DNA of 64,000 nt from Lachnospiraceae bacterium (GTDB taxonomy: Bacteria; Bacillota; Clostridia; Lachnospirales; Lachnospiraceae). Made by a program: the position numbers and the translations under genes. The notes beneath the pieces were generated by a model. That model did not search any database, had not been told where the DNA came from, and was given only the letters and a program-made list of their open reading frames with translations. Below, piece by piece: positions 1 to 64,000 of this stretch (the first letter of the stretch is position 1; each line of letters begins with the position of its first letter). Location: the NCBI GenBank assembly GCA_910575155.1, contig CAJTDX010000010.1:1-64000 (forward strand). Direction: 5' to 3'.

Positions 1-25
1 TTTTACTGTAAGCTGAAGCAACTCC

Positions 26-117
26 AACCACCCGCAGAGCAGGTGGTTTATTTGTTTACCAATATTCCATTTTTCGGAACACGAAAAACTCCATATTGGT
101 AAACAGGCCCTTGGCCT
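26..117. repeat. Cluster of three hairpins downstream of the FMN riboswitch
   Basis: Three inverted repeats sit side by side. Positions 26-48 form a 10-bp stem with a three-base loop (AGA). Positions 54-104 pair GTTTACCAATAT with ATATTGGTAAAC and continue with an inner 7-bp stem after a 4/4 internal loop. Positions 105-117 pair AGGCC with GGCCT. There is no coding ORF here. The compact GC hairpin resembles the subterminal hairpins of IS200/IS605-type elements, so this could be an element end. It could also be 5' UTR structure of the gene beyond the left edge. I cannot decide between these. Confidence 0.35.
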
Positions 118-120
118 AAC

Positions 121-153
121 AAAAAAAGCCCTGAACCTATAGAGATTCAGGGC
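121..153 (-). terminator. Intrinsic terminator, expression platform of the FMN riboswitch
   Basis: On the minus strand GCCCTGAA and TTCAGGGC form an 8-bp stem followed by seven T. It lies about 30 bases after the FMN aptamer, so it is the likely on/off platform: FMN binding would favour termination. Confidence 0.8.
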
Positions 154-180
154 ATATATTTACTAAATATATACAAAAAC

Positions 181-330
181 GTCTTCTTCCATCCAGACTG
201 TACTGTCGGTTTTGGATTCTCACCAAATCATGCCTTACGGCTCACGGACTTGCTTACTGTGAAGTATCACCGTCGGTCGGGAATTCTGTTTCTGAGTTGT
301 CAGAAACAGGCACCCTGCCCTGAAGATCTT
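181..330 (-). ncRNA. FMN riboswitch (RFN element)
   Basis: Read on the minus strand, the conserved RFN blocks appear in order: ATCTTCAGGGCAGGGTG at the 5' side (about 327-311), GAATTCCCGACCGACGGT, AGTCCGTGAGC, TGATTTGGTGAGAATCCAAA, ACCGACAGT, and AGTCTGGATGGAAGAAGAC at the 3' end (199-181). This is the FMN-sensing aptamer that controls riboflavin synthesis or uptake genes. The regulated gene must lie left of position 1, probably ribU or a rib operon (inference). It has its own promoter and is independent of tex. Confidence 0.95.
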
Positions 331-346
331 TATATAATTCTGTTTT

Positions 347-375
347 ATTCTACACTTCCGGCAGGAATCTGTCAA
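347..375 (-). promoter_or_regulatory. Promoter of the FMN riboswitch transcript
   Basis: On the minus strand TTGACA (375-370) and TAGAAT (352-347) are separated by 17 bases. Transcription would start near 340, just before the aptamer. It lies between the tex stop codon and the riboswitch. Confidence 0.75.
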
Positions 376-398
376 CTGGTGTTTTTTATCCATTCCAC

Positions 399-2540
399 TT
401 ACAATTTCATCGTAAGCTGAATCCGTTTTTTCTTAAGGTCCACGCTCATAACCTTGACCTCTACAATATCCCCCACGCTGACTGCCTCCAGGGGATGTTT
501 GATATAGCGTTCTGTCATCTGAGAAATATGTACCAGCCCGTCCTGATGTACGCCGATATCCACAAACGCCCCAAAATCAATGACGTTTCTCACGGTACCC
601 TTTAAAATCATTCCCGGCGCCAGATCCTTCATTTCCAGCACATCCGTGCGCAGAATAGGCTTCGGCATCTCATCTCTGGGATCTCTTGCAGGCTTTTCCA
701 GCTCCTTTACAATATCCTGCAGCGTCATTTCCCCTACCTCAAGTTCCGCCGCAAGCTTCTTATAGTCTGAAACTTTTCTGGAAATCCCGGACAGTTTTCC
801 ATTCTGGATATCTTCCGGCACAAATCCGAGCCTGTCCAGCAGTTTCAAGGCCGCATCATAACTTTCCGGATGAACGCTGGTCCCATCCAGAGGATTCCTG
901 CCGCCGCTGATGCGCATAAATCCTGCGCACTGTTCATACGCCTTTGGCCCTAATTTTGCCACTTTAAGGAGCTGCGCGCGCGTTAAAAACCTTCCGTTTT
1001 CCTCCCGGTAAGCCACTATATTTTTGGCGATCACCTTACTGATACCAGAAATATATGCCAGCAATGAAGCGGAAGCCGTATTCAGATCCACCCCTACCTT
1101 ATTCACACAAGCTTCCACCACGCCGTTGAGCGCGCCGCTTAATTTCTTCTGGTTCATATCATGCTGATACTGCCCCACGCCAATAGATTTGGGGTCAATC
1201 TTCACCAGCTCGGCAAGGGGATCCTGAAGCCTTCTGGCAATAGAAGCCGCGCTCCTTTGGCCTACGTCAAAATTAGGAAATTCTTCTGTGGCAAGTTTGC
1301 TGGCAGAATAAACGGAAGCCCCCGCTTCATTTACAATAATATACTGCACCGGCCGTTGAATTTCTTTCAGCAAATCTACAATCACCATTTCCGATTCCCT
1401 GGAAGCCGTTCCGTTTCCCACGGAAATCAGGGAAATATCATATTTCTGAATCAAATTTTTCAGGACGGCTTTGGACTGCTCCACCTTATTCTGAGGGGCG
1501 GTAGGATAGATTACCGTGGTGTCCAGTACCTTTCCTGTAGCATCCACCACCGCCAGCTTACATCCGGTACGGAACGCCGGATCCCAGCCCAACACCACAT
1601 GTCCGGCAATCGGCGGCTGCATCAGCAATTGTTCTAAATTTTTCCCAAATACCCGTATTGCCCCATCCTCTGCGCGTTCTGTCAGCTCATTGCGGATTTC
1701 ACGTTCGATGGCGGGCGCAATGAGACGTTTATAGCTGTCCTCAACCACTGCGCGCAAAGTATCCGCGGTATTGGGATTCTCTCTTACAATGATCTTTTTC
1801 TCCAGATACTGAAGGATCTGCTCTATGGGAGCCTCCACCTTCACTGTGAGGATTTTCTCCGCCTCCCCCCGGTTCAAAGCAAGAATCCGGTGTCCGGCAA
1901 GTTTTGCCAGTCCTTCCTCAAATTCATAATACATTTCATAGACAGACTCTGCTTTTGGATCTTTGGCGGCAGACACAATTTTCCCCGTGCGCATGGTAAG
2001 ATCCCGGATATATTTCCGGTAATCAGCCTCGTCGGAAATTCCTTCTGCCAGGATATCCATGGCCCCGGCTACCGCGTCCTTTACAGAATTTACTTCTTTT
2101 TCAGGATTTATAAAAGCTTCTGCCTCCTGTTCGAGCGGTTTGTCCGTCATCTGCAGCAATATAATATTTGCCAGAGGCTCCAAGCCTTTTTCTTTTGCAA
2201 TCGTTGCCCGTGTCCGCCGCTTCGGACGGTAAGGACGGTACAGATCATCCACTGTAACCATCGTCTCCGCCGCAAGAATCTGCTGTTTTAATTCTTCCGT
2301 CAGTTTGCCCTGCTCCCCGATGCTGGAAATTACCTGCTCCTTTTTCTCTTCCAGATTCCTAAGATATGTCAGCCGCTCAGAGAAGCTGCGCAGCACCTCG
2401 TCGTTTAAAGCCCCCGTTGCTTCTTTCCGGTATCTGGCGATAAAAGGTATGGTATTTCCCTCGTCAATGAGTTTGACTGCAGCCTCTGCCTGCTGCCGGC
2501 GGATGTTCAGCTCTTCTGCCAGTTTTGCAATAATATCCAT
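399..2540 (-). CDS. tex: Tex family RNA-binding transcription accessory protein
   Basis: 713-residue cytoplasmic protein of the Tex/YhgF family, close to the normal family length. The order is the N-terminal Tex helical region with the IPFIARYRKE motif near residue 32, a YqgF/RNase H-like domain (about 320-450), helix-hairpin-helix repeats (around 480-550, VGVDLNTAS), and a C-terminal S1 RNA-binding domain (about 640-713, GTVRNVIDFGAFVDIG). The family binds nucleic acid and influences transcription; its exact role is not settled. The start is supported by AAGGAGA seven to eight bases upstream of ATG. It is monocistronic: 92 bp separate it from the ROK gene, and the FMN riboswitch downstream has its own promoter. 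Confidence 0.95.
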   Translation of the reverse strand: MDIIAKLAEELNIRRQQAEAAVKLIDEGNTIPFIARYRKEATGALNDEVLRSFSERLTYLRNLEEKKEQVISSIGEQGKLTEELKQQILAAETMVTVDDLYRPYRPKRRTRATIAKEKGLEPLANIILLQMTDKPLEQEAEAFINPEKEVNSVKDAVAGAMDILAEGISDEADYRKYIRDLTMRTGKIVSAAKDPKAESVYEMYYEFEEGLAKLAGHRILALNRGEAEKILTVKVEAPIEQILQYLEKKIIVRENPNTADTLRAVVEDSYKRLIAPAIEREIRNELTERAEDGAIRVFGKNLEQLLMQPPIAGHVVLGWDPAFRTGCKLAVVDATGKVLDTTVIYPTAPQNKVEQSKAVLKNLIQKYDISLISVGNGTASRESEMVIVDLLKEIQRPVQYIIVNEAGASVYSASKLATEEFPNFDVGQRSAASIARRLQDPLAELVKIDPKSIGVGQYQHDMNQKKLSGALNGVVEACVNKVGVDLNTASASLLAYISGISKVIAKNIVAYREENGRFLTRAQLLKVAKLGPKAYEQCAGFMRISGGRNPLDGTSVHPESYDAALKLLDRLGFVPEDIQNGKLSGISRKVSDYKKLAAELEVGEMTLQDIVKELEKPARDPRDEMPKPILRTDVLEMKDLAPGMILKGTVRNVIDFGAFVDIGVHQDGLVHISQMTERYIKHPLEAVSVGDIVEVKVMSVDLKKKRIQLTMKL

Positions 2541-2631
2541 AACAAATTCTCCTTATTCCTCTCAGTCTCTGTCCTTCATTATAGCGGATTGTATTTTGTC
2601 TTTCAAGGAAGAATCTGGCAAAAGCAAATGT

Positions 2632-3525
2632 TCAGGCAGCCGACGCTGCAAGGAAACACTGAAGCGCTCCGATCAGATTTGCGTCATTCTGAAATTTACA
2701 GGCTACTACCTCGGCGCGGGGCACATAATACGGACAGTCTTCATACATTGCCTGCAAATGATTTTTGATATATTCAAGGAATACCGGCTGCGCGCTGATG
2801 CCTCCGCCCACGGCAAACCGCTGCGGATCCAACACCGTCTGCAGGTTAAAAATCTGAACCGCTATTTCTTTTGTAAACTTCTGCAGACATTCCTCTGCGT
2901 CCGCGTCCTGGCTGTTTACCGCGTCAAACACCCGAACGCCGTCCACCTCTTCCGCTTTCAGTCCCTTTTTCTCCGCAAACATCCTGCACAGGCGCGGGAC
3001 TCCGCAGCGGTTGCCCCACACCGTATCGTAATCCGCCGCCGCATCTTTGTCCGTCACCACATAAGAAACTTCTCCGGCAGAAAAGTGTTTCCCGCGGTGC
3101 AGCTTATGATCCTTAATATAACCGCCGCCAATCATCGTCCCGAAAATCAGTACAAACCCGTCCGCCACGTCTTTGAGGCTGCCCACAGCCGCTTCCGCCA
3201 CGGCTGCGCACTTCGCATCATTTTCCATATGTATGTTCACCGGGCACCGTTCATACAATCTGTCTCTCAGATGGAAATCGTCATTAAAACGCAGCGCCCC
3301 TCCTGTAAAACAGTAGCCGTTTTTTGAATCAATGATTCCGGTTATGGAAATAGCGATCCCCGATACATCCGGCATTTTATCATAAATCTGTCCGATTGCC
3401 TCGATGAGCTGCTCCCTGCCCTTTTGGGGCGTCGGCATTTTCCCCTTTGCCAGAATCCGCATGTCTTCTTCCATACATGCATACTTCATAAATGTCCCCC
3501 CAATATCAACTGCCAGTACCTTCAT
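2632..3525 (-). CDS. ROK family sugar kinase
   Basis: 297-residue ROK (repressor/ORF/kinase) protein without a DNA-binding domain, so a kinase rather than a repressor. The ATP phosphate-binding motif DIGGT is at residues 8-12, and the catalytic-Asp region is present as MENDAKCAAVAEA. The usual ROK zinc motif (CxCGxxGCxE) is not present; only NRCGVPRLC is found at that place, so the metal site is changed or lost. The start chosen is the ATG at 3525 with AAGGAGAGG upstream, not the longer frame to 3591. It is the last gene of the leftward GRE-aldolase-ROK operon, 73 bp after the aldolase. Context suggests phosphorylation of an anhydrohexitol or other sugar to feed the GRE (inference). Glucokinase or fructokinase activity is the alternative. 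Confidence 0.85.
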   Translation of the reverse strand: MKVLAVDIGGTFMKYACMEEDMRILAKGKMPTPQKGREQLIEAIGQIYDKMPDVSGIAISITGIIDSKNGYCFTGGALRFNDDFHLRDRLYERCPVNIHMENDAKCAAVAEAAVGSLKDVADGFVLIFGTMIGGGYIKDHKLHRGKHFSAGEVSYVVTDKDAAADYDTVWGNRCGVPRLCRMFAEKKGLKAEEVDGVRVFDAVNSQDADAEECLQKFTKEIAVQIFNLQTVLDPQRFAVGGGISAQPVFLEYIKNHLQAMYEDCPYYVPRAEVVACKFQNDANLIGALQCFLAASAA

Positions 3526-3598
3526 AGGTCCCTCTCCTTTCCCGTTGGCAATATTTCCTGCAAAACCCTGTTCTATTTGCCGCTGCTGCACATGAATT

Positions 3599-4276
3599 TT
3601 AGCAGTTTGTCATGTCTTTGCCTTCACCCGTCAGTCTCTGGAAATCCTCGACAAAAGCTGCCACCGCAGATGTAATCGCCTGATTTTTTACCAGACCGTC
3701 GATGATATCCGGCGCAGCCGTAGAAGCCCCAACCCCATATTCGCACAGTTCCAGAACCTGCTGTGAATTTTTGAAGCTCGCAGCCAGCACCTCTGTCTTT
3801 ATTTCATTTTTCCTGAAAATATCATGAATTTTCTTTGCAGTATGAATGCCGTCATAACCCATATTGTCAATGCGGTTGACATAGGGAGCCGCATAAGCAG
3901 CGCCGCATTTCCCTGCAAGATATGCCTGCATCGGCGTATAAACCGCAGTCGCCGTAAAGGGGATTCCCAGCTCTGCCAGCTCTTTCATAGCTTTAAAGCC
4001 TTCCGGAACCGCAGGGATTTTAACGTACGTATTGGCGCCCAGCTCTTTTACAATCCGCTGTGCTTCCTTTACCATAAGGGCGGCCTCGCCCGCAACCGCC
4101 TGCACATGCAGTTGCGCCTCTGTTCCTATGAACGCGCGGATTTCATGCAAAACGTCATATGGTTTTCTCCCGCTGTTCGCCAATATGGTGGGATTTGTCG
4201 TCACACCGTCAACAGGATAGAACTCGTAAATGTGTTTGATCAGTTCAATATGCGCGTCGTCTATTAATAATTTCAT
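3599..4276 (-). CDS. Fructose-6-phosphate aldolase-like / transaldolase family
   Basis: 225-residue TIM-barrel aldolase, the size of FsaA/FsaB and TalC-type enzymes. The Schiff-base lysine is K86 in YVKIPA, the N-terminal GVTTNPT motif is at 24-30, and APYVNRID is near 130, all typical of the FSA branch. FSA enzymes split or join fructose-6-phosphate-like sugars, and FsaA/FsaB also cleave 1-deoxy-fructose-6-phosphate to glyceraldehyde-3-phosphate and hydroxyacetone. It lies 22 bp after the GRE gene and is probably cotranscribed with it. The same GRE-FSA pairing occurs in E. coli (ybiW with fsaA, pflD with fsaB). The start is supported by GAGGAGGATATTATC before ATG. Confidence 0.9.
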   Translation of the reverse strand: MKLLIDDAHIELIKHIYEFYPVDGVTTNPTILANSGRKPYDVLHEIRAFIGTEAQLHVQAVAGEAALMVKEAQRIVKELGANTYVKIPAVPEGFKAMKELAELGIPFTATAVYTPMQAYLAGKCGAAYAAPYVNRIDNMGYDGIHTAKKIHDIFRKNEIKTEVLAASFKNSQQVLELCEYGVGASTAAPDIIDGLVKNQAITSAVAAFVEDFQRLTGEGKDMTNC

Positions 4277-4298
4277 GATAATATCCTCCTCTGTTTAC

Positions 4299-6704
4299 TT
4301 ACAATGTCTGTTCTGTACGTTCGATAATGTCATCCTGCGTTTTCTTTGACAGGACATTGAAAAATGCACTGTAGCCAGCCACGCGCACAATCAGGTCCCT
4401 GTGGTTCTCCGGATGCTTCTGCGCGTCAAGCAGCGTCTCCCTGCTGACTACGTTAAACTGCACATGATAGCCGTGCAGACGGTTAAAGAAGGTACGCAAA
4501 AGAGCAATCAGTTTCTGCTTGTTTTCTTCTTTTTCCAGCATTTGCGGCGTTACCTTCTGGTTTAAGAGCACGCCGCCCGTGATCTCTTCCGTGGGAAGCT
4601 TCGCTACGCTCTTGAATACGGCGGTGGGGCCGTTTTGGTCCGCCGCATGGCTTGGAGAACAGCCTTCTGCAAGCGGTTCTCCCGCTTTCCTGCCGTCCGG
4701 TGTGGCGAGCGTGCCTGCGCCCTGGGGCACATTGGCGGAAATGGAAGACGTTCCTGCATAATAAACGCCGCCGACAGGTCCTCTGCCATAACGCGTATTA
4801 TGGTATTTTTTCATCTCGTCAATATAAACGTTATAAGCATCTACTACAAGCTGGTCTACATAATCATCATCGTTGCCGTACTTGGGAGCCTCCTGCAAAA
4901 GTTCCCGGATTTTCTGATTTTTCTCACCTGCAAAATCAGACTGCAGCGCCTCCCAAAGTTCTGCCGGAGATACCTTCTGTTCTTCAAAAACCACTTTTTT
5001 TATTGCCGCAAAACTGTCCGCCAGATTGGCAATGCCTACCTGAAGGTCGCTGACAAAATCATATACCGCGCCGCCTTCTTTCATATTTAAACCGCGCTCA
5101 ATACAATCGTCCGTCAGCGCAGAGCACAGAATATCAGCCGTATCCTGTTCCAAAACCATATCGCAGGTGGCGTCAATAATCGTACACTGGCGGCACATCT
5201 CGCGAATCACTTTATCCCAGCACTGCAAGACCTGATCAAAGCTGGTAAAATTCTTAAAATGTCCGATTCCTTCACACAGTTTTGTGCCGGACGACGGGTC
5301 CACGCCGTCATTCATCGCGATCAGCAGCGCTTTGGGGAAATTCAGAAAGCTCATGCCCGTACAGCGGTATCCCCATTTTCCGGGAACTGCCGTTTCCACA
5401 CAGCCAATGGCGCTGTAATTGTAAGCGTCTTCCGGCTTTACGCCTTTCTTAATAAAACTGGGAATGATTACCTCATCGTCGTTAAATGCCGGCATTCCAA
5501 AGCCGCAGCGCACAACTTCCACACATTCTTTCATAAACGCTTCCGTAAGCCCCTTATGGTACCGTACCGTAAGGTTGGGCTGCGTTAAATGACATTTGGC
5601 AACACTCTTTAAAATCAGCCAGGACATCTGATTTGTGGCGTCCTTTCCATCCGTTGTCTGCCCTGCCACCGTAACATTCTGGTAAAGCGGCGAGCCTGCG
5701 GAAAACTGCGTATGGCTCCAGGAGCGGATTTTGTTGATGGTATAGGTCTTTAACCACAGATTGCATAAAAGCTCGCACGCCTCTTCTTCTGTGATCAGCC
5801 CCTTCTTTACGTCAGCCTCATAATAAGGATTCATATACTGGTCCATACGTCCATAAGACAGGCTGTGGCCGTTCGATTCAATCTGCAACACCAGATGTAC
5901 CAGCCACAGGCTCTGCAATGCTTCCCGGAAATTTTCTGCCGGTTCATAGGGCACTTTCTTCAGGATACGCGCCATTTCCAGAAGCTCCGCTCTCCTGCCC
6001 TCGTCCGTTTCTTTCTGCGCCGTCTCCTGAGCTAAGACCGCGTAACGTCCGGCAAAGGTTTTCACCGCTTCCACAACTATCAAAATTGAGCGGTAAAAAT
6101 AGCTCTTCTGGATATTCTTATAATCCGTCAGATCCAAAGCATCCAGCTTTTCTCTGGCGCGCCTCTCATAATCCTTTAATCCCTTGTGCATCATCATTCC
6201 ATAATCTACCGCACAGTGGGCGTCTCCGGAGGTAATATTTCCTTCCGACTTGATAATCCCCAGATCATAATAGAGTCTGGAATGCGGCGGGAATGCCGCG
6301 AGCCCGCGGTCCAGCAGCGTATTATGCTCCCAGAACGAAGCTATATCGCGCAGCTTCTGCTTATTTTCTTCCGTAATATAAAATACATCCCCGTCGCGAT
6401 GTTCAAATTCATCCAGCTCATCAATGACCCATTTCATTGCATACTCTGGAAAAATCGGGGCGCTGCGGTTTTCAGACGCCTGGTTTCCAGCAATCATGGT
6501 CTGCGGCTCGATAAATATCGTCATTTTTTCCAGCACATTTTTCAGCATCAGGGCACGTTTCATGGCCAATGGCTGATCCTGGTTCTCCTGGTACGTCCGG
6601 GTGGTAATCACCGCCCGCTCCACGCATACCTGCGGTTTTACATTCAGAAGTTCCTCGCGGAAACTTTCCATGCGCGGCGTTAATTTTCCAAAATAGCTGT
6701 TCAT
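4299..6704 (-). CDS. Glycyl radical enzyme, candidate anhydrohexitol-6-phosphate lyase (YbiW/PflD-like)
   Basis: 801-residue member of the pyruvate formate-lyase superfamily. The catalytic cysteine and base are in GCVE (C435, E437) and the glycyl radical site is RVAGYSA (G777) near the C-terminus. The GCVE signature marks the dehydratase/lyase branch (glycerol dehydratase, choline lyase, YbiW/PflD); true PFL has adjacent cysteines. The residues after it (TAVPGKWGYR) differ from the GCVEP of glycerol dehydratase. Neighbours FSA and ROK kinase point to the YbiW/PflD type, which opens 1,5-anhydroglucitol- or anhydromannitol-6-phosphate. The start is the ATG with GGAGG five bases upstream; the in-frame ATG at 6716 overlaps that site. 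It needs the activase encoded divergently. Substrate assignment is inference. Confidence 0.9.
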   Translation of the reverse strand: MNSYFGKLTPRMESFREELLNVKPQVCVERAVITTRTYQENQDQPLAMKRALMLKNVLEKMTIFIEPQTMIAGNQASENRSAPIFPEYAMKWVIDELDEFEHRDGDVFYITEENKQKLRDIASFWEHNTLLDRGLAAFPPHSRLYYDLGIIKSEGNITSGDAHCAVDYGMMMHKGLKDYERRAREKLDALDLTDYKNIQKSYFYRSILIVVEAVKTFAGRYAVLAQETAQKETDEGRRAELLEMARILKKVPYEPAENFREALQSLWLVHLVLQIESNGHSLSYGRMDQYMNPYYEADVKKGLITEEEACELLCNLWLKTYTINKIRSWSHTQFSAGSPLYQNVTVAGQTTDGKDATNQMSWLILKSVAKCHLTQPNLTVRYHKGLTEAFMKECVEVVRCGFGMPAFNDDEVIIPSFIKKGVKPEDAYNYSAIGCVETAVPGKWGYRCTGMSFLNFPKALLIAMNDGVDPSSGTKLCEGIGHFKNFTSFDQVLQCWDKVIREMCRQCTIIDATCDMVLEQDTADILCSALTDDCIERGLNMKEGGAVYDFVSDLQVGIANLADSFAAIKKVVFEEQKVSPAELWEALQSDFAGEKNQKIRELLQEAPKYGNDDDYVDQLVVDAYNVYIDEMKKYHNTRYGRGPVGGVYYAGTSSISANVPQGAGTLATPDGRKAGEPLAEGCSPSHAADQNGPTAVFKSVAKLPTEEITGGVLLNQKVTPQMLEKEENKQKLIALLRTFFNRLHGYHVQFNVVSRETLLDAQKHPENHRDLIVRVAGYSAFFNVLSKKTQDDIIERTEQTL

Positions 6705-6772
6705 AATTTCCTCCATTCCGTGCTTTTCTCAGCACAAAGTCTTGCAAATGTATTTGTTTGAAATCTATATCT

Positions 6773-6862
6773 GTTTCGTTTGTAACTCAATACTAGCACT
6801 ATTTCACTTTGCTGTCAATATTTTTTCATAAAAAGTAATAAATAATTTCATTCGTAAGTTTT
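6773..6862. promoter_or_regulatory. Candidate DeoR-type operators between the divergent promoters
   Basis: GTTTCGTTTGTAA at 6773-6785 lies just downstream of the GRE -10 box. TTCGTAAGTTT at 6851-6861 lies just upstream of the activase -35 box. A further ACTTACGAAC follows at 6966-6975. TTTCGTTT-like repeats are typical of DeoR/GlpR-family operators, and a DeoR regulator is encoded at 8026. Binding is inferred. Confidence 0.4.
6790..6818 (-). promoter_or_regulatory. Promoter of the GRE-aldolase-ROK operon
   Basis: On the minus strand TTGACA (6818-6813) and TAGTAT (6795-6790) are separated by 17 bases. The predicted start is near 6783, giving a leader of about 80 bases before the GRE start codon. 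Confidence 0.75.
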
Positions 6863-6865
6863 CTG

Positions 6866-6894
6866 TTTACATTTGTATTTTCCTATGTTATAAT
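6866..6894 (+). promoter_or_regulatory. Promoter of the GRE activase gene
   Basis: TTTACA (6866-6871) and a perfect TATAAT (6889-6894) are separated by 17 bases. It faces right and is back to back with the GRE promoter. Confidence 0.75.
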
Positions 6895-6992
6895 ACATAC
6901 AGAATCCAATGTATTGACACCGCTCTATTGCGTGTTTGAAAAATGCTATCGCAAAAGACCACGAAACTTACGAACAGAAAGGAATGTTACTT

Positions 6993-7901
6993 ATGGACAA
7001 CACGAACGAATCCTGCATTATTTTTAACATACAGAAATTCAGTCTCCACGACGGTCCCGGCATACGCACCGTTGTATTTTTCAAAGGATGCCCTTTAACA
7101 TGCAAATGGTGTGCAAATCCGGAAAGCCAGACTTCGGACATTGAGATTTTAAAAGACGGCGAAAAATGCACTGTCTGTCAAACCTGCGTGCAAAACTGCA
7201 AATCCGGCGCCATCTCAATTTCCGGAGGCGCAATCCAAATCGACCATGCTCTCTGCAGTCAATGCCTGACATGCGTTTCTGCCTGTCCTCAGAAAGCTTT
7301 AACGGCGGAAGGCAGACCACGGACTGTTCCTGAGATCGTAAAAATTTGTCTCCAGGATAAAGAATTTTACGAAGAAAGCGAGGGCGGCGTCACGCTGTCC
7401 GGCGGCGAGGCGCTGATGCATCCGGAATTTGCCCTTTCCCTGCTCAAAGCGCTCAAAGAACATGGCATTCACACCGCTATGGAAACCACCGGATACGCCT
7501 CCGCGGAAATCTTTCAGCGGGTCACTGCCTGCGCCGACCTGCTGCTTTTTGACGTCAAGCACTGGAATGAAGAAAAACATATAGAAGGAACCGGAGTTTC
7601 CAACCGCGTTATTCTGGATAATTTAAGACATGCCATCGCGTCTGGAAAAAATGTTCTGCCCCGTCTTCCCGTCATTCCCGGATATAATAATTCCCCCGAA
7701 GATGCGGAAGGTTTTGTAAAACTTCTGAAAGAGACCGGCGCAAAACAAATCCAGCTTCTTCCCTTTCATCAATTTGGCGAAAGAAAATACGATATGCTTG
7801 GCAGGCCGTACAGTTATGCAGACGTCCCGGCTCTTCACGAAAAAGAGCTGAGAGAGTTCCAGCAGATTTTCATTCATCACAGCATTAAGGCTTTCTTTTA
7901 A
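6993..7901 (+). CDS. Glycyl radical enzyme activating protein (radical SAM)
   Basis: 302-residue radical SAM enzyme that installs the glycyl radical on its partner GRE. The SAM cluster motif is CPLTCKWC (C33, C37, C40), preceded by the activase signature FSLHDGPGIRTVVF. Two additional 4Fe-4S ferredoxin-like motifs follow (C59/62/65/69 and C88/91/94/98), as in activases of the non-PFL GREs. The glycine-rich SGGEAL motif is near residue 132. The start chosen is the second nearby ATG, because AGAAAGGA is correctly spaced only for it; an upstream in-frame ATG at 6936 lacks a ribosome binding site. The divergent position relative to the GRE at 4299-6704 makes that the likely substrate. Confidence 0.93.
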   Translation: MDNTNESCIIFNIQKFSLHDGPGIRTVVFFKGCPLTCKWCANPESQTSDIEILKDGEKCTVCQTCVQNCKSGAISISGGAIQIDHALCSQCLTCVSACPQKALTAEGRPRTVPEIVKICLQDKEFYEESEGGVTLSGGEALMHPEFALSLLKALKEHGIHTAMETTGYASAEIFQRVTACADLLLFDVKHWNEEKHIEGTGVSNRVILDNLRHAIASGKNVLPRLPVIPGYNNSPEDAEGFVKLLKETGAKQIQLLPFHQFGERKYDMLGRPYSYADVPALHEKELREFQQIFIHHSIKAFF

Positions 7902-7943
7902 AGTTTCTTCGCAAAGCCGCCAAAGCTCCTCCTTGCGGCGGAC

Positions 7944-7960
7944 GCGCTGTTTTACAGCGC
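7944..7960 (+). other. Short hairpin after the activase gene
   Basis: GCGCTGT and ACAGCGC form a 7-bp stem with a TTT loop. No T tract follows, so it is not a standard intrinsic terminator and may allow readthrough into the regulator gene. Confidence 0.4.
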
Positions 7961-7967
7961 ATACTTG

Positions 7968-7996
7968 TTGAAACTGACGCTTATTCATGTTATATT
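7968..7996 (+). promoter_or_regulatory. Putative promoter of the DeoR regulator gene
   Basis: TTGAAA (7968-7973) and TATATT (7991-7996) are 17 bases apart, followed by a short leader and AGGAG before the regulator start codon. Confidence 0.55.
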
Positions 7997-8025
7997 TGAT
8001 ACGGTATATTTAACAGGAGAACAAA

Positions 8026-8772
8026 ATGACAAAAAGAACAAATAGAATCTTAGAACTTCTTACGAATGAAAATAAAATGGAAGTTTCCTTAATTGCCGAA
8101 ACTCTGGGCGTTTCCCAGGTGACAATACGCAAAGACCTTGATGAACTGGAAAAAAAAGGAATTATTGAACGGGAACACGGCTTTGCCGTTCTGCGAAGTA
8201 TGGACGATTTGAACGGAAGAATCGCCTATCACTACGAATCCAAAAAAAAGATTGCCAATAAAGCGTCCGCACTTGTCAAAAACGGCGATACGCTTATGAT
8301 TGAGAGCGGCAGCTGCTGCGCGCTTCTGGCAGAATCCCTTGCGGCAGATAAAAAAGATCTTACCATCATCACCAACAGCGCCTACATTGCCAATTATATA
8401 CGCGGCAAATCCAATTTCCAGATCATCCTCCTGGGCGGCACCTATCAGCAGGACGCGCAGGTCATGGTCGGCCCGATGGTGCGCCAGTGCGCGGAAAATT
8501 TCTGCGTCGATCAGTTCTTTATCGGTACCGACGGTTATTCTTTCCGCACCGGATTTACAAACTGCGACCAGATGCGCGCGCAGGCGGTGCGCGATATGGC
8601 CAGACAGGCGGAGAAGGTAATTGTCCTGACTGAAAGTGAAAAGTTCATCAAACACGGCATTGTCCCGCTCAATCTCAGGGGGCAGATTCAGATGGTCATC
8701 ACAGACCAGATGATTGATCCGGGAACTTCGGCAGAACTGGAACACCAGGGAATCACGGTAACAACTGTGTAA
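8026..8772 (+). CDS. DeoR family transcriptional regulator
   Basis: 248 residues. The N-terminal winged helix-turn-helix covers about residues 4-56 and includes the DeoR signature (VSQVTIRKDLDELEKKGII). The C-terminal DeoR sensor domain is of the sugar-phosphate-isomerase-like fold, with the GGTYQ and FIGTDGYS motifs. Such regulators usually repress sugar catabolic operons and respond to a phosphorylated sugar. Start: AGGAGAACAAA before ATG. It lies downstream of the activase, and TTTCGTTT-like sequences lie between the divergent GRE and activase promoters, so it is the likely controller of the whole module (inference). Confidence 0.9.
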   Translation: MTKRTNRILELLTNENKMEVSLIAETLGVSQVTIRKDLDELEKKGIIEREHGFAVLRSMDDLNGRIAYHYESKKKIANKASALVKNGDTLMIESGSCCALLAESLAADKKDLTIITNSAYIANYIRGKSNFQIILLGGTYQQDAQVMVGPMVRQCAENFCVDQFFIGTDGYSFRTGFTNCDQMRAQAVRDMARQAEKVIVLTESEKFIKHGIVPLNLRGQIQMVITDQMIDPGTSAELEHQGITVTTV

Positions 8773-8810
8773 TCTGACCGCGCTAAAACACATGAAAAGG
8801 AGGCACGCTT

Positions 8811-9614
8811 ATGCTCTGGGACACACACATGCACACCCGTTTTTCTGAAGACAGCGAAGCTGATATCTGTGAAATGATAAACGCCGCGGCGTCAGCCGGC
8901 GTTGACGGCGTCTGTTTTACAGACCATCTTGATCTTTTATCCGCCGGCAACGCTCCGGACCGTTTTCCGCTTGACCTGCCGGCCTATTTCACGGAACTGA
9001 AAAGTTTTCAGCGTAAATTTCAAAATAAACTGCCTGTACGCATCGGTATAGAACTTGGTCTGCAGCCGTTCCTCAAAGAGCTGCTCCCCACAATCGTCAG
9101 CAGTTATCCTTTTGACTTTGTGATCGGCTCTTCCCATTTGATCAACGGCGAAGATCCCTATTATCCGGAATATTTTCAGGACAGGATGGAACTGGAAGTA
9201 TACCGCGAATATTTTGAATCTATTCTGGAAAACCTTTCTGTCTTTGACTGTTTTGACGTCTATGGACATCTGGACTATATTGTACGCTACGGTCCCAACA
9301 CCAATCAGTATTACTCCTACGCAAAATTTGCCGACGTGCTGGAAGAAATTCTGCGGACTTTAATAAAAAAAGGCAAAGGTATCGAGCTTAACACCGGAGG
9401 ATTCAAGTATGGTCTTGGACATCCCAACCCAACCGAAGAGATTCTCAGACGTTATCACGAACTGGGCGGTGAAATCATCACCATAGGAGCCGATGCACAT
9501 AAGCCGGAACATACCGCATACGACTTCCATAAAGTTCCGGAAATTCTGACCAGCTGCGGATTTCGATACTATACGGTGTTTAAGGAACGAAAACCTGTGT
9601 TTTATCCCCTCTGA
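8811..9614 (+). CDS. PHP domain phosphatase, HisK/histidinol-phosphatase type
   Basis: 267 residues. The metal-binding PHP motifs are visible: DTHMHTRFSED at the N-terminus, FTDHLD near residue 43, GSSHLI near 108, and GADAHKPEHTA near 227. This composition matches the HisJ/HisK histidinol-phosphatase branch of the PHP family, which hydrolyses small phosphate monoesters. It follows the DeoR gene by 38 bp with AAAGGAGG upstream, so it is probably cotranscribed with it. No other histidine biosynthesis genes are nearby. The context therefore suggests a sugar-phosphate phosphatase serving the GRE pathway rather than HisJ (inference). Confidence 0.85.
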   Translation: MLWDTHMHTRFSEDSEADICEMINAAASAGVDGVCFTDHLDLLSAGNAPDRFPLDLPAYFTELKSFQRKFQNKLPVRIGIELGLQPFLKELLPTIVSSYPFDFVIGSSHLINGEDPYYPEYFQDRMELEVYREYFESILENLSVFDCFDVYGHLDYIVRYGPNTNQYYSYAKFADVLEEILRTLIKKGKGIELNTGGFKYGLGHPNPTEEILRRYHELGGEIITIGADAHKPEHTAYDFHKVPEILTSCGFRYYTVFKERKPVFYPL

Positions 9615-9653
9615 GAACCGCGGGCTGCGTCGGCTGGATGAGGCAGGGAATAC

Positions 9654-12575
9654 TCATGAGAGCTTTTCATCCAGCCGCTTCTCAAATTCTTCCTCCGGCA
9701 CAGGCCTGGCATAGCGGTATCCCTGCGCCACATAAGCTCCAATCTCCTGCATCAGCTCCACATCCCGGTCCGTCTCCACGCCCTCGCACACAATCTGCGC
9801 CTCCAGTTCCTGCGCCAGATTTACGATGCCCTTCATAATTTTTACCTGACGGCTTCTGTCTTTTTGATTAAGCAAAAAAGAACGGTCGAGCTTAATGACT
9901 GACGCCGGAATCTGTTCAAAGATCCCCAAAGAAGAATATCCCGAACCAAAATCGTCAATCGAAAGACGAACCCCTTTTTCACGCAGCAGATCCAGCGTCT
10001 GTTTCACCATCTGCTGCTGCAGTTCCTCCACTACAATCGTCTCTGTAATTTCCACTTCGATGAGATCTTTGGGCACCCCATATCTGTTGAGTACCTCCTC
10101 AAAACGTTCTGGAAAATCCGGTTTCAGAAAATGTATCCTGGAAAAATTGCAGGAGACTGTCACAACGCTTTTTCCTGCTTTCATTCTTCTTTGAAGCATC
10201 TTGCAGACACTGTTCAAAACGAAGAAATCAATCTCCGTCACACGCCCGGTCTGCTCATAATACGGTACAAAAAACCCCGGCGACCTCACCATACCGTCCG
10301 CCGTCGGATCCAAAAATCTGATCAGAGCCTCTGCGCCGATTACTTTCTCACTGCGTATATCCACTTTCGCCTGATAATAAGTGACAAAATTCTCATCAAT
10401 ATCCACAGCTTCCAGCATTTTTTCCCGCTGATGCCGCTGTTTAAACATCTGCTCCAGCGCTTCATCGTAAACCATCACGTCGCTGAGACGGCTGTCTTTC
10501 ATAAATTCCAGCGTCTGCGTGGCATAATTTACCGCCACGCGAAGATCGTCGTTTTCCAGCGGCAGCAGATAAACTCCCATTTGCAGCGCCATATGGTTTT
10601 CTGTCTCCTGATAAATACAATGTTCTATCGTGTCTTCCATTTGCGCCAGCCTTTGAAGAAACGCTTCCTTCTTCTGATAATGGAGCAGAAGTACAAAACG
10701 GTCGCCCTGGCTTCTTGCGCAGATCTCATTCCTGTCGTCCAATTTATCTGTCACGCACTCTGCAACCGCTTCTAAAAGCTTTTGCCCGGCGCTCCAGCCG
10801 TATATGATATTATAACGGCGGAACTGGGAAATATTCAGACAGACCACAGCGTACTGCCATTCCTTCTTTTCCGGCAAAAGTTTTGATTCGCCCTGATAAA
10901 TCAGATAATTCAGATTCCAGATATCCATTCCGGTATCTTTGTACATCAGCTTCTGAATTTTTCTGCTGCTCTTAATCATTTTATATGCAGCCAGCACAAC
11001 CGTCACCACTACCGCCAGCAGAAATAAATTAATTTCTATACTGTGGGTGCGCAGAAAACGTTCAAAACTCATCAGAGCATAAACGTTTGATTCCAGCATA
11101 TACTCGCTGACCTGCCTGGCGTCTATGGTGTCCGTAATCTTGTTCAAAATACCGGCAAGCTGTATCTGGTCGCTCCGGACGGCTATGGCTACATGATGTT
11201 CTCCATTTATAACATTTTTGATCTCCAAATTGCTGTAAGAAAGCTCCGTACCCATCAGGTATTCTGACAGATAACCGTCGCACAGCACAGCGTCTGCCTC
11301 TCCCTGCGCAACGGCATCCAGACATTCCTGCTGCGTATCGTAATATTCCAGCGTTACGGTATCCAGATCAAAAGCAAGACCGGCCTTATCCTCTAAATAC
11401 GATACCGTTGCCAGCTTCCTTACCTCGCCGAGTTTACCGTCCTCTTTCATGGCGGCAACCAGAGGAATCTCCGCATACTCTTTGATCATGGTAAAACCGC
11501 ATTTGTTTAATTCCTCCTTGGTATCCGTACAATAGGAAAGAAGATCGACCGTTCCTTCCGCAAGCGCTTCTTCGGCGTCTTTGGAGTTATCAAACTTTTG
11601 GTACTGAACTTTCAGCCCTGCGGACGCCAGGCCCATATCAAGCTGCTGTCTGGTAAGCCCTTTACAGTCGCCGTCCTCCTCATAGGAAAAAGGGTAATAG
11701 CCGTCAAGATATCCCACTGTAACAGTCCCTGTTCCGGCAATATAGTTTTTCTCCTCTGTGGTAAATACCACTGTTTTATCCAGCCTGCTCTGATAAAATT
11801 TATTCATCAGCTCCGTCTCCAGCTCCGGACGGCTGATTTTTAAATCTGCAACCGCCTGGTTCAGCTCACGCATGACGTCGTCGTTGCCGGGATATGTAAT
11901 ATAATAAAAAGGCATAGGTGCAAAACGTCCGATTAAACGCTGTCCTTCCCGGATTTCTGTAAATGTATGGATATAAACGTCAATTTCTTCCTGCTCTAAA
12001 GCATCCTGAAGTTCAGCCATAGTATCGTAGGTTTTTATGCTTGGATTTGTGACGCCGTTGTCTTCCAGATACTGCAGAAATTCATTTTTGCGCACATAAG
12101 TCTTAACCATTCCGAACGTAATTTCTTTCATGGCTTCAAAATCTTCATATGCAAATCTGCTGTCGCCCTTAGCCGCTATCACTCCAAATGTATAACCGCT
12201 GGGAAGCGACGCATATTGATAGATCTCAGACCGTTCCTCTGAAAATTGTGCAGAGCCTACCAAATCCACTTTCTGCGCAGATAAAAGCTCTAATGCTTCA
12301 TCCCAGCTCGCACATTCGACATATTCCACATTCCAGTCAGCATATTCACATAACGCCTTCAAATACTGTACGTCCATGCCGTCATAATGATTTTTCCCCA
12401 TCTTAATATGGTATCCGTCCATAGGAAAGAACGCCACCTTCACCGTCCGTTTAGCCGCCGCATGTACAATCCGCGGCAGAAAACAGACCGTCATGCCTGA
12501 CAGTACTGCCATTCCCAGTAAAAATGCCAGAATCTTTTTACACCCGCATTTCCATTGTGCCCTGATCACAATCAC
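9654..12575 (-). CDS. Transmembrane c-di-GMP phosphodiesterase with two periplasmic-binding-type sensor domains
   Basis: 973 residues. An N-terminal membrane segment (about 13-38) is followed by two extracellular SBP_bac_3-like solute-binding domains in tandem (about 43-265 and 285-510). A second transmembrane helix (about 515-540) follows, then a degenerate GGDEF domain (SQGDRF in place of GGDEF, about 570-715) and a C-terminal EAL domain (about 725-965). EAL catalytic motifs are intact: EALIRF, ETIVVEEL, DDFGSGYSS, KLDRSF, CEGVET. It is therefore likely an active phosphodiesterase that lowers c-di-GMP in response to an extracellular amino-acid-like ligand. The start is GTG with AAGGATAGGG upstream; a second GTG two codons later is also possible. 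Monocistronic. Confidence 0.92.
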   Translation of the reverse strand: MIVIRAQWKCGCKKILAFLLGMAVLSGMTVCFLPRIVHAAAKRTVKVAFFPMDGYHIKMGKNHYDGMDVQYLKALCEYADWNVEYVECASWDEALELLSAQKVDLVGSAQFSEERSEIYQYASLPSGYTFGVIAAKGDSRFAYEDFEAMKEITFGMVKTYVRKNEFLQYLEDNGVTNPSIKTYDTMAELQDALEQEEIDVYIHTFTEIREGQRLIGRFAPMPFYYITYPGNDDVMRELNQAVADLKISRPELETELMNKFYQSRLDKTVVFTTEEKNYIAGTGTVTVGYLDGYYPFSYEEDGDCKGLTRQQLDMGLASAGLKVQYQKFDNSKDAEEALAEGTVDLLSYCTDTKEELNKCGFTMIKEYAEIPLVAAMKEDGKLGEVRKLATVSYLEDKAGLAFDLDTVTLEYYDTQQECLDAVAQGEADAVLCDGYLSEYLMGTELSYSNLEIKNVINGEHHVAIAVRSDQIQLAGILNKITDTIDARQVSEYMLESNVYALMSFERFLRTHSIEINLFLLAVVVTVVLAAYKMIKSSRKIQKLMYKDTGMDIWNLNYLIYQGESKLLPEKKEWQYAVVCLNISQFRRYNIIYGWSAGQKLLEAVAECVTDKLDDRNEICARSQGDRFVLLLHYQKKEAFLQRLAQMEDTIEHCIYQETENHMALQMGVYLLPLENDDLRVAVNYATQTLEFMKDSRLSDVMVYDEALEQMFKQRHQREKMLEAVDIDENFVTYYQAKVDIRSEKVIGAEALIRFLDPTADGMVRSPGFFVPYYEQTGRVTEIDFFVLNSVCKMLQRRMKAGKSVVTVSCNFSRIHFLKPDFPERFEEVLNRYGVPKDLIEVEITETIVVEELQQQMVKQTLDLLREKGVRLSIDDFGSGYSSLGIFEQIPASVIKLDRSFLLNQKDRSRQVKIMKGIVNLAQELEAQIVCEGVETDRDVELMQEIGAYVAQGYRYARPVPEEEFEKRLDEKLS

Positions 12576-12689
12576 ACCCTATCCTTTTTCACTTGCCTTT
12601 ATTGTAACATGCACAAATTGCCGTTTCAAGGACAAAACGGAACAATATATTTCTTTTCCGCCGCAGTGCGATCATTGTTTTTTATCTTA

Positions 12690-12715
12690 TAGGGGATTCC
12701 GAAGGAATCCCCTAT
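12690..12715. terminator. Hairpin upstream of the EAL gene and downstream of dapB
   Basis: AGGGGATTCC and GGAATCCCCT form a 10-bp stem with a GAA loop, with A/T-rich sequence on both sides. It lies between the dapB terminator and the EAL-gene leader and could act in either direction. Confidence 0.5.
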
Positions 12716-12721
12716 AAATAA

Positions 12722-12762
12722 AAAATTCGCCTGCAGGAATCCCGCTAAGGCTTCCTGCAGAC
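12722..12762 (-). terminator. Intrinsic terminator of the dapA-dapB operon
   Basis: On the minus strand CTGCAGGAA and TTCCTGCAG pair (9 bp, extended by flanking pairs), followed by GAATTTTTTATTT. It starts 8 bp after the dapB stop codon. Confidence 0.85.
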
Positions 12763-12769
12763 GAACGTC

Positions 12770-13531
12770 TTATACTCCTGCAATCACATCGCTCATCTCA
12801 TACCTGCCTGCCGCCCTGCCTGCCAGAAATTTGGCGGCTTCCACAGCTCCTTTGGCAAAAACAGCTTTGGAATATGCGGTATGTTTAAATTCTATTACTT
12901 CATCTATCCCGGCAAAAATCACTTCGTGTTCTCCTACAATATTTCCTCCCCGGACCGCCTGGATGCCAATCTCATATTTCTCACGTTTCGTTCTGTCCAT
13001 TGTCCGGTCATACTTATAGGCATAAGCATTTTCCAGAGCTTCGTTGAGTGAATCGGCGAGGGCAAGCGCCGTGCCGCTGGGAGCGTCGACTTTCTGATTG
13101 TGATGTTTTTCCACAATTTCCATGTCAAATCCTGCCGGAGCTAAAATCCTGGCCGCCTTCTGCAGTAAATCCAGCAGCATATTAATGCCCAGCGACATAT
13201 TGGCAGACTTGAGCACTGCCGTCTCACTGCTGATCTCCTCCACCTTTGCAAGCTGTTTACTGCTTAAACCAGTGGTACAAAGAACCACTGGCAGCTTACG
13301 CTGCGCGCAGTAGTCCAAAAGACCATCGACGGCTGCCGCCGCTGCAAAATCCACAACCACGTCGGCCTCTGTCTTACATTCTGCAATATTGGCAAATACC
13401 GGATACTCATTCTCTATTCCCATATATGGATCCACGCCTGCCACAATCTCAATCTCACAGTCTTCCCTGCAAAGATCCGTAATGACCCGGCCCATTTTCC
13501 CATTGCAGCCATGCATAATCATCCTTATCAT
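12770..13531 (-). CDS. dapB: 4-hydroxy-tetrahydrodipicolinate reductase
   Basis: 253 residues, normal DapB length. It catalyses the NAD(P)H-dependent reduction step of the lysine/diaminopimelate pathway in the cytoplasm. The nucleotide-binding GCNGKMGR motif is at residues 8-15, and the signature EKHHNQKVDAPSGTA carries the catalytic His-His-Lys region. Start: ATG at 13531 preceded by CAGGAGGAACGTAAC; the longer frame to 13567 has no ribosome binding site. It lies 78 bp after dapA in the same operon, under the lysine riboswitch at 14643-14812, so it should be repressed when lysine is plentiful. Confidence 0.97.
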   Translation of the reverse strand: MIRMIMHGCNGKMGRVITDLCREDCEIEIVAGVDPYMGIENEYPVFANIAECKTEADVVVDFAAAAAVDGLLDYCAQRKLPVVLCTTGLSSKQLAKVEEISSETAVLKSANMSLGINMLLDLLQKAARILAPAGFDMEIVEKHHNQKVDAPSGTALALADSLNEALENAYAYKYDRTMDRTKREKYEIGIQAVRGGNIVGEHEVIFAGIDEVIEFKHTAYSKAVFAKGAVEAAKFLAGRAAGRYEMSDVIAGV

Positions 13532-13609
13532 GTTACGTTCCTCCTGTGCGTATCTTTTAGCCAGCATACCCTAAATACCATAAGCAGCTATTCTTTTATC
13601 ATGTACCTG

Positions 13610-14509
13610 CTACTCTGGCATTGAAACGGAAATCCCAAAATCCTGCATGGCCTTCGCCAGTCTCTTTACATTCTCCGGCTCCATATCGCTTAAGGGCGCC
13701 CGCAGAGAACCTACCTGCCAGCCCATAAGATTCATCGCTGCTTTTGCCGGAATAGGATTCACCTCGCAAAACAGTGCGTCCACCATAGGAATTGCCTTCC
13801 ACTGCATCTTCAGAGCTTCCTGCTGTCTGCCTTCCAGATAATTCATTACCATGTCGTGCATAAATTTAGGCGCCACGTTGGAAAGTACGGAAATCACGCC
13901 GATTCCGCCGCATGCAAGAAGAGGAATTACCTGTCCGTCCTCCCCGGAATACAATTCAAACTCTCCCTGCGTCTGTTCCATAAGCCTTAACGTATAGGAA
14001 ATGTCTCCTACCGCATCCTTCATGCCCACAATATTTTCCACGTCCCTTGCCAGAGCGGCCGCCGTCTCCACCGCAATTTTACATCCGGTTCTTCCCGGAA
14101 CATTATAAAGAATTACAGGAATATCCACACTTCCCGCAATCTGAGTGTAATGGCTGATCAGCCCCTTCTGGGTCGCCTTATTGTAATACGGCGTAACCAC
14201 CAAAAGTCCGTCCGCACCCGCCTCCTGAGCCTTGCGTGAGAGATCAACCGCTGTCCTGGTACAATTTGAACCTGTTCCGGCAATCACCGGAATCCGTTTA
14301 TTTACAACAGATACAGCGGCGCGTATTACTTCCAGATGCTCCTCCTCTGTGAGCGTAGAAGCTTCGCCAGTCGTTCCTGTGATAATAATACTGTCAGTTT
14401 CATTTTTAATCTGATCTTCCAGAAGCTCTGATAATTTATCATAGTCAACTTCCAGATTATCTTTCATGGGCGTCACCAACGCAACGCCAGCTCCTTTGAA
14501 AAGCGCCAT
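13610..14509 (-). CDS. dapA: 4-hydroxy-tetrahydrodipicolinate synthase
   Basis: 299 residues, usual length for DapA. It condenses pyruvate with aspartate semialdehyde, the first committed step to DAP and lysine. Motifs: TGTTGEA (phosphate/carboxylate loop, around 45), YYNKATQKG near 135, YNVPGRTG, and the Schiff-base lysine in VGMKDAVGD. It is a TIM-barrel class I aldolase. The start has AAGGAGGAAATAGT just upstream. It is the first gene after the lysine riboswitch and terminator, followed by dapB. Confidence 0.97.
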   Translation of the reverse strand: MALFKGAGVALVTPMKDNLEVDYDKLSELLEDQIKNETDSIIITGTTGEASTLTEEEHLEVIRAAVSVVNKRIPVIAGTGSNCTRTAVDLSRKAQEAGADGLLVVTPYYNKATQKGLISHYTQIAGSVDIPVILYNVPGRTGCKIAVETAAALARDVENIVGMKDAVGDISYTLRLMEQTQGEFELYSGEDGQVIPLLACGGIGVISVLSNVAPKFMHDMVMNYLEGRQQEALKMQWKAIPMVDALFCEVNPIPAKAAMNLMGWQVGSLRAPLSDMEPENVKRLAKAMQDFGISVSMPE

Positions 14510-14572
14510 ACTATTTCCTCCTTGCCTGCGGGCTTCTGTACCAAATAGGAAAACCCGTTAAAACTCCTCATA

Positions 14573-14603
14573 AAATAAGAAGCCGACTAATGAGCCGGCT
14601 TAA
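14573..14603 (-). terminator. Terminator of the lysine riboswitch expression platform
   Basis: On the minus strand AAGCCGGCT pairs with AGTCGGCTT around a short loop, followed by CTTATTTT. It lies between the aptamer and dapA and would form when lysine is bound. Confidence 0.8.
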
Positions 14604-14642
14604 TTTCCTGAATACAAGCAGATGCTTCTCTGCTGTGCATAT

Positions 14643-14812
14643 CTTCGATAGCGCCCCATCCGTTCCAGATGACAGTCATATGATTATTCATCCTATGCCC
14701 AAGAATCCCTTTGCAGGAAAGTCAATTCTTTCGGCGTAACTCCCTTTCCTCTACCTTCTTCTGCGCCTGCCGCATCCGGTAAATTACTTATGATCTACGC
14801 AACCTCTATCTA
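14643..14812 (-). ncRNA. Lysine riboswitch (L-box)
   Basis: On the minus strand the conserved blocks appear in order: GATAGAGGTTGCG (14810-14798), AAGTAAT, GGGAGTTACGCCGAAAG, CTTGGGCAT, ACTGTCATCTGG and GGGGCGCTATCGA (ending near 14643). These are the known junction elements of the lysine aptamer, and the first and last blocks pair as P1. The location directly before dapA-dapB fits its biological role. Confidence 0.95.
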
Positions 14813-14833
14813 TTCTATTCCTAAACTAAATTC

Positions 14834-14862
14834 ACTATAGCATTTTCTATAAATAAAGTCAA
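14834..14862 (-). promoter_or_regulatory. Promoter of the lysine riboswitch-dapAB transcript
   Basis: On the minus strand TTGACT (14862-14857) and TATAGT (14839-14834) are 17 bases apart. It lies just before the aptamer. Confidence 0.75.
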
Positions 14863-14873
14863 CATGAGATTCG

Positions 14874-15356
14874 TCAATTCCCGCTGATTTCATAAATCTT
14901 TTCCGTATACCCACGCAGCATATCGTTCATTGTTCTGCCGGTAAACATAATCCGGGTATCCCCGGTACCTGCGCTCAGCAAAGAATCCAGATCCTCTTTC
15001 GAAAACATGTGATTATCCAAAAGCCCCAGAAACTCATCCAGGATCAACAAACTGCACTCTCTTGTTATCAGTACCTTCCGTGCAAAATTAAATCCGTTGC
15101 GGAGATTCATTTTCTCTTCCTGCTGCTCCTCTTCTGATAATTCTGAAAAATTCTTCTCTGATCTTGCGAAACGAAAGACCTTCACTTCCGGTTCCAATCT
15201 GCGCAAAAATTCCAGTTCCCCTTCCCTTCTTCCTTTCAGGAACTGAATAATGATGACGCTGTCACCCTGGATTGCCGATTGTACTGCACATCCGAATGCC
15301 GCTATTGTCTTACCTTTTTCTTCTCCGCAATAAACAGTAACCTTTTGCTCACACAT
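14874..15356 (-). CDS. CobO/BtuR-type corrinoid adenosyltransferase-like P-loop protein
   Basis: 160 residues, slightly short for BtuR/CobO (about 170-200). The N-terminal P-loop reads GEEKGKTIAAFG, close to the family's GxGKGKTTAA(F/L)G but with the first glycine-rich part altered. A Walker B-like LLILDEFLGLLD is near 125. The family transfers adenosyl from ATP to cobalamin precursors. No cobalamin genes are near, and the sequence is diverged, so the function could have shifted. It stands alone between the OB-fold gene and the lysine riboswitch, ending 12 bp before the dapA promoter region. Confidence 0.75.
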   Translation of the reverse strand: MCEQKVTVYCGEEKGKTIAAFGCAVQSAIQGDSVIIIQFLKGRREGELEFLRRLEPEVKVFRFARSEKNFSELSEEEQQEEKMNLRNGFNFARKVLITRECSLLILDEFLGLLDNHMFSKEDLDSLLSAGTGDTRIMFTGRTMNDMLRGYTEKIYEISGN

Positions 15357-15470
15357 GCTGTTTTCCCTTCTCTTTCACAAAACCTCTTATAAAAATAACA
15401 CAAACCTCCGGAAAATGCAAATTTTTGTTTCTGTGCCGTTAAAACGCGGTTTTGTAAACTATCACAGTTT

Positions 15471-16097
15471 TTATTCCAGATATTCGATTTTGCTTACCGA
15501 AACCTCATAAGCGACTCTGTGCTCCACTTCCGTTTCAGAAAGCTTCTTAACATACTCTCTGCTCTGAATTCTCCCATAGACCTGCACATGTCCACCTATT
15601 TCAAAACCGGAAGCATATCGTGCATTCCTGCCCCAGCAGATGCAGGGTATGTAATCTGATTTCCCATACGAGCGGTTTACGGCAATCAGCAAATCGGCAA
15701 TTTCCCGCCCCAGCGGCGTTTTCCGGTAAATAGGCTCTTTGCAGATATAACCGTCCAAAAAGATCTGATTGCTCTTTTCTCCCTCCGGAATCTCATCTAC
15801 AAATTCCAGCTCCCGCACAAAAACGGACAAGACCAGACGGTTCTTCTTCTCCTCGTGCCTGTTATAAGAACGGAACTGCCCGTCTACCCGGATATATTGT
15901 CCAATATAACTGCTCTGGGTATCAATAAGGCGCTCCGAAATCATCATCGGGATTATGTCGGCAAAATTACTCAGACGGTTTACAGATACTTCCACCATGT
16001 AAAACCCTTCTCCAAATACTTCGTGACTGTACTGGAAATCAGAAACAATTTCGCCTGTAATGGTAACCTGGTTGTTTTCAAATATTTTATCTGCCAT
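15471..16097 (-). CDS. Tandem OB-fold single-stranded DNA-binding-like protein
   Basis: 208 residues. The N-terminal half (about 6-100) and C-terminal half (about 110-205) both look like SSB-type OB folds. The second half contains the typical IPCICWGRNA strand and the GGHVQVYGRIQSREY region. Normal SSB has one OB fold and an acidic C-terminal tail; here the tail is absent (it ends KIEYLE). It is therefore an SSB paralogue rather than the housekeeping protein. The start is the ATG at 16097 with AAAGGGGAAC upstream; the longer frame to 16133 has no such site. It is divergent from the cyclophilin gene. Confidence 0.75.
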   Translation of the reverse strand: MADKIFENNQVTITGEIVSDFQYSHEVFGEGFYMVEVSVNRLSNFADIIPMMISERLIDTQSSYIGQYIRVDGQFRSYNRHEEKKNRLVLSVFVRELEFVDEIPEGEKSNQIFLDGYICKEPIYRKTPLGREIADLLIAVNRSYGKSDYIPCICWGRNARYASGFEIGGHVQVYGRIQSREYVKKLSETEVEHRVAYEVSVSKIEYLE

Positions 16098-16211
16098 GAA
16101 TGTTAGTTCCCCTTTCGTATATCGATGGCACATCGATGAAGTAAAATTTTTCTAAAAGAATATCATTGCCCCTCTGAAAATATACGCAATTCCTGTCGAC
16201 AGTATTCTGTC

Positions 16212-16241
16212 TTTACGAAATTCTCGAATTTGTGTTATACT
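16212..16241 (+). promoter_or_regulatory. Putative promoter of the cyclophilin gene
   Basis: TTTACG (16212-16217) and TATACT (16236-16241) are 18 bases apart, about 30 bases before the start codon. Confidence 0.5.
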
Positions 16242-16273
16242 ACTGTATTATTTAAGAAAAGAGGTAAACACAT

Positions 16274-16795
16274 ATGGCACAAAATCCAATTGTAACATTT
16301 GAAATGGACAACGGTGATATTATGAAGGCAGAGCTTTATCCTGATATCGCCCCAAACACCGTAAATAATTTTATCAGCCTCATCCGCAAAGGATACTACG
16401 ACGGCCTTTGCTTCCACCGGGTCATCCGCGGATTCATGATTCAGGGCGGCTGCCCTGACGGTACCGGTACCGGAGGTCCCGGCTACTGCATTCCGGGAGA
16501 GTTCTCCCAAAATGGATTCACCAATGATTTAAAACACAGCGCCGGCGTACTCTCCATGGCGCGCACTATGATTCCGGATTCAGCCGGCTCCCAGTTCTTC
16601 ATTATGCATGAGGATTCTCCCCATTTGGACGGCGCTTACGCCGCTTTCGGCAAAATCGTGGACGGAATGGAACATGTCAGAAAAATCGCAGAAACTGCTA
16701 CCGACTATTCCGACCGGCCGCTGGAACCACAGGTAATGAAAAAAGTTACTGCCGAAACATTTGGAGAAGAATATCCGGAACCGGAAACCTGCTGA
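16274..16795 (+). CDS. Cyclophilin-type peptidyl-prolyl cis-trans isomerase
   Basis: 173-residue single-domain cyclophilin. Motifs: FHRVIRGFMIQGG (catalytic Arg), GTGTGGPGY, LSMAR, SQFFI and AFGKIVDGM, which together form the PPIase active site. There is no signal peptide, so it acts in the cytoplasm as a folding catalyst. RBS AAGAGGT before ATG. Monocistronic, with a terminator hairpin 14 bp after the stop. Confidence 0.97.
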   Translation: MAQNPIVTFEMDNGDIMKAELYPDIAPNTVNNFISLIRKGYYDGLCFHRVIRGFMIQGGCPDGTGTGGPGYCIPGEFSQNGFTNDLKHSAGVLSMARTMIPDSAGSQFFIMHEDSPHLDGAYAAFGKIVDGMEHVRKIAETATDYSDRPLEPQVMKKVTAETFGEEYPEPETC

Positions 16796-16808
16796 TTTGC
16801 ACATTGCG

Positions 16809-16843
16809 CCAAAAGGGTGAATCACACCCTTTTGGCCTCTTTG
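16809..16843. terminator. Convergent terminator between the cyclophilin and ATPase genes
   Basis: CCAAAAGGGTG and CACCCTTTTGG form an 11-bp stem with an AATCA loop, followed by CCTCTTTGTT. It stands between two converging genes and may serve both. Confidence 0.75.
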
Positions 16844-16844
16844 T

Positions 16845-17696
16845 TCAGGCTATTACCCCGGCAAGTCTCAGAATCAGATTGGTGGCCCTTACCACTTCCC
16901 TGGTAAATTCCAAATGTTTTCCTGCAATCTCCTGGTCAATACAATGTCTGACGCCATTTTTGATCCTTCCCATCTGGTCCGCCGCCTGAAGATGAGGATT
17001 ATAGGGCACGGCTCCAAGCCTTTCATATTCCACCCGGTAAAGCCGCTGGAGATTTTCACGGGTGTACAGAGCATCTTCAAAATATTTACCCAGAAGAAAA
17101 AATGTCTCTCCCGGATATTTGGGAGGATTTCGATAAAACGCCCCGATATGCTCCCTGTCCTGTCTCATATTCAGCACACAGATATCTGACTCCTTGAGGA
17201 TTTTCTGGGCATAATCATCCTGCCTGCTTCCGCAGTCGATAAATACAGCGTCAAAATAAGACTCGACCGCATCCATAACCCTGCCGATGCGCTGAAACAG
17301 ATTATCCTGATACCACCATTCCTGCTCTGATTTCATACTGGCCGGCAGACAATACATTCGGTCTCTGACAATCTGCCGCATATTTGCCTTTACGGTCAGT
17401 TCCGTCAGCTGTTCGCGGCATTCTTTGCGCAGCAGGCATTCCAATCCTCTGTTTACAAAAAATTCCTCTGTCTCTGCTGCAAGGACTGGATCTGTTCCAT
17501 AATCCTGATCTGACTTTTCCATCAGGGAATAAGAATTTGCAGTCTCAAAAAATTTCCTCTCCAAATTCTCGTCATGATATCCTCCCGAGACCACTGCCAC
17601 CGAAACAGGATGCAGCAATACCGCTGTACATGCGGTCACGGCAAGATTAAAGGTCGTTCCTTCTCCTGGCTGTTCACTCCAAAACGCTATTTTCAT
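16845..17696 (-). CDS. ParA/MinD-like P-loop protein with degenerate Walker A
   Basis: 283 residues. The N-terminus MKIAFWSEQPGEGTTFNLA has the shape of a MinD/ParA/CpaE deviant Walker A loop, but the conserved lysine before TT is replaced (GEGTT). A Walker B-like DAVFIDCGSRQDD is near residue 160. The family members are membrane- or DNA-associated ATPases that position pili, division or chromosome components. No partner (ParB, MinC, Tad pilus) is nearby, so its role is unknown. Start: GGAGAGGTATCA before ATG. It lies downstream of the disrupted amidase gene on the same strand. Confidence 0.6.
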   Translation of the reverse strand: MKIAFWSEQPGEGTTFNLAVTACTAVLLHPVSVAVVSGGYHDENLERKFFETANSYSLMEKSDQDYGTDPVLAAETEEFFVNRGLECLLRKECREQLTELTVKANMRQIVRDRMYCLPASMKSEQEWWYQDNLFQRIGRVMDAVESYFDAVFIDCGSRQDDYAQKILKESDICVLNMRQDREHIGAFYRNPPKYPGETFFLLGKYFEDALYTRENLQRLYRVEYERLGAVPYNPHLQAADQMGRIKNGVRHCIDQEIAGKHLEFTREVVRATNLILRLAGVIA

Positions 17697-17917
17697 TGAT
17701 ACCTCTCCTTAATTACCGGAGGGAACATCAATCTATCCGATCGCTTTTTGCAAGAGAACTTTTTATTCACTTTCGCTTTGGGATATTTTCACGGATTTCG
17801 TGTTGAATTCATTGGCATTTCAATTATTTTATTCGACAAAAGATGCGTTTATTATACAGGACATCTCTTAAATTGTAAACCCCTTTTCTTGTATATTTTT
17901 CCAATGGGCCGTCAAAT

Positions 17918-18655
17918 TCAGGCTCTTACAACCAGGGTATCGTATCCATCCTGCCGAAGCTGGTCCTGAAGATTTTTTGCATCCTCCAGGGAATCCTCTC
18001 TTCCCACGATTACTGCGTAATAGGGATCATCTTTTTTCACAGCCACAAAAAATCCCTGGCTCTCTAACTGTTCCCGGAGATATTCCGCATTGGACTCATG
18101 ACGGAACAACCCCACCTGCACCCCGTACTGCTGCGCAGAATTGTCCAAAGGAACGGCCTGTTCCACTCCGGTTACGATAGCATCCACCATTTCATCAAAG
18201 CGCTGGTCAAACATCTGGTTATCCATATCATTATTAATAAACCCAAGTTCCATCAGTACCGCAGGCATCTGCGTTCGCCTGAGCACCACAAGCCCCGGAC
18301 GCTCTACCACTCCTAAATCCTTGAACCCAAAATCCACCAGTTCCTGATTAATTATCTCTCCGATCCGTTCCGCTTCTGTATCCGCCGCATACACCAGCGC
18401 CTGTGTTCCATTATAAGTATTGGGATTGGTTCCTGAATTTCTGTGGAAAGAAATAAAATAGTCCGCGCCGGAACGATTTGCAATCTGCACCTTCTCAAAG
18501 GGAGAATCATAGCGGTCTGTGGTTCTTGTATAAAGCACGTTATAGCCGGCATCTTTTAGCTTCTGCCCCACTGCGAGGGCCACGCGAAGCGTATCATCCT
18601 TCTCTTTCCTGCCCTGAAAAGAAGCTCCGTTGTCATAACCGCCGTGTGCCGGATG
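17918..18655 (-). pseudogene. 3' part of a disrupted N-acetylmuramoyl-L-alanine amidase gene (Amidase_3 + SPOR)
   Basis: The open frame begins right after a TAA at 18658-18656 with no start codon of its own in the conserved region. It reads HPAHGGYDNGASFQGRK and then continues as a normal Amidase_3 domain (ISFHRNSG, AVLMELGFINN) to about two thirds of its length, then a C-terminal SPOR-like domain (about the last 75 residues). HGGYDNGA is the family's first metal-binding region, normally preceded by a strand ending DAG or DPG. That missing piece, with start codon and RBS, is at 27217-27273. The gene has therefore been split by the element at 18642-27243. Rejoined, it would encode 252 residues. 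A GTG at 18583 could give a product lacking the first zinc ligand. Confidence 0.88.
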
Positions 18656-18660
18656 TTATA
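18638..18660 (-). other. Left attachment junction of the integrated element
   Basis: On the minus strand the element-side sequence ATAACATCCGGCA runs into CACGG (18646-18642) and then the amidase codons GGT TAT GAC AAC. The same CACGG occurs at the other junction. The exact crossover dinucleotide cannot be fixed by eye. Confidence 0.65.
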
Positions 18661-18689
18661 TGCGCAAATAATTTCCTTATACGATTTCG

Positions 18690-20300
18690 TTAAACCACTT
18701 TACTTTCCTGATATACATTAGAAAACAAATGTTCCAATTCATTTCCAAAATTGTATCTGATTTTAATTTTGTGATTCTCATACACAACAATCTGGTCTAT
18801 CATCTCCACAATCATATCTCTGTCCAGTTTTTCAATGTCTCTCATTTCCAGCAGCCTTTTCAGCCACGGCGTCTGAAATACATCCTCCGTAACGCTTTCT
18901 TTCATTTTTTCTTCCAATGTTTCTGTCTGTTTTTTATAAAGCTCTTCTTTTTTCAGGTAATCTTCGCGGTAAGTAAAAAATTCTTCTTTTGAAATCATCC
19001 CCTCTTTATAATCTTCATAGACTGATTTCTTTAATTTCAGCACCCGCTCTAATTCAGCTTTTACCCTGACAAGTTCTTTCCTGGCGATTTCCTCTGCTTT
19101 GGGATAATGAAAAGACTGATTCTCCATAAGCCTTTGTATATCATTAACGTTCTGAATGATTGTTCTTAAATCATTCAGTATAATCTCATCCAGCACATGG
19201 AATGGCAATGTATGCGGCGTACAGTACCCTTTTCCATGACGTTTATATGTCCCACAGTAAAAAGAATATGCTTTACTCCCATCTGCGCGTTTCCAAAAAT
19301 TCTTCATCATAGCCCTGCCACAATCTGCGCATACGATAAATCCGGCAAAAATGTTCTTATTTTCTTCCAGCCCCATATCCCTATGACGTTTTGACAAAAG
19401 CTTCTGTGTCTTTTCCCATGTCTCCAGGTCAATGATGGGTTCATGGGTGCCTTTGACCACAATCCAGTTCTCTTTGTCCACCCGTTTCTGTCTGCTTCTC
19501 ATCCGCTGATGTTTTTTGCCCTGCACCATATTTCCTCGGTACATCTCATTCTTCAGCATGACGTTTATGGTGGAATAGGTCCAGTAAGAAGTGCTTTCCA
19601 GGCGGTTGCAGTTCTTGTAATTTAAACCATTTGCCATTTTATACTCAGATGGGCAGAGGATTCCTTCTGCATTTAAAAGCTTTGCAATACTCAGTTTTCC
19701 CATTCCCCCCACATATAAGCGGAATACCTTCCTTACCACCTCAGCGGCGTATTCGTCAATGATAAGTTTATTCTTGTCTGCAGGCGATTTCTTATAACCG
19801 TAACTGGTGAAAGAACCGATAAACTCTCCCGCTTTCTGCTTTGATTTTACCGTCACCTGGATTTTTTTTGAAATATCCCTGGCATACTGTTCATTGAAAA
19901 TATTTTTAATGGGCAGAAGCATGTCATACGTCTGCCGGATGCTGTCAATCCCGTCTGACACAGAGATAAATCGCACCCCTAATTCCGGGAATACCCGCTC
20001 CAGATAACGCCCTGTGTCGATATAATCACGGCCAAACCTGGATAAGTCCTTTACAACGACGCAGTTCACCTTCCCTTCTTCGATATCTGCAATCATTCTC
20101 TTAAAACTGGGACGGTGAAAGCTGGTGCCTGTATACCCGTCGTCCACATAGACGTCATAGATGATAAGGTTTTCCATTTTTGAAACATATTCTGTCAAAA
20201 GCTTCCTCTGGTTCCCTACGCTGTCACTTTCTTCTTTGTCGCCGTCCTCCCTTGATAACCTGATATAAACAGCCGTGTAAAATAATTCTGATTTTTTCAT
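18690..20300 (-). CDS. Large serine recombinase (site-specific integrase)
   Basis: 536 residues. The resolvase N-terminal catalytic domain (about 8-155) has the nucleophile serine in YIRLSRED and the DLSRFGRDYIDTG motif. The recombinase domain (about 180-290) follows, then a zinc ribbon (CADCGRAMMKN to FYCGTYKRHGKGYC, about 325-370) and a coiled-coil region (about 400-470). This is the TnpX/TndX/phage-integrase type that inserts and excises circular DNA at attB/attP. Start ATG with AGGTGAGGAA upstream. Its stop lies 44 bp from the junction with the amidase fragment, so it very likely catalysed this insertion. Confidence 0.95.
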   Translation of the reverse strand: MKKSELFYTAVYIRLSREDGDKEESDSVGNQRKLLTEYVSKMENLIIYDVYVDDGYTGTSFHRPSFKRMIADIEEGKVNCVVVKDLSRFGRDYIDTGRYLERVFPELGVRFISVSDGIDSIRQTYDMLLPIKNIFNEQYARDISKKIQVTVKSKQKAGEFIGSFTSYGYKKSPADKNKLIIDEYAAEVVRKVFRLYVGGMGKLSIAKLLNAEGILCPSEYKMANGLNYKNCNRLESTSYWTYSTINVMLKNEMYRGNMVQGKKHQRMRSRQKRVDKENWIVVKGTHEPIIDLETWEKTQKLLSKRHRDMGLEENKNIFAGFIVCADCGRAMMKNFWKRADGSKAYSFYCGTYKRHGKGYCTPHTLPFHVLDEIILNDLRTIIQNVNDIQRLMENQSFHYPKAEEIARKELVRVKAELERVLKLKKSVYEDYKEGMISKEEFFTYREDYLKKEELYKKQTETLEEKMKESVTEDVFQTPWLKRLLEMRDIEKLDRDMIVEMIDQIVVYENHKIKIRYNFGNELEHLFSNVYQESKVV

Positions 20301-20377
20301 TTCCTCACCTATGCGGCTGCTGTACCTGTAAACAGCATCATACCATGTTTTGTTTTCGGTTCATTTCTGCGTTTGCC

Positions 20378-20512
20378 TCACTTTGTCATATCTTCTTTTG
20401 TAATGTCCTGGTTCAGATGGGCTTTCACAATGCGGATCAGCAATTCTTCTACGGAAACTTTTTCCAAATATTCCCTTTCCACTGTATATTGGACTGGTTT
20501 TTTCTCTTTCAA
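20378..20512 (-). CDS. Small protein preceding the serine recombinase
   Basis: 44 residues starting with TTG at 20512, preceded by AGGAGG at nine to ten bases. The frame stays open further upstream, but that part runs into the MITE-like repeat. The product (KPVQYTVEREYLEKVS, then a helical VEELLIRIVKAHLN stretch) is short and charged. Similar small ORFs are commonly found directly upstream of large serine recombinases in clostridial elements. The function is unknown; a regulatory or directionality role would be a guess. It is transcribed toward the recombinase, 77 bp away. Confidence 0.6.
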   Translation of the reverse strand: MKEKKPVQYTVEREYLEKVSVEELLIRIVKAHLNQDITKEDMTK

Positions 20513-20532
20513 ATCCTTCTGTCCTCCTGTTA

Positions 20533-20692
20533 GAGTGTGTTTGAAAAATGCTTTCTGACAGATGTATTCTCCACTTAGCGGCAGATTGATACCAAATGAA
20601 GGGCGCATAGCGGTCTACGCAACCTGAATTTAGTGCAAATATTGCGCTAAGTTGGGGATACAGATGGCGAAAATGATTTTTCAAACAAGCTC
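20533..20692. repeat. MITE-like element with imperfect terminal inverted repeats
   Basis: The left end (20533 onward) begins GAGTGTGTTTGAAAAATG. The reverse complement of the right end (20692 backward) begins GAGCTTGTTTGAAAAATC. After these the two arms stay similar for about 30 more bases, ending in CACTTAGCG and AACTTAGCG. At 160 bp with no ORF it resembles a non-autonomous miniature transposon. No clear target duplication is visible. A 16-base match to one end (GTGTTTGAAAAATGCT) occurs at 6932-6947. Confidence 0.65.
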
Positions 20693-20912
20693 AAAATCAC
20701 TGTTTTTTCAACATATGCATATAGGCTTTTCCGATATGTATTGTCTGCCGATATTTCACCGCCAAGACACGATGCTGATCCGCCGTCCATTTTATTTTTT
20801 GTTCCTGATGAATGGAACTATTTTTTTTTGATAGAATAATCGCAGCCCTGCCTGATATTGCAAAGCATTTTAGCCGTTGGAGCAATAAGTGTCAGCCGGA
20901 AGCAAAGCACAA

Positions 20913-20958
20913 ATAAAAACGCCTGACAATTTCATCAATCGTCTGACGTTTTTATTTA
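20913..20958. terminator. Strong hairpin terminator after the kinase operon
   Basis: AAATAAAAACG on the left pairs with CGTTTTTATTT on the right and GTC/GAC pairs extend the stem. On the minus strand it ends in TTTTTATTTG. It lies about 80 bp after the kinase stop codon and would end the leftward transcript; it is symmetrical enough to work both ways. Confidence 0.8.
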
Positions 20959-21023
20959 CACATTTCATTTGAGAATGCTTTTTGTATATACTTATCACGA
21001 AGTAAAATCCTTCTCTCCCCCAA
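20952..21023 (-). CDS. Possible 23-residue peptide ORF coupled to the kinase gene
   Basis: A TTG codon at 21023 is preceded by AGGAGG that overlaps the stop codon of the kinase gene, so translational coupling is possible. The 23-residue product is basic and ends FSNEMCK, and its last codons overlap the terminator stem. No known peptide-pheromone motif was recognised. It is offered because two-component systems of this type often pair with a short peptide; it could be chance. Confidence 0.2.
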   Translation of the reverse strand: MGERRILLRDKYIQKAFSNEMCK

Positions 21024-21036
21024 AAAATCTTCCCTC

Positions 21037-22326
21037 CTAATTAAGAAATAACTCGACAATAAATCGTTTGCCTTCTTGTTTTAATTTTATGTTTCCATCA
21101 TACTTCTCTATACTACTCAACACATTCAAAATCCCAATCCCCCTGCCTTTTCCCTTTTGGGAAACCGGATAACTATTTTTCCACTTTACTTCATCACAGC
21201 TATTTTCCATTTTTACCACAATCATCTGATGATAAGAAGTGATTTTTATAAACACATATTTATCATCGTCCACTTTTTCTGCTGCTTCAATTGCATTATC
21301 TAACAGATTGCCAAAAATCGTAGTAATATCTATTGGCGCGATAAAATCTAAATTTACATTATCTGTTTTAATATCAAATAAAATATTCTTGTCTTTCATA
21401 AATACTTGTTTATCCGTTAAAAGAATATCCAATATAGGATTTCCTGTATATTCAACTGGTATAAGGGGCTTTAACATGTCTCCAATCTCATTTGTATATT
21501 CCTTCGCTTTCTGCCTCTGTTCCGTCATAAACAAATCCTCTATTGCTTTCATATGTTTTTTTACATCATGTAAAATTTGAACCGTTTTTTCATATTTTCT
21601 AGTCTGTTGTAAATAATACTCGTATTGTATATTCGCCTGTTGTTCCAAGGCTTTCACCTGATTTTCATAATAATTTTTTTCATCAGCCACTTTAACATAA
21701 TACAATAGGTACAAATCGGCTAATACAATACATCCCATATTTACTGCGCATAAATAACTTTCTTGCCCCTGCACAAAATATTCAACTATAATTACCATGT
21801 TGACTAGGCTATATACTAACATAATAATATAAATAACATATTGTGTATTTGAAGGAGAAGAATATTTACGTTTCATTAGTCTGTTTATAAACATATAATA
21901 TAAAAAAATAAGTATAATCTTTGAAAATGTAACTTCGAGGCAATGTAACATCACTGTATTTGTAATTTTTATATTCAATAATTGCAGCATCCATTGTAAT
22001 AAAATTACACCCAACGATTCACAGACACACATACAAAGCGCTAATGCTTCACATTCAAGTACACGCTTCAAGGTTCTGTCAACATATTCAAAATAAAGGA
22101 AAAACGCCGACAAACCAACTGCAATACACCATGCCGCCAAATTTAAGACAGAATTATTTAATAAATTTACAAATACAATAGATAATATTACAATCATTTT
22201 AGCAAAAAAATAAACATACTTCTTCTGACGGCTTTTCTCATATCTGCCATTCATAAACTGAAACAGAATTTCAGTTATAATAAAACATGAAAAACCGCTG
22301 CACATAATCAATAAAATTCTATCCAT
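21037..22326 (-). CDS. GHKL sensor histidine kinase (AgrC/LytTR-system type)
   Basis: 429 residues. Six or so hydrophobic segments fill the first about 200 residues, followed by a coiled linker, an HDVKKHMKAIEDL phosphoacceptor box (H near 250), NLLDNAIEAAE (N box) and GRGIGILNV (G box). This is the peptide-sensing AgrC-like group. The start chosen is the ATG with TAGGAGAGCAGAG upstream, ten bases after the regulator's stop; a longer frame starting at 22362 would overlap the regulator. It is cotranscribed with the LytTR regulator. No AgrB-type peptidase is encoded in the element. Confidence 0.88.
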   Translation of the reverse strand: MDRILLIMCSGFSCFIITEILFQFMNGRYEKSRQKKYVYFFAKMIVILSIVFVNLLNNSVLNLAAWCIAVGLSAFFLYFEYVDRTLKRVLECEALALCMCVCESLGVILLQWMLQLLNIKITNTVMLHCLEVTFSKIILIFLYYMFINRLMKRKYSSPSNTQYVIYIIMLVYSLVNMVIIVEYFVQGQESYLCAVNMGCIVLADLYLLYYVKVADEKNYYENQVKALEQQANIQYEYYLQQTRKYEKTVQILHDVKKHMKAIEDLFMTEQRQKAKEYTNEIGDMLKPLIPVEYTGNPILDILLTDKQVFMKDKNILFDIKTDNVNLDFIAPIDITTIFGNLLDNAIEAAEKVDDDKYVFIKITSYHQMIVVKMENSCDEVKWKNSYPVSQKGKGRGIGILNVLSSIEKYDGNIKLKQEGKRFIVELFLN

Positions 22327-22336
22327 CTCTGCTCTC

Positions 22337-23071
22337 CTAGGAATTTCGTTGCAAAAATTCATTCATTTGTACTCTAAATTCTACAACCCTTTTTTGTGCA
22401 ATCGCCAGCTCCTTTCCATTATCCAAATAAAGTATATATCCTTTAATTTTTTGAACATGCACCAAATTTACTAAATTTCCTCGACAATTTACCACAAAAT
22501 CATATGGCTTTAACTCTTCAGTCAGCCTCTCAAATACACATTCACATTCATATATTTCATCTAATAATACAATAGACGCTCTCCGCTGCCTTTTTATATA
22601 TTCAAAATATAAAATATCTTTCAGATTAAATCTCATCGTGGAATATTCTTTGTTCCGGCTGTCTGTCACTTTATAAAATTCTTTTTCTACAACAGAATCA
22701 GAAAAATTATCCAATAATTCTTTTATTTGTACCTGCAGCTTATGTCCGTCCAAAGGTTTACATAAAAAAGAAAAAGCATGGACTTCATTAATTGCCTGCA
22801 TACAATACTCTTCAAAACCAGTTGTATATATCAATTTTACATTTGGAAACTTCTCCCTGATTTTCCTCCCCACTTCAATCCCATTATATTCTTTCATTGC
22901 AATATCCAAAATTCCTATATCTATTTTCTGAACAGCATCTAACATTTCACCAGCTGATAAATAAACCCTTATATTAAACAAAATACTTTTGTTTTCAAAA
23001 ATGTTGTTTAATAGATCTGTTACATGATTCAAGTCCTCTATATTATCATCACAGACAACAATCTCTATCAT
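22337..23071 (-). CDS. LytTR family response regulator
   Basis: 244 residues. The N-terminal receiver domain has VCDDN at the start, the phosphoacceptor Asp in GILDIAMKEYNG (about residue 57) and a lysine in FLCKPLD. The C-terminal LytTR DNA-binding domain (about 140-240) contains the ILYFEYIKRQRR and FVVNCRGNLVNL regions. AgrA/VirR-like regulators bind paired direct repeats of about 9-11 bp one or two helical turns apart; such repeats occur at 24940-24970. RBS AAAGGGGATG before ATG. It is followed by its kinase. Confidence 0.92.
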   Translation of the reverse strand: MIEIVVCDDNIEDLNHVTDLLNNIFENKSILFNIRVYLSAGEMLDAVQKIDIGILDIAMKEYNGIEVGRKIREKFPNVKLIYTTGFEEYCMQAINEVHAFSFLCKPLDGHKLQVQIKELLDNFSDSVVEKEFYKVTDSRNKEYSTMRFNLKDILYFEYIKRQRRASIVLLDEIYECECVFERLTEELKPYDFVVNCRGNLVNLVHVQKIKGYILYLDNGKELAIAQKRVVEFRVQMNEFLQRNS

Positions 23072-23233
23072 AAAATTTCATCCCCTTTTCATTTTTCAAG
23101 TTTATCATTAAAATTTATTACAAATCAATAAAAAAGACTGCCAAAATCAAGATTACAAGCATACAAAACTGCAACACAACATAGTCCTTCTGACCATTTC
23201 AAATATATAGAACATAAGATGCTATTCATAAAT

Positions 23234-24664
23234 TTATCTGATTGGTTTCATATTTTTATAATATCCGACACTGTTTACCCATTCCATACTAACAATTGGA
23301 TCAATAATACTTAATTCTGAATCAGAGACCTGATACTTAATACTAAAATTCATAATGTTTTCAACTCCATATTTATTTTCATAGTCCCTAAGCATATAAA
23401 TTTCATCCCTTAACTCCTCATACCTGGCATTTGCCTCCTGAGAATTGAGCAATTGGCACATTTTATCTGGCAATCCTCCAATTTTGCCATTTTTATCTAT
23501 AGTAATATCTTTATATGAATATTCTCCGTTTGTCGCACTCTGAAGAAATTTGTTTAGTTCATGATATCCATTTAATAACCTATATTGTTCCTTAGAAATG
23601 TCTGTTGCCTGTATATGCTTATTCCATAAATCTTCGGCAAAATTTTCAGATAATATTTTTTCCAATTTTTCCCTATCTTCTTCCTCCATATCCCCTTTCA
23701 CAGATATATTTCCTTCCACATTCATTTCAATTTCCCATAATCCAGCAGGCACCTTCATACCATTCTTCTCTGCTGTTTCCCTTATTCTCTGATAAAATTC
23801 ACTATGAATATAGTTGCTGGCTTCCGCCTTTTCATAATCAGCCAGGTTAGCAAATATTTTTACATATGCCATCTCTTTTTGATCCAACTGCTCACCATTT
23901 TTCATTCTGCATAATAATTCTTGAACCGTAGCGGTTCCTGAATATTTTTGGCTCTCTGGTAACGCTTCAAACTGAATTTTATGCAATCTATCAAGCTGTT
24001 CTTTGTAAAATCCTTCATATTCCTTTCTTACTTCGTCCCGATTTTCCGTATTGCCAGCATTTTTCATTTCCCAAGCATGCTGTACACTATTACTTTGGTC
24101 GTCTTTGCTTTTTATTTCCTCTATTCTTATACGATAAGCACTTTCCTCCAAATTTGGTGCATGATCTGTACTTTCTACTTTAATAATATATTGTGATGTA
24201 ACACAGTCCCAATCTGGTAATGTAAGTTTCTTATTACCATTTCCATCATCTTCTGCCATTCCAATCTGATTTCCATAAGAATCATACACTATCAGATTAC
24301 AATTACTATTTGGACATTCTAACATAATAGTTATTTCTGAAGAAATTCCCATCTTAGAATATAATTTTTTTTCCTGATAAGAAAAAGAATAATAATCCAC
24401 ATCCTGACTGGAATCTATGGCTCCTTCCAGATAACTTTCTTCATTATGAATTAAGCTTACTAAATCATATGTACTAAAGTAACAATCCAATCTGTCATTA
24501 TACTTTGTATGCTGACGGTAACTGTCATTATGGTTTTCCTTTCCTTCCTCAGTCAATACCGTCTTTTGGTATAATTCTTTCATTGGTGAAGAAAAACAGT
24601 TTTCGACATTATACTTCTTTCCATCTACTAATGTACCTCCAATAGTTTGAATATAATTAATCAT
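23234..24664 (-). CDS. Uncharacterised protein with a PPC-like beta domain
   Basis: 476 residues, no match recognised for the whole protein. Residues about 80-185 look like a bacterial pre-peptidase C-terminal (PPC) beta-sandwich (DSSQDVDYYSFSYQEK, then CNLIVYDSYGN and YIIKVES). The rest is charged and helical, with a DxNG-type turn near 400. There is no signal peptide or transmembrane segment, although PPC domains are usually extracellular. Start: AGGAGGTAATAAAA before ATG. A LytTR-type promoter lies about 250 bases upstream, and the regulator-kinase pair follows 162 bp downstream without an obvious terminator. It is thus probably the main output of that system. Role unknown. Confidence 0.75.
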   Translation of the reverse strand: MINYIQTIGGTLVDGKKYNVENCFSSPMKELYQKTVLTEEGKENHNDSYRQHTKYNDRLDCYFSTYDLVSLIHNEESYLEGAIDSSQDVDYYSFSYQEKKLYSKMGISSEITIMLECPNSNCNLIVYDSYGNQIGMAEDDGNGNKKLTLPDWDCVTSQYIIKVESTDHAPNLEESAYRIRIEEIKSKDDQSNSVQHAWEMKNAGNTENRDEVRKEYEGFYKEQLDRLHKIQFEALPESQKYSGTATVQELLCRMKNGEQLDQKEMAYVKIFANLADYEKAEASNYIHSEFYQRIRETAEKNGMKVPAGLWEIEMNVEGNISVKGDMEEEDREKLEKILSENFAEDLWNKHIQATDISKEQYRLLNGYHELNKFLQSATNGEYSYKDITIDKNGKIGGLPDKMCQLLNSQEANARYEELRDEIYMLRDYENKYGVENIMNFSIKYQVSDSELSIIDPIVSMEWVNSVGYYKNMKPIR

Positions 24665-24756
24665 TTTTATTACCTCCTAACTTCTTGTCTAAAATTAAGG
24701 GAACTAAAATAATTTTAATGCCCTCCGTGACCAAATCTGATTTTTTAAAAATATGA

Positions 24757-24864
24757 TTAATCAGCTATTATTCCGAACAGTGCTAAATAATTAATCGTCA
24801 TATTTGTCATTGTAGCGCAGCTATCATTTATATAAGCAAGGCCACTCACATTCCTAGCATACAA
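24757..24864 (-). CDS. Possible 35-residue peptide ORF in the leader of the PPC-like gene
   Basis: The leader downstream of the LytTR-type promoter contains an open frame with TTG or GTG starts whose product is Asn/Ser/Thr/Cys-containing and ends with a hydrophobic NYLALFGIIAD. The ribosome binding site is poor (TAGGA only two bases from the GTG). A frame of this length can occur by chance, so this is only a candidate signal or effector peptide. Confidence 0.2.
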   Translation of the reverse strand: MYARNVSGLAYINDSCATMTNMTINYLALFGIIAD

Positions 24865-24916
24865 AGCATAATTTTATAATTTACAACTGCGATGTAGCAA
24901 TATTTTCTTCGGATAG

Positions 24917-24970
24917 ATTGTATCATTTTTTAGCAATATTTCACGAAGTAGCCCTTTTTTTCACGAAGTA
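24917..24970 (-). promoter_or_regulatory. LytTR-type direct repeats and promoter
   Basis: On the minus strand TACTTCGTGAA occurs twice (24970-24960 and 24950-24940), 20 bases start to start, followed by a -10 box TACAAT (24922-24917). The position 17 bases upstream of the -10 has no -35 consensus and overlaps the second repeat. This is the typical layout of promoters activated by AgrA/VirR-like regulators. One more single copy of the core (TACTTCGTGA) is at 21003-20994. Confidence 0.7.
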
Positions 24971-25384
24971 AAAATGATCATTAAACACTATACATTGCGC
25001 CTATTTATATTTTTCGTATCTGTATATACATATCTAACACTTTTTAGGATTTTTTATCAAGGATGGGCTATCCATGGTAAATTACACCACAAAAGAAAAA
25101 CTGGGAACAATCACCCGCTTATCAATAATGTTCCTTCTGTCATCTATCTGTTTCTCTGATATTTTTCTCTCTTTTACTGCTTTTTGCAGCTCTAAAAACG
25201 GTCATTGATATGGCTTCTATTGTTATCACATTCAATTTTCATCTCTCATAGCTCTTTCCTTTGTTTTCCCCGTCTTTCCCCCAATCCCAAGCCTGACACA
25301 TAAGCAGTCGTTTTGTATAACAACGGTTAGGCTTTGGCAGTAACAACTTTTCTCACTTCTTTCCCTGCCCTTGAATGGTTATTC
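24971..25384. other. Gene-poor AT-rich stretch in the element
   Basis: No ORF with a ribosome binding site or recognisable product is visible. There is an imperfect inverted repeat around 25288-25335 (AAGCCT/AGGCTT arms with an inner CGTT/AACG pair). It could be a decayed region or hold an origin or transfer site, but nothing specific was recognised. Confidence 0.5.
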
Positions 25385-25609
25385 TTACATAATTTCTTGA
25401 AGATCCGGGCATAAAAACAGCCAGATGATTCCGCTTTTAGAAAACCATCTGGCTGTGTATTGCCGTACATTGTGTCCTATTTCATTTAAAATTTTATTTT
25501 TTAATTTTTGCTGATGCATCACAAAGCAGGAACTGTACTCTATCCCACCATGGCCGATTAACTTTTCGTCTGTATATGAAAAGCCTGACGCCTCTAATAT
25601 CTGTGTCCG
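25385..25609 (-). pseudogene. Possible gene remnant without a start codon
   Basis: A 74-codon open frame on the minus strand has protein-like composition (FSYTDEKLIGHGGIEYSS) but no ATG near its start and no RBS. An intrinsic terminator hairpin lies within its 3' part. It may be the decayed C-terminal end of a former gene. No family was recognised. Confidence 0.3.
25412..25457 (-). terminator. Intrinsic terminator
   Basis: On the minus strand CAGCCAGATG and CATCTGGCTG form a 10-bp stem followed by TTTTTATG. It would end leftward transcripts coming from the Rpn and ABM-like genes. Confidence 0.75.
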
Positions 25610-25726
25610 TTATGTTGCTGCAACGGGTGGCAGATTTTTCACAATGGAAAAGAGCAAACACTGGCTTAATTACCTGCCCTGCTAATACCCATAGATCCAG
25701 TATTCAATTGCAAGATACCAATGTCA

Positions 25727-26074
25727 TCAAAACAAATTTTCCCCTAAATATTTATCATGTGGAACGATCAGACATTTTTCGATAAGCTTCCAATAGCTAT
25801 CGTAAAGATTTTTCTGTGCTGCTCCATAGCTTTCTTTCGTATCAAATTCCCAATAAAGCATGTACTTCACACTTTTTACAATACGGGTGATTTTAAGCGG
25901 GGGAAGTCCTTCTTTAATCTGCTCCATGTCTATGCGATATCCCCTTTTAATAAGCCGAAGCGAACGCAGCCCCTCTTGCTTTTCCAAAAAGCTTTTCGCT
26001 TCACGCATGAGTGTTTCAAATTCCTCTGCCTTTTGGGGCTTGACCTGATAAATACATATTTCAGTAAATGGCAT
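25727..26074 (-). CDS. ABM-superfamily (antibiotic biosynthesis monooxygenase-like) small protein
   Basis: 115 residues. It opens with FTEICIYQVKPQKAEEFE, the strand-helix pattern of the dimeric alpha-beta barrel (ABM/EthD-like) fold, and has a second similar segment ending near residue 80. Such proteins act as heme degraders, monooxygenases or stress proteins; the specific function is not evident. The start is the ATG at 26074 with AAGGAGGATTGGAAT upstream. The frame stays open 43 codons further upstream, but those lack a start signal. It follows the Rpn gene on the same strand. Confidence 0.65.
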   Translation of the reverse strand: MPFTEICIYQVKPQKAEEFETLMREAKSFLEKQEGLRSLRLIKRGYRIDMEQIKEGLPPLKITRIVKSVKYMLYWEFDTKESYGAAQKNLYDSYWKLIEKCLIVPHDKYLGENLF

Positions 26075-26226
26075 ATTCCAATCCTCCTTGTATTGTAAAA
26101 CTATTGATGCCTTCAGACACGCCGAATGGCTTGATAGAACACCCTTGGGTACACAAAAAGAGCCATCACTGACCCGCCTAAATATCTCAACTTTATTCCA
26201 CATATTGCTCTTTTTCTCAATATTTA

Positions 26227-27030
26227 CTAAAATCTTTTGGATAAAACAGCCCTATCCTCATCTGGGATTTTTAAAATAGACATTGCCTGCTCTGCTGTCA
26301 TCTTCATAGCTTCCATGAGATTTTTAATATGCTCAAAGGAGTTATCAATTCTTTCTCTGTTAATTCTTTCCTCCATTACCTTACTCATTTGACTTCGGCC
26401 TCCTTCCGTTTCTTTGAAATGCCTTACCGACTTTGCAAGTTCCTGATAAAACATATCGACTGCACTTGTACAGCGGAAATCATGCATCAGTTTCCCTACG
26501 GGGTCACTATCATTTTTATAGCTGCCATTCACATAAATAATATGCGCGCCATCCCCAAATAACGCCCCTGATTCCTGTACCGTCCTCTCCACATGGTATA
26601 GCGGCAATCCCATTTTCATATAGTCATTCTTTGTAATGAATATTACATAGGATTCATGAAGTTCTTTGAATTTCTGCTTTTCTTTCAGCATCTTCGTATC
26701 TAACATACTGCTGTGAAACCTGGCTCTGCGCACGTCCGCCCCGGCATTCTCATTCTGTACCTCAATATCATACACTTTTCCGTCAGAACCCCTGGCATAA
26801 ATGTCGAGTTTAATAGAACGGCCTCCCGTGACCGGATTCTTATATTCCCTCTGCGCCACCACTTCCGTGACTTCCATATCGTTCCTGCCAAGAATAATGT
26901 TTAAGAGAAGCTCTGTTGCCTCTGTGTTCCTGTCAAACACGATTGTCATAAACTCATCATCCAGAAGGGTAAATCCTTCCAACAGCTCTAAATTTTCTTC
27001 CTCATCATTCAGCTTTACTGCATCGCTCAA
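26227..27030 (-). CDS. Rpn family recombination-promoting nuclease / putative transposase
   Basis: 267 residues. The PD-(D/E)XK nuclease core is visible: the opening DDEFMTIVFDRN, the acidic IKLDIYARGSDG and the DIEVQNE motif near residue 93 (D...ExQ). The family (PDDEXK_2, formerly Transposase_31) promotes RecA-independent recombination in E. coli and is common on mobile DNA. The C-terminal about 60 residues are helical and charged, as usual. Start ATG preceded by AAAGAGGGTGG. It is the last gene at the right end of the element, 190 bp from the junction. Confidence 0.88.
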   Translation of the reverse strand: MSDAVKLNDEEENLELLEGFTLLDDEFMTIVFDRNTEATELLLNIILGRNDMEVTEVVAQREYKNPVTGGRSIKLDIYARGSDGKVYDIEVQNENAGADVRRARFHSSMLDTKMLKEKQKFKELHESYVIFITKNDYMKMGLPLYHVERTVQESGALFGDGAHIIYVNGSYKNDSDPVGKLMHDFRCTSAVDMFYQELAKSVRHFKETEGGRSQMSKVMEERINRERIDNSFEHIKNLMEAMKMTAEQAMSILKIPDEDRAVLSKRF

Positions 27031-27216
27031 ACAACCACCCTCTTTCTTGTTATCGGCTTATCCATATTATAACCTCTGCAACAGCTTTCAGCAACACTAA
27101 TTCCAATAAGGCTTGTCCTCTCTTACATATTTGTTACTGTTCGCTCCATTCAGTCACACATGTTTCATTTGATACAAGTACAGCAGCTCACTTTCTTCGT
27201 ATATTTTATTATTTTT

Positions 27217-27273
27217 TTACCTGCGCAACTGACGTCCCCCGTGCCCGGCGTCTAATATAATTGTTGCAGCCAT
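27217..27273 (-). pseudogene. 5' part of the disrupted N-acetylmuramoyl-L-alanine amidase gene
   Basis: An ATG at 27273 with GGAGGAG four bases upstream starts a frame reading MAATIILDAGHGG, the classic start of an Amidase_3 domain (DAGHGG with the first zinc His). It then runs into element DNA and stops five codons later (RQLRR, TAA). The remainder of the gene is at 17918-18646, on the same strand and in matching frame. Confidence 0.88.
27232..27250 (-). other. Right attachment junction of the integrated element
   Basis: On the minus strand the amidase codons GAC GCC GGG run into CACGG (27243-27239) and then element DNA (GGGACGTCAG). CACGG is shared with the left junction and marks the region of strand exchange. 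Confidence 0.65.
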
Positions 27274-27453
27274 AGCTCCTCCATATTTTTTCTTTTATAC
27301 TATGCAGGGGAAATAAAATCGTTCATATGCAGGTACTTTTTTCATTTTTATAAATAACCAACAAAAAAATTAAATAAAAAGTCAAATTTTTTATTGTATT
27401 GAACAAAAAATAGAGCTATAATAAAACGATAAAGATACTCAGGGAGGAACATT

Positions 27454-29481
27454 ATGAAATTACAAAAAAAACGAACTAATTCCAAAAAGGGAATTGCTGA
27501 CGAAATTCTTAAACACATTGGCGGAAGTGTCATTTTGGTATTTCTGCTTATCGCAGCCGTGGCAATCTGCATGGTAGGATGGCTCAGCATTACTTCCAAA
27601 AAAACGGAACTGATTCAGGAGTCAAACGCGGCCGCAAACCAGCTGACCGGATTTTTGGAACAATACACAAAAAATGCGGAACAGCTCGCCGCCAATCCAG
27701 AGATTCAGGAAGTCATGATGGACACAAAGGACGGGGACGATATCGCAAAGGCGCAGAAAATGGAAACTGTGATGAATAACCTCGTCAATATCGCCTCTAC
27801 CGATACTGAAAACGTCATGGCTGTCTGGATTTCCGACCTGGACGCCAGCGCGCTCATACAGTCGGACGGCTTTGCCAGTGAAGAAGGCTGGGATATCACA
27901 GGGCGCGGATGGTACGGCTGTATCGAGACAAAGAAACCTATACTTACCGAACCATATGTTGACTCTTCCACTGGAAAAATGATTTTAAGCGCCGCCGCTC
28001 CGGTCTTTGACTCCGACGGCACGGTTCTTGGAGCAGTGGGCATGGATATTGCCCTGGATCATATGACAGATCTCATGAGCGAATATAAGATCGGCCGCAA
28101 AGGATACATCATATTATTATCAGAAAACGGCACCTTCCTCTATCACCCGCAGAACGAGATTATTCAGAAAACCCTTTCAGATGTAAACATATCCCAGAAT
28201 GTCAGCGATACTGTTTCCTCAAAAAGCAATAAATTTTTAAAATATAAGGCCCAGGGACAGACAAAATACGGCTCTCTGCAGCATGCCGGAGACACCGGAT
28301 ACATCGTACTCAGCAGTCTGCCTGTGTCTGAATATTATGAGATCCTGTTTGTCATGGTTCTCTCGCTCATTGTACTCTTTGCAATCGGCATCATCCTGAT
28401 TACATTCAGTATCAAGAAAAGCGCCGCAAACCTGACAAAGCCGATACTGGAACTGAATCAGACAGCCCAGCAGCTCGCAGCAGGCGATCTGGACGTCAGC
28501 CTTTCTATCACCAGCCAGAATGAAATCGGCGAGCTTGGCGCATCCATCCAAAAAACCGTCAACCGTCTGAAAGAATATATCGTATACATTGATGAAACAG
28601 CAGAAACTCTGGCACAAATTGCTGAAGGAAAACTCAGCATTCATCTGAAAAACGACTACGTCGGTGAATTTCAGAAAATCAAAACTGCCCTGCTCAATAT
28701 TTCCGACTCTATGAACCAGGTTATGATGGGAATCAATGAAAGTTCAGAACATGTATCCGTTGGAGCCTCAGAACTTGCGTCTGCTTCCCAGGTTCTTGCA
28801 GAGGGCGCTGAAGAGCAGGCCGCCTCCATTGAGCAGCTTACAGCAACCACCAATACCGTTGCGGAGCAGGTGGAAAATAACCGCCGGGATGCCGAAGCTT
28901 CTGCAAAGGCTACCGCACAGGCTACCATGATGATTGAAGAAAACCAGGAAAACATGAAGCTGATGATGGATGCCATGAATAACATCCACCAGACTTCCCA
29001 GCAGGTTGTCGGCATTATCCAGACCATCGAAGAAATTGCATCGCAGACAAACCTCTTATCGCTAAATGCTTCCATAGAAGCCGCCCGCGCAGGCGAAGCC
29101 GGAAGAGGATTTGCTGTTGTGGCTGATGAAATTGGAAAGCTGGCGCTGGAAAGTTCCCAGGCAGCGAACACCACAAAAGAGCTGATTGAAGTCTCAATGG
29201 AAGAAATCCGCAAAGGAAGCAGCATTGCCGCACACGCCATGGACTCGCTCAAAGAATCTGTAAACGCCGTAGACCATGTAAACGAAATGATTCAGGAAAC
29301 ATCAGAAAATGTAGCTATTCAGGCTGAAAACATGAATCAGCTTCGTATAGGAATTGAAGAAATTGCACACGGAATACAGGATAACTCCGCCGCTTCACAG
29401 GAAACTTCTGCCACTTCAGAAGAACTGGCGTCTCAGGCAGAACTGTTAAACAGAATGGTACAAAAATTTGATCTGATTTAG
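27454..29481 (+). CDS. Methyl-accepting chemotaxis protein (Cache sensor)
   Basis: 675 residues. A membrane segment (about 27-50) is followed by an extracellular dCache-type sensor (about 55-300; DITGRGWYG and [12 protein letters not shown] are typical Cache strands). A second transmembrane helix (about 300-325), a HAMP domain (about 328-385) and a long MCP signalling domain follow, with the conserved hairpin tip ([20 protein letters not shown]) near 520. It senses an extracellular small molecule and signals to CheA/CheW, which are not in this window. Start: GGGAGGAACATT before ATG. Monocistronic. Confidence 0.96.
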
Positions 29482-29501
29482 AAAAGTTTCCCCAGTTTCC
29501 A

Positions 29502-29530
29502 TTGACAAATTTTCTCTCTGCGTTTATAGT
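29502..29530 (+). promoter_or_regulatory. Promoter of the fabH gene
   Basis: TTGACA (29502-29507) and TATAGT (29525-29530) are 17 bases apart, about 50 bases before the start codon. Confidence 0.75.
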
Positions 29531-29580
29531 ATACATAGAATTATTTTGACTATCAAACAATTAAAGAACAGGATAATACT

Positions 29581-30549
29581 ATGAGAGCAAAAATTATAGG
29601 AACCGGAAGCTGCCTTCCGGAAAAAACTGTAACAAATAATGATTTGTCAGCCCTTATGGATACCAGTGATGAATGGATTAAAAGCCGTACCGGCATTTCC
29701 AGCCGCGGTCTGGTATCTTCTGAAACAGAAACGACGCTGTCCATGGCTGTGAGCGCCGGAACATCCGCTCTTGCCAATGCAGATCTGCTTCCGGAAGACA
29801 TAGACCTTATTATCGTCGCAACCGTATCTTCTGATTTTGTCACGCCCAGCACTGCGTGCATGGTACAAAGCGAACTGGGCGCTGTCCATGCCGCTGCCTT
29901 CGATATCAATGCGGCGTGTTCCGGCTTCCTTTTTGCCCTGAACACTGTGGACGCCTATTTTCAGGCAGGCATTTACCGGACCGCATTGATTATTGGTGTA
30001 GAAACCCTCTCTAAAATCATAGACTGGAAAGACCGTTCTACGTGCGTCCTCTTTGGAGACGGTGCAGGGGCGGCTGTCCTGTGCGCCGATGAGGAAGGGA
30101 TTATGGCAAATCTGCAGGGTTCCAACGGCTCCGGCGGACATGTGCTGATGTGCAGAAACCGTACGAACAACAATCCTTTCGTGTCCACAGACCCCAGTAT
30201 GGATTACCTGTACATGGACGGACAGGAGGTATTCAAATTTGCTGTCAAGAAAGAAGCAGAATGCATCCAGGAACTTCTGACGCAGGCAGGGCTTGCTCCC
30301 ACCGATATTAACTGGTATCTGCTTCACCAGGCAAACCAGCGTATCATCAGCTCCATTGCCCGCAAACTAAAGCTGCCGCTGGACAAATTCCCCTCCAATC
30401 TGGATCATTGCGGCAACACCTCGGCGGCCAGCATTCCCATACTGCTGGATGAAGTTCACAGAGCCGGAACACTGGCTCCCGGCGATTTGGTGCTGCTGTC
30501 CGGTTTTGGCGCCGGACTGACCTGGGGAGCAGCTTTGCTCAAATGGTAA
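29581..30549 (+). CDS. fabH: Beta-ketoacyl-ACP synthase III (FabH-like)
   Basis: 322 residues, normal KAS III length. The Cys-His-Asn triad is intact: Cys in INAACSGF (about 112), His in LLHQANQRI (about 245) and Asn in GNTSAAS (about 275). FabH condenses acetyl- or acyl-CoA with malonyl-ACP to start fatty acid synthesis. Here it stands alone with its own promoter and not in a fab cluster. It could thus be an extra copy with a different primer preference, or act in a specialised pathway. RBS is weak (AGGA). Confidence 0.92.
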   Translation: MRAKIIGTGSCLPEKTVTNNDLSALMDTSDEWIKSRTGISSRGLVSSETETTLSMAVSAGTSALANADLLPEDIDLIIVATVSSDFVTPSTACMVQSELGAVHAAAFDINAACSGFLFALNTVDAYFQAGIYRTALIIGVETLSKIIDWKDRSTCVLFGDGAGAAVLCADEEGIMANLQGSNGSGGHVLMCRNRTNNNPFVSTDPSMDYLYMDGQEVFKFAVKKEAECIQELLTQAGLAPTDINWYLLHQANQRIISSIARKLKLPLDKFPSNLDHCGNTSAASIPILLDEVHRAGTLAPGDLVLLSGFGAGLTWGAALLKW

Positions 30550-30704
30550 AGCATTCCCGCCACGCAGCCATTCTCTTTCACCAGCAGCACACAAAGCAAA
30601 ATGGTATCGTCTTAACGACAATACCGTTTTTGCTTTTCCAGAGCGTCTTTCCGTGCAGATACAACCGTGAATCCTTCCCTATTCGTCACGCTTATCCCAC
30701 ACTT

Positions 30705-31967
30705 TCAGCCATTCATGTTCTGTTCCAGACTGCCATACATCTCCACTGGCACAAAAGCCTTTACATAAATTCCGTTTTCCCGATATTCTTCCTCCAAAAG
30801 CTCTCCATATTTTCTTATCAGGGAAAGCTGTCCCCCCTGCTCATAGGCAAATACGCCTTGCAGAAGCTGTTTATCTTCCCTGAGCATTTCCTCTAATACA
30901 GATTTCAATTCCCCAAGTCCCAGGCCTGACACAGCAGAAATTTTCAGCGTCCGGTCTGCGCAAAAATCTTTAAGCGTCACATCCTGCTCCAGTTGATCCT
31001 GCTTATTAAATAACGTAATTATTTTCTTTCCCGTAACTCCCAGATTCTGCAGCGTCTCATAAACAATATGCATTTGTTTTTCCCGCTGGGGATTGGAAGC
31101 GTCCACCACATGAATGATGATATCTGCATATCTGGCTTCCTCAAGCGTACTTCGAAAGGCTTCAATCAGGTGATGGGGAAGTTTGCGGATAAATCCCACG
31201 GTGTCTGTAAGCAAAAGCTCCTGGCCGCTGTCCAGCTCAAGATTGCGCGTGGTGGGGTCCAATGTGGCAAAAAGCTTATCTTCCTCCAGCACATTTGCGC
31301 TGGTAAGACGATTCAGCAGCGTGGACTTCCCGGCATTGGTATAACCCACAATCGCCGCCACCTTGATTCGGCTCCGGCTTCTCTGCCCTCTTGTGATTTC
31401 ACGGTGCCGCCGTACTTCTTCCAATTCCCGTTTTAGCTGGGATAACCTTGTCTTAATCAAACGCCTGTCCAGTTCCAGCTTCTTTTCCCCTGGTCCTCTG
31501 GTTCCAATTCCTCCGCCCAGCCGGGACAAAGAGATTCCCAATCCCGTCAGGCGGCTGAGACGGTATCTGAGCTGTGCCAGTTCCACCTGAATCTTGCCTT
31601 CGCTGGTGGAGGCTCTGGCTGCAAAAATATCCAGAATCACTAATGTTCTGTCCATCACCTTACAGTCCAAAATCTCCTCCATATTCCGAAGCTGCGCCGG
31701 GGACAGCTCGTCGTCACAGACAATCCCCGTAGCATGGAATTCTGCAATCATCTCCCTGATTTCCTGCAGTTTCCCAGTACCGACGTAAGTCCCCGGATGA
31801 ATATTTTCCCGGCTCTGTATAGCGGTACCCGCCACCTCAGCTCCTGCAGTCTGAACCAGCTCCGCCAATTCTGTCAGAGAATCGTTCGTATCATCTCCCT
31901 CCTGAACGCTTACCCCCACAAGGATTACCCGTTCTTCTGCTTCTTCTATGATAAATGCTTCCGCCAT
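30705..31967 (-). CDS. hflX: Ribosome-associated GTPase HflX
   Basis: 420 residues. The N-terminal HflX domain (with AGTAIQSRENIHPGTYVG), a glycine-rich linker (RLGGGIGTRGPGE) and the GTPase domain with G1 GYTNAGKST (about 205), G3 DTVGF (about 254) and G4-like FNKQD are all present, followed by a C-terminal extension. HflX splits stalled or heat-damaged ribosomes by binding the 50S subunit. Start: CAGGAGGTATAT before ATG. It converges with fabH and appears monocistronic. Confidence 0.96.
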   Translation of the reverse strand: MAEAFIIEEAEERVILVGVSVQEGDDTNDSLTELAELVQTAGAEVAGTAIQSRENIHPGTYVGTGKLQEIREMIAEFHATGIVCDDELSPAQLRNMEEILDCKVMDRTLVILDIFAARASTSEGKIQVELAQLRYRLSRLTGLGISLSRLGGGIGTRGPGEKKLELDRRLIKTRLSQLKRELEEVRRHREITRGQRSRSRIKVAAIVGYTNAGKSTLLNRLTSANVLEEDKLFATLDPTTRNLELDSGQELLLTDTVGFIRKLPHHLIEAFRSTLEEARYADIIIHVVDASNPQREKQMHIVYETLQNLGVTGKKIITLFNKQDQLEQDVTLKDFCADRTLKISAVSGLGLGELKSVLEEMLREDKQLLQGVFAYEQGGQLSLIRKYGELLEEEYRENGIYVKAFVPVEMYGSLEQNMNG

Positions 31968-32128
31968 ATATACCTCCTGAATATTTTTGTAACTACATTA
32001 TAATAACTATTTTATACTAAAGTCAGACATCCATGCAGGCATGACTGTTTTTCTCAGTACCCGCAGAAATAAAACGCCAGCCCTGACGATACTGCCGGGA
32101 ACTTATGAAACGAGTCTGCTTATGAAAA

Positions 32129-32166
32129 CAGAAAAACATCTGCCTTTTCCGGCAAATGTTTTTCTG
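32129..32166 (-). terminator. Terminator after galT
   Basis: CAGAAAAACATCTGCC and GGCAAATGTTTTTCTG form a long stem (one mismatch) with a short TTTTCC loop. On the minus strand it is followed by TTTTCA. It starts 11 bp beyond the galT stop codon. Confidence 0.75.
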
Positions 32167-32176
32167 TATAAACTGC

Positions 32177-33679
32177 TTATTTATTTAAGCCTGCTACAAA
32201 CCTGTCAAACGCCTTCTGACCCTCTTCGTCCCGTTTGTAAACGCCTGCATGTTCCAATACCTTGCTGAATACCAGCGCAATTTCACTCTGGAGAATATCC
32301 ATAACGTTCTCTTTGGTAATTTCCGGATATTTGGGCAAAAATTCTGCCACCCAGTCCGCATGTTTTTCGATACTCTCGTCTGCGCGGATCTCTTTTTTAT
32401 CCACAATAGCGTCTGCAAGCGTTTCCATCTCCGTCTTTAAACGCGCCGGAAGCACTGCCAGCCCCATAACTTCAATCAGGCCGATGTTTTCCTTCTTAAT
32501 ATGATGAAGCTCGGCATGAGGATGATATACGCCCAGAGGATGTTCCTCTGTGGTGATATTATTGCGCAGCACCAAATCCAGCTCGAAGAGCTCTCCTCGT
32601 TTTCTGGCAATCGGAGTTATGGTATTGTGAGGCTCTCCATCCGTTTCTGCAAAAATAAACGCATCTTCATCCGTATATCCGCGCCAGGAAGTCAGAACCT
32701 GATCTGCGAGGGCAATGAGACGGTCGCTGTCCGGTCCGGAAATACGAATGACAGACATCGGCCATTTTACGATACCGGCTTTGACATCTTCAAAACCTGC
32801 CACTGTAAATTCCCGTTCCACCGGCGCTTTCGCCATAGCAAATTCATAACTTCCGCCCTGGAAATGGTCATGGCTGAGAATCGATCCTCCCACGATTGGA
32901 AGATCTGCATTGGAACCCACGATATAATGAGGGAACTGTTTCACAAAATCAAAAAGTTTGCAGAAAGTTCCATGTTCAATCTTCATGGGGATATGTCTGG
33001 AATTGAACACAATACAATGCTCATTATAATATACATAAGGAGAATACTGGAATCCCCATTTGCTGTCCTGAATCGTCACCGGAATAATCCTGTGATTCTG
33101 CCGTGCGGGATGGTTAATGCGCCCTGCATATCCTTCATTCTCCATACAGAGAAGGCATTTGGGATAACCGCTCTGCTTTGCATTCTTTGCCGCCGCAATG
33201 GCCTTGGGATCTTTTTCCGGCTTGGAAAGGTTGATGGTAATATCCATTTCTCCATATGGAGTCTGAGATTTCCATTTTACATCCTTTGCAATTCGGTAAC
33301 GCCGTATGTAGTCACTGTCCTGGCTTAATTTGTAATAGTAATCAGTAGCCGCCTTAGCTCCCTGTTCCTTATAAATCTGCCAGAAGTCTCCAATCACCTG
33401 ACTTGGGCGGGGCATCAGTTTCGCCATCAGTTTCGTATCAAAAAGATCTCTGTATACTACGCCGTTTTCTTCCAAAACACCGGCTTCATAGGCATAATCC
33501 AGAAGCTCTTTTAATACCGGCTCCAGCTCTACATGTTCATAAGTCTCCTCCGGTTCTTCGTATTCTTCGATCTGCAGAGCCTCCAGAAGCTGATTTGTGG
33601 TAAAAATCACATCCTCCTCACCAATCAGATGATTCTCAAGACCATAACAAACTAATTTTTTAACCGCTTCGTTTACCAT
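32177..33679 (-). CDS. galT: UDP-glucose-hexose-1-phosphate uridylyltransferase, Firmicutes type
   Basis: 500 residues, the length of the class II GalT found in Firmicutes (class I enzymes have about 350). It exchanges UMP between UDP-glucose and galactose-1-phosphate in the Leloir pathway. Visible elements: PSQVIGDFW near 95, the histidine-containing DLPIVGGSILSHDHFQGG near 265 (active-site region), and YHPHAELHHIKKENIGLIEVMG. The start chosen is the ATG at 33679 with GAGGAGGGAATTT upstream. It lies 21 bp after galK, so the two form one operon. Confidence 0.96.
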   Translation of the reverse strand: MVNEAVKKLVCYGLENHLIGEEDVIFTTNQLLEALQIEEYEEPEETYEHVELEPVLKELLDYAYEAGVLEENGVVYRDLFDTKLMAKLMPRPSQVIGDFWQIYKEQGAKAATDYYYKLSQDSDYIRRYRIAKDVKWKSQTPYGEMDITINLSKPEKDPKAIAAAKNAKQSGYPKCLLCMENEGYAGRINHPARQNHRIIPVTIQDSKWGFQYSPYVYYNEHCIVFNSRHIPMKIEHGTFCKLFDFVKQFPHYIVGSNADLPIVGGSILSHDHFQGGSYEFAMAKAPVEREFTVAGFEDVKAGIVKWPMSVIRISGPDSDRLIALADQVLTSWRGYTDEDAFIFAETDGEPHNTITPIARKRGELFELDLVLRNNITTEEHPLGVYHPHAELHHIKKENIGLIEVMGLAVLPARLKTEMETLADAIVDKKEIRADESIEKHADWVAEFLPKYPEITKENVMDILQSEIALVFSKVLEHAGVYKRDEEGQKAFDRFVAGLNK

Positions 33680-33700
33680 AAATTCCCTCCTCAAAGCATT

Positions 33701-34978
33701 TTAAACCATTATTCCGCCAAAGGGCCGTATTTTCAGCACATGGCAGGAACCCTCTCCATACACACCGTCTAACGTCTCACGGTAGGTCTCCACAAAATCA
33801 TCTGATACGAACGCCTGAATGGTGCCTGCAAATCCTCCGCCATGTACGCGGCTTACGCCATGACCGGATAAAATACTGTCGCTGACTGCAAGACCCATGG
33901 AAACGCTCTGGTTCTGAACATCCTTATTCGTATATATATTCTGCAGATATTTAAAAGAAGAGTTGCCGGATTCACGGACCACTTCCAAAAATCCCTGGAA
34001 ATCCCCGTTATTGAGTGCAGCTACTTCCTGTTCCACGCGCTTATCCTCTTCAAAGAAATGCAGCGCGCGCAATACCGGACGGTCTCCGCATACCTCGCGG
34101 ATCTTCGCAATATTTTTATAAAATTCCTCAGCATCCGCTTCTCTTAAAAACTCTTTTCCGAGAAACTCTGCCACCTTTTTCATTTCCTGCGGAATCAATG
34201 CATAATCGTCTGTCAAATCTGCATGGGAACCTTTGGTATCCGTAATACACAGACTGTGATGGTACGCGCTGAAATCCACGTCCACCTTCTCTACGACCGG
34301 TTTCTCGGGGTCTGCAAAATCAATATGTATTAAACCGCCCACAGAACATGCCATCTGATCCATCAGACCGCAGGGTTTGCCAAAAAAGACATTTTCTGCA
34401 TACTGCGCTACCTGTGCAATTTCCACCGAACTGATTTCCATATTGTTATAAAGTCCGGAAAGAATTGTTCCCACCAGTACTTCAAAAGCCGCGGAACTGG
34501 ACATGCCCGCTCCGTTCAACACATCGCTTGTGACGTAAGCGCTAAAGCCTCCCACCTCATGGCCATTTTTCTTAAGCCCATACGCCATACCCCGAATCAG
34601 ACCCGCTGAGGTTCCCGCTTCGCCTTCTCTCAGCTCCAGATCCTTCAAATCCACCGTGATCATAGGATAACCTTCTGACAATAACTTAATGACATTCTCT
34701 CCGGTTTTGCACACCACTGCAATGGCGTCCAGATTGATCGACGTCGCCAGTACTTCCCCGTGCTGATGGTCTGTATGATTACCTCCCACCTCGCTTCTTC
34801 CCGGAGCGCTGTAAATCTCTGCGTCCTGCTCTCCAAACAGTTCCTCAAATTTGTGAACTGCTTCCTGGTACCTTTTGGTCTGATATGCGATTACCCCTTC
34901 ATCCACATAGATTTCTTTCAGACGCTCCTGATACTTTTGTGACTTAATTTCTTCTGCCAATACTTTTGTATTCTTCAT
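33701..34978 (-). CDS. galK: Galactokinase
   Basis: 425 residues, GHMP kinase family. Motifs: APGRSEVGGNHTDHQHG (galactokinase signature, about 60-76), GAGMSSSAAFEV (ATP-binding GHMP motif 2, about 155) and VHGGGFAGTIQAF near 385 (GHMP motif 3). It phosphorylates galactose as the first Leloir step. Start ATG after GGCGGGGCAAAT. First gene of galK-galT, driven by the promoter at 35031-35059, which contains a palindromic operator. Confidence 0.97.
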   Translation of the reverse strand: MKNTKVLAEEIKSQKYQERLKEIYVDEGVIAYQTKRYQEAVHKFEELFGEQDAEIYSAPGRSEVGGNHTDHQHGEVLATSINLDAIAVVCKTGENVIKLLSEGYPMITVDLKDLELREGEAGTSAGLIRGMAYGLKKNGHEVGGFSAYVTSDVLNGAGMSSSAAFEVLVGTILSGLYNNMEISSVEIAQVAQYAENVFFGKPCGLMDQMACSVGGLIHIDFADPEKPVVEKVDVDFSAYHHSLCITDTKGSHADLTDDYALIPQEMKKVAEFLGKEFLREADAEEFYKNIAKIREVCGDRPVLRALHFFEEDKRVEQEVAALNNGDFQGFLEVVRESGNSSFKYLQNIYTNKDVQNQSVSMGLAVSDSILSGHGVSRVHGGGFAGTIQAFVSDDFVETYRETLDGVYGEGSCHVLKIRPFGGIMV

Positions 34979-35030
34979 ATTTGCCCCGCCTTTACTTTAT
35001 TTTCTTTCTACGAGCATCGCCCTTAGAAAT

Positions 35031-35059
35031 ATTATATATGTTACTTCGTAAACAGTCAA
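35031..35059 (-). promoter_or_regulatory. galK promoter with operator in the spacer
   Basis: On the minus strand TTGACT (35059-35054) and a perfect TATAAT (35036-35031) are 17 bases apart. The spacer contains GTTTACGAAGTAAC (35053-35040), a near-palindrome with the form of a LacI/GalR-family operator. A repressor bound there would block the polymerase directly. The LacI-type gene is adjacent and divergent. Confidence 0.8.
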
Positions 35060-35071
35060 TCTATTTAGTAA

Positions 35072-36175
<1,104 letters not shown>

Positions 36176-36234
36176 TCGTAAGGAACTTGTGTACTTTAAC
36201 AATTTACAGTAACATAGTCTCCCTCTAATATAGA

Positions 36235-36290
36235 ATTCCTCCATTTACATCTTCCACTGTGCAGCAGAATCCGTAAATGGAGGAATATTT
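36235..36290. terminator. Bidirectional terminator between the regulator and the giant beta-galactosidase gene
   Basis: ATTCCTCCATTTAC and GTAAATGGAGGAAT form a perfect 14-bp stem with a 24-base loop, followed by ATTTT on the plus strand. The two flanking genes converge on it. Confidence 0.75.
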
Positions 36291-36331
36291 TACCTCGGGA
36301 GCTAATTGTTCAGCTTAAGAGCGATTTTATG

Positions 36332-39300
36332 TTATTTCTTAACTTTGCATGTTTTTGCCTTACTGTAGTCTCCGTAAATTACATCCGAACCTACCTTCTT
36401 ATACGCACGCATTCTGATATAGACTTTCTTACCGCCCTTTAACTTCTTGCCGTTGGCAAATTTCTTAATATCTTTCTTGATGATCTTTCCTTTCTTGATT
36501 TTGATTACTTTCGCCTTTTTCAATTTCTTTGAACTGTCGGAAATCTGAATCTCATATCCGCTCGCGCCTGCTGTCTTCTTCCACTTCAGAGATACTTTTC
36601 CTTTTGACTTGCTCTTTGCGGTAATCTTAGTAACCTTAGCGGGTTTTACACGTACCACGTAAGAATCTGTCTTTCCTCCGCAGGAAGCGGTGATTACCGT
36701 CCTGCCCGCTGATTTCGCAGTTACTTTTCCGGTGTTCGGGTCTACAGACGCCACCTTCCGGCTTTTGCTTGAGTAAACAACTTTGAAGTTTCCTGCTCCC
36801 GTTGCAGTCACTTTAGCGGTACGTTTAACGGTACGTTTAATGTTCAGTGTTACCGTTTTCTTGTTTGTAAATGAGACGGAAGTTACTGTCGGCTGCACCG
36901 CTGCCGTATCTTTTCTCTTCAGTCCGTCTAACGCTTTTTGCAGCGCTTCTATCGCATCCTTCGCTTCCTTAGCGGTAGCGCCCGGCTTATTCTGAATTGC
37001 CTTTAAATTATCCAATGCTGCCTGTACAGCCGCCCAGCTCTCAGGCGTATAGTCATCTGCTTTGTAATTCCCTGCATTTAATATGGCGTCCGCTACCTGC
37101 TGTTTGTCTGCATCTGTCATTCCGCCGTCTTTCCTTGCCAAAGCATCCATCGCTGCCTGAAGCTCTTCTTTCGCCTGATCAACCTCTGTCTGCGTTGCGC
37201 CTGCTTTCTCTGCTACGGCCTTTGCGGCTGCTAATTTCTCCGCAAATATACTCCAGGTTTCCTCTGTGTAGTCTTCTTCCAACATGCCTTCCGCTTTTGT
37301 AATCAGTTCATTCAGCTTACTCTTATCTACATCCGGATCCGTCTGACCGTCTTTCCTCTTAAGGCCGTCCAGCGCCGCCTGCAGCTCTTCCTTCGCCTGA
37401 TCCACTTCTGTCTGTGTTGCGTCTGCTTTCTCTGCTATGGCCTTTGCGGCTGCCAGTTTCTCTGCAAATACGCTCCACGTTTCCTCTGTGTAGTCTGCTT
37501 CTGTTTTCCCTTCCGCTTTTGTAATCAGCTCGTTCAGCTCACTCTTATCTACTGTCGGATCTGTCTGGCCGTCTTTCTTCTTAAGACCATCCAGCGCCGC
37601 CTGCAGCTCTTCCTTCGCCTGATCCACTTCTGTCTGCGTTGCGTCTGCTTTCTCTGCTATGGCCTTTGCGGCTGCCAGTTTCTCTGCAAATACGCTCCAC
37701 GTTTCCTCTGTGTAGTCTGCTTCCGTTTTCCCTTCCGCTTTTGTAATCAGCTCGTTCAGCTCACTCTTATCTACTGTCGGATCTGTCTGGCCGTCTTTCT
37801 TCTTAAGACCATCCAGCGCCGCCTGCAGCTCTTCCTTCGCCTGATCCACTTCTGTCTGCGTTGCGTCTGCTTTCTCTGCTATGGCCTTTGCGGCTGCTAA
37901 TTTCTCTGCAAATACGCTCCAGCTTTCTTCTGTGTATTCTGCTTCCGTTTTCCCTTCCGCTTTTATAATCAGCTCGTTCAGTGCGCTCTTATCTGCCTCA
38001 GACTCGCTGTCTTTCTTCTCCAGGGCGTCAATCGCATTCTTTAATGCCTCTGCGGCTGCATCAACCGCCGTCTGACTGGCGTCTTCCTGTGCCATAAGCG
38101 TCTCTGCCGCCGCTAACGCTTCCTGCATAACCGCCCAGCTGGATGGCGTATAATCATCTTCATTTAATACTTTGGTTCTTTCAATTTGTGTACTCAGCTC
38201 TTTTTTATCTGCTTTTTCCTGAACAACAACAGATATATTTAACGTTCCGTCCACTCCGTCTGCCCATGCAAAGCCTTCCGGAAGTGTGAGCGGCGCCGAC
38301 GCCTGATAGGTTCCTACAGCATTCGGGTCATAATCTGCAACGGTCCATAAGGAGGCATTGTTTTCAAATGTGGGTACGATACTGCCGGACGCCACTTTTC
38401 CGTAAATCTCTATCTCTGCAAGCATCGCCTTCACATCATCCAGCGAAGTTCCTTTTGCTACTGCAATGGAACTCTTATCTGGGTCCATTCCTCTTACTTT
38501 GATTCCTTCTGTTTCAAAAGAACCAGACATTTTAAAGTTATCAAGCCAGATATCGCAGTTTGTAGTTCCACTGTTCCGCTGGCATCCTATCGTAATCCGG
38601 TTAAAGGTCGTAACCGTGTCTGCAAACTTCATTGCATTTTCCTGTGTGACTTCTGCGAGTGTTGTACCACCGTTCATTATTTTAAATATTACGCTGCCAG
38701 CTCCAAAATCAGCCGTCACTTCTGCATGAAGCCATTTTCCACTGCCAGACGGGATGTCAACCCAGCTTTCTTCGTTATAATTATAGTACTGCAATGTTCC
38801 ATTCTTCTTTCCGTCAATCAGCGCAAAGAAAGAATTTCCTGTATCTGTCACCGTTCCATTTTCAGCTACAAAGCTCACCGGATCCCCCTGCTCCAGATAG
38901 ATGAAATTCGGCTGGTTGGACGGCGCCGTATTAATATAGAAATCAAATTCAAACGTTGCCACCTGCGGCACTCTGGCTTCTGAATATGCGACGCGTCCGC
39001 CTCTGGGGCCGCTTCCACCGCCATATGCGCGCAGCGCATTTCCAGTTACGCTCGCCGGATATCCTGCCGGAGCCGTGGATACTGCCTGTATTGCCATCTG
39101 GTTATTCGCATTCTGCAAGAGATTCCAGCCCGCCGGAGCTTTTGTATCTGCGTTAAAGTCCTGCTGCACTGTTACATTCGTCTCAATTACGAGTCCTTTG
39201 ACAGCCGTAAGCAGATCCATTGTTTTCTTTTTCTTATCTGCCGCTGAAGTTTCTTCTGTTACTTCTTCTGCCGCCGAAAGGGCTGTCTGAAGCGACGCCC

Positions 39301-42300
39301 AGCTATCTGTTTTGTAATCGCTTTCCTTTTTTATTCCTGCTAATGCAATCGCCGCGTCTACCACTTCCATATCAACGGGTTCTGCGCTGCCTGTCGGTTC
39401 CAGAGCGCATACCGCCTCAAGCAGGGCAAGCGTTGTATGATCCAGTCCGCTCTGGAAAGCATTGGGGTTAACCGCCATGCGTTCTGCATCTGCAAGCGCA
39501 GCCTGCAATGCCGCGTAGCTTTCTGCGCTATAGTCCGCCTGTGCTTTCTTCTTAGCCAGAGCCGCCGCCTGTGCCAGCACGCTCCTGTCGCTGTTGTTAT
39601 TGACGGTCAATACTGCGACAATACGTTTTCCGGAAGCATGGGTACTTGTCTGCGCCGTTTCAAGGCCAATCCTTGCCGTACCTGGTTTGCTGACAATCAG
39701 GGTCTTATGATCTTCTCCCAGAACAGCTTCTGCGGTTCCGCCGGAAAGAAGGCTGTAAGATGCTTCTCCCGCATTTTCATCAATTGTAAATAATCCTTTT
39801 ACCTTCGACACGTCAATCTTCTTGTCATTATATACGGCTCTGCCCGGAATATTTTTTACAGGCTCTCTGCCCTGGCTGGCTTCTTCCCTGGTCGTTGCCT
39901 TTACGCTTGCGTTTAAGCCGTTTCCTCCGACAATCACATCCAGGTAAGAATCTGCTTCCAGATTATAATTTGAGGCATAGGTATATGTAAAATTCCCTTT
40001 TTCATCTGCCGTAACCTGGGCGATATGGTCGTCTTCCTCTTCCTTCTCGTAAGACGCCCGGAGCGTCAGGCTGCTGTTTGGCTCAAATCCCGTTCCTGTT
40101 ACGGTAACGGTATCATTCTCCGCATCAATGGCAGCCGCGGCAGATGCATGTTCTGCAATTCCGCTGACATATGGAACCTTTCCATAATCAAAGCCGTTGG
40201 ACTTATTTTTCGTAAATACGCCGTAGATTGGCGCGTAAGGATTCTCAGCGTCCCATACCATAAATTTGATCGTCGTATCCCCGACTGCAGCCACATCATA
40301 CTCTACTTTCACCGTTTCATCTATGTTCCCGCCAGAATCTTTGGCATTATAAATTCTCGTGGTACACCCAACCATACGGTTCTCTTTATCATATGCGGCA
40401 AGCATTGCATAGAATACCCGGTCCTGACTTGTATCAATACCGCTCAAAAGCACCGGCACGCTCACGCCGTCTTCTTCAGCATTCGCATTGTTCAGAGCCG
40501 GAACAAGCATCAGCGACTCGCCCGCTTTTATAAATTCCACGCTCGGATCGCCCCAGATTCCCACGCCATCCGCTTCGGAGCTTACTACAAGGCGCAGCGC
40601 TTCGTAACTCTTCGCTTCTGTGCCTTCCAGATACGTCAGGTCCGTGTGAAAACTGTGCAAATCTGTTTCTGAGGTCAGATTACCGCTCTCAGCCAGTTTC
40701 ACCCAGCCCTCTTTCGCGAAATCCGTCTGATTTTTACCGTCAGCCGTAAACTTTGTGGCGCTGTAGTCCATAAGGCTGATACTCTTATGCGCCCATACTT
40801 CAAATTTCACGGCGCCGCTGCCTTTTGCGCCTGCATCTGCCCGGAAAATTCCGGCCTTCTGGCTTGAAATGTCAATGTCGATAACCTGCTGCGCCGCTCC
40901 GGCAAAGCCCTTCTCATACGTCTTCGTTCCTTCGCCCTGTTTCAGCGTAAGTTTTGTGCCTGCCTCATCGCTCTTGTTTTTGTAGATTGCTCCTTTTCCG
41001 GAAAAGGCATACAGAAGATTTCCGTTCTGCGCATAATCCGGACCTGTTAAAGATGGGATATCCACCACGTCGGCCAGAGATACCTTCGTTCCTTCAATGG
41101 CCGCGTCTCTCGTAAAGTGAATCGTAAAGGTCTTTGGCGTTCCGGCGTCATAAGATACCGTAACATCGCCCGGTACAGCAACTTTACTGATTTTGACCGG
41201 AACAATACCGCCGTCTTTCCTCACCGTTGCAGTTACCTGCGGAAGCTTCGCCCCGCTGCTGATCTTTACATTATATTCTGTCTGGTCTGCTGAAAAACCT
41301 TTCAGCGGCACGCCGTTAATCATAATCTCTTCCAGATCTGCGGCCGGTTCTTCAAAACCGCTGCCGGGGTTTTCAACGCCGGCGCATAAAATCCTCGGAT
41401 TACCCCAGACGCCCTGGTCATGACTGTTTGATCTATCAGCATCTATCACAAGGCGGATTGCCTGATAAGACTTTTCTTTACCATCCTCCTCATAAACCAG
41501 GGATACATCCTGAAACTCATACTTAGGATCCGCGGCGTTTCCTTTAATTACTTCAGATCCGCCAAGTTTTTTCCAGCCTGTAGCCGTCCAATCGGCACTT
41601 CCAACTCCATTCTTATCACGATCCACATTCGTCTCATAATACGTTTCGGTAAGCTGGCTGACATCTTTATGCGCCCAAATTTCGAACTTTATGCTGGTCT
41701 TATCATTATTCGGCTTCAGCAGCCAGTCAACTCCGCCTGTAGCCGAAAAAGATTTTGCCTGTTCCTGTGAAATATCAATGTCTATGATTTGTTGTGCATT
41801 CCCGGCAAAACCATTCTCATACGTTGACTGAGTGCTTGCAGGTCCAAGCGTCAATGTACCGCCACTCTGATTTTTATCTTTATAAATCAAATTGTATCCG
41901 GAAAAGGCATACAGCAGTTTTCCATTCTTAGGATATTTCGTTCCGTTTGTATTATCCAATTGCACTGCCGGAAAATCCACCAGGCTGCTCAGCTGCACAT
42001 ATGCCTCTCCGGACTGCACTTTTTCAAAATGCACCTTATACACCGTCTCAATTAACGCTCCGCTCTCCGGTTTATACTGAACCGTCAGTACCGCTGTCGG
42101 GGAACTGTCTGTTGCCTGCACGCATGATTCCGTTAATGAAGAAGGCTTAATAGCGGAAACGGTCGGATATCCTTCGTAGCCTGTCGGCAGCACAACCGTA
42201 TACTCCAGATTATCTGCTGAAAATCCGGATACTACCTTCTTCTCTCCGTCTTTTTCAAGCGCAATACCCATAATTGCAGGCACTTCCGGCGCCTCTTCCA

Positions 42301-45300
42301 GAATCTCTCTGGATTTCTCCATAGGATCCGTATCGCTGAACAATGGCATCAGCGTATAGGAATAATCCAAAAGTTCCGTATCTGTCTTGTTGATAACTGC
42401 GCTGACCGGCTCTGTTCCCCAGGTCACATTTCCAACGCCCTTCTGGTGCGTCAGCAGCCGCAGGGTAGTCTCTTTTGTCGCGTTTGCCTGATATGGATAC
42501 CAATGTCCGGACTGATGCGTGGAAAGCTCCTCCGGCGTATAGTGCAGCGCAACTGCCTCCAGAGGATTTCCTGAATAGCCTTCGCCGTACGTCATACCTG
42601 CCAGAATCCCGACTCCGTCTTCATTCTGCAGCGCCATCCAGCGCACGTCTGTCTTGTTTCCTGCTTCCTGTATCCTGACATACGGCACAAACTGGTCTGT
42701 GACGGTTCCGTTCCATACGCCGACCATATTGCCCGCTTTGCGGTTCCAATATGTCTCGCTTGGTCCTCTGCCGTACCATGTCAGCTTCTCAAACTCTTCC
42801 GGAATCTGCATCCGCATACCATATTCGCCAAGCTGTGCCGGCGCCTGGGCGGAAGGCGTAAGTTTTGCCGTTACCACGACGGTTCCGTTTCCGTATACGC
42901 TGTAGCTTGTCGCATAGCCGCTTCCGTTCTGCAGCTTTGCATTGACGCTGACTGTCGTCATCTGCGGTACGACAGACTTCACGGTAACGGAGACGTCTTT
43001 CATATTTTCGCCCTGTCCGCACCAGGCGTCATAAGCCTCTCCTTTTTCTTTCCAGCCCGTACCGTTAATTGCCGCATTCTGATCCGGCTCTGCACGGAAA
43101 AAGGAACCTACCGGAGCTTTGGCAATTAAGTCTTTCCCGTTTGCCTGATATGTCTTCATAAGGCCGGTCTTTTTATCTACGACTACCTTAAAAGTTTTCC
43201 CGTCCGTTGTTCCGGTAATCGTTACCTCATTCTCAGTATTTTGAGTGGTAACATTTGACATATCTTTCAGCGCAACCATCTGATCCGCGCCTTTTACGTC
43301 AATCTCAAACTGCTCGCTGCCCTGTACATAACCTTTTTCTGCATATACTTCGCTATTTTTCAGTTTGTACTCAATCTGCAGCAGATATTCTGCTCCCTGC
43401 TTTGGATTATCAATTGTATAAGGTACTGTTACCTCTTTTGTGGAAGCTCCTGCAATTCTTCCTGTCGGCGGTGCAAGGTTTACCTGTTCAGCCGTGAATT
43501 TACCGGAAGAAACCCTGGTTCCGTTTTCTAAAACCGACCATTCAATATCATAATAATTGGCATTCTTAAAGCGGTTAAAATTCTTAAGCGTTATTTTCTT
43601 TGCCGCTTTCTGCTCATCTGTCTGCACAAATTTCAAATCCTGATAACGGTATTTAACCTCATATGCCTGCGGCGACCAGGTACGGTCCGGGAAAATAAAG
43701 CCGTTGACACAGAAATTATAATCATCGCTGTTTAATTTCCAGCTATGATCAAACCCGAAGAACAAATCGTTTACTGTAAGATTCGCTCCGCTCTTCCCTT
43801 CTTGCGGCGTATATGCGCTCTGGTCAACATAATCCCATAGGAACCCTCCCTGGAAACGCGCATCCGATTCAAACTTATCTGTATAAATCTCAAAATCGCC
43901 GCCGGCATTTCCCATAGAATGCTGATATTCCATCATAATGAAAGGTTTTGTTCCGGGATTTAACTTATTGTGAGCCGGATACATGGTTCCTTCCATATCA
44001 ACTCTCTGATTGCCGTTCCACTGCTGGTCGTGAATCAATTTCTCGCCGTCAAGTTCCTTGATGACGTCAATCATGCGGTTAAAGTTACCTTCCTGCGGAT
44101 CCGGCGCAAGTCTGTCTGAGACGTCCGTTCCGCACTCATTACCAAGAGAATAGATAATTACGGAAGCATTGTTCTTATCGCGCATTACAAGACTTGTCAT
44201 ACGGTCGATCATCGCATTCTGATACCGCTTGTCATTTCCCGGGAATACTCTTCCTGAGCCTGGTTCATGCTGGGAAGCGGTGGGAATCGTTATCTTATCA
44301 CGTCCATTGTGCGTTTCCACATTTGCCTCGTCCATAATATAAAGGCCGTATTCATCTGCCAGCTCAATCAGATTCGGATCCGGCGGGAAATGGCTCGTAC
44401 GGATGGAATTGATATTTAACTGCTTCGCATTCTGCACATCTTTTACAATCGTCTCGTAGGGAATGTGATGCCCTCCCGCAGGATCCGCCTCGCCCCTGCA
44501 GACGCCATAGAACTCAATATTCTGGCCATTGATGCGCATTTCGCTGTTCGTTCCTTTTCCTTCCATGTAGAATTCGCGGAAACCAATCCTCTTTCCTACT
44601 GTCTGGAGCGTTTTTCCACTGCTGTCGCGTAGTTCAAATACCAGTGTATAAAGGTTCGGCAATTCTGCAGACCAGAGTTTGGGGTTTGCCACTGCAGCCG
44701 AAAATTCTGCCTGTACCGTCTTGCCTTTCCCCGGATTTACAGATTTCTCCAGTCCGTTTACAGAAGATACGACGCTGCCCTTACTGTCATACAGATAAAC
44801 AAGCACTTTGCGCGACGCCGCCTCGCTGCTTGTATTGGCAACGTCCACCGTGATATCAAGCTTTCCGGATGTATAGTCATGGTTATCAAATGTCGTCTCC
44901 ACATTGTAGTCAAAAATGGAAACCTTCGGTTGCTTTGTAATAAAAACATCACGGTGGATTCCAGCATAGTAAATCATATCCTGGTTTTCCAGATAGCTTC
45001 CCGTTGTATAATGGTACACCTGTACCGTTATAAGGTTTTCCCCTGCTTTTACATAATCTGTGATGTCAAATTCGCCCGTCGTAAAGCTATCCTCATCATA
45101 TCCGACAGCCTGACCGTTGACATACACGTAATAACCGGACTCTACGCCAAGAAATGTAAGGATAAACCGCTGCGTGCCAATATCCTTAGCATCAATGTTT
45201 ACAGTCCTCATATACGTTCCTACCGGATTATAAGCCGTCGGAGCCGCGGAACCATTTCCTTTGGGCTGCTTCGCCACGCCTTCGCCCTCTGCTTCCCAGG

Positions 45301-45754
45301 GATAGTCCTGATTATTATATATCGGCCAGTCAATTTCATCGCCCTTCCATCCGGCATATTTCATATTTGTCTGCCAGCTTGAGGGCACCGTTATATCGAA
45401 ATAATTCGACGGTATGGTTGTTACGCCTTCTACATTTGGCTTATCTGCCGGTTTGGACACCCAGTAGAACTTCCATGTTCCATCCAGGTCTATGTAGTTC
45501 GGCGAATTCTCTTTCCCCAGACGAAGCGTGGGATTTTCCTTTGCTCCCTCCACATCGTCAAACGGAATCATAATCGCCCTGGCATCCGTCTGACCAACCC
45601 TGACATCCTCAGGCGTCGTCCATTCATTGCCGGTGACATTGGCCGCATACGCTACGCCGGAACTACCCTGTCCCCACGTACAAAGCACGCTGCCAAATAA
45701 CAAAAGAAGCATAAAAAACTTCCCTGTAAAATGTTTCGCTACTTTTTGTACCAT
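36332..45754 (-). CDS. Giant secreted multidomain GH2 beta-galactosidase
   Basis: 3140 residues. Signal peptide 1-37 (FFMLLLLFGSVLCTWG, cleavage near VAYAA). GH2 sugar-binding, Ig and TIM-barrel domains (about 65-690) carry the acid/base E540 in SLGNECG and the nucleophile E609 in MMEYQHSMGN. Then come a beta-galactosidase small-chain-like domain (about 870-1130), cadherin-like and two NPCBM-type carbohydrate-binding modules (about 1220-1680), FIVAR repeats, a concanavalin-like domain, more FIVAR repeats (four about 74 residues long), Big_2 and an Fn3-like lysine-rich end. No LPXTG is present, so it is released or held non-covalently. It likely trims galactosides from host or dietary glycans. 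Start: AAAGGAGTGCAGGA before ATG; the upstream frame to 45844 lacks a signal. It lies beside galK-galT, which would use the galactose. Confidence 0.93.
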   Translation of the reverse strand: MVQKVAKHFTGKFFMLLLLFGSVLCTWGQGSSGVAYAANVTGNEWTTPEDVRVGQTDARAIMIPFDDVEGAKENPTLRLGKENSPNYIDLDGTWKFYWVSKPADKPNVEGVTTIPSNYFDITVPSSWQTNMKYAGWKGDEIDWPIYNNQDYPWEAEGEGVAKQPKGNGSAAPTAYNPVGTYMRTVNIDAKDIGTQRFILTFLGVESGYYVYVNGQAVGYDEDSFTTGEFDITDYVKAGENLITVQVYHYTTGSYLENQDMIYYAGIHRDVFITKQPKVSIFDYNVETTFDNHDYTSGKLDITVDVANTSSEAASRKVLVYLYDSKGSVVSSVNGLEKSVNPGKGKTVQAEFSAAVANPKLWSAELPNLYTLVFELRDSSGKTLQTVGKRIGFREFYMEGKGTNSEMRINGQNIEFYGVCRGEADPAGGHHIPYETIVKDVQNAKQLNINSIRTSHFPPDPNLIELADEYGLYIMDEANVETHNGRDKITIPTASQHEPGSGRVFPGNDKRYQNAMIDRMTSLVMRDKNNASVIIYSLGNECGTDVSDRLAPDPQEGNFNRMIDVIKELDGEKLIHDQQWNGNQRVDMEGTMYPAHNKLNPGTKPFIMMEYQHSMGNAGGDFEIYTDKFESDARFQGGFLWDYVDQSAYTPQEGKSGANLTVNDLFFGFDHSWKLNSDDYNFCVNGFIFPDRTWSPQAYEVKYRYQDLKFVQTDEQKAAKKITLKNFNRFKNANYYDIEWSVLENGTRVSSGKFTAEQVNLAPPTGRIAGASTKEVTVPYTIDNPKQGAEYLLQIEYKLKNSEVYAEKGYVQGSEQFEIDVKGADQMVALKDMSNVTTQNTENEVTITGTTDGKTFKVVVDKKTGLMKTYQANGKDLIAKAPVGSFFRAEPDQNAAINGTGWKEKGEAYDAWCGQGENMKDVSVTVKSVVPQMTTVSVNAKLQNGSGYATSYSVYGNGTVVVTAKLTPSAQAPAQLGEYGMRMQIPEEFEKLTWYGRGPSETYWNRKAGNMVGVWNGTVTDQFVPYVRIQEAGNKTDVRWMALQNEDGVGILAGMTYGEGYSGNPLEAVALHYTPEELSTHQSGHWYPYQANATKETTLRLLTHQKGVGNVTWGTEPVSAVINKTDTELLDYSYTLMPLFSDTDPMEKSREILEEAPEVPAIMGIALEKDGEKKVVSGFSADNLEYTVVLPTGYEGYPTVSAIKPSSLTESCVQATDSSPTAVLTVQYKPESGALIETVYKVHFEKVQSGEAYVQLSSLVDFPAVQLDNTNGTKYPKNGKLLYAFSGYNLIYKDKNQSGGTLTLGPASTQSTYENGFAGNAQQIIDIDISQEQAKSFSATGGVDWLLKPNNDKTSIKFEIWAHKDVSQLTETYYETNVDRDKNGVGSADWTATGWKKLGGSEVIKGNAADPKYEFQDVSLVYEEDGKEKSYQAIRLVIDADRSNSHDQGVWGNPRILCAGVENPGSGFEEPAADLEEIMINGVPLKGFSADQTEYNVKISSGAKLPQVTATVRKDGGIVPVKISKVAVPGDVTVSYDAGTPKTFTIHFTRDAAIEGTKVSLADVVDIPSLTGPDYAQNGNLLYAFSGKGAIYKNKSDEAGTKLTLKQGEGTKTYEKGFAGAAQQVIDIDISSQKAGIFRADAGAKGSGAVKFEVWAHKSISLMDYSATKFTADGKNQTDFAKEGWVKLAESGNLTSETDLHSFHTDLTYLEGTEAKSYEALRLVVSSEADGVGIWGDPSVEFIKAGESLMLVPALNNANAEEDGVSVPVLLSGIDTSQDRVFYAMLAAYDKENRMVGCTTRIYNAKDSGGNIDETVKVEYDVAAVGDTTIKFMVWDAENPYAPIYGVFTKNKSNGFDYGKVPYVSGIAEHASAAAAIDAENDTVTVTGTGFEPNSSLTLRASYEKEEEDDHIAQVTADEKGNFTYTYASNYNLEADSYLDVIVGGNGLNASVKATTREEASQGREPVKNIPGRAVYNDKKIDVSKVKGLFTIDENAGEASYSLLSGGTAEAVLGEDHKTLIVSKPGTARIGLETAQTSTHASGKRIVAVLTVNNNSDRSVLAQAAALAKKKAQADYSAESYAALQAALADAERMAVNPNAFQSGLDHTTLALLEAVCALEPTGSAEPVDMEVVDAAIALAGIKKESDYKTDSWASLQTALSAAEEVTEETSAADKKKKTMDLLTAVKGLVIETNVTVQQDFNADTKAPAGWNLLQNANNQMAIQAVSTAPAGYPASVTGNALRAYGGGSGPRGGRVAYSEARVPQVATFEFDFYINTAPSNQPNFIYLEQGDPVSFVAENGTVTDTGNSFFALIDGKKNGTLQYYNYNEESWVDIPSGSGKWLHAEVTADFGAGSVIFKIMNGGTTLAEVTQENAMKFADTVTTFNRITIGCQRNSGTTNCDIWLDNFKMSGSFETEGIKVRGMDPDKSSIAVAKGTSLDDVKAMLAEIEIYGKVASGSIVPTFENNASLWTVADYDPNAVGTYQASAPLTLPEGFAWADGVDGTLNISVVVQEKADKKELSTQIERTKVLNEDDYTPSSWAVMQEALAAAETLMAQEDASQTAVDAAAEALKNAIDALEKKDSESEADKSALNELIIKAEGKTEAEYTEESWSVFAEKLAAAKAIAEKADATQTEVDQAKEELQAALDGLKKKDGQTDPTVDKSELNELITKAEGKTEADYTEETWSVFAEKLAAAKAIAEKADATQTEVDQAKEELQAALDGLKKKDGQTDPTVDKSELNELITKAEGKTEADYTEETWSVFAEKLAAAKAIAEKADATQTEVDQAKEELQAALDGLKRKDGQTDPDVDKSKLNELITKAEGMLEEDYTEETWSIFAEKLAAAKAVAEKAGATQTEVDQAKEELQAAMDALARKDGGMTDADKQQVADAILNAGNYKADDYTPESWAAVQAALDNLKAIQNKPGATAKEAKDAIEALQKALDGLKRKDTAAVQPTVTSVSFTNKKTVTLNIKRTVKRTAKVTATGAGNFKVVYSSKSRKVASVDPNTGKVTAKSAGRTVITASCGGKTDSYVVRVKPAKVTKITAKSKSKGKVSLKWKKTAGASGYEIQISDSSKKLKKAKVIKIKKGKIIKKDIKKFANGKKLKGGKKVYIRMRAYKKVGSDVIYGDYSKAKTCKVKK
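37119..38010 (-). repeat. Tandem 222-bp repeats encoding FIVAR modules
   Basis: Four units of 222 bp (74 codons) lie inside the giant beta-galactosidase gene. The units around 37341-37562 and 37563-37784 are nearly identical at DNA level, and the outer ones have diverged. Such repeats allow copy-number change by recombination or slippage and may be collapsed in short-read assemblies. Confidence 0.9.
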
Positions 45755-45849
45755 TCCTGCACTCCTTTCCATACGTATGCTCTGTGTAATTTCACCAAAA
45801 ATACGCATCCTTCTCAATATAATTTTAGTATATATGGTGTCCACTAATA

Positions 45850-45877
45850 ATTATATAATCTTCTTTTGTATTGTCTA
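45850..45877 (-). promoter_or_regulatory. Putative promoter of the giant beta-galactosidase gene
   Basis: On the minus strand TAGACA (45877-45872) and TATAAT (45855-45850) are 16 bases apart, giving a leader of about 90 bases. The gal operator sequence seen before galK is not present here. Confidence 0.55.
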
Positions 45878-45944
45878 GTGCAGAAAATATAGTTATTATA
45901 CAAATTTTTTAGAAGACAAGATCTTTCCTAAATTAAAATCATAA

Positions 45945-45982
45945 AAGAAAACCCCGGAAAAATATCTCCAGGGTTTTCTTTC
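45945..45982. terminator. Terminator after the TPR lipoprotein gene
   Basis: AAAGAAAACCC and GGGTTTTCTTT pair as an 11-bp stem, with CGG/CCAG extending it; on the minus strand it ends in GGTTTTCTTTTATG. It follows the TPR gene stop by 23 bp. Confidence 0.8.
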
Positions 45983-46004
45983 ATTCTATTTCTTTGTTCG
46001 GTTT

Positions 46005-46994
46005 TTATCTGGTCTGCAGAAAAATATTTTCCCGCTGCGCTTCCTCATCATCCGGAAAATCTTTCAGATAAGACTCCATTTTCTCTTTTGCGGCGGCAAA
46101 ATCCAAAAGGTTCTCATAGCAGATAATCTCATTGCGGCGGATCTGCTTTTCATTTTCCAGGTTATCTTCTTTCAGGGCAGTCTGGATCAGTTCCAGCGCG
46201 TTCTGGTAATCTCCCGCCTCCATCTGCATCTCAGCCAGAGACGTCAGGGTAGACACATCCGAACCATTCTTTTCCAAATAGCTCTCATACAGAGATTTGG
46301 CTTTTTTGCTGTCGTTTTGGGCTTCGTATACCTGAGCCAGATACAGCAGCGCTTTGCTGTCCCCTTTGTTAATCGCCTGGTCCAGTTCCTTTCTGGCATT
46401 GTCATAATCTCCCCGAATCAGATAAATATGTCCCCGCTCTCTGTAGTCCTCCGGCTGGCTGCCCTTTAGTTTCAGCCCCTTTGCGACAAGCTCTTCCGCT
46501 TCCTGCGTAAAGCCTGCGCCTGCCAGATTCTCATACACAGACAGATAAAGCGCATAATTATTACCGCAATAATCAAGCGCCTTATCATAATCTTTCCTGG
46601 CGCGGTCGCTGTCTCCTTCTTTCAGATACACGCACCCCCGGATAAAATATGCCCTGCTGTCCTTTTCATCGTAATTGATCAATGCATTGCAGGTCGTAAT
46701 GGCGCCCTTTGTATCGCCGCTGTTATACTGTGCGCTCGCTTTATAATAGCAAATATCCAGCTCCAGCTCTCCTACTACCGCCTGAGACTGATCCAAAGCC
46801 TTCTGAAACGCCTCCACCGCTCCCGCATAGTCCTCTTCATTCATTTTATTAATCCCCACCTGCCGGTAAGCCTGCTGGTTCTCCAATACTTTCTTATCCT
46901 GACATCCGCTTATGCCAAAACTGCATACAAATACAATTGCCAGCAGCAAAGCCGTCCTTCTTTGGTATATCCTTTTTGCCTGCTTTACTTCCAT
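46005..46994 (-). CDS. TPR-repeat lipoprotein
   Basis: 329 residues. The signal peptide ends in a lipobox (FGISGC, Cys about 31), so it is a membrane-anchored lipoprotein facing outward. The rest consists of tetratricopeptide repeats (about eight, for example AGAVEAFQKALD and DYDNARKELDQAI), which mediate protein-protein contacts. No catalytic domain is visible. RBS GAAAGGCAGAG before ATG. It lies 42 bp after the DMT transporter gene on the same strand and could be cotranscribed with it. Partner unknown. Confidence 0.9.
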   Translation of the reverse strand: MEVKQAKRIYQRRTALLLAIVFVCSFGISGCQDKKVLENQQAYRQVGINKMNEEDYAGAVEAFQKALDQSQAVVGELELDICYYKASAQYNSGDTKGAITTCNALINYDEKDSRAYFIRGCVYLKEGDSDRARKDYDKALDYCGNNYALYLSVYENLAGAGFTQEAEELVAKGLKLKGSQPEDYRERGHIYLIRGDYDNARKELDQAINKGDSKALLYLAQVYEAQNDSKKAKSLYESYLEKNGSDVSTLTSLAEMQMEAGDYQNALELIQTALKEDNLENEKQIRRNEIICYENLLDFAAAKEKMESYLKDFPDDEEAQRENIFLQTR

Positions 46995-47036
46995 ACACTC
47001 TGCCTTTCTTTCATTCCTGTTCCAACAACTGCAGCA

Positions 47037-48008
47037 TTAATCACTCTTCCCCCTGCCGTCCTCTTCCTTTTTTCCAGGAAGCTGCGCCAGAATAATGGCT
47101 GAAAACATCAATACGCATCCCAAAACTTCTCTGCCGCTCAGCTTCTGAGACAGCAGCGCCATACCGGCCAGCACGGAAATGACCGATTCCAGGCTGAGGA
47201 TCAGAGAGGCAACCGTGGGATTCATACCTTTTTGTCCCACAATCTGTAAGGTATACGCGACTCCGCAGGACATAATTCCCGCATACAGAATTGGCTGCCA
47301 GGCGCTGACAACAGCCCTCATTTGAGGCTCTTCAGTAAGAATCATCCCCACTGCGGATATAAGCCCGCAGACAAAAAACTGGATGCAGGACATTTTCACA
47401 CCATCCGCCCTCGCTGTAAAATAATCAATCACCAAAATATGCAGCGAAAACGCCAGAGCGCCTGCCAGAAGCAGCAATTCTCCCTTTCCCACCGGAAGCC
47501 AGGCAAGCAGCCGTTCTGTCCCAGCCCGGGAAGCCGTATCTGTGATACATAAAAAATACAGGCCGGCCAGCGCAAACAACACTCCCAGCCAGACAGTGAT
47601 TCCGCATTTGCGATGCAGAAACAATCCCAGAACCGGAACAATAATAATATAAAATGCGGTAATAAAACCTGCCTTTCCCACGGTAGTATATTGAATTCCA
47701 AATTGCTGCAGATTACTTCCCAGACATAGCAGGCTTCCGCAGAAAACTCCTCCCGCCGCAAGCGTTCTCAGTTCTTTTTTCCTGTTCTGTGGATCTTCCG
47801 ACGCCGGATTTTTTTTATGCCCGTTAAGCCTGTCAAGAAACCAGATAACGGGAGTCAGAACGCTTCCGCCAAGCAAGGAACGGACACAGTTAAAGGTAAA
47901 CGGTCCCACATAGTCCATCCCTACGCTCTGCGCCACAAAAGCCACGCCCCAGATAGAGGCCGTCAACAGCAGCAACAGAGAATTTCTAATTTTTAATTTA
48001 CTCATCAT
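47037..48008 (-). CDS. DMT-superfamily (EamA) transporter
   Basis: 323 residues with about ten hydrophobic segments in two EamA repeats (about 10-150 and 175-310); the first starts LLLLLTASIWGVAFVAQ, typical of EamA proteins. They export or exchange small metabolites such as amino acids or nucleotides; the substrate cannot be told. A polar loop separates the halves, and the C-terminal tail is charged. The start codon is one of two adjacent ATGs, with only a weak GAAAG upstream. Confidence 0.92.
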   Translation of the reverse strand: MMSKLKIRNSLLLLLTASIWGVAFVAQSVGMDYVGPFTFNCVRSLLGGSVLTPVIWFLDRLNGHKKNPASEDPQNRKKELRTLAAGGVFCGSLLCLGSNLQQFGIQYTTVGKAGFITAFYIIIVPVLGLFLHRKCGITVWLGVLFALAGLYFLCITDTASRAGTERLLAWLPVGKGELLLLAGALAFSLHILVIDYFTARADGVKMSCIQFFVCGLISAVGMILTEEPQMRAVVSAWQPILYAGIMSCGVAYTLQIVGQKGMNPTVASLILSLESVISVLAGMALLSQKLSGREVLGCVLMFSAIILAQLPGKKEEDGRGKSD

Positions 48009-48039
48009 CTATCATCTTTCGTCTGTCAAATCTTATCAA

Positions 48040-48122
48040 AACAGGGCTGCCGCAAACAGATCTCAGGCTCGATTCTCACCTTTTGACCATAGTCTGCCGC
48101 AACCCTTTCTCTTATCTTTTTA
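48040..48122 (-). terminator. Possible terminator after glgP
   Basis: On the minus strand GGGTTGC pairs with GCAGCCC across a long loop, followed by TGTTTTG. The stem is only 7 bp, so this is a weak assignment. Confidence 0.35.
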
Positions 48123-48124
48123 TC

Positions 48125-50593
48125 TTATGATTCTGTCATTTCCACTTTTACCTTATCCAGATGCCAGATATCATCCACATAATCCTGAATGGTTCGGTCG
48201 GAAGTAAATTTACCTGCATGAGCCGTATTCAGCATTGCCATCTTTGCCCAGCCCTGTTCGTCCCGATACGCCTTTTCAACCCTCTCCTGCGCTTCTGCAT
48301 AGGAACGGAAATCTTTCAGAATAAAATAGGTGTCCGCATACTGCGTATCCAGTGTGTTGAGCAGAGAATTATACAGGGGACGGAACAATTCCGAATCATT
48401 TCTGGAATACATTCCATTGATCAACTGCATCAATACCTGGCGGATATCCTGGTCGTTATTAAAAATCTGCATAGGATCATAGTCGCGTTTCTGCTCATGT
48501 CCAATTACTTCCTGGGAACTCATACCGAAAATAAATGCGTTTTCTTCTCCCACCTCTTCAACAATCTCTACGTTGGCGCCGTCCATGGTTCCAATCGTCA
48601 CCGCGCCGTTGAGCATAAACTTCATATTGCCTGTTCCGGACGCTTCCTTACTTGCCGTTGAAATCTGCTCTGACACATCTGCGGCAGCAAAAATCTGCTC
48701 GGCAATGGATACTTTATAATCTTCAATAAATACCACTTTCAGTTTACCGCCTATGGAAGGATCATTGTTGATCACCTCTGCCACGCTGTTAATCAGCTTA
48801 ATTGTCAGCTTCGCAATACGGTAGCCTGCCGCAGCCTTTGCGCCGAAAATAAAGGTTCTCGGATAGAATTCCATCTCCGGATGTTCTTTAATCTTATTAT
48901 ACAGATACATAACATGCAGAATGTTCAAAAGCTGACGCTTATATTCATGGAGACGTTTTACCTGCACATCGAAGATGGAACGGGGATCTACCTTAATTCC
49001 ATTATGCTCCTGAATATAGTTTGCCAGACGCAGCTTATTCTGATACTTAATATTCATAAATTCCTGCTGCGCTTTCTCATCGTCCGCATAAACAGCCAGT
49101 TTTTCCAGGTGTGGAAGATCAGTAACCCAGTCGTTTCCGATATATTTATTAATCCACTCTGACAGCAGCGGATTCCCATGGTACAAAAATCTTCTCTGTG
49201 TGATTCCGTTTGTCTTATTGTTAAATTTATCCGGGAACATCTGATAGAACTCATGCAGCTCCTGGTTCTTTAAAATCTCTGTATGCAGCCTTGCAACTCC
49301 ATTGACGGAGCAGCCTGCCGCAATCGCAAGATGCGCCATTTTTACCTGGCCGTCAAATATGATCGCCATTTTCTTTACTTTATTGTAGTCTCCCGGAAAT
49401 CTCTTCTCAATATCCAGAATAAAACGGCGGTTGATTTCCTCAACAATCTGGTAAATTCTCGGCAGCAGTCTGGAAAAGATTTCAATCGGCCATTTTTCCA
49501 GCGCTTCCGACATAATGGTATGGTTGGTGTACGCGCAGGTATGGGTGGTAATTTCCCATGCCTCGTCCCATTCCATGCCTTCCTCATCTACCAGAATACG
49601 CATCAACTCCGCTACCGCCACCGTAGGATGCGTGTCATTTAACTGAATTGCCACCTTCTCCGGAAGCTTATGAAGATCCGTATGGTTCTTTTTATAACGG
49701 GCAATGGCGCGCTGCACGCTGGCGGATACAAAGAAATACTGCTGTTTTAAGCGCAGTTCTTTTCCCTGGATATGATTGTCATTGGGATATAAGACCTCTA
49801 CCAGATTTCTGGCAAGATTCTCCTGCTCTACGGCCTTTCTGTAGTCTCCTTTGTCAAACGCATCCAGCTCAAAATATTCTTCCGGCTCTGCGTCCCAGGC
49901 GATCAGTACATTTACCATATTGTTATTATATCCGATGACCGGCATATCATATGGTACGGCGCGCACGGTCTGATATCCCTCGTGGATAAATTTCGGTCTT
50001 CCGTTCTCGCCCATTTCAGAGCGAACATAACCGCCGAATTTGATCTGGAAGGTGTGCTCCGGACGGCGCAGCTCAAACGGATATCCATCCTTGAGCCAGT
50101 TATCGGGCACTTCCACCTGAAATCCATTTTCAATTTTCTGACGGAACAAACCGTAACGGTAACGGATTCCGCATCCATAGGCAGGATATCCCAGAGTAGA
50201 CAGAGATTCCATAAAACAAGCTGCAAGCCTTCCAAGACCTCCGTTTCCCAGCGCAGGGTCCGGTTCCTGGTCTTCAATCACATTCAGGTCAAAGCCGATT
50301 TCTTCCAGAGCTTCTTTTACCTCTTTGTATGCGGTCATATTAATCAGGTTGTTTCCCAGCGCTCTTCCCATCAGAAATTCCATGGACATATAATACAAAA
50401 TCTTCGGATCTTCTTTATCAAAGGTTTTCTGCGTGGCAAGCCACTGGTCGATTACCACGTTTTTCACCGCATTGGACACCGCCTGGTATACTTCCTGCTG
50501 GGAAGCTTCTTCCAATGTCTTCCGGTAAAGGTTTTTCACATTGTTTTTAATTTCCTGGATAAATTTCTCTTTCTCAAACATCTTATTTTTCAT
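48125..50593 (-). CDS. glgP: Glycogen/starch/alpha-glucan phosphorylase
   Basis: 822 residues, the full GT35 phosphorylase length. It releases glucose-1-phosphate from alpha-1,4-glucans using PLP. The PLP region is present as EASGTGNMKFMLNGA (lysine about 670), near-identical to the family's EASGTSNMKF. Also visible are the GNGGLGRLAACFMES motif near 115 and QLNDTHPT near 318. Start: AGAAGGAGACAGCT before ATG. It lies 31 bp after ileS on the same strand, an unusual pairing that places it in the reach of the ileS T-box transcript unless an internal promoter exists. Confidence 0.97.
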   Translation of the reverse strand: MKNKMFEKEKFIQEIKNNVKNLYRKTLEEASQQEVYQAVSNAVKNVVIDQWLATQKTFDKEDPKILYYMSMEFLMGRALGNNLINMTAYKEVKEALEEIGFDLNVIEDQEPDPALGNGGLGRLAACFMESLSTLGYPAYGCGIRYRYGLFRQKIENGFQVEVPDNWLKDGYPFELRRPEHTFQIKFGGYVRSEMGENGRPKFIHEGYQTVRAVPYDMPVIGYNNNMVNVLIAWDAEPEEYFELDAFDKGDYRKAVEQENLARNLVEVLYPNDNHIQGKELRLKQQYFFVSASVQRAIARYKKNHTDLHKLPEKVAIQLNDTHPTVAVAELMRILVDEEGMEWDEAWEITTHTCAYTNHTIMSEALEKWPIEIFSRLLPRIYQIVEEINRRFILDIEKRFPGDYNKVKKMAIIFDGQVKMAHLAIAAGCSVNGVARLHTEILKNQELHEFYQMFPDKFNNKTNGITQRRFLYHGNPLLSEWINKYIGNDWVTDLPHLEKLAVYADDEKAQQEFMNIKYQNKLRLANYIQEHNGIKVDPRSIFDVQVKRLHEYKRQLLNILHVMYLYNKIKEHPEMEFYPRTFIFGAKAAAGYRIAKLTIKLINSVAEVINNDPSIGGKLKVVFIEDYKVSIAEQIFAAADVSEQISTASKEASGTGNMKFMLNGAVTIGTMDGANVEIVEEVGEENAFIFGMSSQEVIGHEQKRDYDPMQIFNNDQDIRQVLMQLINGMYSRNDSELFRPLYNSLLNTLDTQYADTYFILKDFRSYAEAQERVEKAYRDEQGWAKMAMLNTAHAGKFTSDRTIQDYVDDIWHLDKVKVEMTES

Positions 50594-50624
50594 AGCTGTC
50601 TCCTTCTTCTCTGGTATCTGCCCC

Positions 50625-53600
50625 TTAGCATACCTTTTCTACCCCAAGCGCTACTTGCTCCCCATTAATATTCCATTCCTTCTCATATCCTTTCACAGCA
50701 GTACTGTCAATTTCCCGGGCAAGCACCTCAGACTGAATCTGTCCGCCATATGTCTCAAAGATTGCGGAAATTCTATCCCCGGCGCGATAAGATACCACGA
50801 TTTGATCCATCACCTCAAAGCCTGCTTCCTTACGCATGGTCTGAATCTTGCTGATCAGCTCGCGCACAAAACCTTCTTCGATCAGTTCCGGCGTCAGATT
50901 GGTGTCAAGTACCACTGTCACTTCATTATCACCTTCTGTCACATATCCTTCCTGCTGCGTCATGGTGATAAGTAAGTCCTCTTCACATAATACAACTTCT
51001 GCATTTACGCTGTCAAGGGAAATACTTCCTTTACTCTTAAGCTCCGCCATAGCCGCATTGCCGTCAAGCTCTTGCAGCGCTTTCTGAATCTGGCCCAGGA
51101 ATTTGCCGTATTTGGGTCCCACTGTGCGAAGCTGTGGCTTAAAGGCATAATCCGTAAAACTGCTGACGTCCTCAGTAAAGGTCACTTTTTTCACATTCAG
51201 TTCTTCCTCGATAATTTTCCGGAAAAATTCCGGAAGTTCATAGGGCGCTTTGACAAACATGGTTCCAATTGGCTGGCGGTTCTTGATATTTGCGCTGTTG
51301 CGGCAGGCGCGTCCCATCACCACAATCTTTAATACCGCATCCATATGTTTCTCCAGCTCTTTATCCACCATTGATGAATCTGCAACCGGAAAATCGCATA
51401 AATGTACGCTCTCCGGAGCATTTTTGTCGATACTGCAGACCAGATTCCGGTAAATATCCTCTGTCATAAACGGTATCATCGGAGCCGCCGCCTTGCTCAC
51501 AGTTACCAGAGCTGTGTACAGCGTCATATAAGCATTGATTTTATCCTGCTCCATTCCCTTTGCCCAGAAACGTTCCCGGCTTCTTCTCACATACCAGTTG
51601 CTCATATCGTCTGTAAATTCCTGTAATGCCCTTGCAGCTTCCGGAATCCGGTAATTTCCCAGATCATGATCCACTTCAGACACCAGGGTATTCAGCTTGG
51701 ACAGCAGCCATTTGTCCATCACAGATAATTTGTCATATTCCAGCTTATATTTCGCAGCGTCGAACTGGTCGATATTTGCATACAGAACAAAAAATGCATA
51801 CGTGTTCCACAAAGTTCCCATAAACTTGCGCTGACCCTCCTGCACCGCTTTTCCATGAAAACGATTGGGCAGCCAGGGCGCGGAATTTACATAGAAATAC
51901 CAGCGGATCGCATCTGCGCCGTAAGTTTTCAGAGCGTCAAAGGGATCCACGGCATTTCCTTTTGATTTGCTCATCTTCTGGCCGTTTTCATCCTGCACAT
52001 GCCCCAAAACAATTACATTCTCATACGGAGCTTTGTTAAACAGCAGCGTGGATTCTGCCAGCAGAGAATAGAACCATCCGCGGGTCTGGTCTACTGCCTC
52101 TGAGATAAACTGCGCCGGGAACTGCTGCTCAAATACCTCTTTATTTTCAAATGGATAATGATGCTGCGCAAAGGGCATTGCCCCGGAATCAAACCAGCAG
52201 TCGATTACTTCCGGAACCCGGTGCATTTCTTTCCCGCATTTGGGACATTTCACAGTTACCTCGTCAATATACGGACGGTGCAGCTCAATTTCCTGCGGAC
52301 AGTTATCGGACAATTCTCTTAATTCCGCAATACTGCCGATGGAATGCATATGACCGCATTCGCACTCCCAGATATTGAGCGGCGTACCCCAGTAACGGTT
52401 CCGGGAAATTCCCCAGTCCTGGACATTTTCCAGCCAGTCGCCGAAACGTCCCTTGCCGATGCTTTCCGGAATCCAGTTGATGGTATTATTATTGCGAATC
52501 AAATCCTCTTTCACTTCTGTCATTTTGATAAACCAGGATTCTCTCGCATAATAAATCAACGGCGTATCGCAGCGCCAGCAATGAGGATATTCATGTTCAA
52601 ATTTGGGCGCGTCAAATAAAAGTTTCTGATCTTCAAGATCCTGCAGAATCTTAGGATCCGCTTTCTTGCAGAAAATACCTGCATAAGGAGTGCCCTCCGT
52701 CAGCTCGCCTTTTCCATTTACAAACTGGACAAAGGGAAGATCGTATTTCCTTCCCACCTTGGAGTCGTCCTCACCAAATGCCGGGGCAATGTGTACAATT
52801 CCGGTACCGTCTGTCATGGTGACATAATCATCACAGGTAAGAAAATGCGCTTTTTTGTGCTGTTTTGCCGCCGCTTCCCCCGCGCAGGCAAACAGAGGCT
52901 CATACTCCCTGTATTCTAAGTCCGTTCCTTTATAAGTCTCCAATACTTCATATGCCTGTTCTCCGGCGGCAAGCTGCTCCTTGTCCAACAATGTGGCGAA
53001 CACTTTATCCAGCAGAGCTTTTGCCATATAATAGGTATATCCGTCTTTTGCCCTGACCTTGCAGTAAGTCTCCTGCGGATTGACACAAAGCGCCAGGTTC
53101 GAAGGCAGCGTCCACGGCGTCGTGGTCCATGCCAGGAAATAGGCGTCTTCTCCCACCGCTTTGAAGCGTACAATGGCAGAACGCTCTTTTACCGTCTTAT
53201 AACCCTGCGCTACTTCCTGCGCCGACAGCGGGGTTCCGCAGCGGGGACAATAAGGTACAATCTTAAATCCTTTGTACAATAATTTGCGGTTCCAGATTTC
53301 TTTTAACGCCCACCATTCTGACTCGATAAAATCATTGTGATAGGTGACATAGGGGTTATCCATATCCGCCCAGAATCCAACGGTGCCGGAAAAATCTTCC
53401 CACATGCCCTTGTATTTCCAGACGCTTTCTTTACATTTATCAATAAATGGTTCCAGACCGTATTCTTCGATCTGCTCCTTACCGTCTAAGCCCAGAAGCT
53501 TTTCCACTTCCAGCTCCACCGGAAGGCCATGAGTATCCCATCCTGCTTTTCTGGGCACCATTTTTCCCTTCATGGTCTGATAACGCGGAATCATATCTTT

Positions 53601-53792
53601 AATGACACGGGTCAGGACATGTCCGATATGCGGTTTTCCATTTGCCGTAGGCGGTCCGTCGTAGAAGGTATACGTCTCTCCTTCTTTGCGGTTCTCCATA
53701 CTTTTGCGGAAAATATCATGATCTTTCCAGAACTGTTCTGTCTGTTTCTCTCTCTCTACAAAGTTCAGATTCGTCTCGACTTTGTTATACAT
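50625..53792 (-). CDS. ileS: Isoleucyl-tRNA synthetase
   Basis: 1055 residues, the size of the longer (eukaryote-like) IleRS type. The class I signature HIGH occurs as PHIGHVLTR (about 56) and KMSKS as KMSKSKGNAVDP (about 602). The editing domain and an anticodon-binding domain follow. Cys residues of the C-terminal zinc finger typical of the shorter bacterial IleRS are not seen at the end, which fits the long form (often associated with mupirocin resistance in the literature). Start: AAGGAGAATCACA before ATG. Controlled by the upstream T-box. Confidence 0.96.
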   Translation of the reverse strand: MYNKVETNLNFVEREKQTEQFWKDHDIFRKSMENRKEGETYTFYDGPPTANGKPHIGHVLTRVIKDMIPRYQTMKGKMVPRKAGWDTHGLPVELEVEKLLGLDGKEQIEEYGLEPFIDKCKESVWKYKGMWEDFSGTVGFWADMDNPYVTYHNDFIESEWWALKEIWNRKLLYKGFKIVPYCPRCGTPLSAQEVAQGYKTVKERSAIVRFKAVGEDAYFLAWTTTPWTLPSNLALCVNPQETYCKVRAKDGYTYYMAKALLDKVFATLLDKEQLAAGEQAYEVLETYKGTDLEYREYEPLFACAGEAAAKQHKKAHFLTCDDYVTMTDGTGIVHIAPAFGEDDSKVGRKYDLPFVQFVNGKGELTEGTPYAGIFCKKADPKILQDLEDQKLLFDAPKFEHEYPHCWRCDTPLIYYARESWFIKMTEVKEDLIRNNNTINWIPESIGKGRFGDWLENVQDWGISRNRYWGTPLNIWECECGHMHSIGSIAELRELSDNCPQEIELHRPYIDEVTVKCPKCGKEMHRVPEVIDCWFDSGAMPFAQHHYPFENKEVFEQQFPAQFISEAVDQTRGWFYSLLAESTLLFNKAPYENVIVLGHVQDENGQKMSKSKGNAVDPFDALKTYGADAIRWYFYVNSAPWLPNRFHGKAVQEGQRKFMGTLWNTYAFFVLYANIDQFDAAKYKLEYDKLSVMDKWLLSKLNTLVSEVDHDLGNYRIPEAARALQEFTDDMSNWYVRRSRERFWAKGMEQDKINAYMTLYTALVTVSKAAAPMIPFMTEDIYRNLVCSIDKNAPESVHLCDFPVADSSMVDKELEKHMDAVLKIVVMGRACRNSANIKNRQPIGTMFVKAPYELPEFFRKIIEEELNVKKVTFTEDVSSFTDYAFKPQLRTVGPKYGKFLGQIQKALQELDGNAAMAELKSKGSISLDSVNAEVVLCEEDLLITMTQQEGYVTEGDNEVTVVLDTNLTPELIEEGFVRELISKIQTMRKEAGFEVMDQIVVSYRAGDRISAIFETYGGQIQSEVLAREIDSTAVKGYEKEWNINGEQVALGVEKVC

Positions 53793-53875
53793 TGTGATTC
53801 TCCTTTCTTAACACAAAGCGGCAAGCTGTCCTGGGTCTCCTTCCATTAGCGGAAACCGGAGGCATTTTTCATATG

Positions 53876-53911
53876 AAAAAAGAAGACTCCGTCCCGTAAA
53901 AGGACGAAGCC
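53876..53911 (-). terminator. T-box terminator of ileS
   Basis: On the minus strand GGCTTCGTCC pairs with GGGACGGAGTC around TTTTA, followed by TTCTTTTTT. It lies between the T-box sequence and ileS and would be replaced by an antiterminator when uncharged tRNA-Ile binds. Confidence 0.8.
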
Positions 53912-54175
53912 TGCAAATGCATCGTTTACCACCTGTTACCCTGTACTTTGACGCTCTGCCTCCTTATGAAACGGCAGCGTCAGCATACATGATTCCCGTA
54001 ACGGCGGAATAATCCGTCCCGGCCTACTCTTCTCACAGAAAAAATCTGCAAAATGTTCAGCGGGCAACTTGGAAGTGATGTTCAAACAGCTTCTACTTGT
54101 ACCGGCTCCCACCTCCCCGGCTCGCTGTAACGTTGGATTTGCTGTCTTACTGTCTTCGTCATAGTCTTTTCATAT
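53876..54175 (-). ncRNA. T-box leader of ileS
   Basis: On the minus strand a stem I region with GAGGTGGGAGCCGGTAC (GA-motif-like) is followed by a specifier region containing ATC (54079-54077, Ile codon) in GAACATCACT. The T-box bulge sequence AGGTGGTAAACGATGC (53934-53919) comes next, a variant of AGGGTGGNACCGCG, then a terminator. The order and downstream ileS gene make the assignment firm; the exact specifier triplet is inferred from context. Confidence 0.88.
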
Positions 54176-54184
54176 TTCTGCTAT

Positions 54185-54214
54185 ATTATAAAGCCTGCCA
54201 TCTTATTTTGTCAA
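54185..54214 (-). promoter_or_regulatory. ileS T-box promoter overlapping the upstream gene's terminator
   Basis: On the minus strand TTGACA (54214-54209) and TATAAT (54190-54185) are 18 bases apart. The -35 box sits in the loop of the terminator hairpin of the LRR gene. Confidence 0.75.
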
Positions 54215-54235
54215 GAGACGGCAGGCTTTTTCCAC
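54190..54235. terminator. Terminator after the LRR surface protein gene
   Basis: AAGCCTGCC and GGCAGGCTT form a 9-bp stem with an A/T-rich loop; T-rich tails occur on both strands (CTTTTT on plus, TTTATAAT on minus). It lies 11 bp after the LRR gene stop. Confidence 0.75.
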
Positions 54236-54245
54236 AGGAAACAAA

Positions 54246-57200
54246 TTACTTCACTGTCAGTTTCAGTCTGGCTTTCTTTTTATTAAATGTTTTTACAGTA
54301 ATAACCGCGCTGCCTTTTTTCTTCGCCGTGATCTTTCCCGTAGAAGATACGGATGCCACCGCTTTTTTACTGGAAGAATAAGTAAGTTTACGGCTTGCTG
54401 TATTTTCAGGAAGCTTTACCTTAATCTGGAATGTTCTTCCCTTCTTCAATGTCTTTTTCGAAGCATTCAGAGCAATCTTTGCCGGCGCTTTCCTTACTTT
54501 CACCAGCACTTTTGCATATGCGCCGCTGGCGGACTTTGCCGTAATTGTACAGGTTCCTGTCTTCTTTGCCTTAATTTTACCTTTTGCGCTGACCGTTACC
54601 TTGTTGTTGGAAGTTTTATAAGTCAGCGTCTGATCCGTGGCATTTTGCGGCAAAACGGATGCTTTCAGCGTATAGCTTTCTCCTGCGCCCAGAATCAGTT
54701 TTTTAACTGGAATTTTTACTTCTTTTACGGCAATTTCTGTCTTTACCGTAACCTGCAGTTCTGCTTTCTTCCCGTTAAATGTCTCAACCGTTATAACTGC
54801 CTGCCCTTCTTTTACTGCCTTCACTTTTCCTTGCCCGGAAACCGACGCCACCGAAGCGTCGCTGGAAGAATATGTGATCTGGCTGCTGGCCGTATCCTGG
54901 GGAAGCTTCAATTGTATCTGAAAATGTTCTCCCGGATTCAGTTTTTTTGCCCTGGCATTCAAAGAGAACGACTGAGGCGCTTTTTTCACTGTCACAGTGA
55001 CAATTTCCTGCTTGTTGCTGGCAGATTTTACAAGAATATAGGAGGCTCCTGTTTTCTTCGCCGTTATAAGTCCTTCTTTGGAAACTTCTATCCTGTCATT
55101 CATTGCCTGGAACGTCAGCGTCTTATTCGTGGCGTTGCCTGGCCGCACAGAAAACGCTAATTGGTATGTCTCTCCCTGGCCAAGAACCAGGTTTCTTTTT
55201 TCTATTCTTATCTGCTCTACCGGAATACCCGGCGTATCACCCGGACCGGGACCTGGCTCCTCCGGCGTTCCCGGACCGGGGTCCGGTTTGGGGTCCGGAT
55301 TCGGACCTGGCTCTTCCGGCGTTCCCGGATTGGGATCCGGGTTTTCCGGGCCGGGATTCGGATCGGGCTCTTCCGGCGTTCCCGGATCGGGGTCTGGTTT
55401 GGGATCCGGATTCTCCGGGCCGGGATTCGGATCCGGGTCTTCCGGTGTTCCCGGACCGGGATCCGGTTTGGGGTCCGGTGTTCCCGGACCGGGATTCGGA
55501 TCGGGCTCTTCCGGACCGGGGCCTGGCTCTTCCGGCGTTCCCGGATCAGGATCTGTCGGCTCAGAACCCGGCTCCTGTCCGGTAAGAACAACCGTAATAT
55601 CTCCTGCTGTGAACGTAAAACTGTCCCCTTCTTCCGGGCGGATTTCAATTTCACAGGTTAATTCCACATCTCCTTCTTTCTCTGCAAAAGAAGTCTCCAG
55701 TTCCTCCAAAGGCATGGTAATAAAATTGCGCCCTGGCTGCAGAACGACATCCTGCGTGCAGGAAGCGATTTTTTCTCCGTTTTTGGTAACAAAAGAAGCG
55801 GTAAGCGCGGCATTTGTCTGTGTCCTGCCGCCGGAAACAACTGCAAAGCTTATGTTTCCATTCAGCCTGTTTTTTGTATCGCAGCTTACATTAATTTCCG
55901 TATCTTTTGTTTTAAATGGATTTTCTCCCTCTGAAACTGCAAAAGAAACCGCCGCCTCTCCATTTACCAGTTCCAGCTCCTGTCCGTCTACAGAGATCTT
56001 CTCCTGCTCCGCCGCCTGAACGGTAATTGTATCGTCTAAGGCTACCGTTACAACAGCGTTGCTGCCTCCAATCTCTATGGTCCGCTCCATTCCTTCTTCA
56101 TTCATCACCGTAAGCTGCGCCGTTTCCGCTTCTGTGGATTCCGATTTCAAAACCAGCTCTACTTTTTCTTCTTCTGTCTCTGCCTGGTTTACCTCTAATA
56201 CCGCATGTTCGTCTGAAGAAGTGATTTCTGCAAAGTTTTCTTCCGATGCAACATAAAATGTAACCGCGTCTTCTGTGCTGCCAGAATCCTGCCGCTCCGC
56301 TGCAAGCTGATAACTGCCTTTGGGCAGAACGAAACTGCGGATTCCTGAAAACGAATCTTCCTGCTGCGACTGAAACAGCTTTTGTTCATAGGCGCCTTCT
56401 ATTTCTTCTATGCCTTTCCCATCTTTATCTTCCACGGTTCCATCCTCTTTATCAATAGAAAGATAAAGAGATTCTCCGGCAGTTTCATTGTGAAGCTCCA
56501 CACCTGACATTGCCGCGGCAACCACAGAATAATTCAGGTAAGATGCATATGTATAAAATTTATAAGAAATTCTGCTGAAATCTTTTTTAATGGTAAGCGT
56601 CTGCATAGCCGAAGGATCATTGGGATCATAAACCTTCATTTCAAAATCACCATTCCCGGCCTGCTCCACAGAAACAGGAACTACCACATGCGCTCCATAA
56701 GGAGAATACAGCATCATCAAAACAGGATCTGCCTGAGCGTCCACAGAAAGACCGCCGGAACGCTCAAATTCTTCTACTTTCAGAATTATATCCAAATACT
56801 TATGCATATTCCTGCTTAAAAGGCCGCCGCACCCGGCAATGGCTCCCTTACACTGTGAAATCTGATATGCCTCTATCAGCTTTGTCAAAGCGGCGTCTTT
56901 ATTTCCAGGAGCCGACAGCGCATAAAGATTCTCTGCCGCCGCATCATAATCCGCCGCCTTGAAATTTGGATTCTCATAAAATTCCAGAGCGGTCCCGGCC
57001 ATTCCATAACAGGAACCGTTCCAGTTCCCTCCGACGGCATAATAATAACTGCCGGAAATAATACTGTGTAAAATGTCCACATACCGCTGTCTTGGAATAC
57101 GGTAATTTGCCGGATAACCAAAGGAAGCCGCACTGTTGTTAAAGGAATAATGATCTCTTTTCTCCGTATAGAATCTGTCCAGCCCCAGCAGCGGAATCCC

Positions 57201-59441
57201 ATTCCAGGAGCCATCCAAACGCGCCCATTCATTCCAAAGCTTTCGATAACAAATAGTAAGCCTGCCGCATTCCTGGAAACTGTCTTCCGCCCAGTTTTCC
57301 GGCATCCCTCCATAAAAATAAACTTTTTCCAACGCTCCACTGCCTTTAAATGCCTGCGCCTCAATCGTATGTACATTAAGCGGAAGATTAATAGTACGAA
57401 GCCCGCTTCCCAAAAAAGCTCCCGATTTTATTACGGACACGCTTTCCGGCACAATAAATTTCGCCATTGATGCGCATCCTGCAAAAGCCCTCTCTTCTAT
57501 CGTCTGCATCTGGCTGCTTAACACTGCCGCAGACAAAGAAGCGCAGCCCTCAAACGCCCTTGCTCCCAGAGAAGAAATCTCTTTCAGCACAAGCTCTCCC
57601 TGGATAGATCCGTCATGTTGGAACGCCCCAGCTCCTATGGTTTCTGTTCCGTCAACATCTATAAATAATAATTTCCCGCAATCCGCAAAAGCATAAGCCC
57701 CGACTCTCTTTAAGCCTGCCGTCTGAAAACGAAGCAGCTTATTTGCGCCATAAAAAGCATAATCTCCGATTTCCGAAAGCCCTTCTGCCTCAATAGTCTG
57801 TATACTGCCCATATATTTACTCCAGGGCGCCAGTTCTTCTTCCGTAAAATCCGGTATCTTTCCGGTTCCGCTAAACTTTATGCGTCCAATATCTCCCTGA
57901 TACTTCCAGGAAACCCCTTCAAAACTCCCTTCGTCAATCTGCGGATTATCCGGATCCCAAACCACCAGCGTATAGGCTTTCCAATAAGAGCTATCGAATC
58001 CGCTGGCAGAAGCAGTATGATAAATCAATAGCTGATTTCCATTTTCTCTTATGCTCTCAAAAGCTAAACCCGGCGCATTTCCCTTAAAATAAATAGAATT
58101 CAGATTGTAATTCCAGATAAGCGCTCCCTGACCAAGACGGACAAGGTTTTCCGGCATATACAGTTCTTTCAGCGCATTCGCCTTTTTTATACAATAATTC
58201 GCCAGACTCTCCACGGTATCCAGAACATGGTATTCATGATCCGGTTTTGCCGCCGGATAAAAATAGAAAATGGTATGTTCTCTATTATAAACCACATTAT
58301 CTATGGCTTCCAGATACGGATTATCTTCTGAGATAATCACAGTTCCCAATCTCGTACAATTCTGAAAAATTTCTCCCGGCATAGCTTTCAGCCCTTTACC
58401 GACAGTTACTTTCGTCAGGCCGCAGCTGTTAAACGCCTCAGCCGCTATGGTTTCCACACTGTCGGGAATACTGAGTTCTTTTAATCTCATACACCCTACA
58501 AATCCGAATTCTCTGATCTCCTTTAACGTCACTGGCAAAGAAAGTTCCGTCAGATTAATGGCATAGCAAAACGCCCATTCGTCAATTATCTGCGTTCCTT
58601 CCTGAATCTCAGCCGACTCAGACGGCGAAGCTTGCGCATATGCGATTGCCCGGTATGGTTTTCCCTCCTTCAGCTCGTATAAAACATTGTCCACAACTCG
58701 GAAATTCACATTTCCTTCCGCACATTGAAGACTCTGCAATGTCTTGGTTCCTCTCAGAAAAGCGCCTGCTATGGAGGACATATTCTCTGAAATTGTCAGA
58801 CTGGTAATCGCTGTCCGCCGAAAACAATCTGTCCCCAGAGAAGTAACGCTGTCTGGAAGCGAAATTTCGCTCAATTTCCCGCAATCTGCAAATGCATACT
58901 CTCCGATGGACTGCAGCCCTTCTTCAAATTCAACGGAAACCAGCGATACATTGTCAAAAAATGCCGATTCGCCAATTGTCTTTAAGTCCGCGCCGCAAAC
59001 TACTCTCTTTAAGAGGCTGCAGGAGCCAAACGCCGATTCGCCGATCTCTGTAATACTGTTCGGCAGTATAATAGATTTCAAACTGACGCACTGAATAAAA
59101 GTACTGCGCGGTATATTAGTAATTCCCTCCGCTATAGACACAGAAGTAATGGTTTTATGATAACCATATTCATACCATGGCGCCACAACATTCTCACCAA
59201 AATCCATCTCTCCTGTTCCTGTCAGGATCAGCCTGTACGGCGTACCCTCTTGTAAATCCCACTCAATCCCTATATCTTCTATCAGCTCCCATCGAACATT
59301 CTCACCACATGTTCCTGAAAGAGGCTTCTCTGTCGCTTCCTGCGCGAAACTGATAAAAGCTCCGGCAAATTGCTGCGGAACTAACCCCTGCACCAGAAGC
59401 AAAATTAAAAATATGCTGATACTCTCTCGAAATTTCTTCAT
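54246..59441 (-). CDS. Secreted BspA-type LRR protein with embedded papain-like Cys/His domain and Big_2 repeats
   Basis: 1731 residues. Signal peptide about 1-33. BspA-type leucine-rich repeats (LRR_5; IGEYAFADC, ILPNSITEIGESAF) occupy about 95-490 and 545-735. A separate domain (about 755-1030) contains GSCYGMAGTALEF (C811), GAHVVVPV (H918) and VYDPNDPS (D939/N941), an arrangement like papain-fold peptidases. Ig-like strands follow, then a Pro/Asp/Gly/Glu-rich linker (about 1290-1410) and four Big_2-like domains to the end. No LPXTG is present, and the last residues are lysine-rich. It is probably a surface adhesin or enzyme. Start: AAAAGGGAGAGTCT before ATG. The protease idea is inference from motif spacing. 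Confidence 0.88.
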   Translation of the reverse strand: MKKFRESISIFLILLLVQGLVPQQFAGAFISFAQEATEKPLSGTCGENVRWELIEDIGIEWDLQEGTPYRLILTGTGEMDFGENVVAPWYEYGYHKTITSVSIAEGITNIPRSTFIQCVSLKSIILPNSITEIGESAFGSCSLLKRVVCGADLKTIGESAFFDNVSLVSVEFEEGLQSIGEYAFADCGKLSEISLPDSVTSLGTDCFRRTAITSLTISENMSSIAGAFLRGTKTLQSLQCAEGNVNFRVVDNVLYELKEGKPYRAIAYAQASPSESAEIQEGTQIIDEWAFCYAINLTELSLPVTLKEIREFGFVGCMRLKELSIPDSVETIAAEAFNSCGLTKVTVGKGLKAMPGEIFQNCTRLGTVIISEDNPYLEAIDNVVYNREHTIFYFYPAAKPDHEYHVLDTVESLANYCIKKANALKELYMPENLVRLGQGALIWNYNLNSIYFKGNAPGLAFESIRENGNQLLIYHTASASGFDSSYWKAYTLVVWDPDNPQIDEGSFEGVSWKYQGDIGRIKFSGTGKIPDFTEEELAPWSKYMGSIQTIEAEGLSEIGDYAFYGANKLLRFQTAGLKRVGAYAFADCGKLLFIDVDGTETIGAGAFQHDGSIQGELVLKEISSLGARAFEGCASLSAAVLSSQMQTIEERAFAGCASMAKFIVPESVSVIKSGAFLGSGLRTINLPLNVHTIEAQAFKGSGALEKVYFYGGMPENWAEDSFQECGRLTICYRKLWNEWARLDGSWNGIPLLGLDRFYTEKRDHYSFNNSAASFGYPANYRIPRQRYVDILHSIISGSYYYAVGGNWNGSCYGMAGTALEFYENPNFKAADYDAAAENLYALSAPGNKDAALTKLIEAYQISQCKGAIAGCGGLLSRNMHKYLDIILKVEEFERSGGLSVDAQADPVLMMLYSPYGAHVVVPVSVEQAGNGDFEMKVYDPNDPSAMQTLTIKKDFSRISYKFYTYASYLNYSVVAAAMSGVELHNETAGESLYLSIDKEDGTVEDKDGKGIEEIEGAYEQKLFQSQQEDSFSGIRSFVLPKGSYQLAAERQDSGSTEDAVTFYVASEENFAEITSSDEHAVLEVNQAETEEEKVELVLKSESTEAETAQLTVMNEEGMERTIEIGGSNAVVTVALDDTITVQAAEQEKISVDGQELELVNGEAAVSFAVSEGENPFKTKDTEINVSCDTKNRLNGNISFAVVSGGRTQTNAALTASFVTKNGEKIASCTQDVVLQPGRNFITMPLEELETSFAEKEGDVELTCEIEIRPEEGDSFTFTAGDITVVLTGQEPGSEPTDPDPGTPEEPGPGPEEPDPNPGPGTPDPKPDPGPGTPEDPDPNPGPENPDPKPDPDPGTPEEPDPNPGPENPDPNPGTPEEPGPNPDPKPDPGPGTPEEPGPGPGDTPGIPVEQIRIEKRNLVLGQGETYQLAFSVRPGNATNKTLTFQAMNDRIEVSKEGLITAKKTGASYILVKSASNKQEIVTVTVKKAPQSFSLNARAKKLNPGEHFQIQLKLPQDTASSQITYSSSDASVASVSGQGKVKAVKEGQAVITVETFNGKKAELQVTVKTEIAVKEVKIPVKKLILGAGESYTLKASVLPQNATDQTLTYKTSNNKVTVSAKGKIKAKKTGTCTITAKSASGAYAKVLVKVRKAPAKIALNASKKTLKKGRTFQIKVKLPENTASRKLTYSSSKKAVASVSSTGKITAKKKGSAVITVKTFNKKKARLKLTVK
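55217..55580 (-). repeat. Proline/aspartate-rich repeat-coding region
   Basis: Short repeated units encode variants of PDPNPGP and PGTPEEP in the linker of the LRR protein. The DNA repeats a CCCGGATTCGGG-like 12- to 30-base pattern many times. It probably spans the cell wall, and it is a hotspot for slippage. Confidence 0.85.
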
Positions 59442-59489
59442 AGACTCTCCCTTTTCCTTCCATTGTCATGAAAGACAAATTCTGTATGA

Positions 59490-60143
59490 TTACATATGAT
59501 GTCTGTAGTTCATATACTGCAGTTCCCGCATGATATCATAATATGCCGGAGAATTCTGAACAAACACCCCTATAATAGTGAAAATCAGCAGTAAAACCAA
59601 TGCAATGGAAGAACACACAATCCCAGCGACTGCCATCCCTTTTGCCGTCCCCTTGCTGAGCTGCAGGATGCCTAAGACAATCGAAACAACTGCCAGCGGA
59701 ATACAGGTACACCACAGACAGCAGGTAATCAGCGCAATAATACCGCATATCATAGACGCAATGCCAAACCCGCCGCTTTCCGCAGAAACCGTGCTCTGGC
59801 TCTCCTGCTGGAACGCCGGTTCTGCATAGCCGGACGTCTGAGTATATTGGTTCTGCCCTCCATATGGGCGCTGGATATAGCCTGACTGCTGAGACTGATC
59901 CCCATATGGCTGCTGAGAATAATCTGACTGCTGAGACTGCCCTCCATATGGCTGCTGAGAATAATCTGACTGCTGAGACTGCCCTCCATATGGCTGCTGA
60001 ACTTCGTCCCCTTTTTGAGACTGTTGATTCTTATCCAATCTTACCGATTCTTCACCACTATTCGCCTGATTGTCATAAGAAGACTGATTCCCCGACTGTC
60101 CGTTCCTGGAATTACCGTCAAATACATCGTTTTCATCATTCAT
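59490..60143 (-). CDS. Membrane protein with Q/S/Y/G-rich N-terminus (DUF4190-like)
   Basis: 217 residues. The first about 120 residues are disordered and rich in Gln, Ser, Tyr and Gly, with three copies of a QQPYGGQSQQSDYS-like unit. Two hydrophobic helices (about 133-160 and 170-195) separated by a short loop with GTAKGMAVAGIVCSS match the DUF4190 pattern. The function is unknown; such proteins are common in Firmicutes and Actinobacteria near the membrane. Start: AAGGAGGATTTCTAC before ATG at 60143. It lies 48 bp upstream of the LRR protein on the same strand. Confidence 0.8.
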   Translation of the reverse strand: MNDENDVFDGNSRNGQSGNQSSYDNQANSGEESVRLDKNQQSQKGDEVQQPYGGQSQQSDYSQQPYGGQSQQSDYSQQPYGDQSQQSGYIQRPYGGQNQYTQTSGYAEPAFQQESQSTVSAESGGFGIASMICGIIALITCCLWCTCIPLAVVSIVLGILQLSKGTAKGMAVAGIVCSSIALVLLLIFTIIGVFVQNSPAYYDIMRELQYMNYRHHM

Positions 60144-60245
60144 GTAGAAATCCTCCTTCACTTTCGCAAATTAAAATCATCATTGTTACAGAACGTTTAT
60201 TTTCTATTAAATATAACTTTCATTATATCAAAAATATCAAATATA

Positions 60246-60725
60246 TCAACGTCTTTTCCGGGTTTTCCTGTACAAAAATCCCTGACAGAATAAAAGAAAA
60301 AACGCCAGTCCCACAATCCCGCCTGCGGTATCTATACACACATCCGTCAATCTTCCTGCTCTTCCCGGCACAAATAATTGATGAATTTCATCCAAAGTCG
60401 CGTAACATGCCGTGATCCCCAGTGACAGCAGGGCCATTTTTCTTCTGCTCACATCATAATAATTCACATGAAAACATAACAGAAACGCCAGAAATGCATA
60501 TTCGCTCATATGCGCTCCTTTACGAATCATAAACTGCATGGACTCTGCCTGCGCAGTCAGCTCTTCCTTTGTTTTTTCCTGACCAAAGAAACGGCTCTGC
60601 CATTCTGCGATCTTATAGGATACAGACTGGCTTGTCTCAGAAGACTGTTGTGCAGGCTGCGCAGAAAACGCAAAAATCACTGCCATCCACACAATTATCA
60701 AAACACCTGTAATTCTTTTTCCCAT
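60246..60725 (-). CDS. VanZ family membrane protein
   Basis: 159 residues. It has a first transmembrane helix (ITGVLIIVWMAVIFAFSA), the conserved RKGAHMSEYAFLAFL, then ATLDEIHQLFVPGRAG and LTDVCIDTAGG, which are the VanZ-family motifs, with four helices overall. VanZ gives low-level teicoplanin resistance in enterococci, but most homologues have unknown roles in the cell envelope. It lies upstream of the Q-rich membrane protein gene on the same strand. Confidence 0.93.
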   Translation of the reverse strand: MGKRITGVLIIVWMAVIFAFSAQPAQQSSETSQSVSYKIAEWQSRFFGQEKTKEELTAQAESMQFMIRKGAHMSEYAFLAFLLCFHVNYYDVSRRKMALLSLGITACYATLDEIHQLFVPGRAGRLTDVCIDTAGGIVGLAFFLLFCQGFLYRKTRKRR

Positions 60726-60907
60726 AAATGATCCTTCCTCAACAACTTTTTTATTTTCTAAATCCGTTCATGGTAAGCAAATGCTTTCTATGAAATGGAT
60801 CTGCCGGATTATAACATATTCTGACAAACATATCCAGAACTTTGCGAACTTTTGTTTGTATCAAAAGATTTCCCTGCTGAGCCGTTCATAAAAATATCAT
60901 ATAAAAC

Positions 60908-60936
60908 TTGCCAAATCCCCTTATGGGCGGTATAAT
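60908..60936 (+). promoter_or_regulatory. Promoter of typA
   Basis: TTGCCA (60908-60913) and a perfect TATAAT (60931-60936) are 17 bases apart, about 48 bases before the start codon. Confidence 0.75.
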
Positions 60937-60984
60937 ACTAATAATTTTTTGCAATTTACCCAATTAGAAAGAAGGATTACTTTT

Positions 60985-62814
60985 ATGAACATGAAACGTG
61001 AGGACATTCGTAATATCGCCATCATTGCCCATGTAGACCACGGCAAAACCACCCTGGTAGACGAGCTGCTCAAACAAAGCGGCGTATTCCGCGCCAACCA
61101 GGAAGTGCAGGAGCGTGTTATGGATTCCAATGATATTGAGCGGGAACGGGGGATTACCATACTCTCCAAAAATACTGCTGTTTTTTATAAGGATACAAAA
61201 ATTAACATTATTGATACGCCTGGACATGCCGATTTCGGCGGCGAAGTGGAACGTGTCCTGAAAATGGTAAACGGTGTGGTTCTGGTGGTGGACGCATTTG
61301 AAGGCGCCATGCCCCAGACCAAATTTGTACTGATGAAGGCCCTTGCCCTGGACCTGCCAGTGATTGTATGTATTAACAAAATCGACCGTCCGGAAGCGCG
61401 CCCGGAGGAAGTAATAGACGAAGTGCTGGAACTGTTTATGGATCTGGACGCTTCTGACGAGCAGCTTGACTGCCCCTTCCTCTACGCTTCTGCAAGAGAA
61501 GGCTACGCGCTCAGAGATCTGAACGACGAGAAAAAAGATATGACCGCGCTTTTTGAGACGATTCTGGAATATATACCCGCGCCGGAAGGAGATCCCGACG
61601 CCAATACCCAGGTACTCATCAGCACCATTGACTACAATGAATATGTCGGGCGCATCGGCGTCGGCAAAGTGGACAATGGCTGCCTGAAAGTCAATCAGGA
61701 CGCCGTTGTGGTAAACCATCACGAACCGGACAAGCTGCAGAAAGTGCGTATCAGCAAACTGTACGAATTTGACGGACTGAACAAAGTGGACGTCGCCGAG
61801 GCAAACATCGGATCTATTGTCGCCATCTCCGGTATTGCCGATATTCATATCGGAGACACCATCTGCGCGCCGGAACATCCCCAGGCAATTGATTTTCAGA
61901 AAATTTCCGAACCAACTATTTCCATGAATTTTATGGTAAACGACAGCCCCCTCGCAGGCCAGGAAGGAAAATTCATCACTTCAAGACATATACGGGACCG
62001 TCTGTTCCGGGAATTGAACACGGACGTCTCTCTGCGGATCGAGGAAACCGACAGTCCGGACAGCTTAAAAGTATCTGGCAGAGGCGAGCTTCATTTATCT
62101 GTATTAATTGAAAATATGCGCCGGGAAGGATATGAATTTGCCGTCAGCAAAGCCGAGGTTTTGTATCACAAAGACGAAAAAGGCAAAAAACTGGAACCTA
62201 TGGAACTTGCCTATGTGGACGTACCAGATGAATTTACCGGAGCAGTCATTGAAAAATTAAGCCAGCGCAAAGGCGAATTGCGCAATATGGGGCCGATCAG
62301 CGGCGGTTATACCCGTCTGGAATTTCATATACCGTCACGCGGACTTATCGGCTATCGAAGCGAATTTATGACAGATACCAGGGGAAACGGCATTATCAAC
62401 ACTATTTTTAATGGATATGAACCTTACAAGGGAGATATTGCCTACCGCAAGCAGGGTTCGCTGATCGCCTTTGAATCAGGGGAATCTGTCGCCTACGGAT
62501 TGTTCAGCGCGCAGGACCGCGGCACTCTGTTTATTGGCGCGGGAGCAAAAGTTTATTCCGGCATGGTAATCGGACAGAGTGCAAAACCAGAAGATATTGA
62601 AATCAACGTCTGCAAGAAAAAGCATCTCACCAATACGCGCTCTTCCAGCGCAGACGAAGCGCTGACACTGACGCCGCCCAGAATCTTAAGTCTGGAACAG
62701 GCTCTTGAGTTTATTGATTCTGATGAACTTTTAGAAGTCACACCGCAAAGTCTGCGCATCCGCAAACGGATTTTAGATCCTACCCTGCGCAAACGGGCCG
62801 GTTACAAAAAATAA
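60985..62814 (+). CDS. typA: Translational GTPase TypA/BipA
   Basis: 609 residues, standard BipA length. G1 [10 protein letters not shown] (about 15-24), switch I with [10 protein letters not shown]3 [14 protein letters not shown] and G4 NKID are present, followed by EF-G-like domains and the BipA-specific C-terminal domain (about 480-600). It binds the 70S ribosome and aids 50S assembly and stress or low-temperature growth. The start is ATG at 60985 with AGAAGGA upstream; the in-frame ATG at 60949 lacks a ribosome binding site. Monocistronic with a terminator. Confidence 0.97.
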
Positions 62815-62820
62815 ACTGAA

Positions 62821-62850
62821 AAAAGGATTGGAACGATTCCAATCCTTTTC
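62821..62850. terminator. Terminator between typA and the RHH gene
   Basis: AAAAGGATTGGAA and TTCCAATCCTTTT form a 13-bp stem with a CGA loop, T-rich on both strands. The two flanking genes converge on it. Confidence 0.85.
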
Positions 62851-62878
62851 TCTCCGAATACACACAATTGAATTGTTT

Positions 62879-63091
62879 CTATTCCCCGTCTGCATTTTCC
62901 GGGATAAATTCCAAATGCTCCAGAGCATAGCGCAGCGCCCGGCACATAAGCTCATTCCTTGACCGATCGCTCTTTGCAGATAAATGATCAAATTCCTCCT
63001 GAAGCTCTCTGTCCATCCTGAGCGTCATCACAACTGATTTATCTTCCTTTTTGTCTGTTTTCTTAGGTCTAACTACAAATCTGTCTTCCAT
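62879..63091 (-). CDS. Small ribbon-helix-helix-like protein
   Basis: 70 residues. After a basic N-terminus (RPKKTDKKEDK) the segment SVVMTLRMDRELQEEF, followed by SRNELMCRALRYALEHL, fits the strand-helix-helix pattern of RHH DNA-binding proteins (CopG/Arc type). It is probably a small regulator or antitoxin-like protein, but no toxin gene is next to it. The start is ATG at 63091 after GAGGTGTGGGAAT. Confidence 0.65.
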   Translation of the reverse strand: MEDRFVVRPKKTDKKEDKSVVMTLRMDRELQEEFDHLSAKSDRSRNELMCRALRYALEHLEFIPENADGE

Positions 63092-63212
63092 ATTCCCACA
63101 CCTCTGCATTGCTTTTATGTATTCTATTATATTACCTGCTTATTGACATTTATATAACACATATTTATAATACTCAAATATAATATAAATTAATTCACGA
63201 AAGGATGATTGC

Positions 63213-63524
63213 ATGAATACTGTTTTACAACAACTTTACAATGGAACACTCTGCCCCGCAGAACAATACCAGCCGCTTCAGGACTTCTACCGGGATATGC
63301 GCCGGGAACATTGCCGGCATTATACTGAATTCATCAAAGCGCTGGAACAGTTAGATCCTCCTCTGGACAAACGTTTTATTGAGATTATGGACGAACAGCT
63401 TGACACAATCCCTCTGGACTTTTCATCTATGTTTATTGACGGATTCTGTTTAGGCGCGCAAATGATGATTGAGATCTTAGGCAACAACCGCGTCAGAGAT
63501 CCGGAAAAATTTCCTGTAAAATAG
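63213..63524 (+). CDS. DUF6809-like small protein
   Basis: 103 residues, acidic and mostly helical (YNGTLCPAEQYQPL near the N-terminus, FIDGFCLGAQMMIEIL near the C-terminus). It has the layout of DUF6809-type proteins that are frequent in Lachnospiraceae; no function is known. Start: CGAAAGGATGATTGC before ATG. Divergent from the RHH gene. Confidence 0.7.
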   Translation: MNTVLQQLYNGTLCPAEQYQPLQDFYRDMRREHCRHYTEFIKALEQLDPPLDKRFIEIMDEQLDTIPLDFSSMFIDGFCLGAQMMIEILGNNRVRDPEKFPVK

Positions 63525-63581
63525 AATCAGCAGAGCTTCGGCTGCCATAAAACAATCACTCTCAAACACGCATAAGCGTAA

Positions 63582-63830
63582 CTATTTCCTGTCGGCTGAC
63601 CGATCATGTTCTAAAACCTGGCCGCTCTTTTTAAATTCCACTACGTCCGCAATATCGCAATCCAACATCTCACAGATATCTTCCAGCGTATTCAATGTAA
63701 TACTTTTATTTTTCCGCAATGCGTCTAATGTACCTGTGCTAAATCCCTTTTCTTTAATTAACATATATTGGCTGATGTTTTTTCGTTTTAAAGTTTTCCA
63801 TAATGGTTCATAACTAATAATACTAATCAC
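63582..63830 (-). CDS. XRE-family helix-turn-helix regulator
   Basis: About 80 residues; the whole protein is a Cro/C1-type HTH (WKTLKRKNISQYMLIKEKG, FSTGTLDALRKNKSI, LNTLEDICEMLDC). The start is uncertain: a GTG at 63830 lies directly on AAGGAA, while an ATT codon three codons later is better spaced. Three matching palindromes lie upstream at 63887-63990, so autoregulation is likely. Confidence 0.82.
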   Translation of the reverse strand: MISIISYEPLWKTLKRKNISQYMLIKEKGFSTGTLDALRKNKSITLNTLEDICEMLDCDIADVVEFKKSGQVLEHDRSADRK

Positions 63831-63886
63831 TTCCTTAACTACAAATTTATATTGTAATTATAGGAAAATACAGATTCTATTACGTT

Positions 63887-63990
63887 GCCGAATTTACGGC
63901 TATTACTTTTCTGAAACACCCGGTTTTTACCACTTGATTATAGCCGTTTATTCGGCTATAATCTTTATATAAAATTGCCGTATATCCGGC
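63887..63990. promoter_or_regulatory. Three GCCG-N6-CGGC palindromes (operators)
   Basis: GCCG, six A/T-rich bases, CGGC occurs at 63887-63900, 63943-63956 and 63977-63990. The middle copy extends to a 10-bp palindrome (ATTATAGCCG/CGGCTATAAT). They lie upstream of the XRE gene and around a rightward promoter, so they are probable binding sites for that regulator. Confidence 0.7.
63934..63962 (+). promoter_or_regulatory. Rightward promoter at the right edge with operator in the spacer
   Basis: TTGATT (63934-63939) and a perfect TATAAT (63957-63962) are 17 bases apart, and the middle GCCG-N6-CGGC palindrome fills the spacer. The driven gene lies beyond position 64000. Confidence 0.65.
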
Positions 63991-64000
63991 TACAGCAAGG

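Follow-up and report, generated by a model that had tools for sequence, protein, structure and literature searches.

A large serine recombinase element splits a CwlC-like amidase gene at its catalytic histidine codon in a Lachnospiraceae genome and has relatives in other sporulation genes

Introduction

Can an amidase gene that has been cut in two within its catalytic motif still serve the cell that carries it? The question is raised by a stretch of 64,000 nucleotides from the genome of a gut bacterium of the Lachnospiraceae (hereafter the window), in which a gene for a 252-residue Amidase_3 and SPOR domain protein is interrupted by an 8,597-bp element bearing a large serine recombinase (LSR). 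An earlier note on this DNA had likened the arrangement to the sigK skin element and the comK prophage.

Programmed DNA excision during sporulation has been described for individual genes, namely sigK, gerE, spsM and yabG. The sigK skin elements are those of B. subtilis, with spoIVCA, and of C. difficile, with CD1231 and its recombination directionality factor CD1234, where inverted repeats are mentioned at the LSR promoter (PMC5025042). In B. cereus ATCC10987, gerE is interrupted by gin, an element of 28.6 kb with three recombinases (PMC5595907). Two further elements, SP-beta (spsM; PMC4191935) and yin (yabG; PMC10747680), are prophages or prophage-like, with one target each. No report of a split cwlC, cwlD or pdaB was found in the literature, judged by titles and the beginnings of abstracts, subscription papers falling mostly outside that scope.

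Results

The amidase gene and all of the features described below lie on the minus strand. Its 5′ fragment (27235..27273) has the ribosome binding site GGAGGAGCT and an ATG at 27273, reads MAATIILDAGHGG and then runs into element DNA, the bases past CA being the element's own; the same context is seen in intact relatives. The 3′ fragment (17918..18646) starts HGGYDNGASFQGRK and is open; in Pfam, the 221 residues read from 18583 onward match both Amidase_3 (E 2.4e-31) and SPOR (E 3.5e-14). Both halves of the amidase split inside DAGHGG are thus in place, as the earlier note had it, and when they are joined through the CACGG common to both junctions they form, as it had also proposed, a single open 252-residue reading frame. 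The position that best fits the crossover is the CA of the catalytic histidine codon (attL, 27242..27243; attR, 18645..18646), because the att dyad is centred there, and the comparison of attL with attR gives the same position. At the attL of genome G010 the third base of this codon is G, and that base is therefore supplied by the element. Integration of an element, and the restorability of the amidase gene, follow from the sequence. Directly downstream of the amidase lies an ATPase-like gene (16845..17696), which has the same position in intact relatives; it has no Pfam match, and its label is that of the earlier note.

The element, delimited by its junction sequences, extends from CA to CA (18647..27243). 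Its intact 536-residue LSR (18690..20300; Pfam Resolvase, Recombinase and Zn_ribbon_recom) ends 43 bases short of the His codon, confirming the recombinase previously noticed near one junction. The cargo comprises, by Pfam, a GHKL-type sensor histidine kinase (21037..22362), a LytTR response regulator (22337..23071) and a PD-(D/E)XK nuclease family transposase (26227..27030), the last found again at the 5′ end of this genome's cwlD element, together with a 476-residue protein without a Pfam match (23234..24664). The 12 complete amidase-splitting elements span 2.8-17.4 kb. No phage-related gene was found in the Pfam matches of six window-element proteins and five small-element ORFs, larger elements having been inspected at most by eye; several loci have a gene that separates the LSR from attR, and the 53 residues of it that were searched gave no Pfam match. 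A phage origin is not supported: identity is 37.0% for the best-ranked phage relative and below 60% for every one of 727 phage records. One viral contig gave 50%, and the 11.5 kb of it that were examined contain no match to cwlC, cwlD or pdaB.

Upstream of the LSR is a conserved small ORF (20378..20512; 44 residues from TTG, containing YTVEREYL). Of the 80 relatives surveyed (the best 80 of 118), 63 have its motif ahead of their LSR. The ORF has no Pfam or NCBIfam match and is a candidate recombination directionality factor. There is also a conserved promoter- or operator-like dyad, ACATAT...ATATGT, around GGAAAAGCC (20711..20739), which by resemblance is a weak candidate for a sigmaE/SpoIIID site. 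The idea that the window copy lacks this dyad was rejected; the dyad is present, and what parts it from the small ORF is a repeat insertion of 160 bp (20533..20692), MITE-like by terminal inverted repeats seen by eye only, which sits in the leader of the LSR operon between the dyad and the ribosome binding site of the small ORF. The repeat is missing from the second (cwlD) copy in this genome, and further matches to it occur on contigs C6, C10 and, over 37 bp, C2.

The uninterrupted amidase that the earlier note had suggested seeking in related genomes exists: among 27 same-genus genomes with a cwlC-like ortholog, the window's included, 21 have it unbroken and six have it split at the same codon, so that the split is not a chance event. 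The predicted gene order, amidase and then ATPase-like gene, was seen in four of five intact loci examined, the fifth contig ending first. The 21 continuous orthologs contradict the idea that the fragments come from different genes or that no strain has them joined; with the same split in six genomes and a two-sided att dyad, they led us to reject unrelated fragments or misassembly, to which we give practically no credence. Across 16 same-genus genomes, five of 88 Amidase_3 genes begin at the split, and all five are cwlC or cwlD; two split genes occur in at least four genomes of this one genus. One amidase of G000 (contig C25), a weak match to the CwlD model (135.9 bits), is unsplit. The split cwlC genes have a median dN/dS of 0.036 (range 0.022-0.045; dS was finite in 12 of 15 pairs), at dS values of 0.95-3.0 that are near saturation. 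This constraint may be partly older than the insertion, because element contents differ at one site and the split genes of G027 and G015 do not cluster with the other four. Neither the cwlC element of G021 nor the cwlD element of G019 has an LSR inside, whereas the cwlD element of G021 does carry one; G019 (82% complete) yielded no LSR match at E <= 1e-120 but has an LSR C-terminus that is fused to a different ORF.

The window's genome has a second LSR of this clade, 96% identical, and here the gene split, at the same codon, is the sporulation amidase gene cwlD. The 5′ half of that cwlD is on a different contig, and both element ends match those of the window element. Among the LSR relatives surveyed (again the best 80 of 118), 55 lie beside split amidase genes, 21 beside pdaB fragments and four have no assigned target; the LSR control gave 0 of 6, with a reach of only about 1.5 kb per side. 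Two of the 55 (L081 and L061) were counted via their 5′ halves, and the 53 that could be classed comprise 23 cwlC-like and 30 cwlD-like loci. TIGR02883 at E <= 1e-35 separates these classes (28 of 30 against 0 of 23), although cwlD-like fragments score under the model's own cut-off where shown and L066 matches CwlD weakly (73.5 bits); a SPOR domain is present in 17 of the 23 cwlC-like fragments, and in the pdaB class one fragment was scored by its model (TIGR02764). Every amidase 3′ fragment (53/53) is split at HGG and 52 of them are open over at least 165 residues, that of L097, near a contig end, being broken at 87. Joining half-gene pairs gave open frames of 179-295 residues in 18 of 18 cases, the 5′ halves having been sought by an in-frame D-x-GH motif that would miss decayed or out-of-frame ones. 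At amidase targets the CA of the invariant DxGHGG histidine codon marks the centre of the two-sided att dyad. The LSR tree contains 24 target changes; identical LSRs occur within one genome, one in cwlC and one in cwlD, and near-identical ones in Thomasclavelia, Blautia (a MAG), Hominisplanchenecus and an Erysipelotrichaceae genome. Carriers that can be cultured include Lachnospiraceae bacterium X68, Parablautia muri and Thomasclavelia saccharogumia. The restriction to these targets could be due to attB sequence alone.

Upstream of the amidase ATG there is a sigmaK-type promoter pattern, AC-N16-CATAGTATA (27296..27322). Of 25 regions upstream of cwlC in the genus, 24 contain the general form, AC-N15..17-CATAnnnTA (mean for shuffles, 0.07), including all four split cwlC promoters examined. 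The window gene looks like a CwlC-like sporulation amidase, orthology being judged by its Amidase_3 and SPOR architecture, promoter pattern and neighbourhood. Genes for sigmaK and SpoIIID score above cut-off in the window's genome. Ahead of cwlD an exact sigmaE-type pattern was found in six of 28 upstream regions, a weak signal, with a CATA-type -10 in most by eye only. By model matches cwlD and pdaB are sporulation families, pdaB by one fragment.

Neither a joined (empty) site nor a circle junction had any match in the assembly of the window's own genome. In growing cells the excised form would not be expected.

Discussion

We think it probable that the window element belongs to a mobile, apparently non-phage, "skin-like" family that resides in mother-cell sporulation genes and is excised in the terminal mother cell. 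Small serine-recombinase elements would sit at catalytic-motif codons of the cwlC-like amidase, cwlD and pdaB; during sporulation the LSR would excise the element in the mother cell, perhaps assisted by the small ORF ahead of it as directionality factor. There the rejoined gene would be expressed, in the case of cwlC under its sigmaK-type promoter, and the forespore would retain the element in its germ-line copy. The timing of excision is inferred; the data suggest that the elements are removed so that the genes work again.

The earlier proposal of a reversible switch of a peptidoglycan hydrolase probably chose the wrong word. Given a directionality factor, an LSR system can work in either direction, and an element of the comK-prophage type could on that basis toggle the amidase in growing cells by excision and reintegration; however, cwlD and pdaB are sporulation families, cwlC has its sigmaK-type pattern, and the assembly is without a joined or circular form, so that we regard such a vegetative switch as very improbable. 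The target genes resemble sporulation genes of the mother cell, and excision would therefore be one-way, in a dying cell, while the germ line keeps the element. Thus the likeness to sigK skin stands, the target looking sporulation-specific, whereas nothing was found for the comK comparison.

A plain mobile element is a more serious alternative, although we consider it unlikely. Its LSR would simply target DNA encoding DxGHGG, or the pdaB motif, and its hosts would lose a dispensable sporulation enzyme with no regulated excision. The high mobility of the near-identical LSRs fits such a history, as do the LSR-less elements in G021 and G019. Mere insertion and loss, however, is hard to square with 3′ fragments that are almost all open, with the low dN/dS of split cwlC and with the sigmaK pattern kept by four split promoters. 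The remaining Amidase_3 genes of the genus, moreover, look unsplit, and G000, G019, G021 and G027 would be without both cwlC and cwlD.

Returning to skin-like excision, the arrangement resembles sigK skin in that an LSR element splits a mother-cell sporulation gene, allows precise restoration and has a small directionality-factor gene, here a candidate (PMC5025042). It differs in that the targets are peptidoglycan enzymes, the LSRs switch among three of them and no phage genes were found among the ORFs examined, so that it does not match a prophage-type skin; excision of the present elements is a proposal drawn from sequence. With gin it shares a non-prophage gene-intervening element with a serine recombinase in a mother-cell sporulation gene (PMC5595907), but the present elements are smaller, have one LSR in those read, and occupy other targets and hosts. 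As with SP-beta in spsM and yin in yabG, a sporulation gene is interrupted by an element. We propose that the element works in the manner of sigK-skin or gerE-gin, from which it differs in recombinase clade, host group and targets. LSR architecture is like that of the TndX/TnpX-type transposon recombinases (Tn5397, Tn4451), whose core dinucleotide is GA. The present element is not of that type: its LSR is 34.7% identical to TndX-annotated records, its core is CA and its sites are gene-specific.

A bolder reading, for and against which we find ourselves almost evenly divided, is that a widespread selfish family exploits sporulation as a niche. It would recombine at invariant catalytic-motif codons (the His of CwlC and CwlD, SFDAAWGN of PdaB), move among three mother-cell genes and among bacterial families, and excise only in the doomed mother cell, its smallest forms carrying a toxin-antitoxin pair that would punish germ-line loss. 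In that case one recombinase would rebuild several sporulation genes per cell, possibly in trans.

The three peptidoglycan genes are recurrent targets of one recombinase clade, which appears to have turned excision into a strategy used repeatedly in Lachnospiraceae as well as in some other Bacillota. The family supplies many natural pairs of LSR and attachment site with a likely core. It makes testable how mobile DNA joins a developmental programme, whether a single recombinase acts on more than one split gene, and whether the 'broken' cwlC, cwlD and pdaB genes of spore-forming gut bacteria actually function.

Results

The amidase gene of the window is divided on the minus strand: its 5′ half comprises a ribosome site, an ATG at 27273 and then MAATIILDAGHGG before passing into element sequence, and its 3′ half, 8.6 kb further on, reads HGGYDNGASFQGRK and continues as an open frame to 17918, with Amidase_3 and SPOR matches. 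Fused computationally at their common CA, the halves give a 252 aa ORF, as the earlier note had claimed, and the large serine recombinase (LSR) that it placed close to one junction (536 aa; Resolvase, Recombinase and Zn-ribbon domains) ends 43 bases before the second one. The structure of the element, and a gene that would be restorable, follow from the sequence.

An ortholog search covered 61 genomes, 29 of the same genus including the window's (G000), and found the amidase in 27 of the 29; G010 has only a contig-end piece, and none was found in G008. The uninterrupted amidase that the earlier note expected in related genomes exists in 21 of the 27, whose frames read continuously through D-x-GHGG, and its expected gene order was also found, the ATPase-like gene lying directly 3′ of the intact amidase at four of five loci (the fifth contig stops earlier). 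The same split is carried by the other six (G000, G003, G015, G019, G021 and G027), with element sequence directly 5′ of CAYGGCGG. Where both halves are in sequence the elements differ in content and also in size: 4.2 kb (G003), 8.6 kb (window), 11.2 kb (G021) and 17.4 kb (G027).

G000 holds a second case. Its contig C19 encodes an LSR 96% identical to that of the window, followed by another amidase 3′ fragment beginning HGG, which lacks its start and aligns with TIGR02883 (the sporulation amidase CwlD) from profile position 9 onward, at 202.7 bits against a cut-off of 221.55; the 5′ half of this cwlD lies at C16:80074-80217. Beside the two cwlD junctions, the DNA matches the window element's ends at 91% over 1.0 kb in one case and 94% over 1.9 kb in the other, and the att arms match too. 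Split cwlD occurs in five of 25 same-genus genomes searched (G000, G010, G019, G020, G021) and, found apart from that count, in G027. Among 88 Amidase_3 genes in 16 same-genus genomes, with splits called by the start of the profile match, five are split, all cwlC or cwlD (both of G000, one each of G003, G010 and G015); G000 has seven amidase genes, the two split ones being cwlC and cwlD. Separately, G000 gives 38 matches to the LSR and is thus rich in recombinases; at six of its 36 other matches, taken as a control, no cwlC-, cwlD- or pdaB-type gene was found within ~1.5 kb per side.

Joining at CA gave an open full-length frame of 179-295 aa in 18/18 element/gene pairs with both halves in sequence (a threshold of 180 aa would leave 16, since two amidases without SPOR have 179 aa), which is not an unbiased test because 5′ halves were sought by an in-frame D-x-GH motif. 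CA is flanked by element arms in dyad symmetry, with a mean identity of 0.65 at offset 0 and at most 0.34 at 12 other offsets, several arms being near-copies of each other. Every His codon contains CA; the attL codon of G010 is CAG, so the third base at the His position comes from the element. The His at the crossover is a zinc ligand. A CwlD variant H49A is named in PMC8496864.

The wider family was defined by a single scan of public genomes with six window-LSR peptides as seeds; the best 80 of 118 loci (best segments 53-98% identical) were compared with cwlC, cwlD and pdaB reference fragments. An amidase 3′ fragment is present at 53 of these 80, and in 53/53 the residues before HGG differ from D-x-G, so that not one of these genes is continuous. 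Sorted by their best reference, 23 are cwlC-like, 17 of them with SPOR, and 30 cwlD-like; scanned singly, 28/30 cwlD-like fragments match TIGR02883 at E <= 1e-35 as against 0/23 cwlC-like ones, the profile being imperfectly specific (135.9 bits for an unsplit G000 amidase on C25; only 73.5 for locus L066). Amidase 5′ halves adjoin the LSR at L081 (ending DAGHGGTQLRK) and lie upstream of it at L061 (cwlD). A further 21 of the best 80 loci carry pdaB fragments broken within the SFDAAWGN motif; the one scored, at L112, reaches 206.6 bits against TIGR02764 (cut-off 237.4). L093, L116, L133 and L135 were assigned to none of the three classes, three of them with <700 bases of contig past the LSR. 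In the literature searched we came across no description of a split cwlC, cwlD or pdaB, and the word 'amidase' is absent from the main text, as far as consulted, of an LSR survey (PMC10083194).

A ~178 aa gene (MKIVMDENGHKIVVIPDIIFKNRQNIDW...) lies directly 3′ of the LSR at L088, L089, L091, L093, L094, L103, L105, L106, L117, L126, L130 and others, and precedes the amidase junction where that is in sequence; a query of 53 residues from its N-terminus had no Pfam match.

The intact amidase has no signal peptide by eye and an Amidase_3 plus SPOR architecture like that of CwlC. In the PDB it matches 4rn7 best (E 3.7e-14); its SPOR part matches 1x60 (E 8.1e-6), titled a sporulation-specific N-acetylmuramoyl-L-alanine amidase. 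Of 25 cwlC upstream regions, which are related rather than independent, 24 have the pattern AC-N15..17-CATAnnnTA no more than 120 bases from the ATG (G013 lacks it; the 25 comprise the orthologs other than G019 and G015); in 200 dinucleotide shuffles the count averaged 0.07 and never exceeded 1. According to PMC3789822, sigmaK sites have AC at -35 and sigmaE sites ATA, with similar -10 boxes; C. difficile cwlD is under sigmaE; and B. subtilis mother-cell lysis involves the sigmaK-controlled CwlC and CwlH, of which PMC517825 gives a similar account, adding that SpoIIID binds ybaN. By the name of TIGR02764, ybaN is pdaB. G000 has genes for sigmaK (303.4 bits, cut-off 298.65) and SpoIIID (129.2, cut-off 111.5).

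A small YTVERE-like frame precedes the LSR at 63/80 loci (five have <300 bases upstream); three such frames gave no match in Pfam or NCBIfam. Its position makes it a candidate directionality factor; it is likened by position to CD1234 (72 aa), the directionality factor of the C. difficile skin element (PMC5025042). Upstream of the small frame, G(G/A)A(T/C/A)AAGC stands at the centre of a dyad whose arms vary between groups yet stay complementary; perfect arms of at least 6 occur in 31/54 sequences (two loci entered twice) and in 0.8 shuffled flanks on average, at most 4. This dyad may resemble sigmaE/SpoIIID sites. The leader of the recombinase operon also contains a 160-bp repeat (window 20533-20692), MITE-like with terminal inverted repeats by eye; contigs C6, C10 and C2 of G000 also match this repeat.

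Discussion

Judged by its sequence, which has features of that kind, the window element is one that would work like skin and gin, the elements intervening in the sporulation genes sigK and gerE. The mechanism we propose, most likely, is excision timed to sporulation, by which the split gene would be restored. No excised form was seen in the assembly of the window's genome. Against this proposal stand the cwlC element of G021 and the cwlD element of G019, both without an LSR, and L097, where the amidase fragment is broken, close to a contig end. G021 does have an LSR in its cwlD element, and the G019 assembly, 82% complete, yielded none at E <= 1e-120. At L048:3947-4729 of G019 the reading frame of an unrelated N-terminal ORF, sigma-factor-like by eye, continues into an LSR C-terminus.

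Split cwlC 3′ fragments have a median dN/dS of 0.036 (range 0.022-0.045; 12/15 pairs with finite dS, of 0.95-3.0), and continuous cwlC one of 0.060 (109/210 pairs); part of this constraint on the split genes may predate insertion. The protein tree places G000, G003, G019 and G021 in one supported clade (96/94) and joins G027 to an intact gene (94/93), with G015 unplaced. Just outside attL, at 27454-29481, the window has a Cache/MCP chemoreceptor gene. In G003 and G021, relatives 87-88% identical lie within the cwlC element, and the cwlD element of G019 contains one that looks similar by eye; the presence of an MCP gene at the same locus in G000, G003 and G021 may point to an old insertion within this clade.

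The recombinases have moved between targets. In a quick LSR tree of 82 rows (G015 left out, seven rows without label) there are 24 changes among cwlC, cwlD and pdaB, against a shuffled mean of 35.1; considered by themselves, the starred branches require 12 for cwlD, 11 for cwlC and five for pdaB. Identical LSRs in one genome lie in cwlD (L087) and cwlC (L089), and near-identical LSRs are present in Thomasclavelia, Blautia (a MAG), Hominisplanchenecus and an Erysipelotrichaceae genome. Among phage records the top-ranked relative is 37.0% identical, among plasmid records 35.5% (34.7% for those annotated TndX), and no phage or plasmid match reaches 60%.

ParE-type toxin genes are found in the complete elements of smallest size, L070, L073, L074 and L101 (2.76-3.25 kb). 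An antitoxin gene accompanies the toxin gene in L070 and L073 and, judging by its likeness to L073, in L074 as well; the four contain little else beyond the small frame and the LSR. No such toxin gene was seen in the next two by size, L107 and L108. It is possible that the toxin gene guards against loss from the germ line.

The cwlC and cwlD elements of G000 have common ends, and cross-recombination between them could therefore occur; we speculate that this could yield chimeric amidases or rearrangements.
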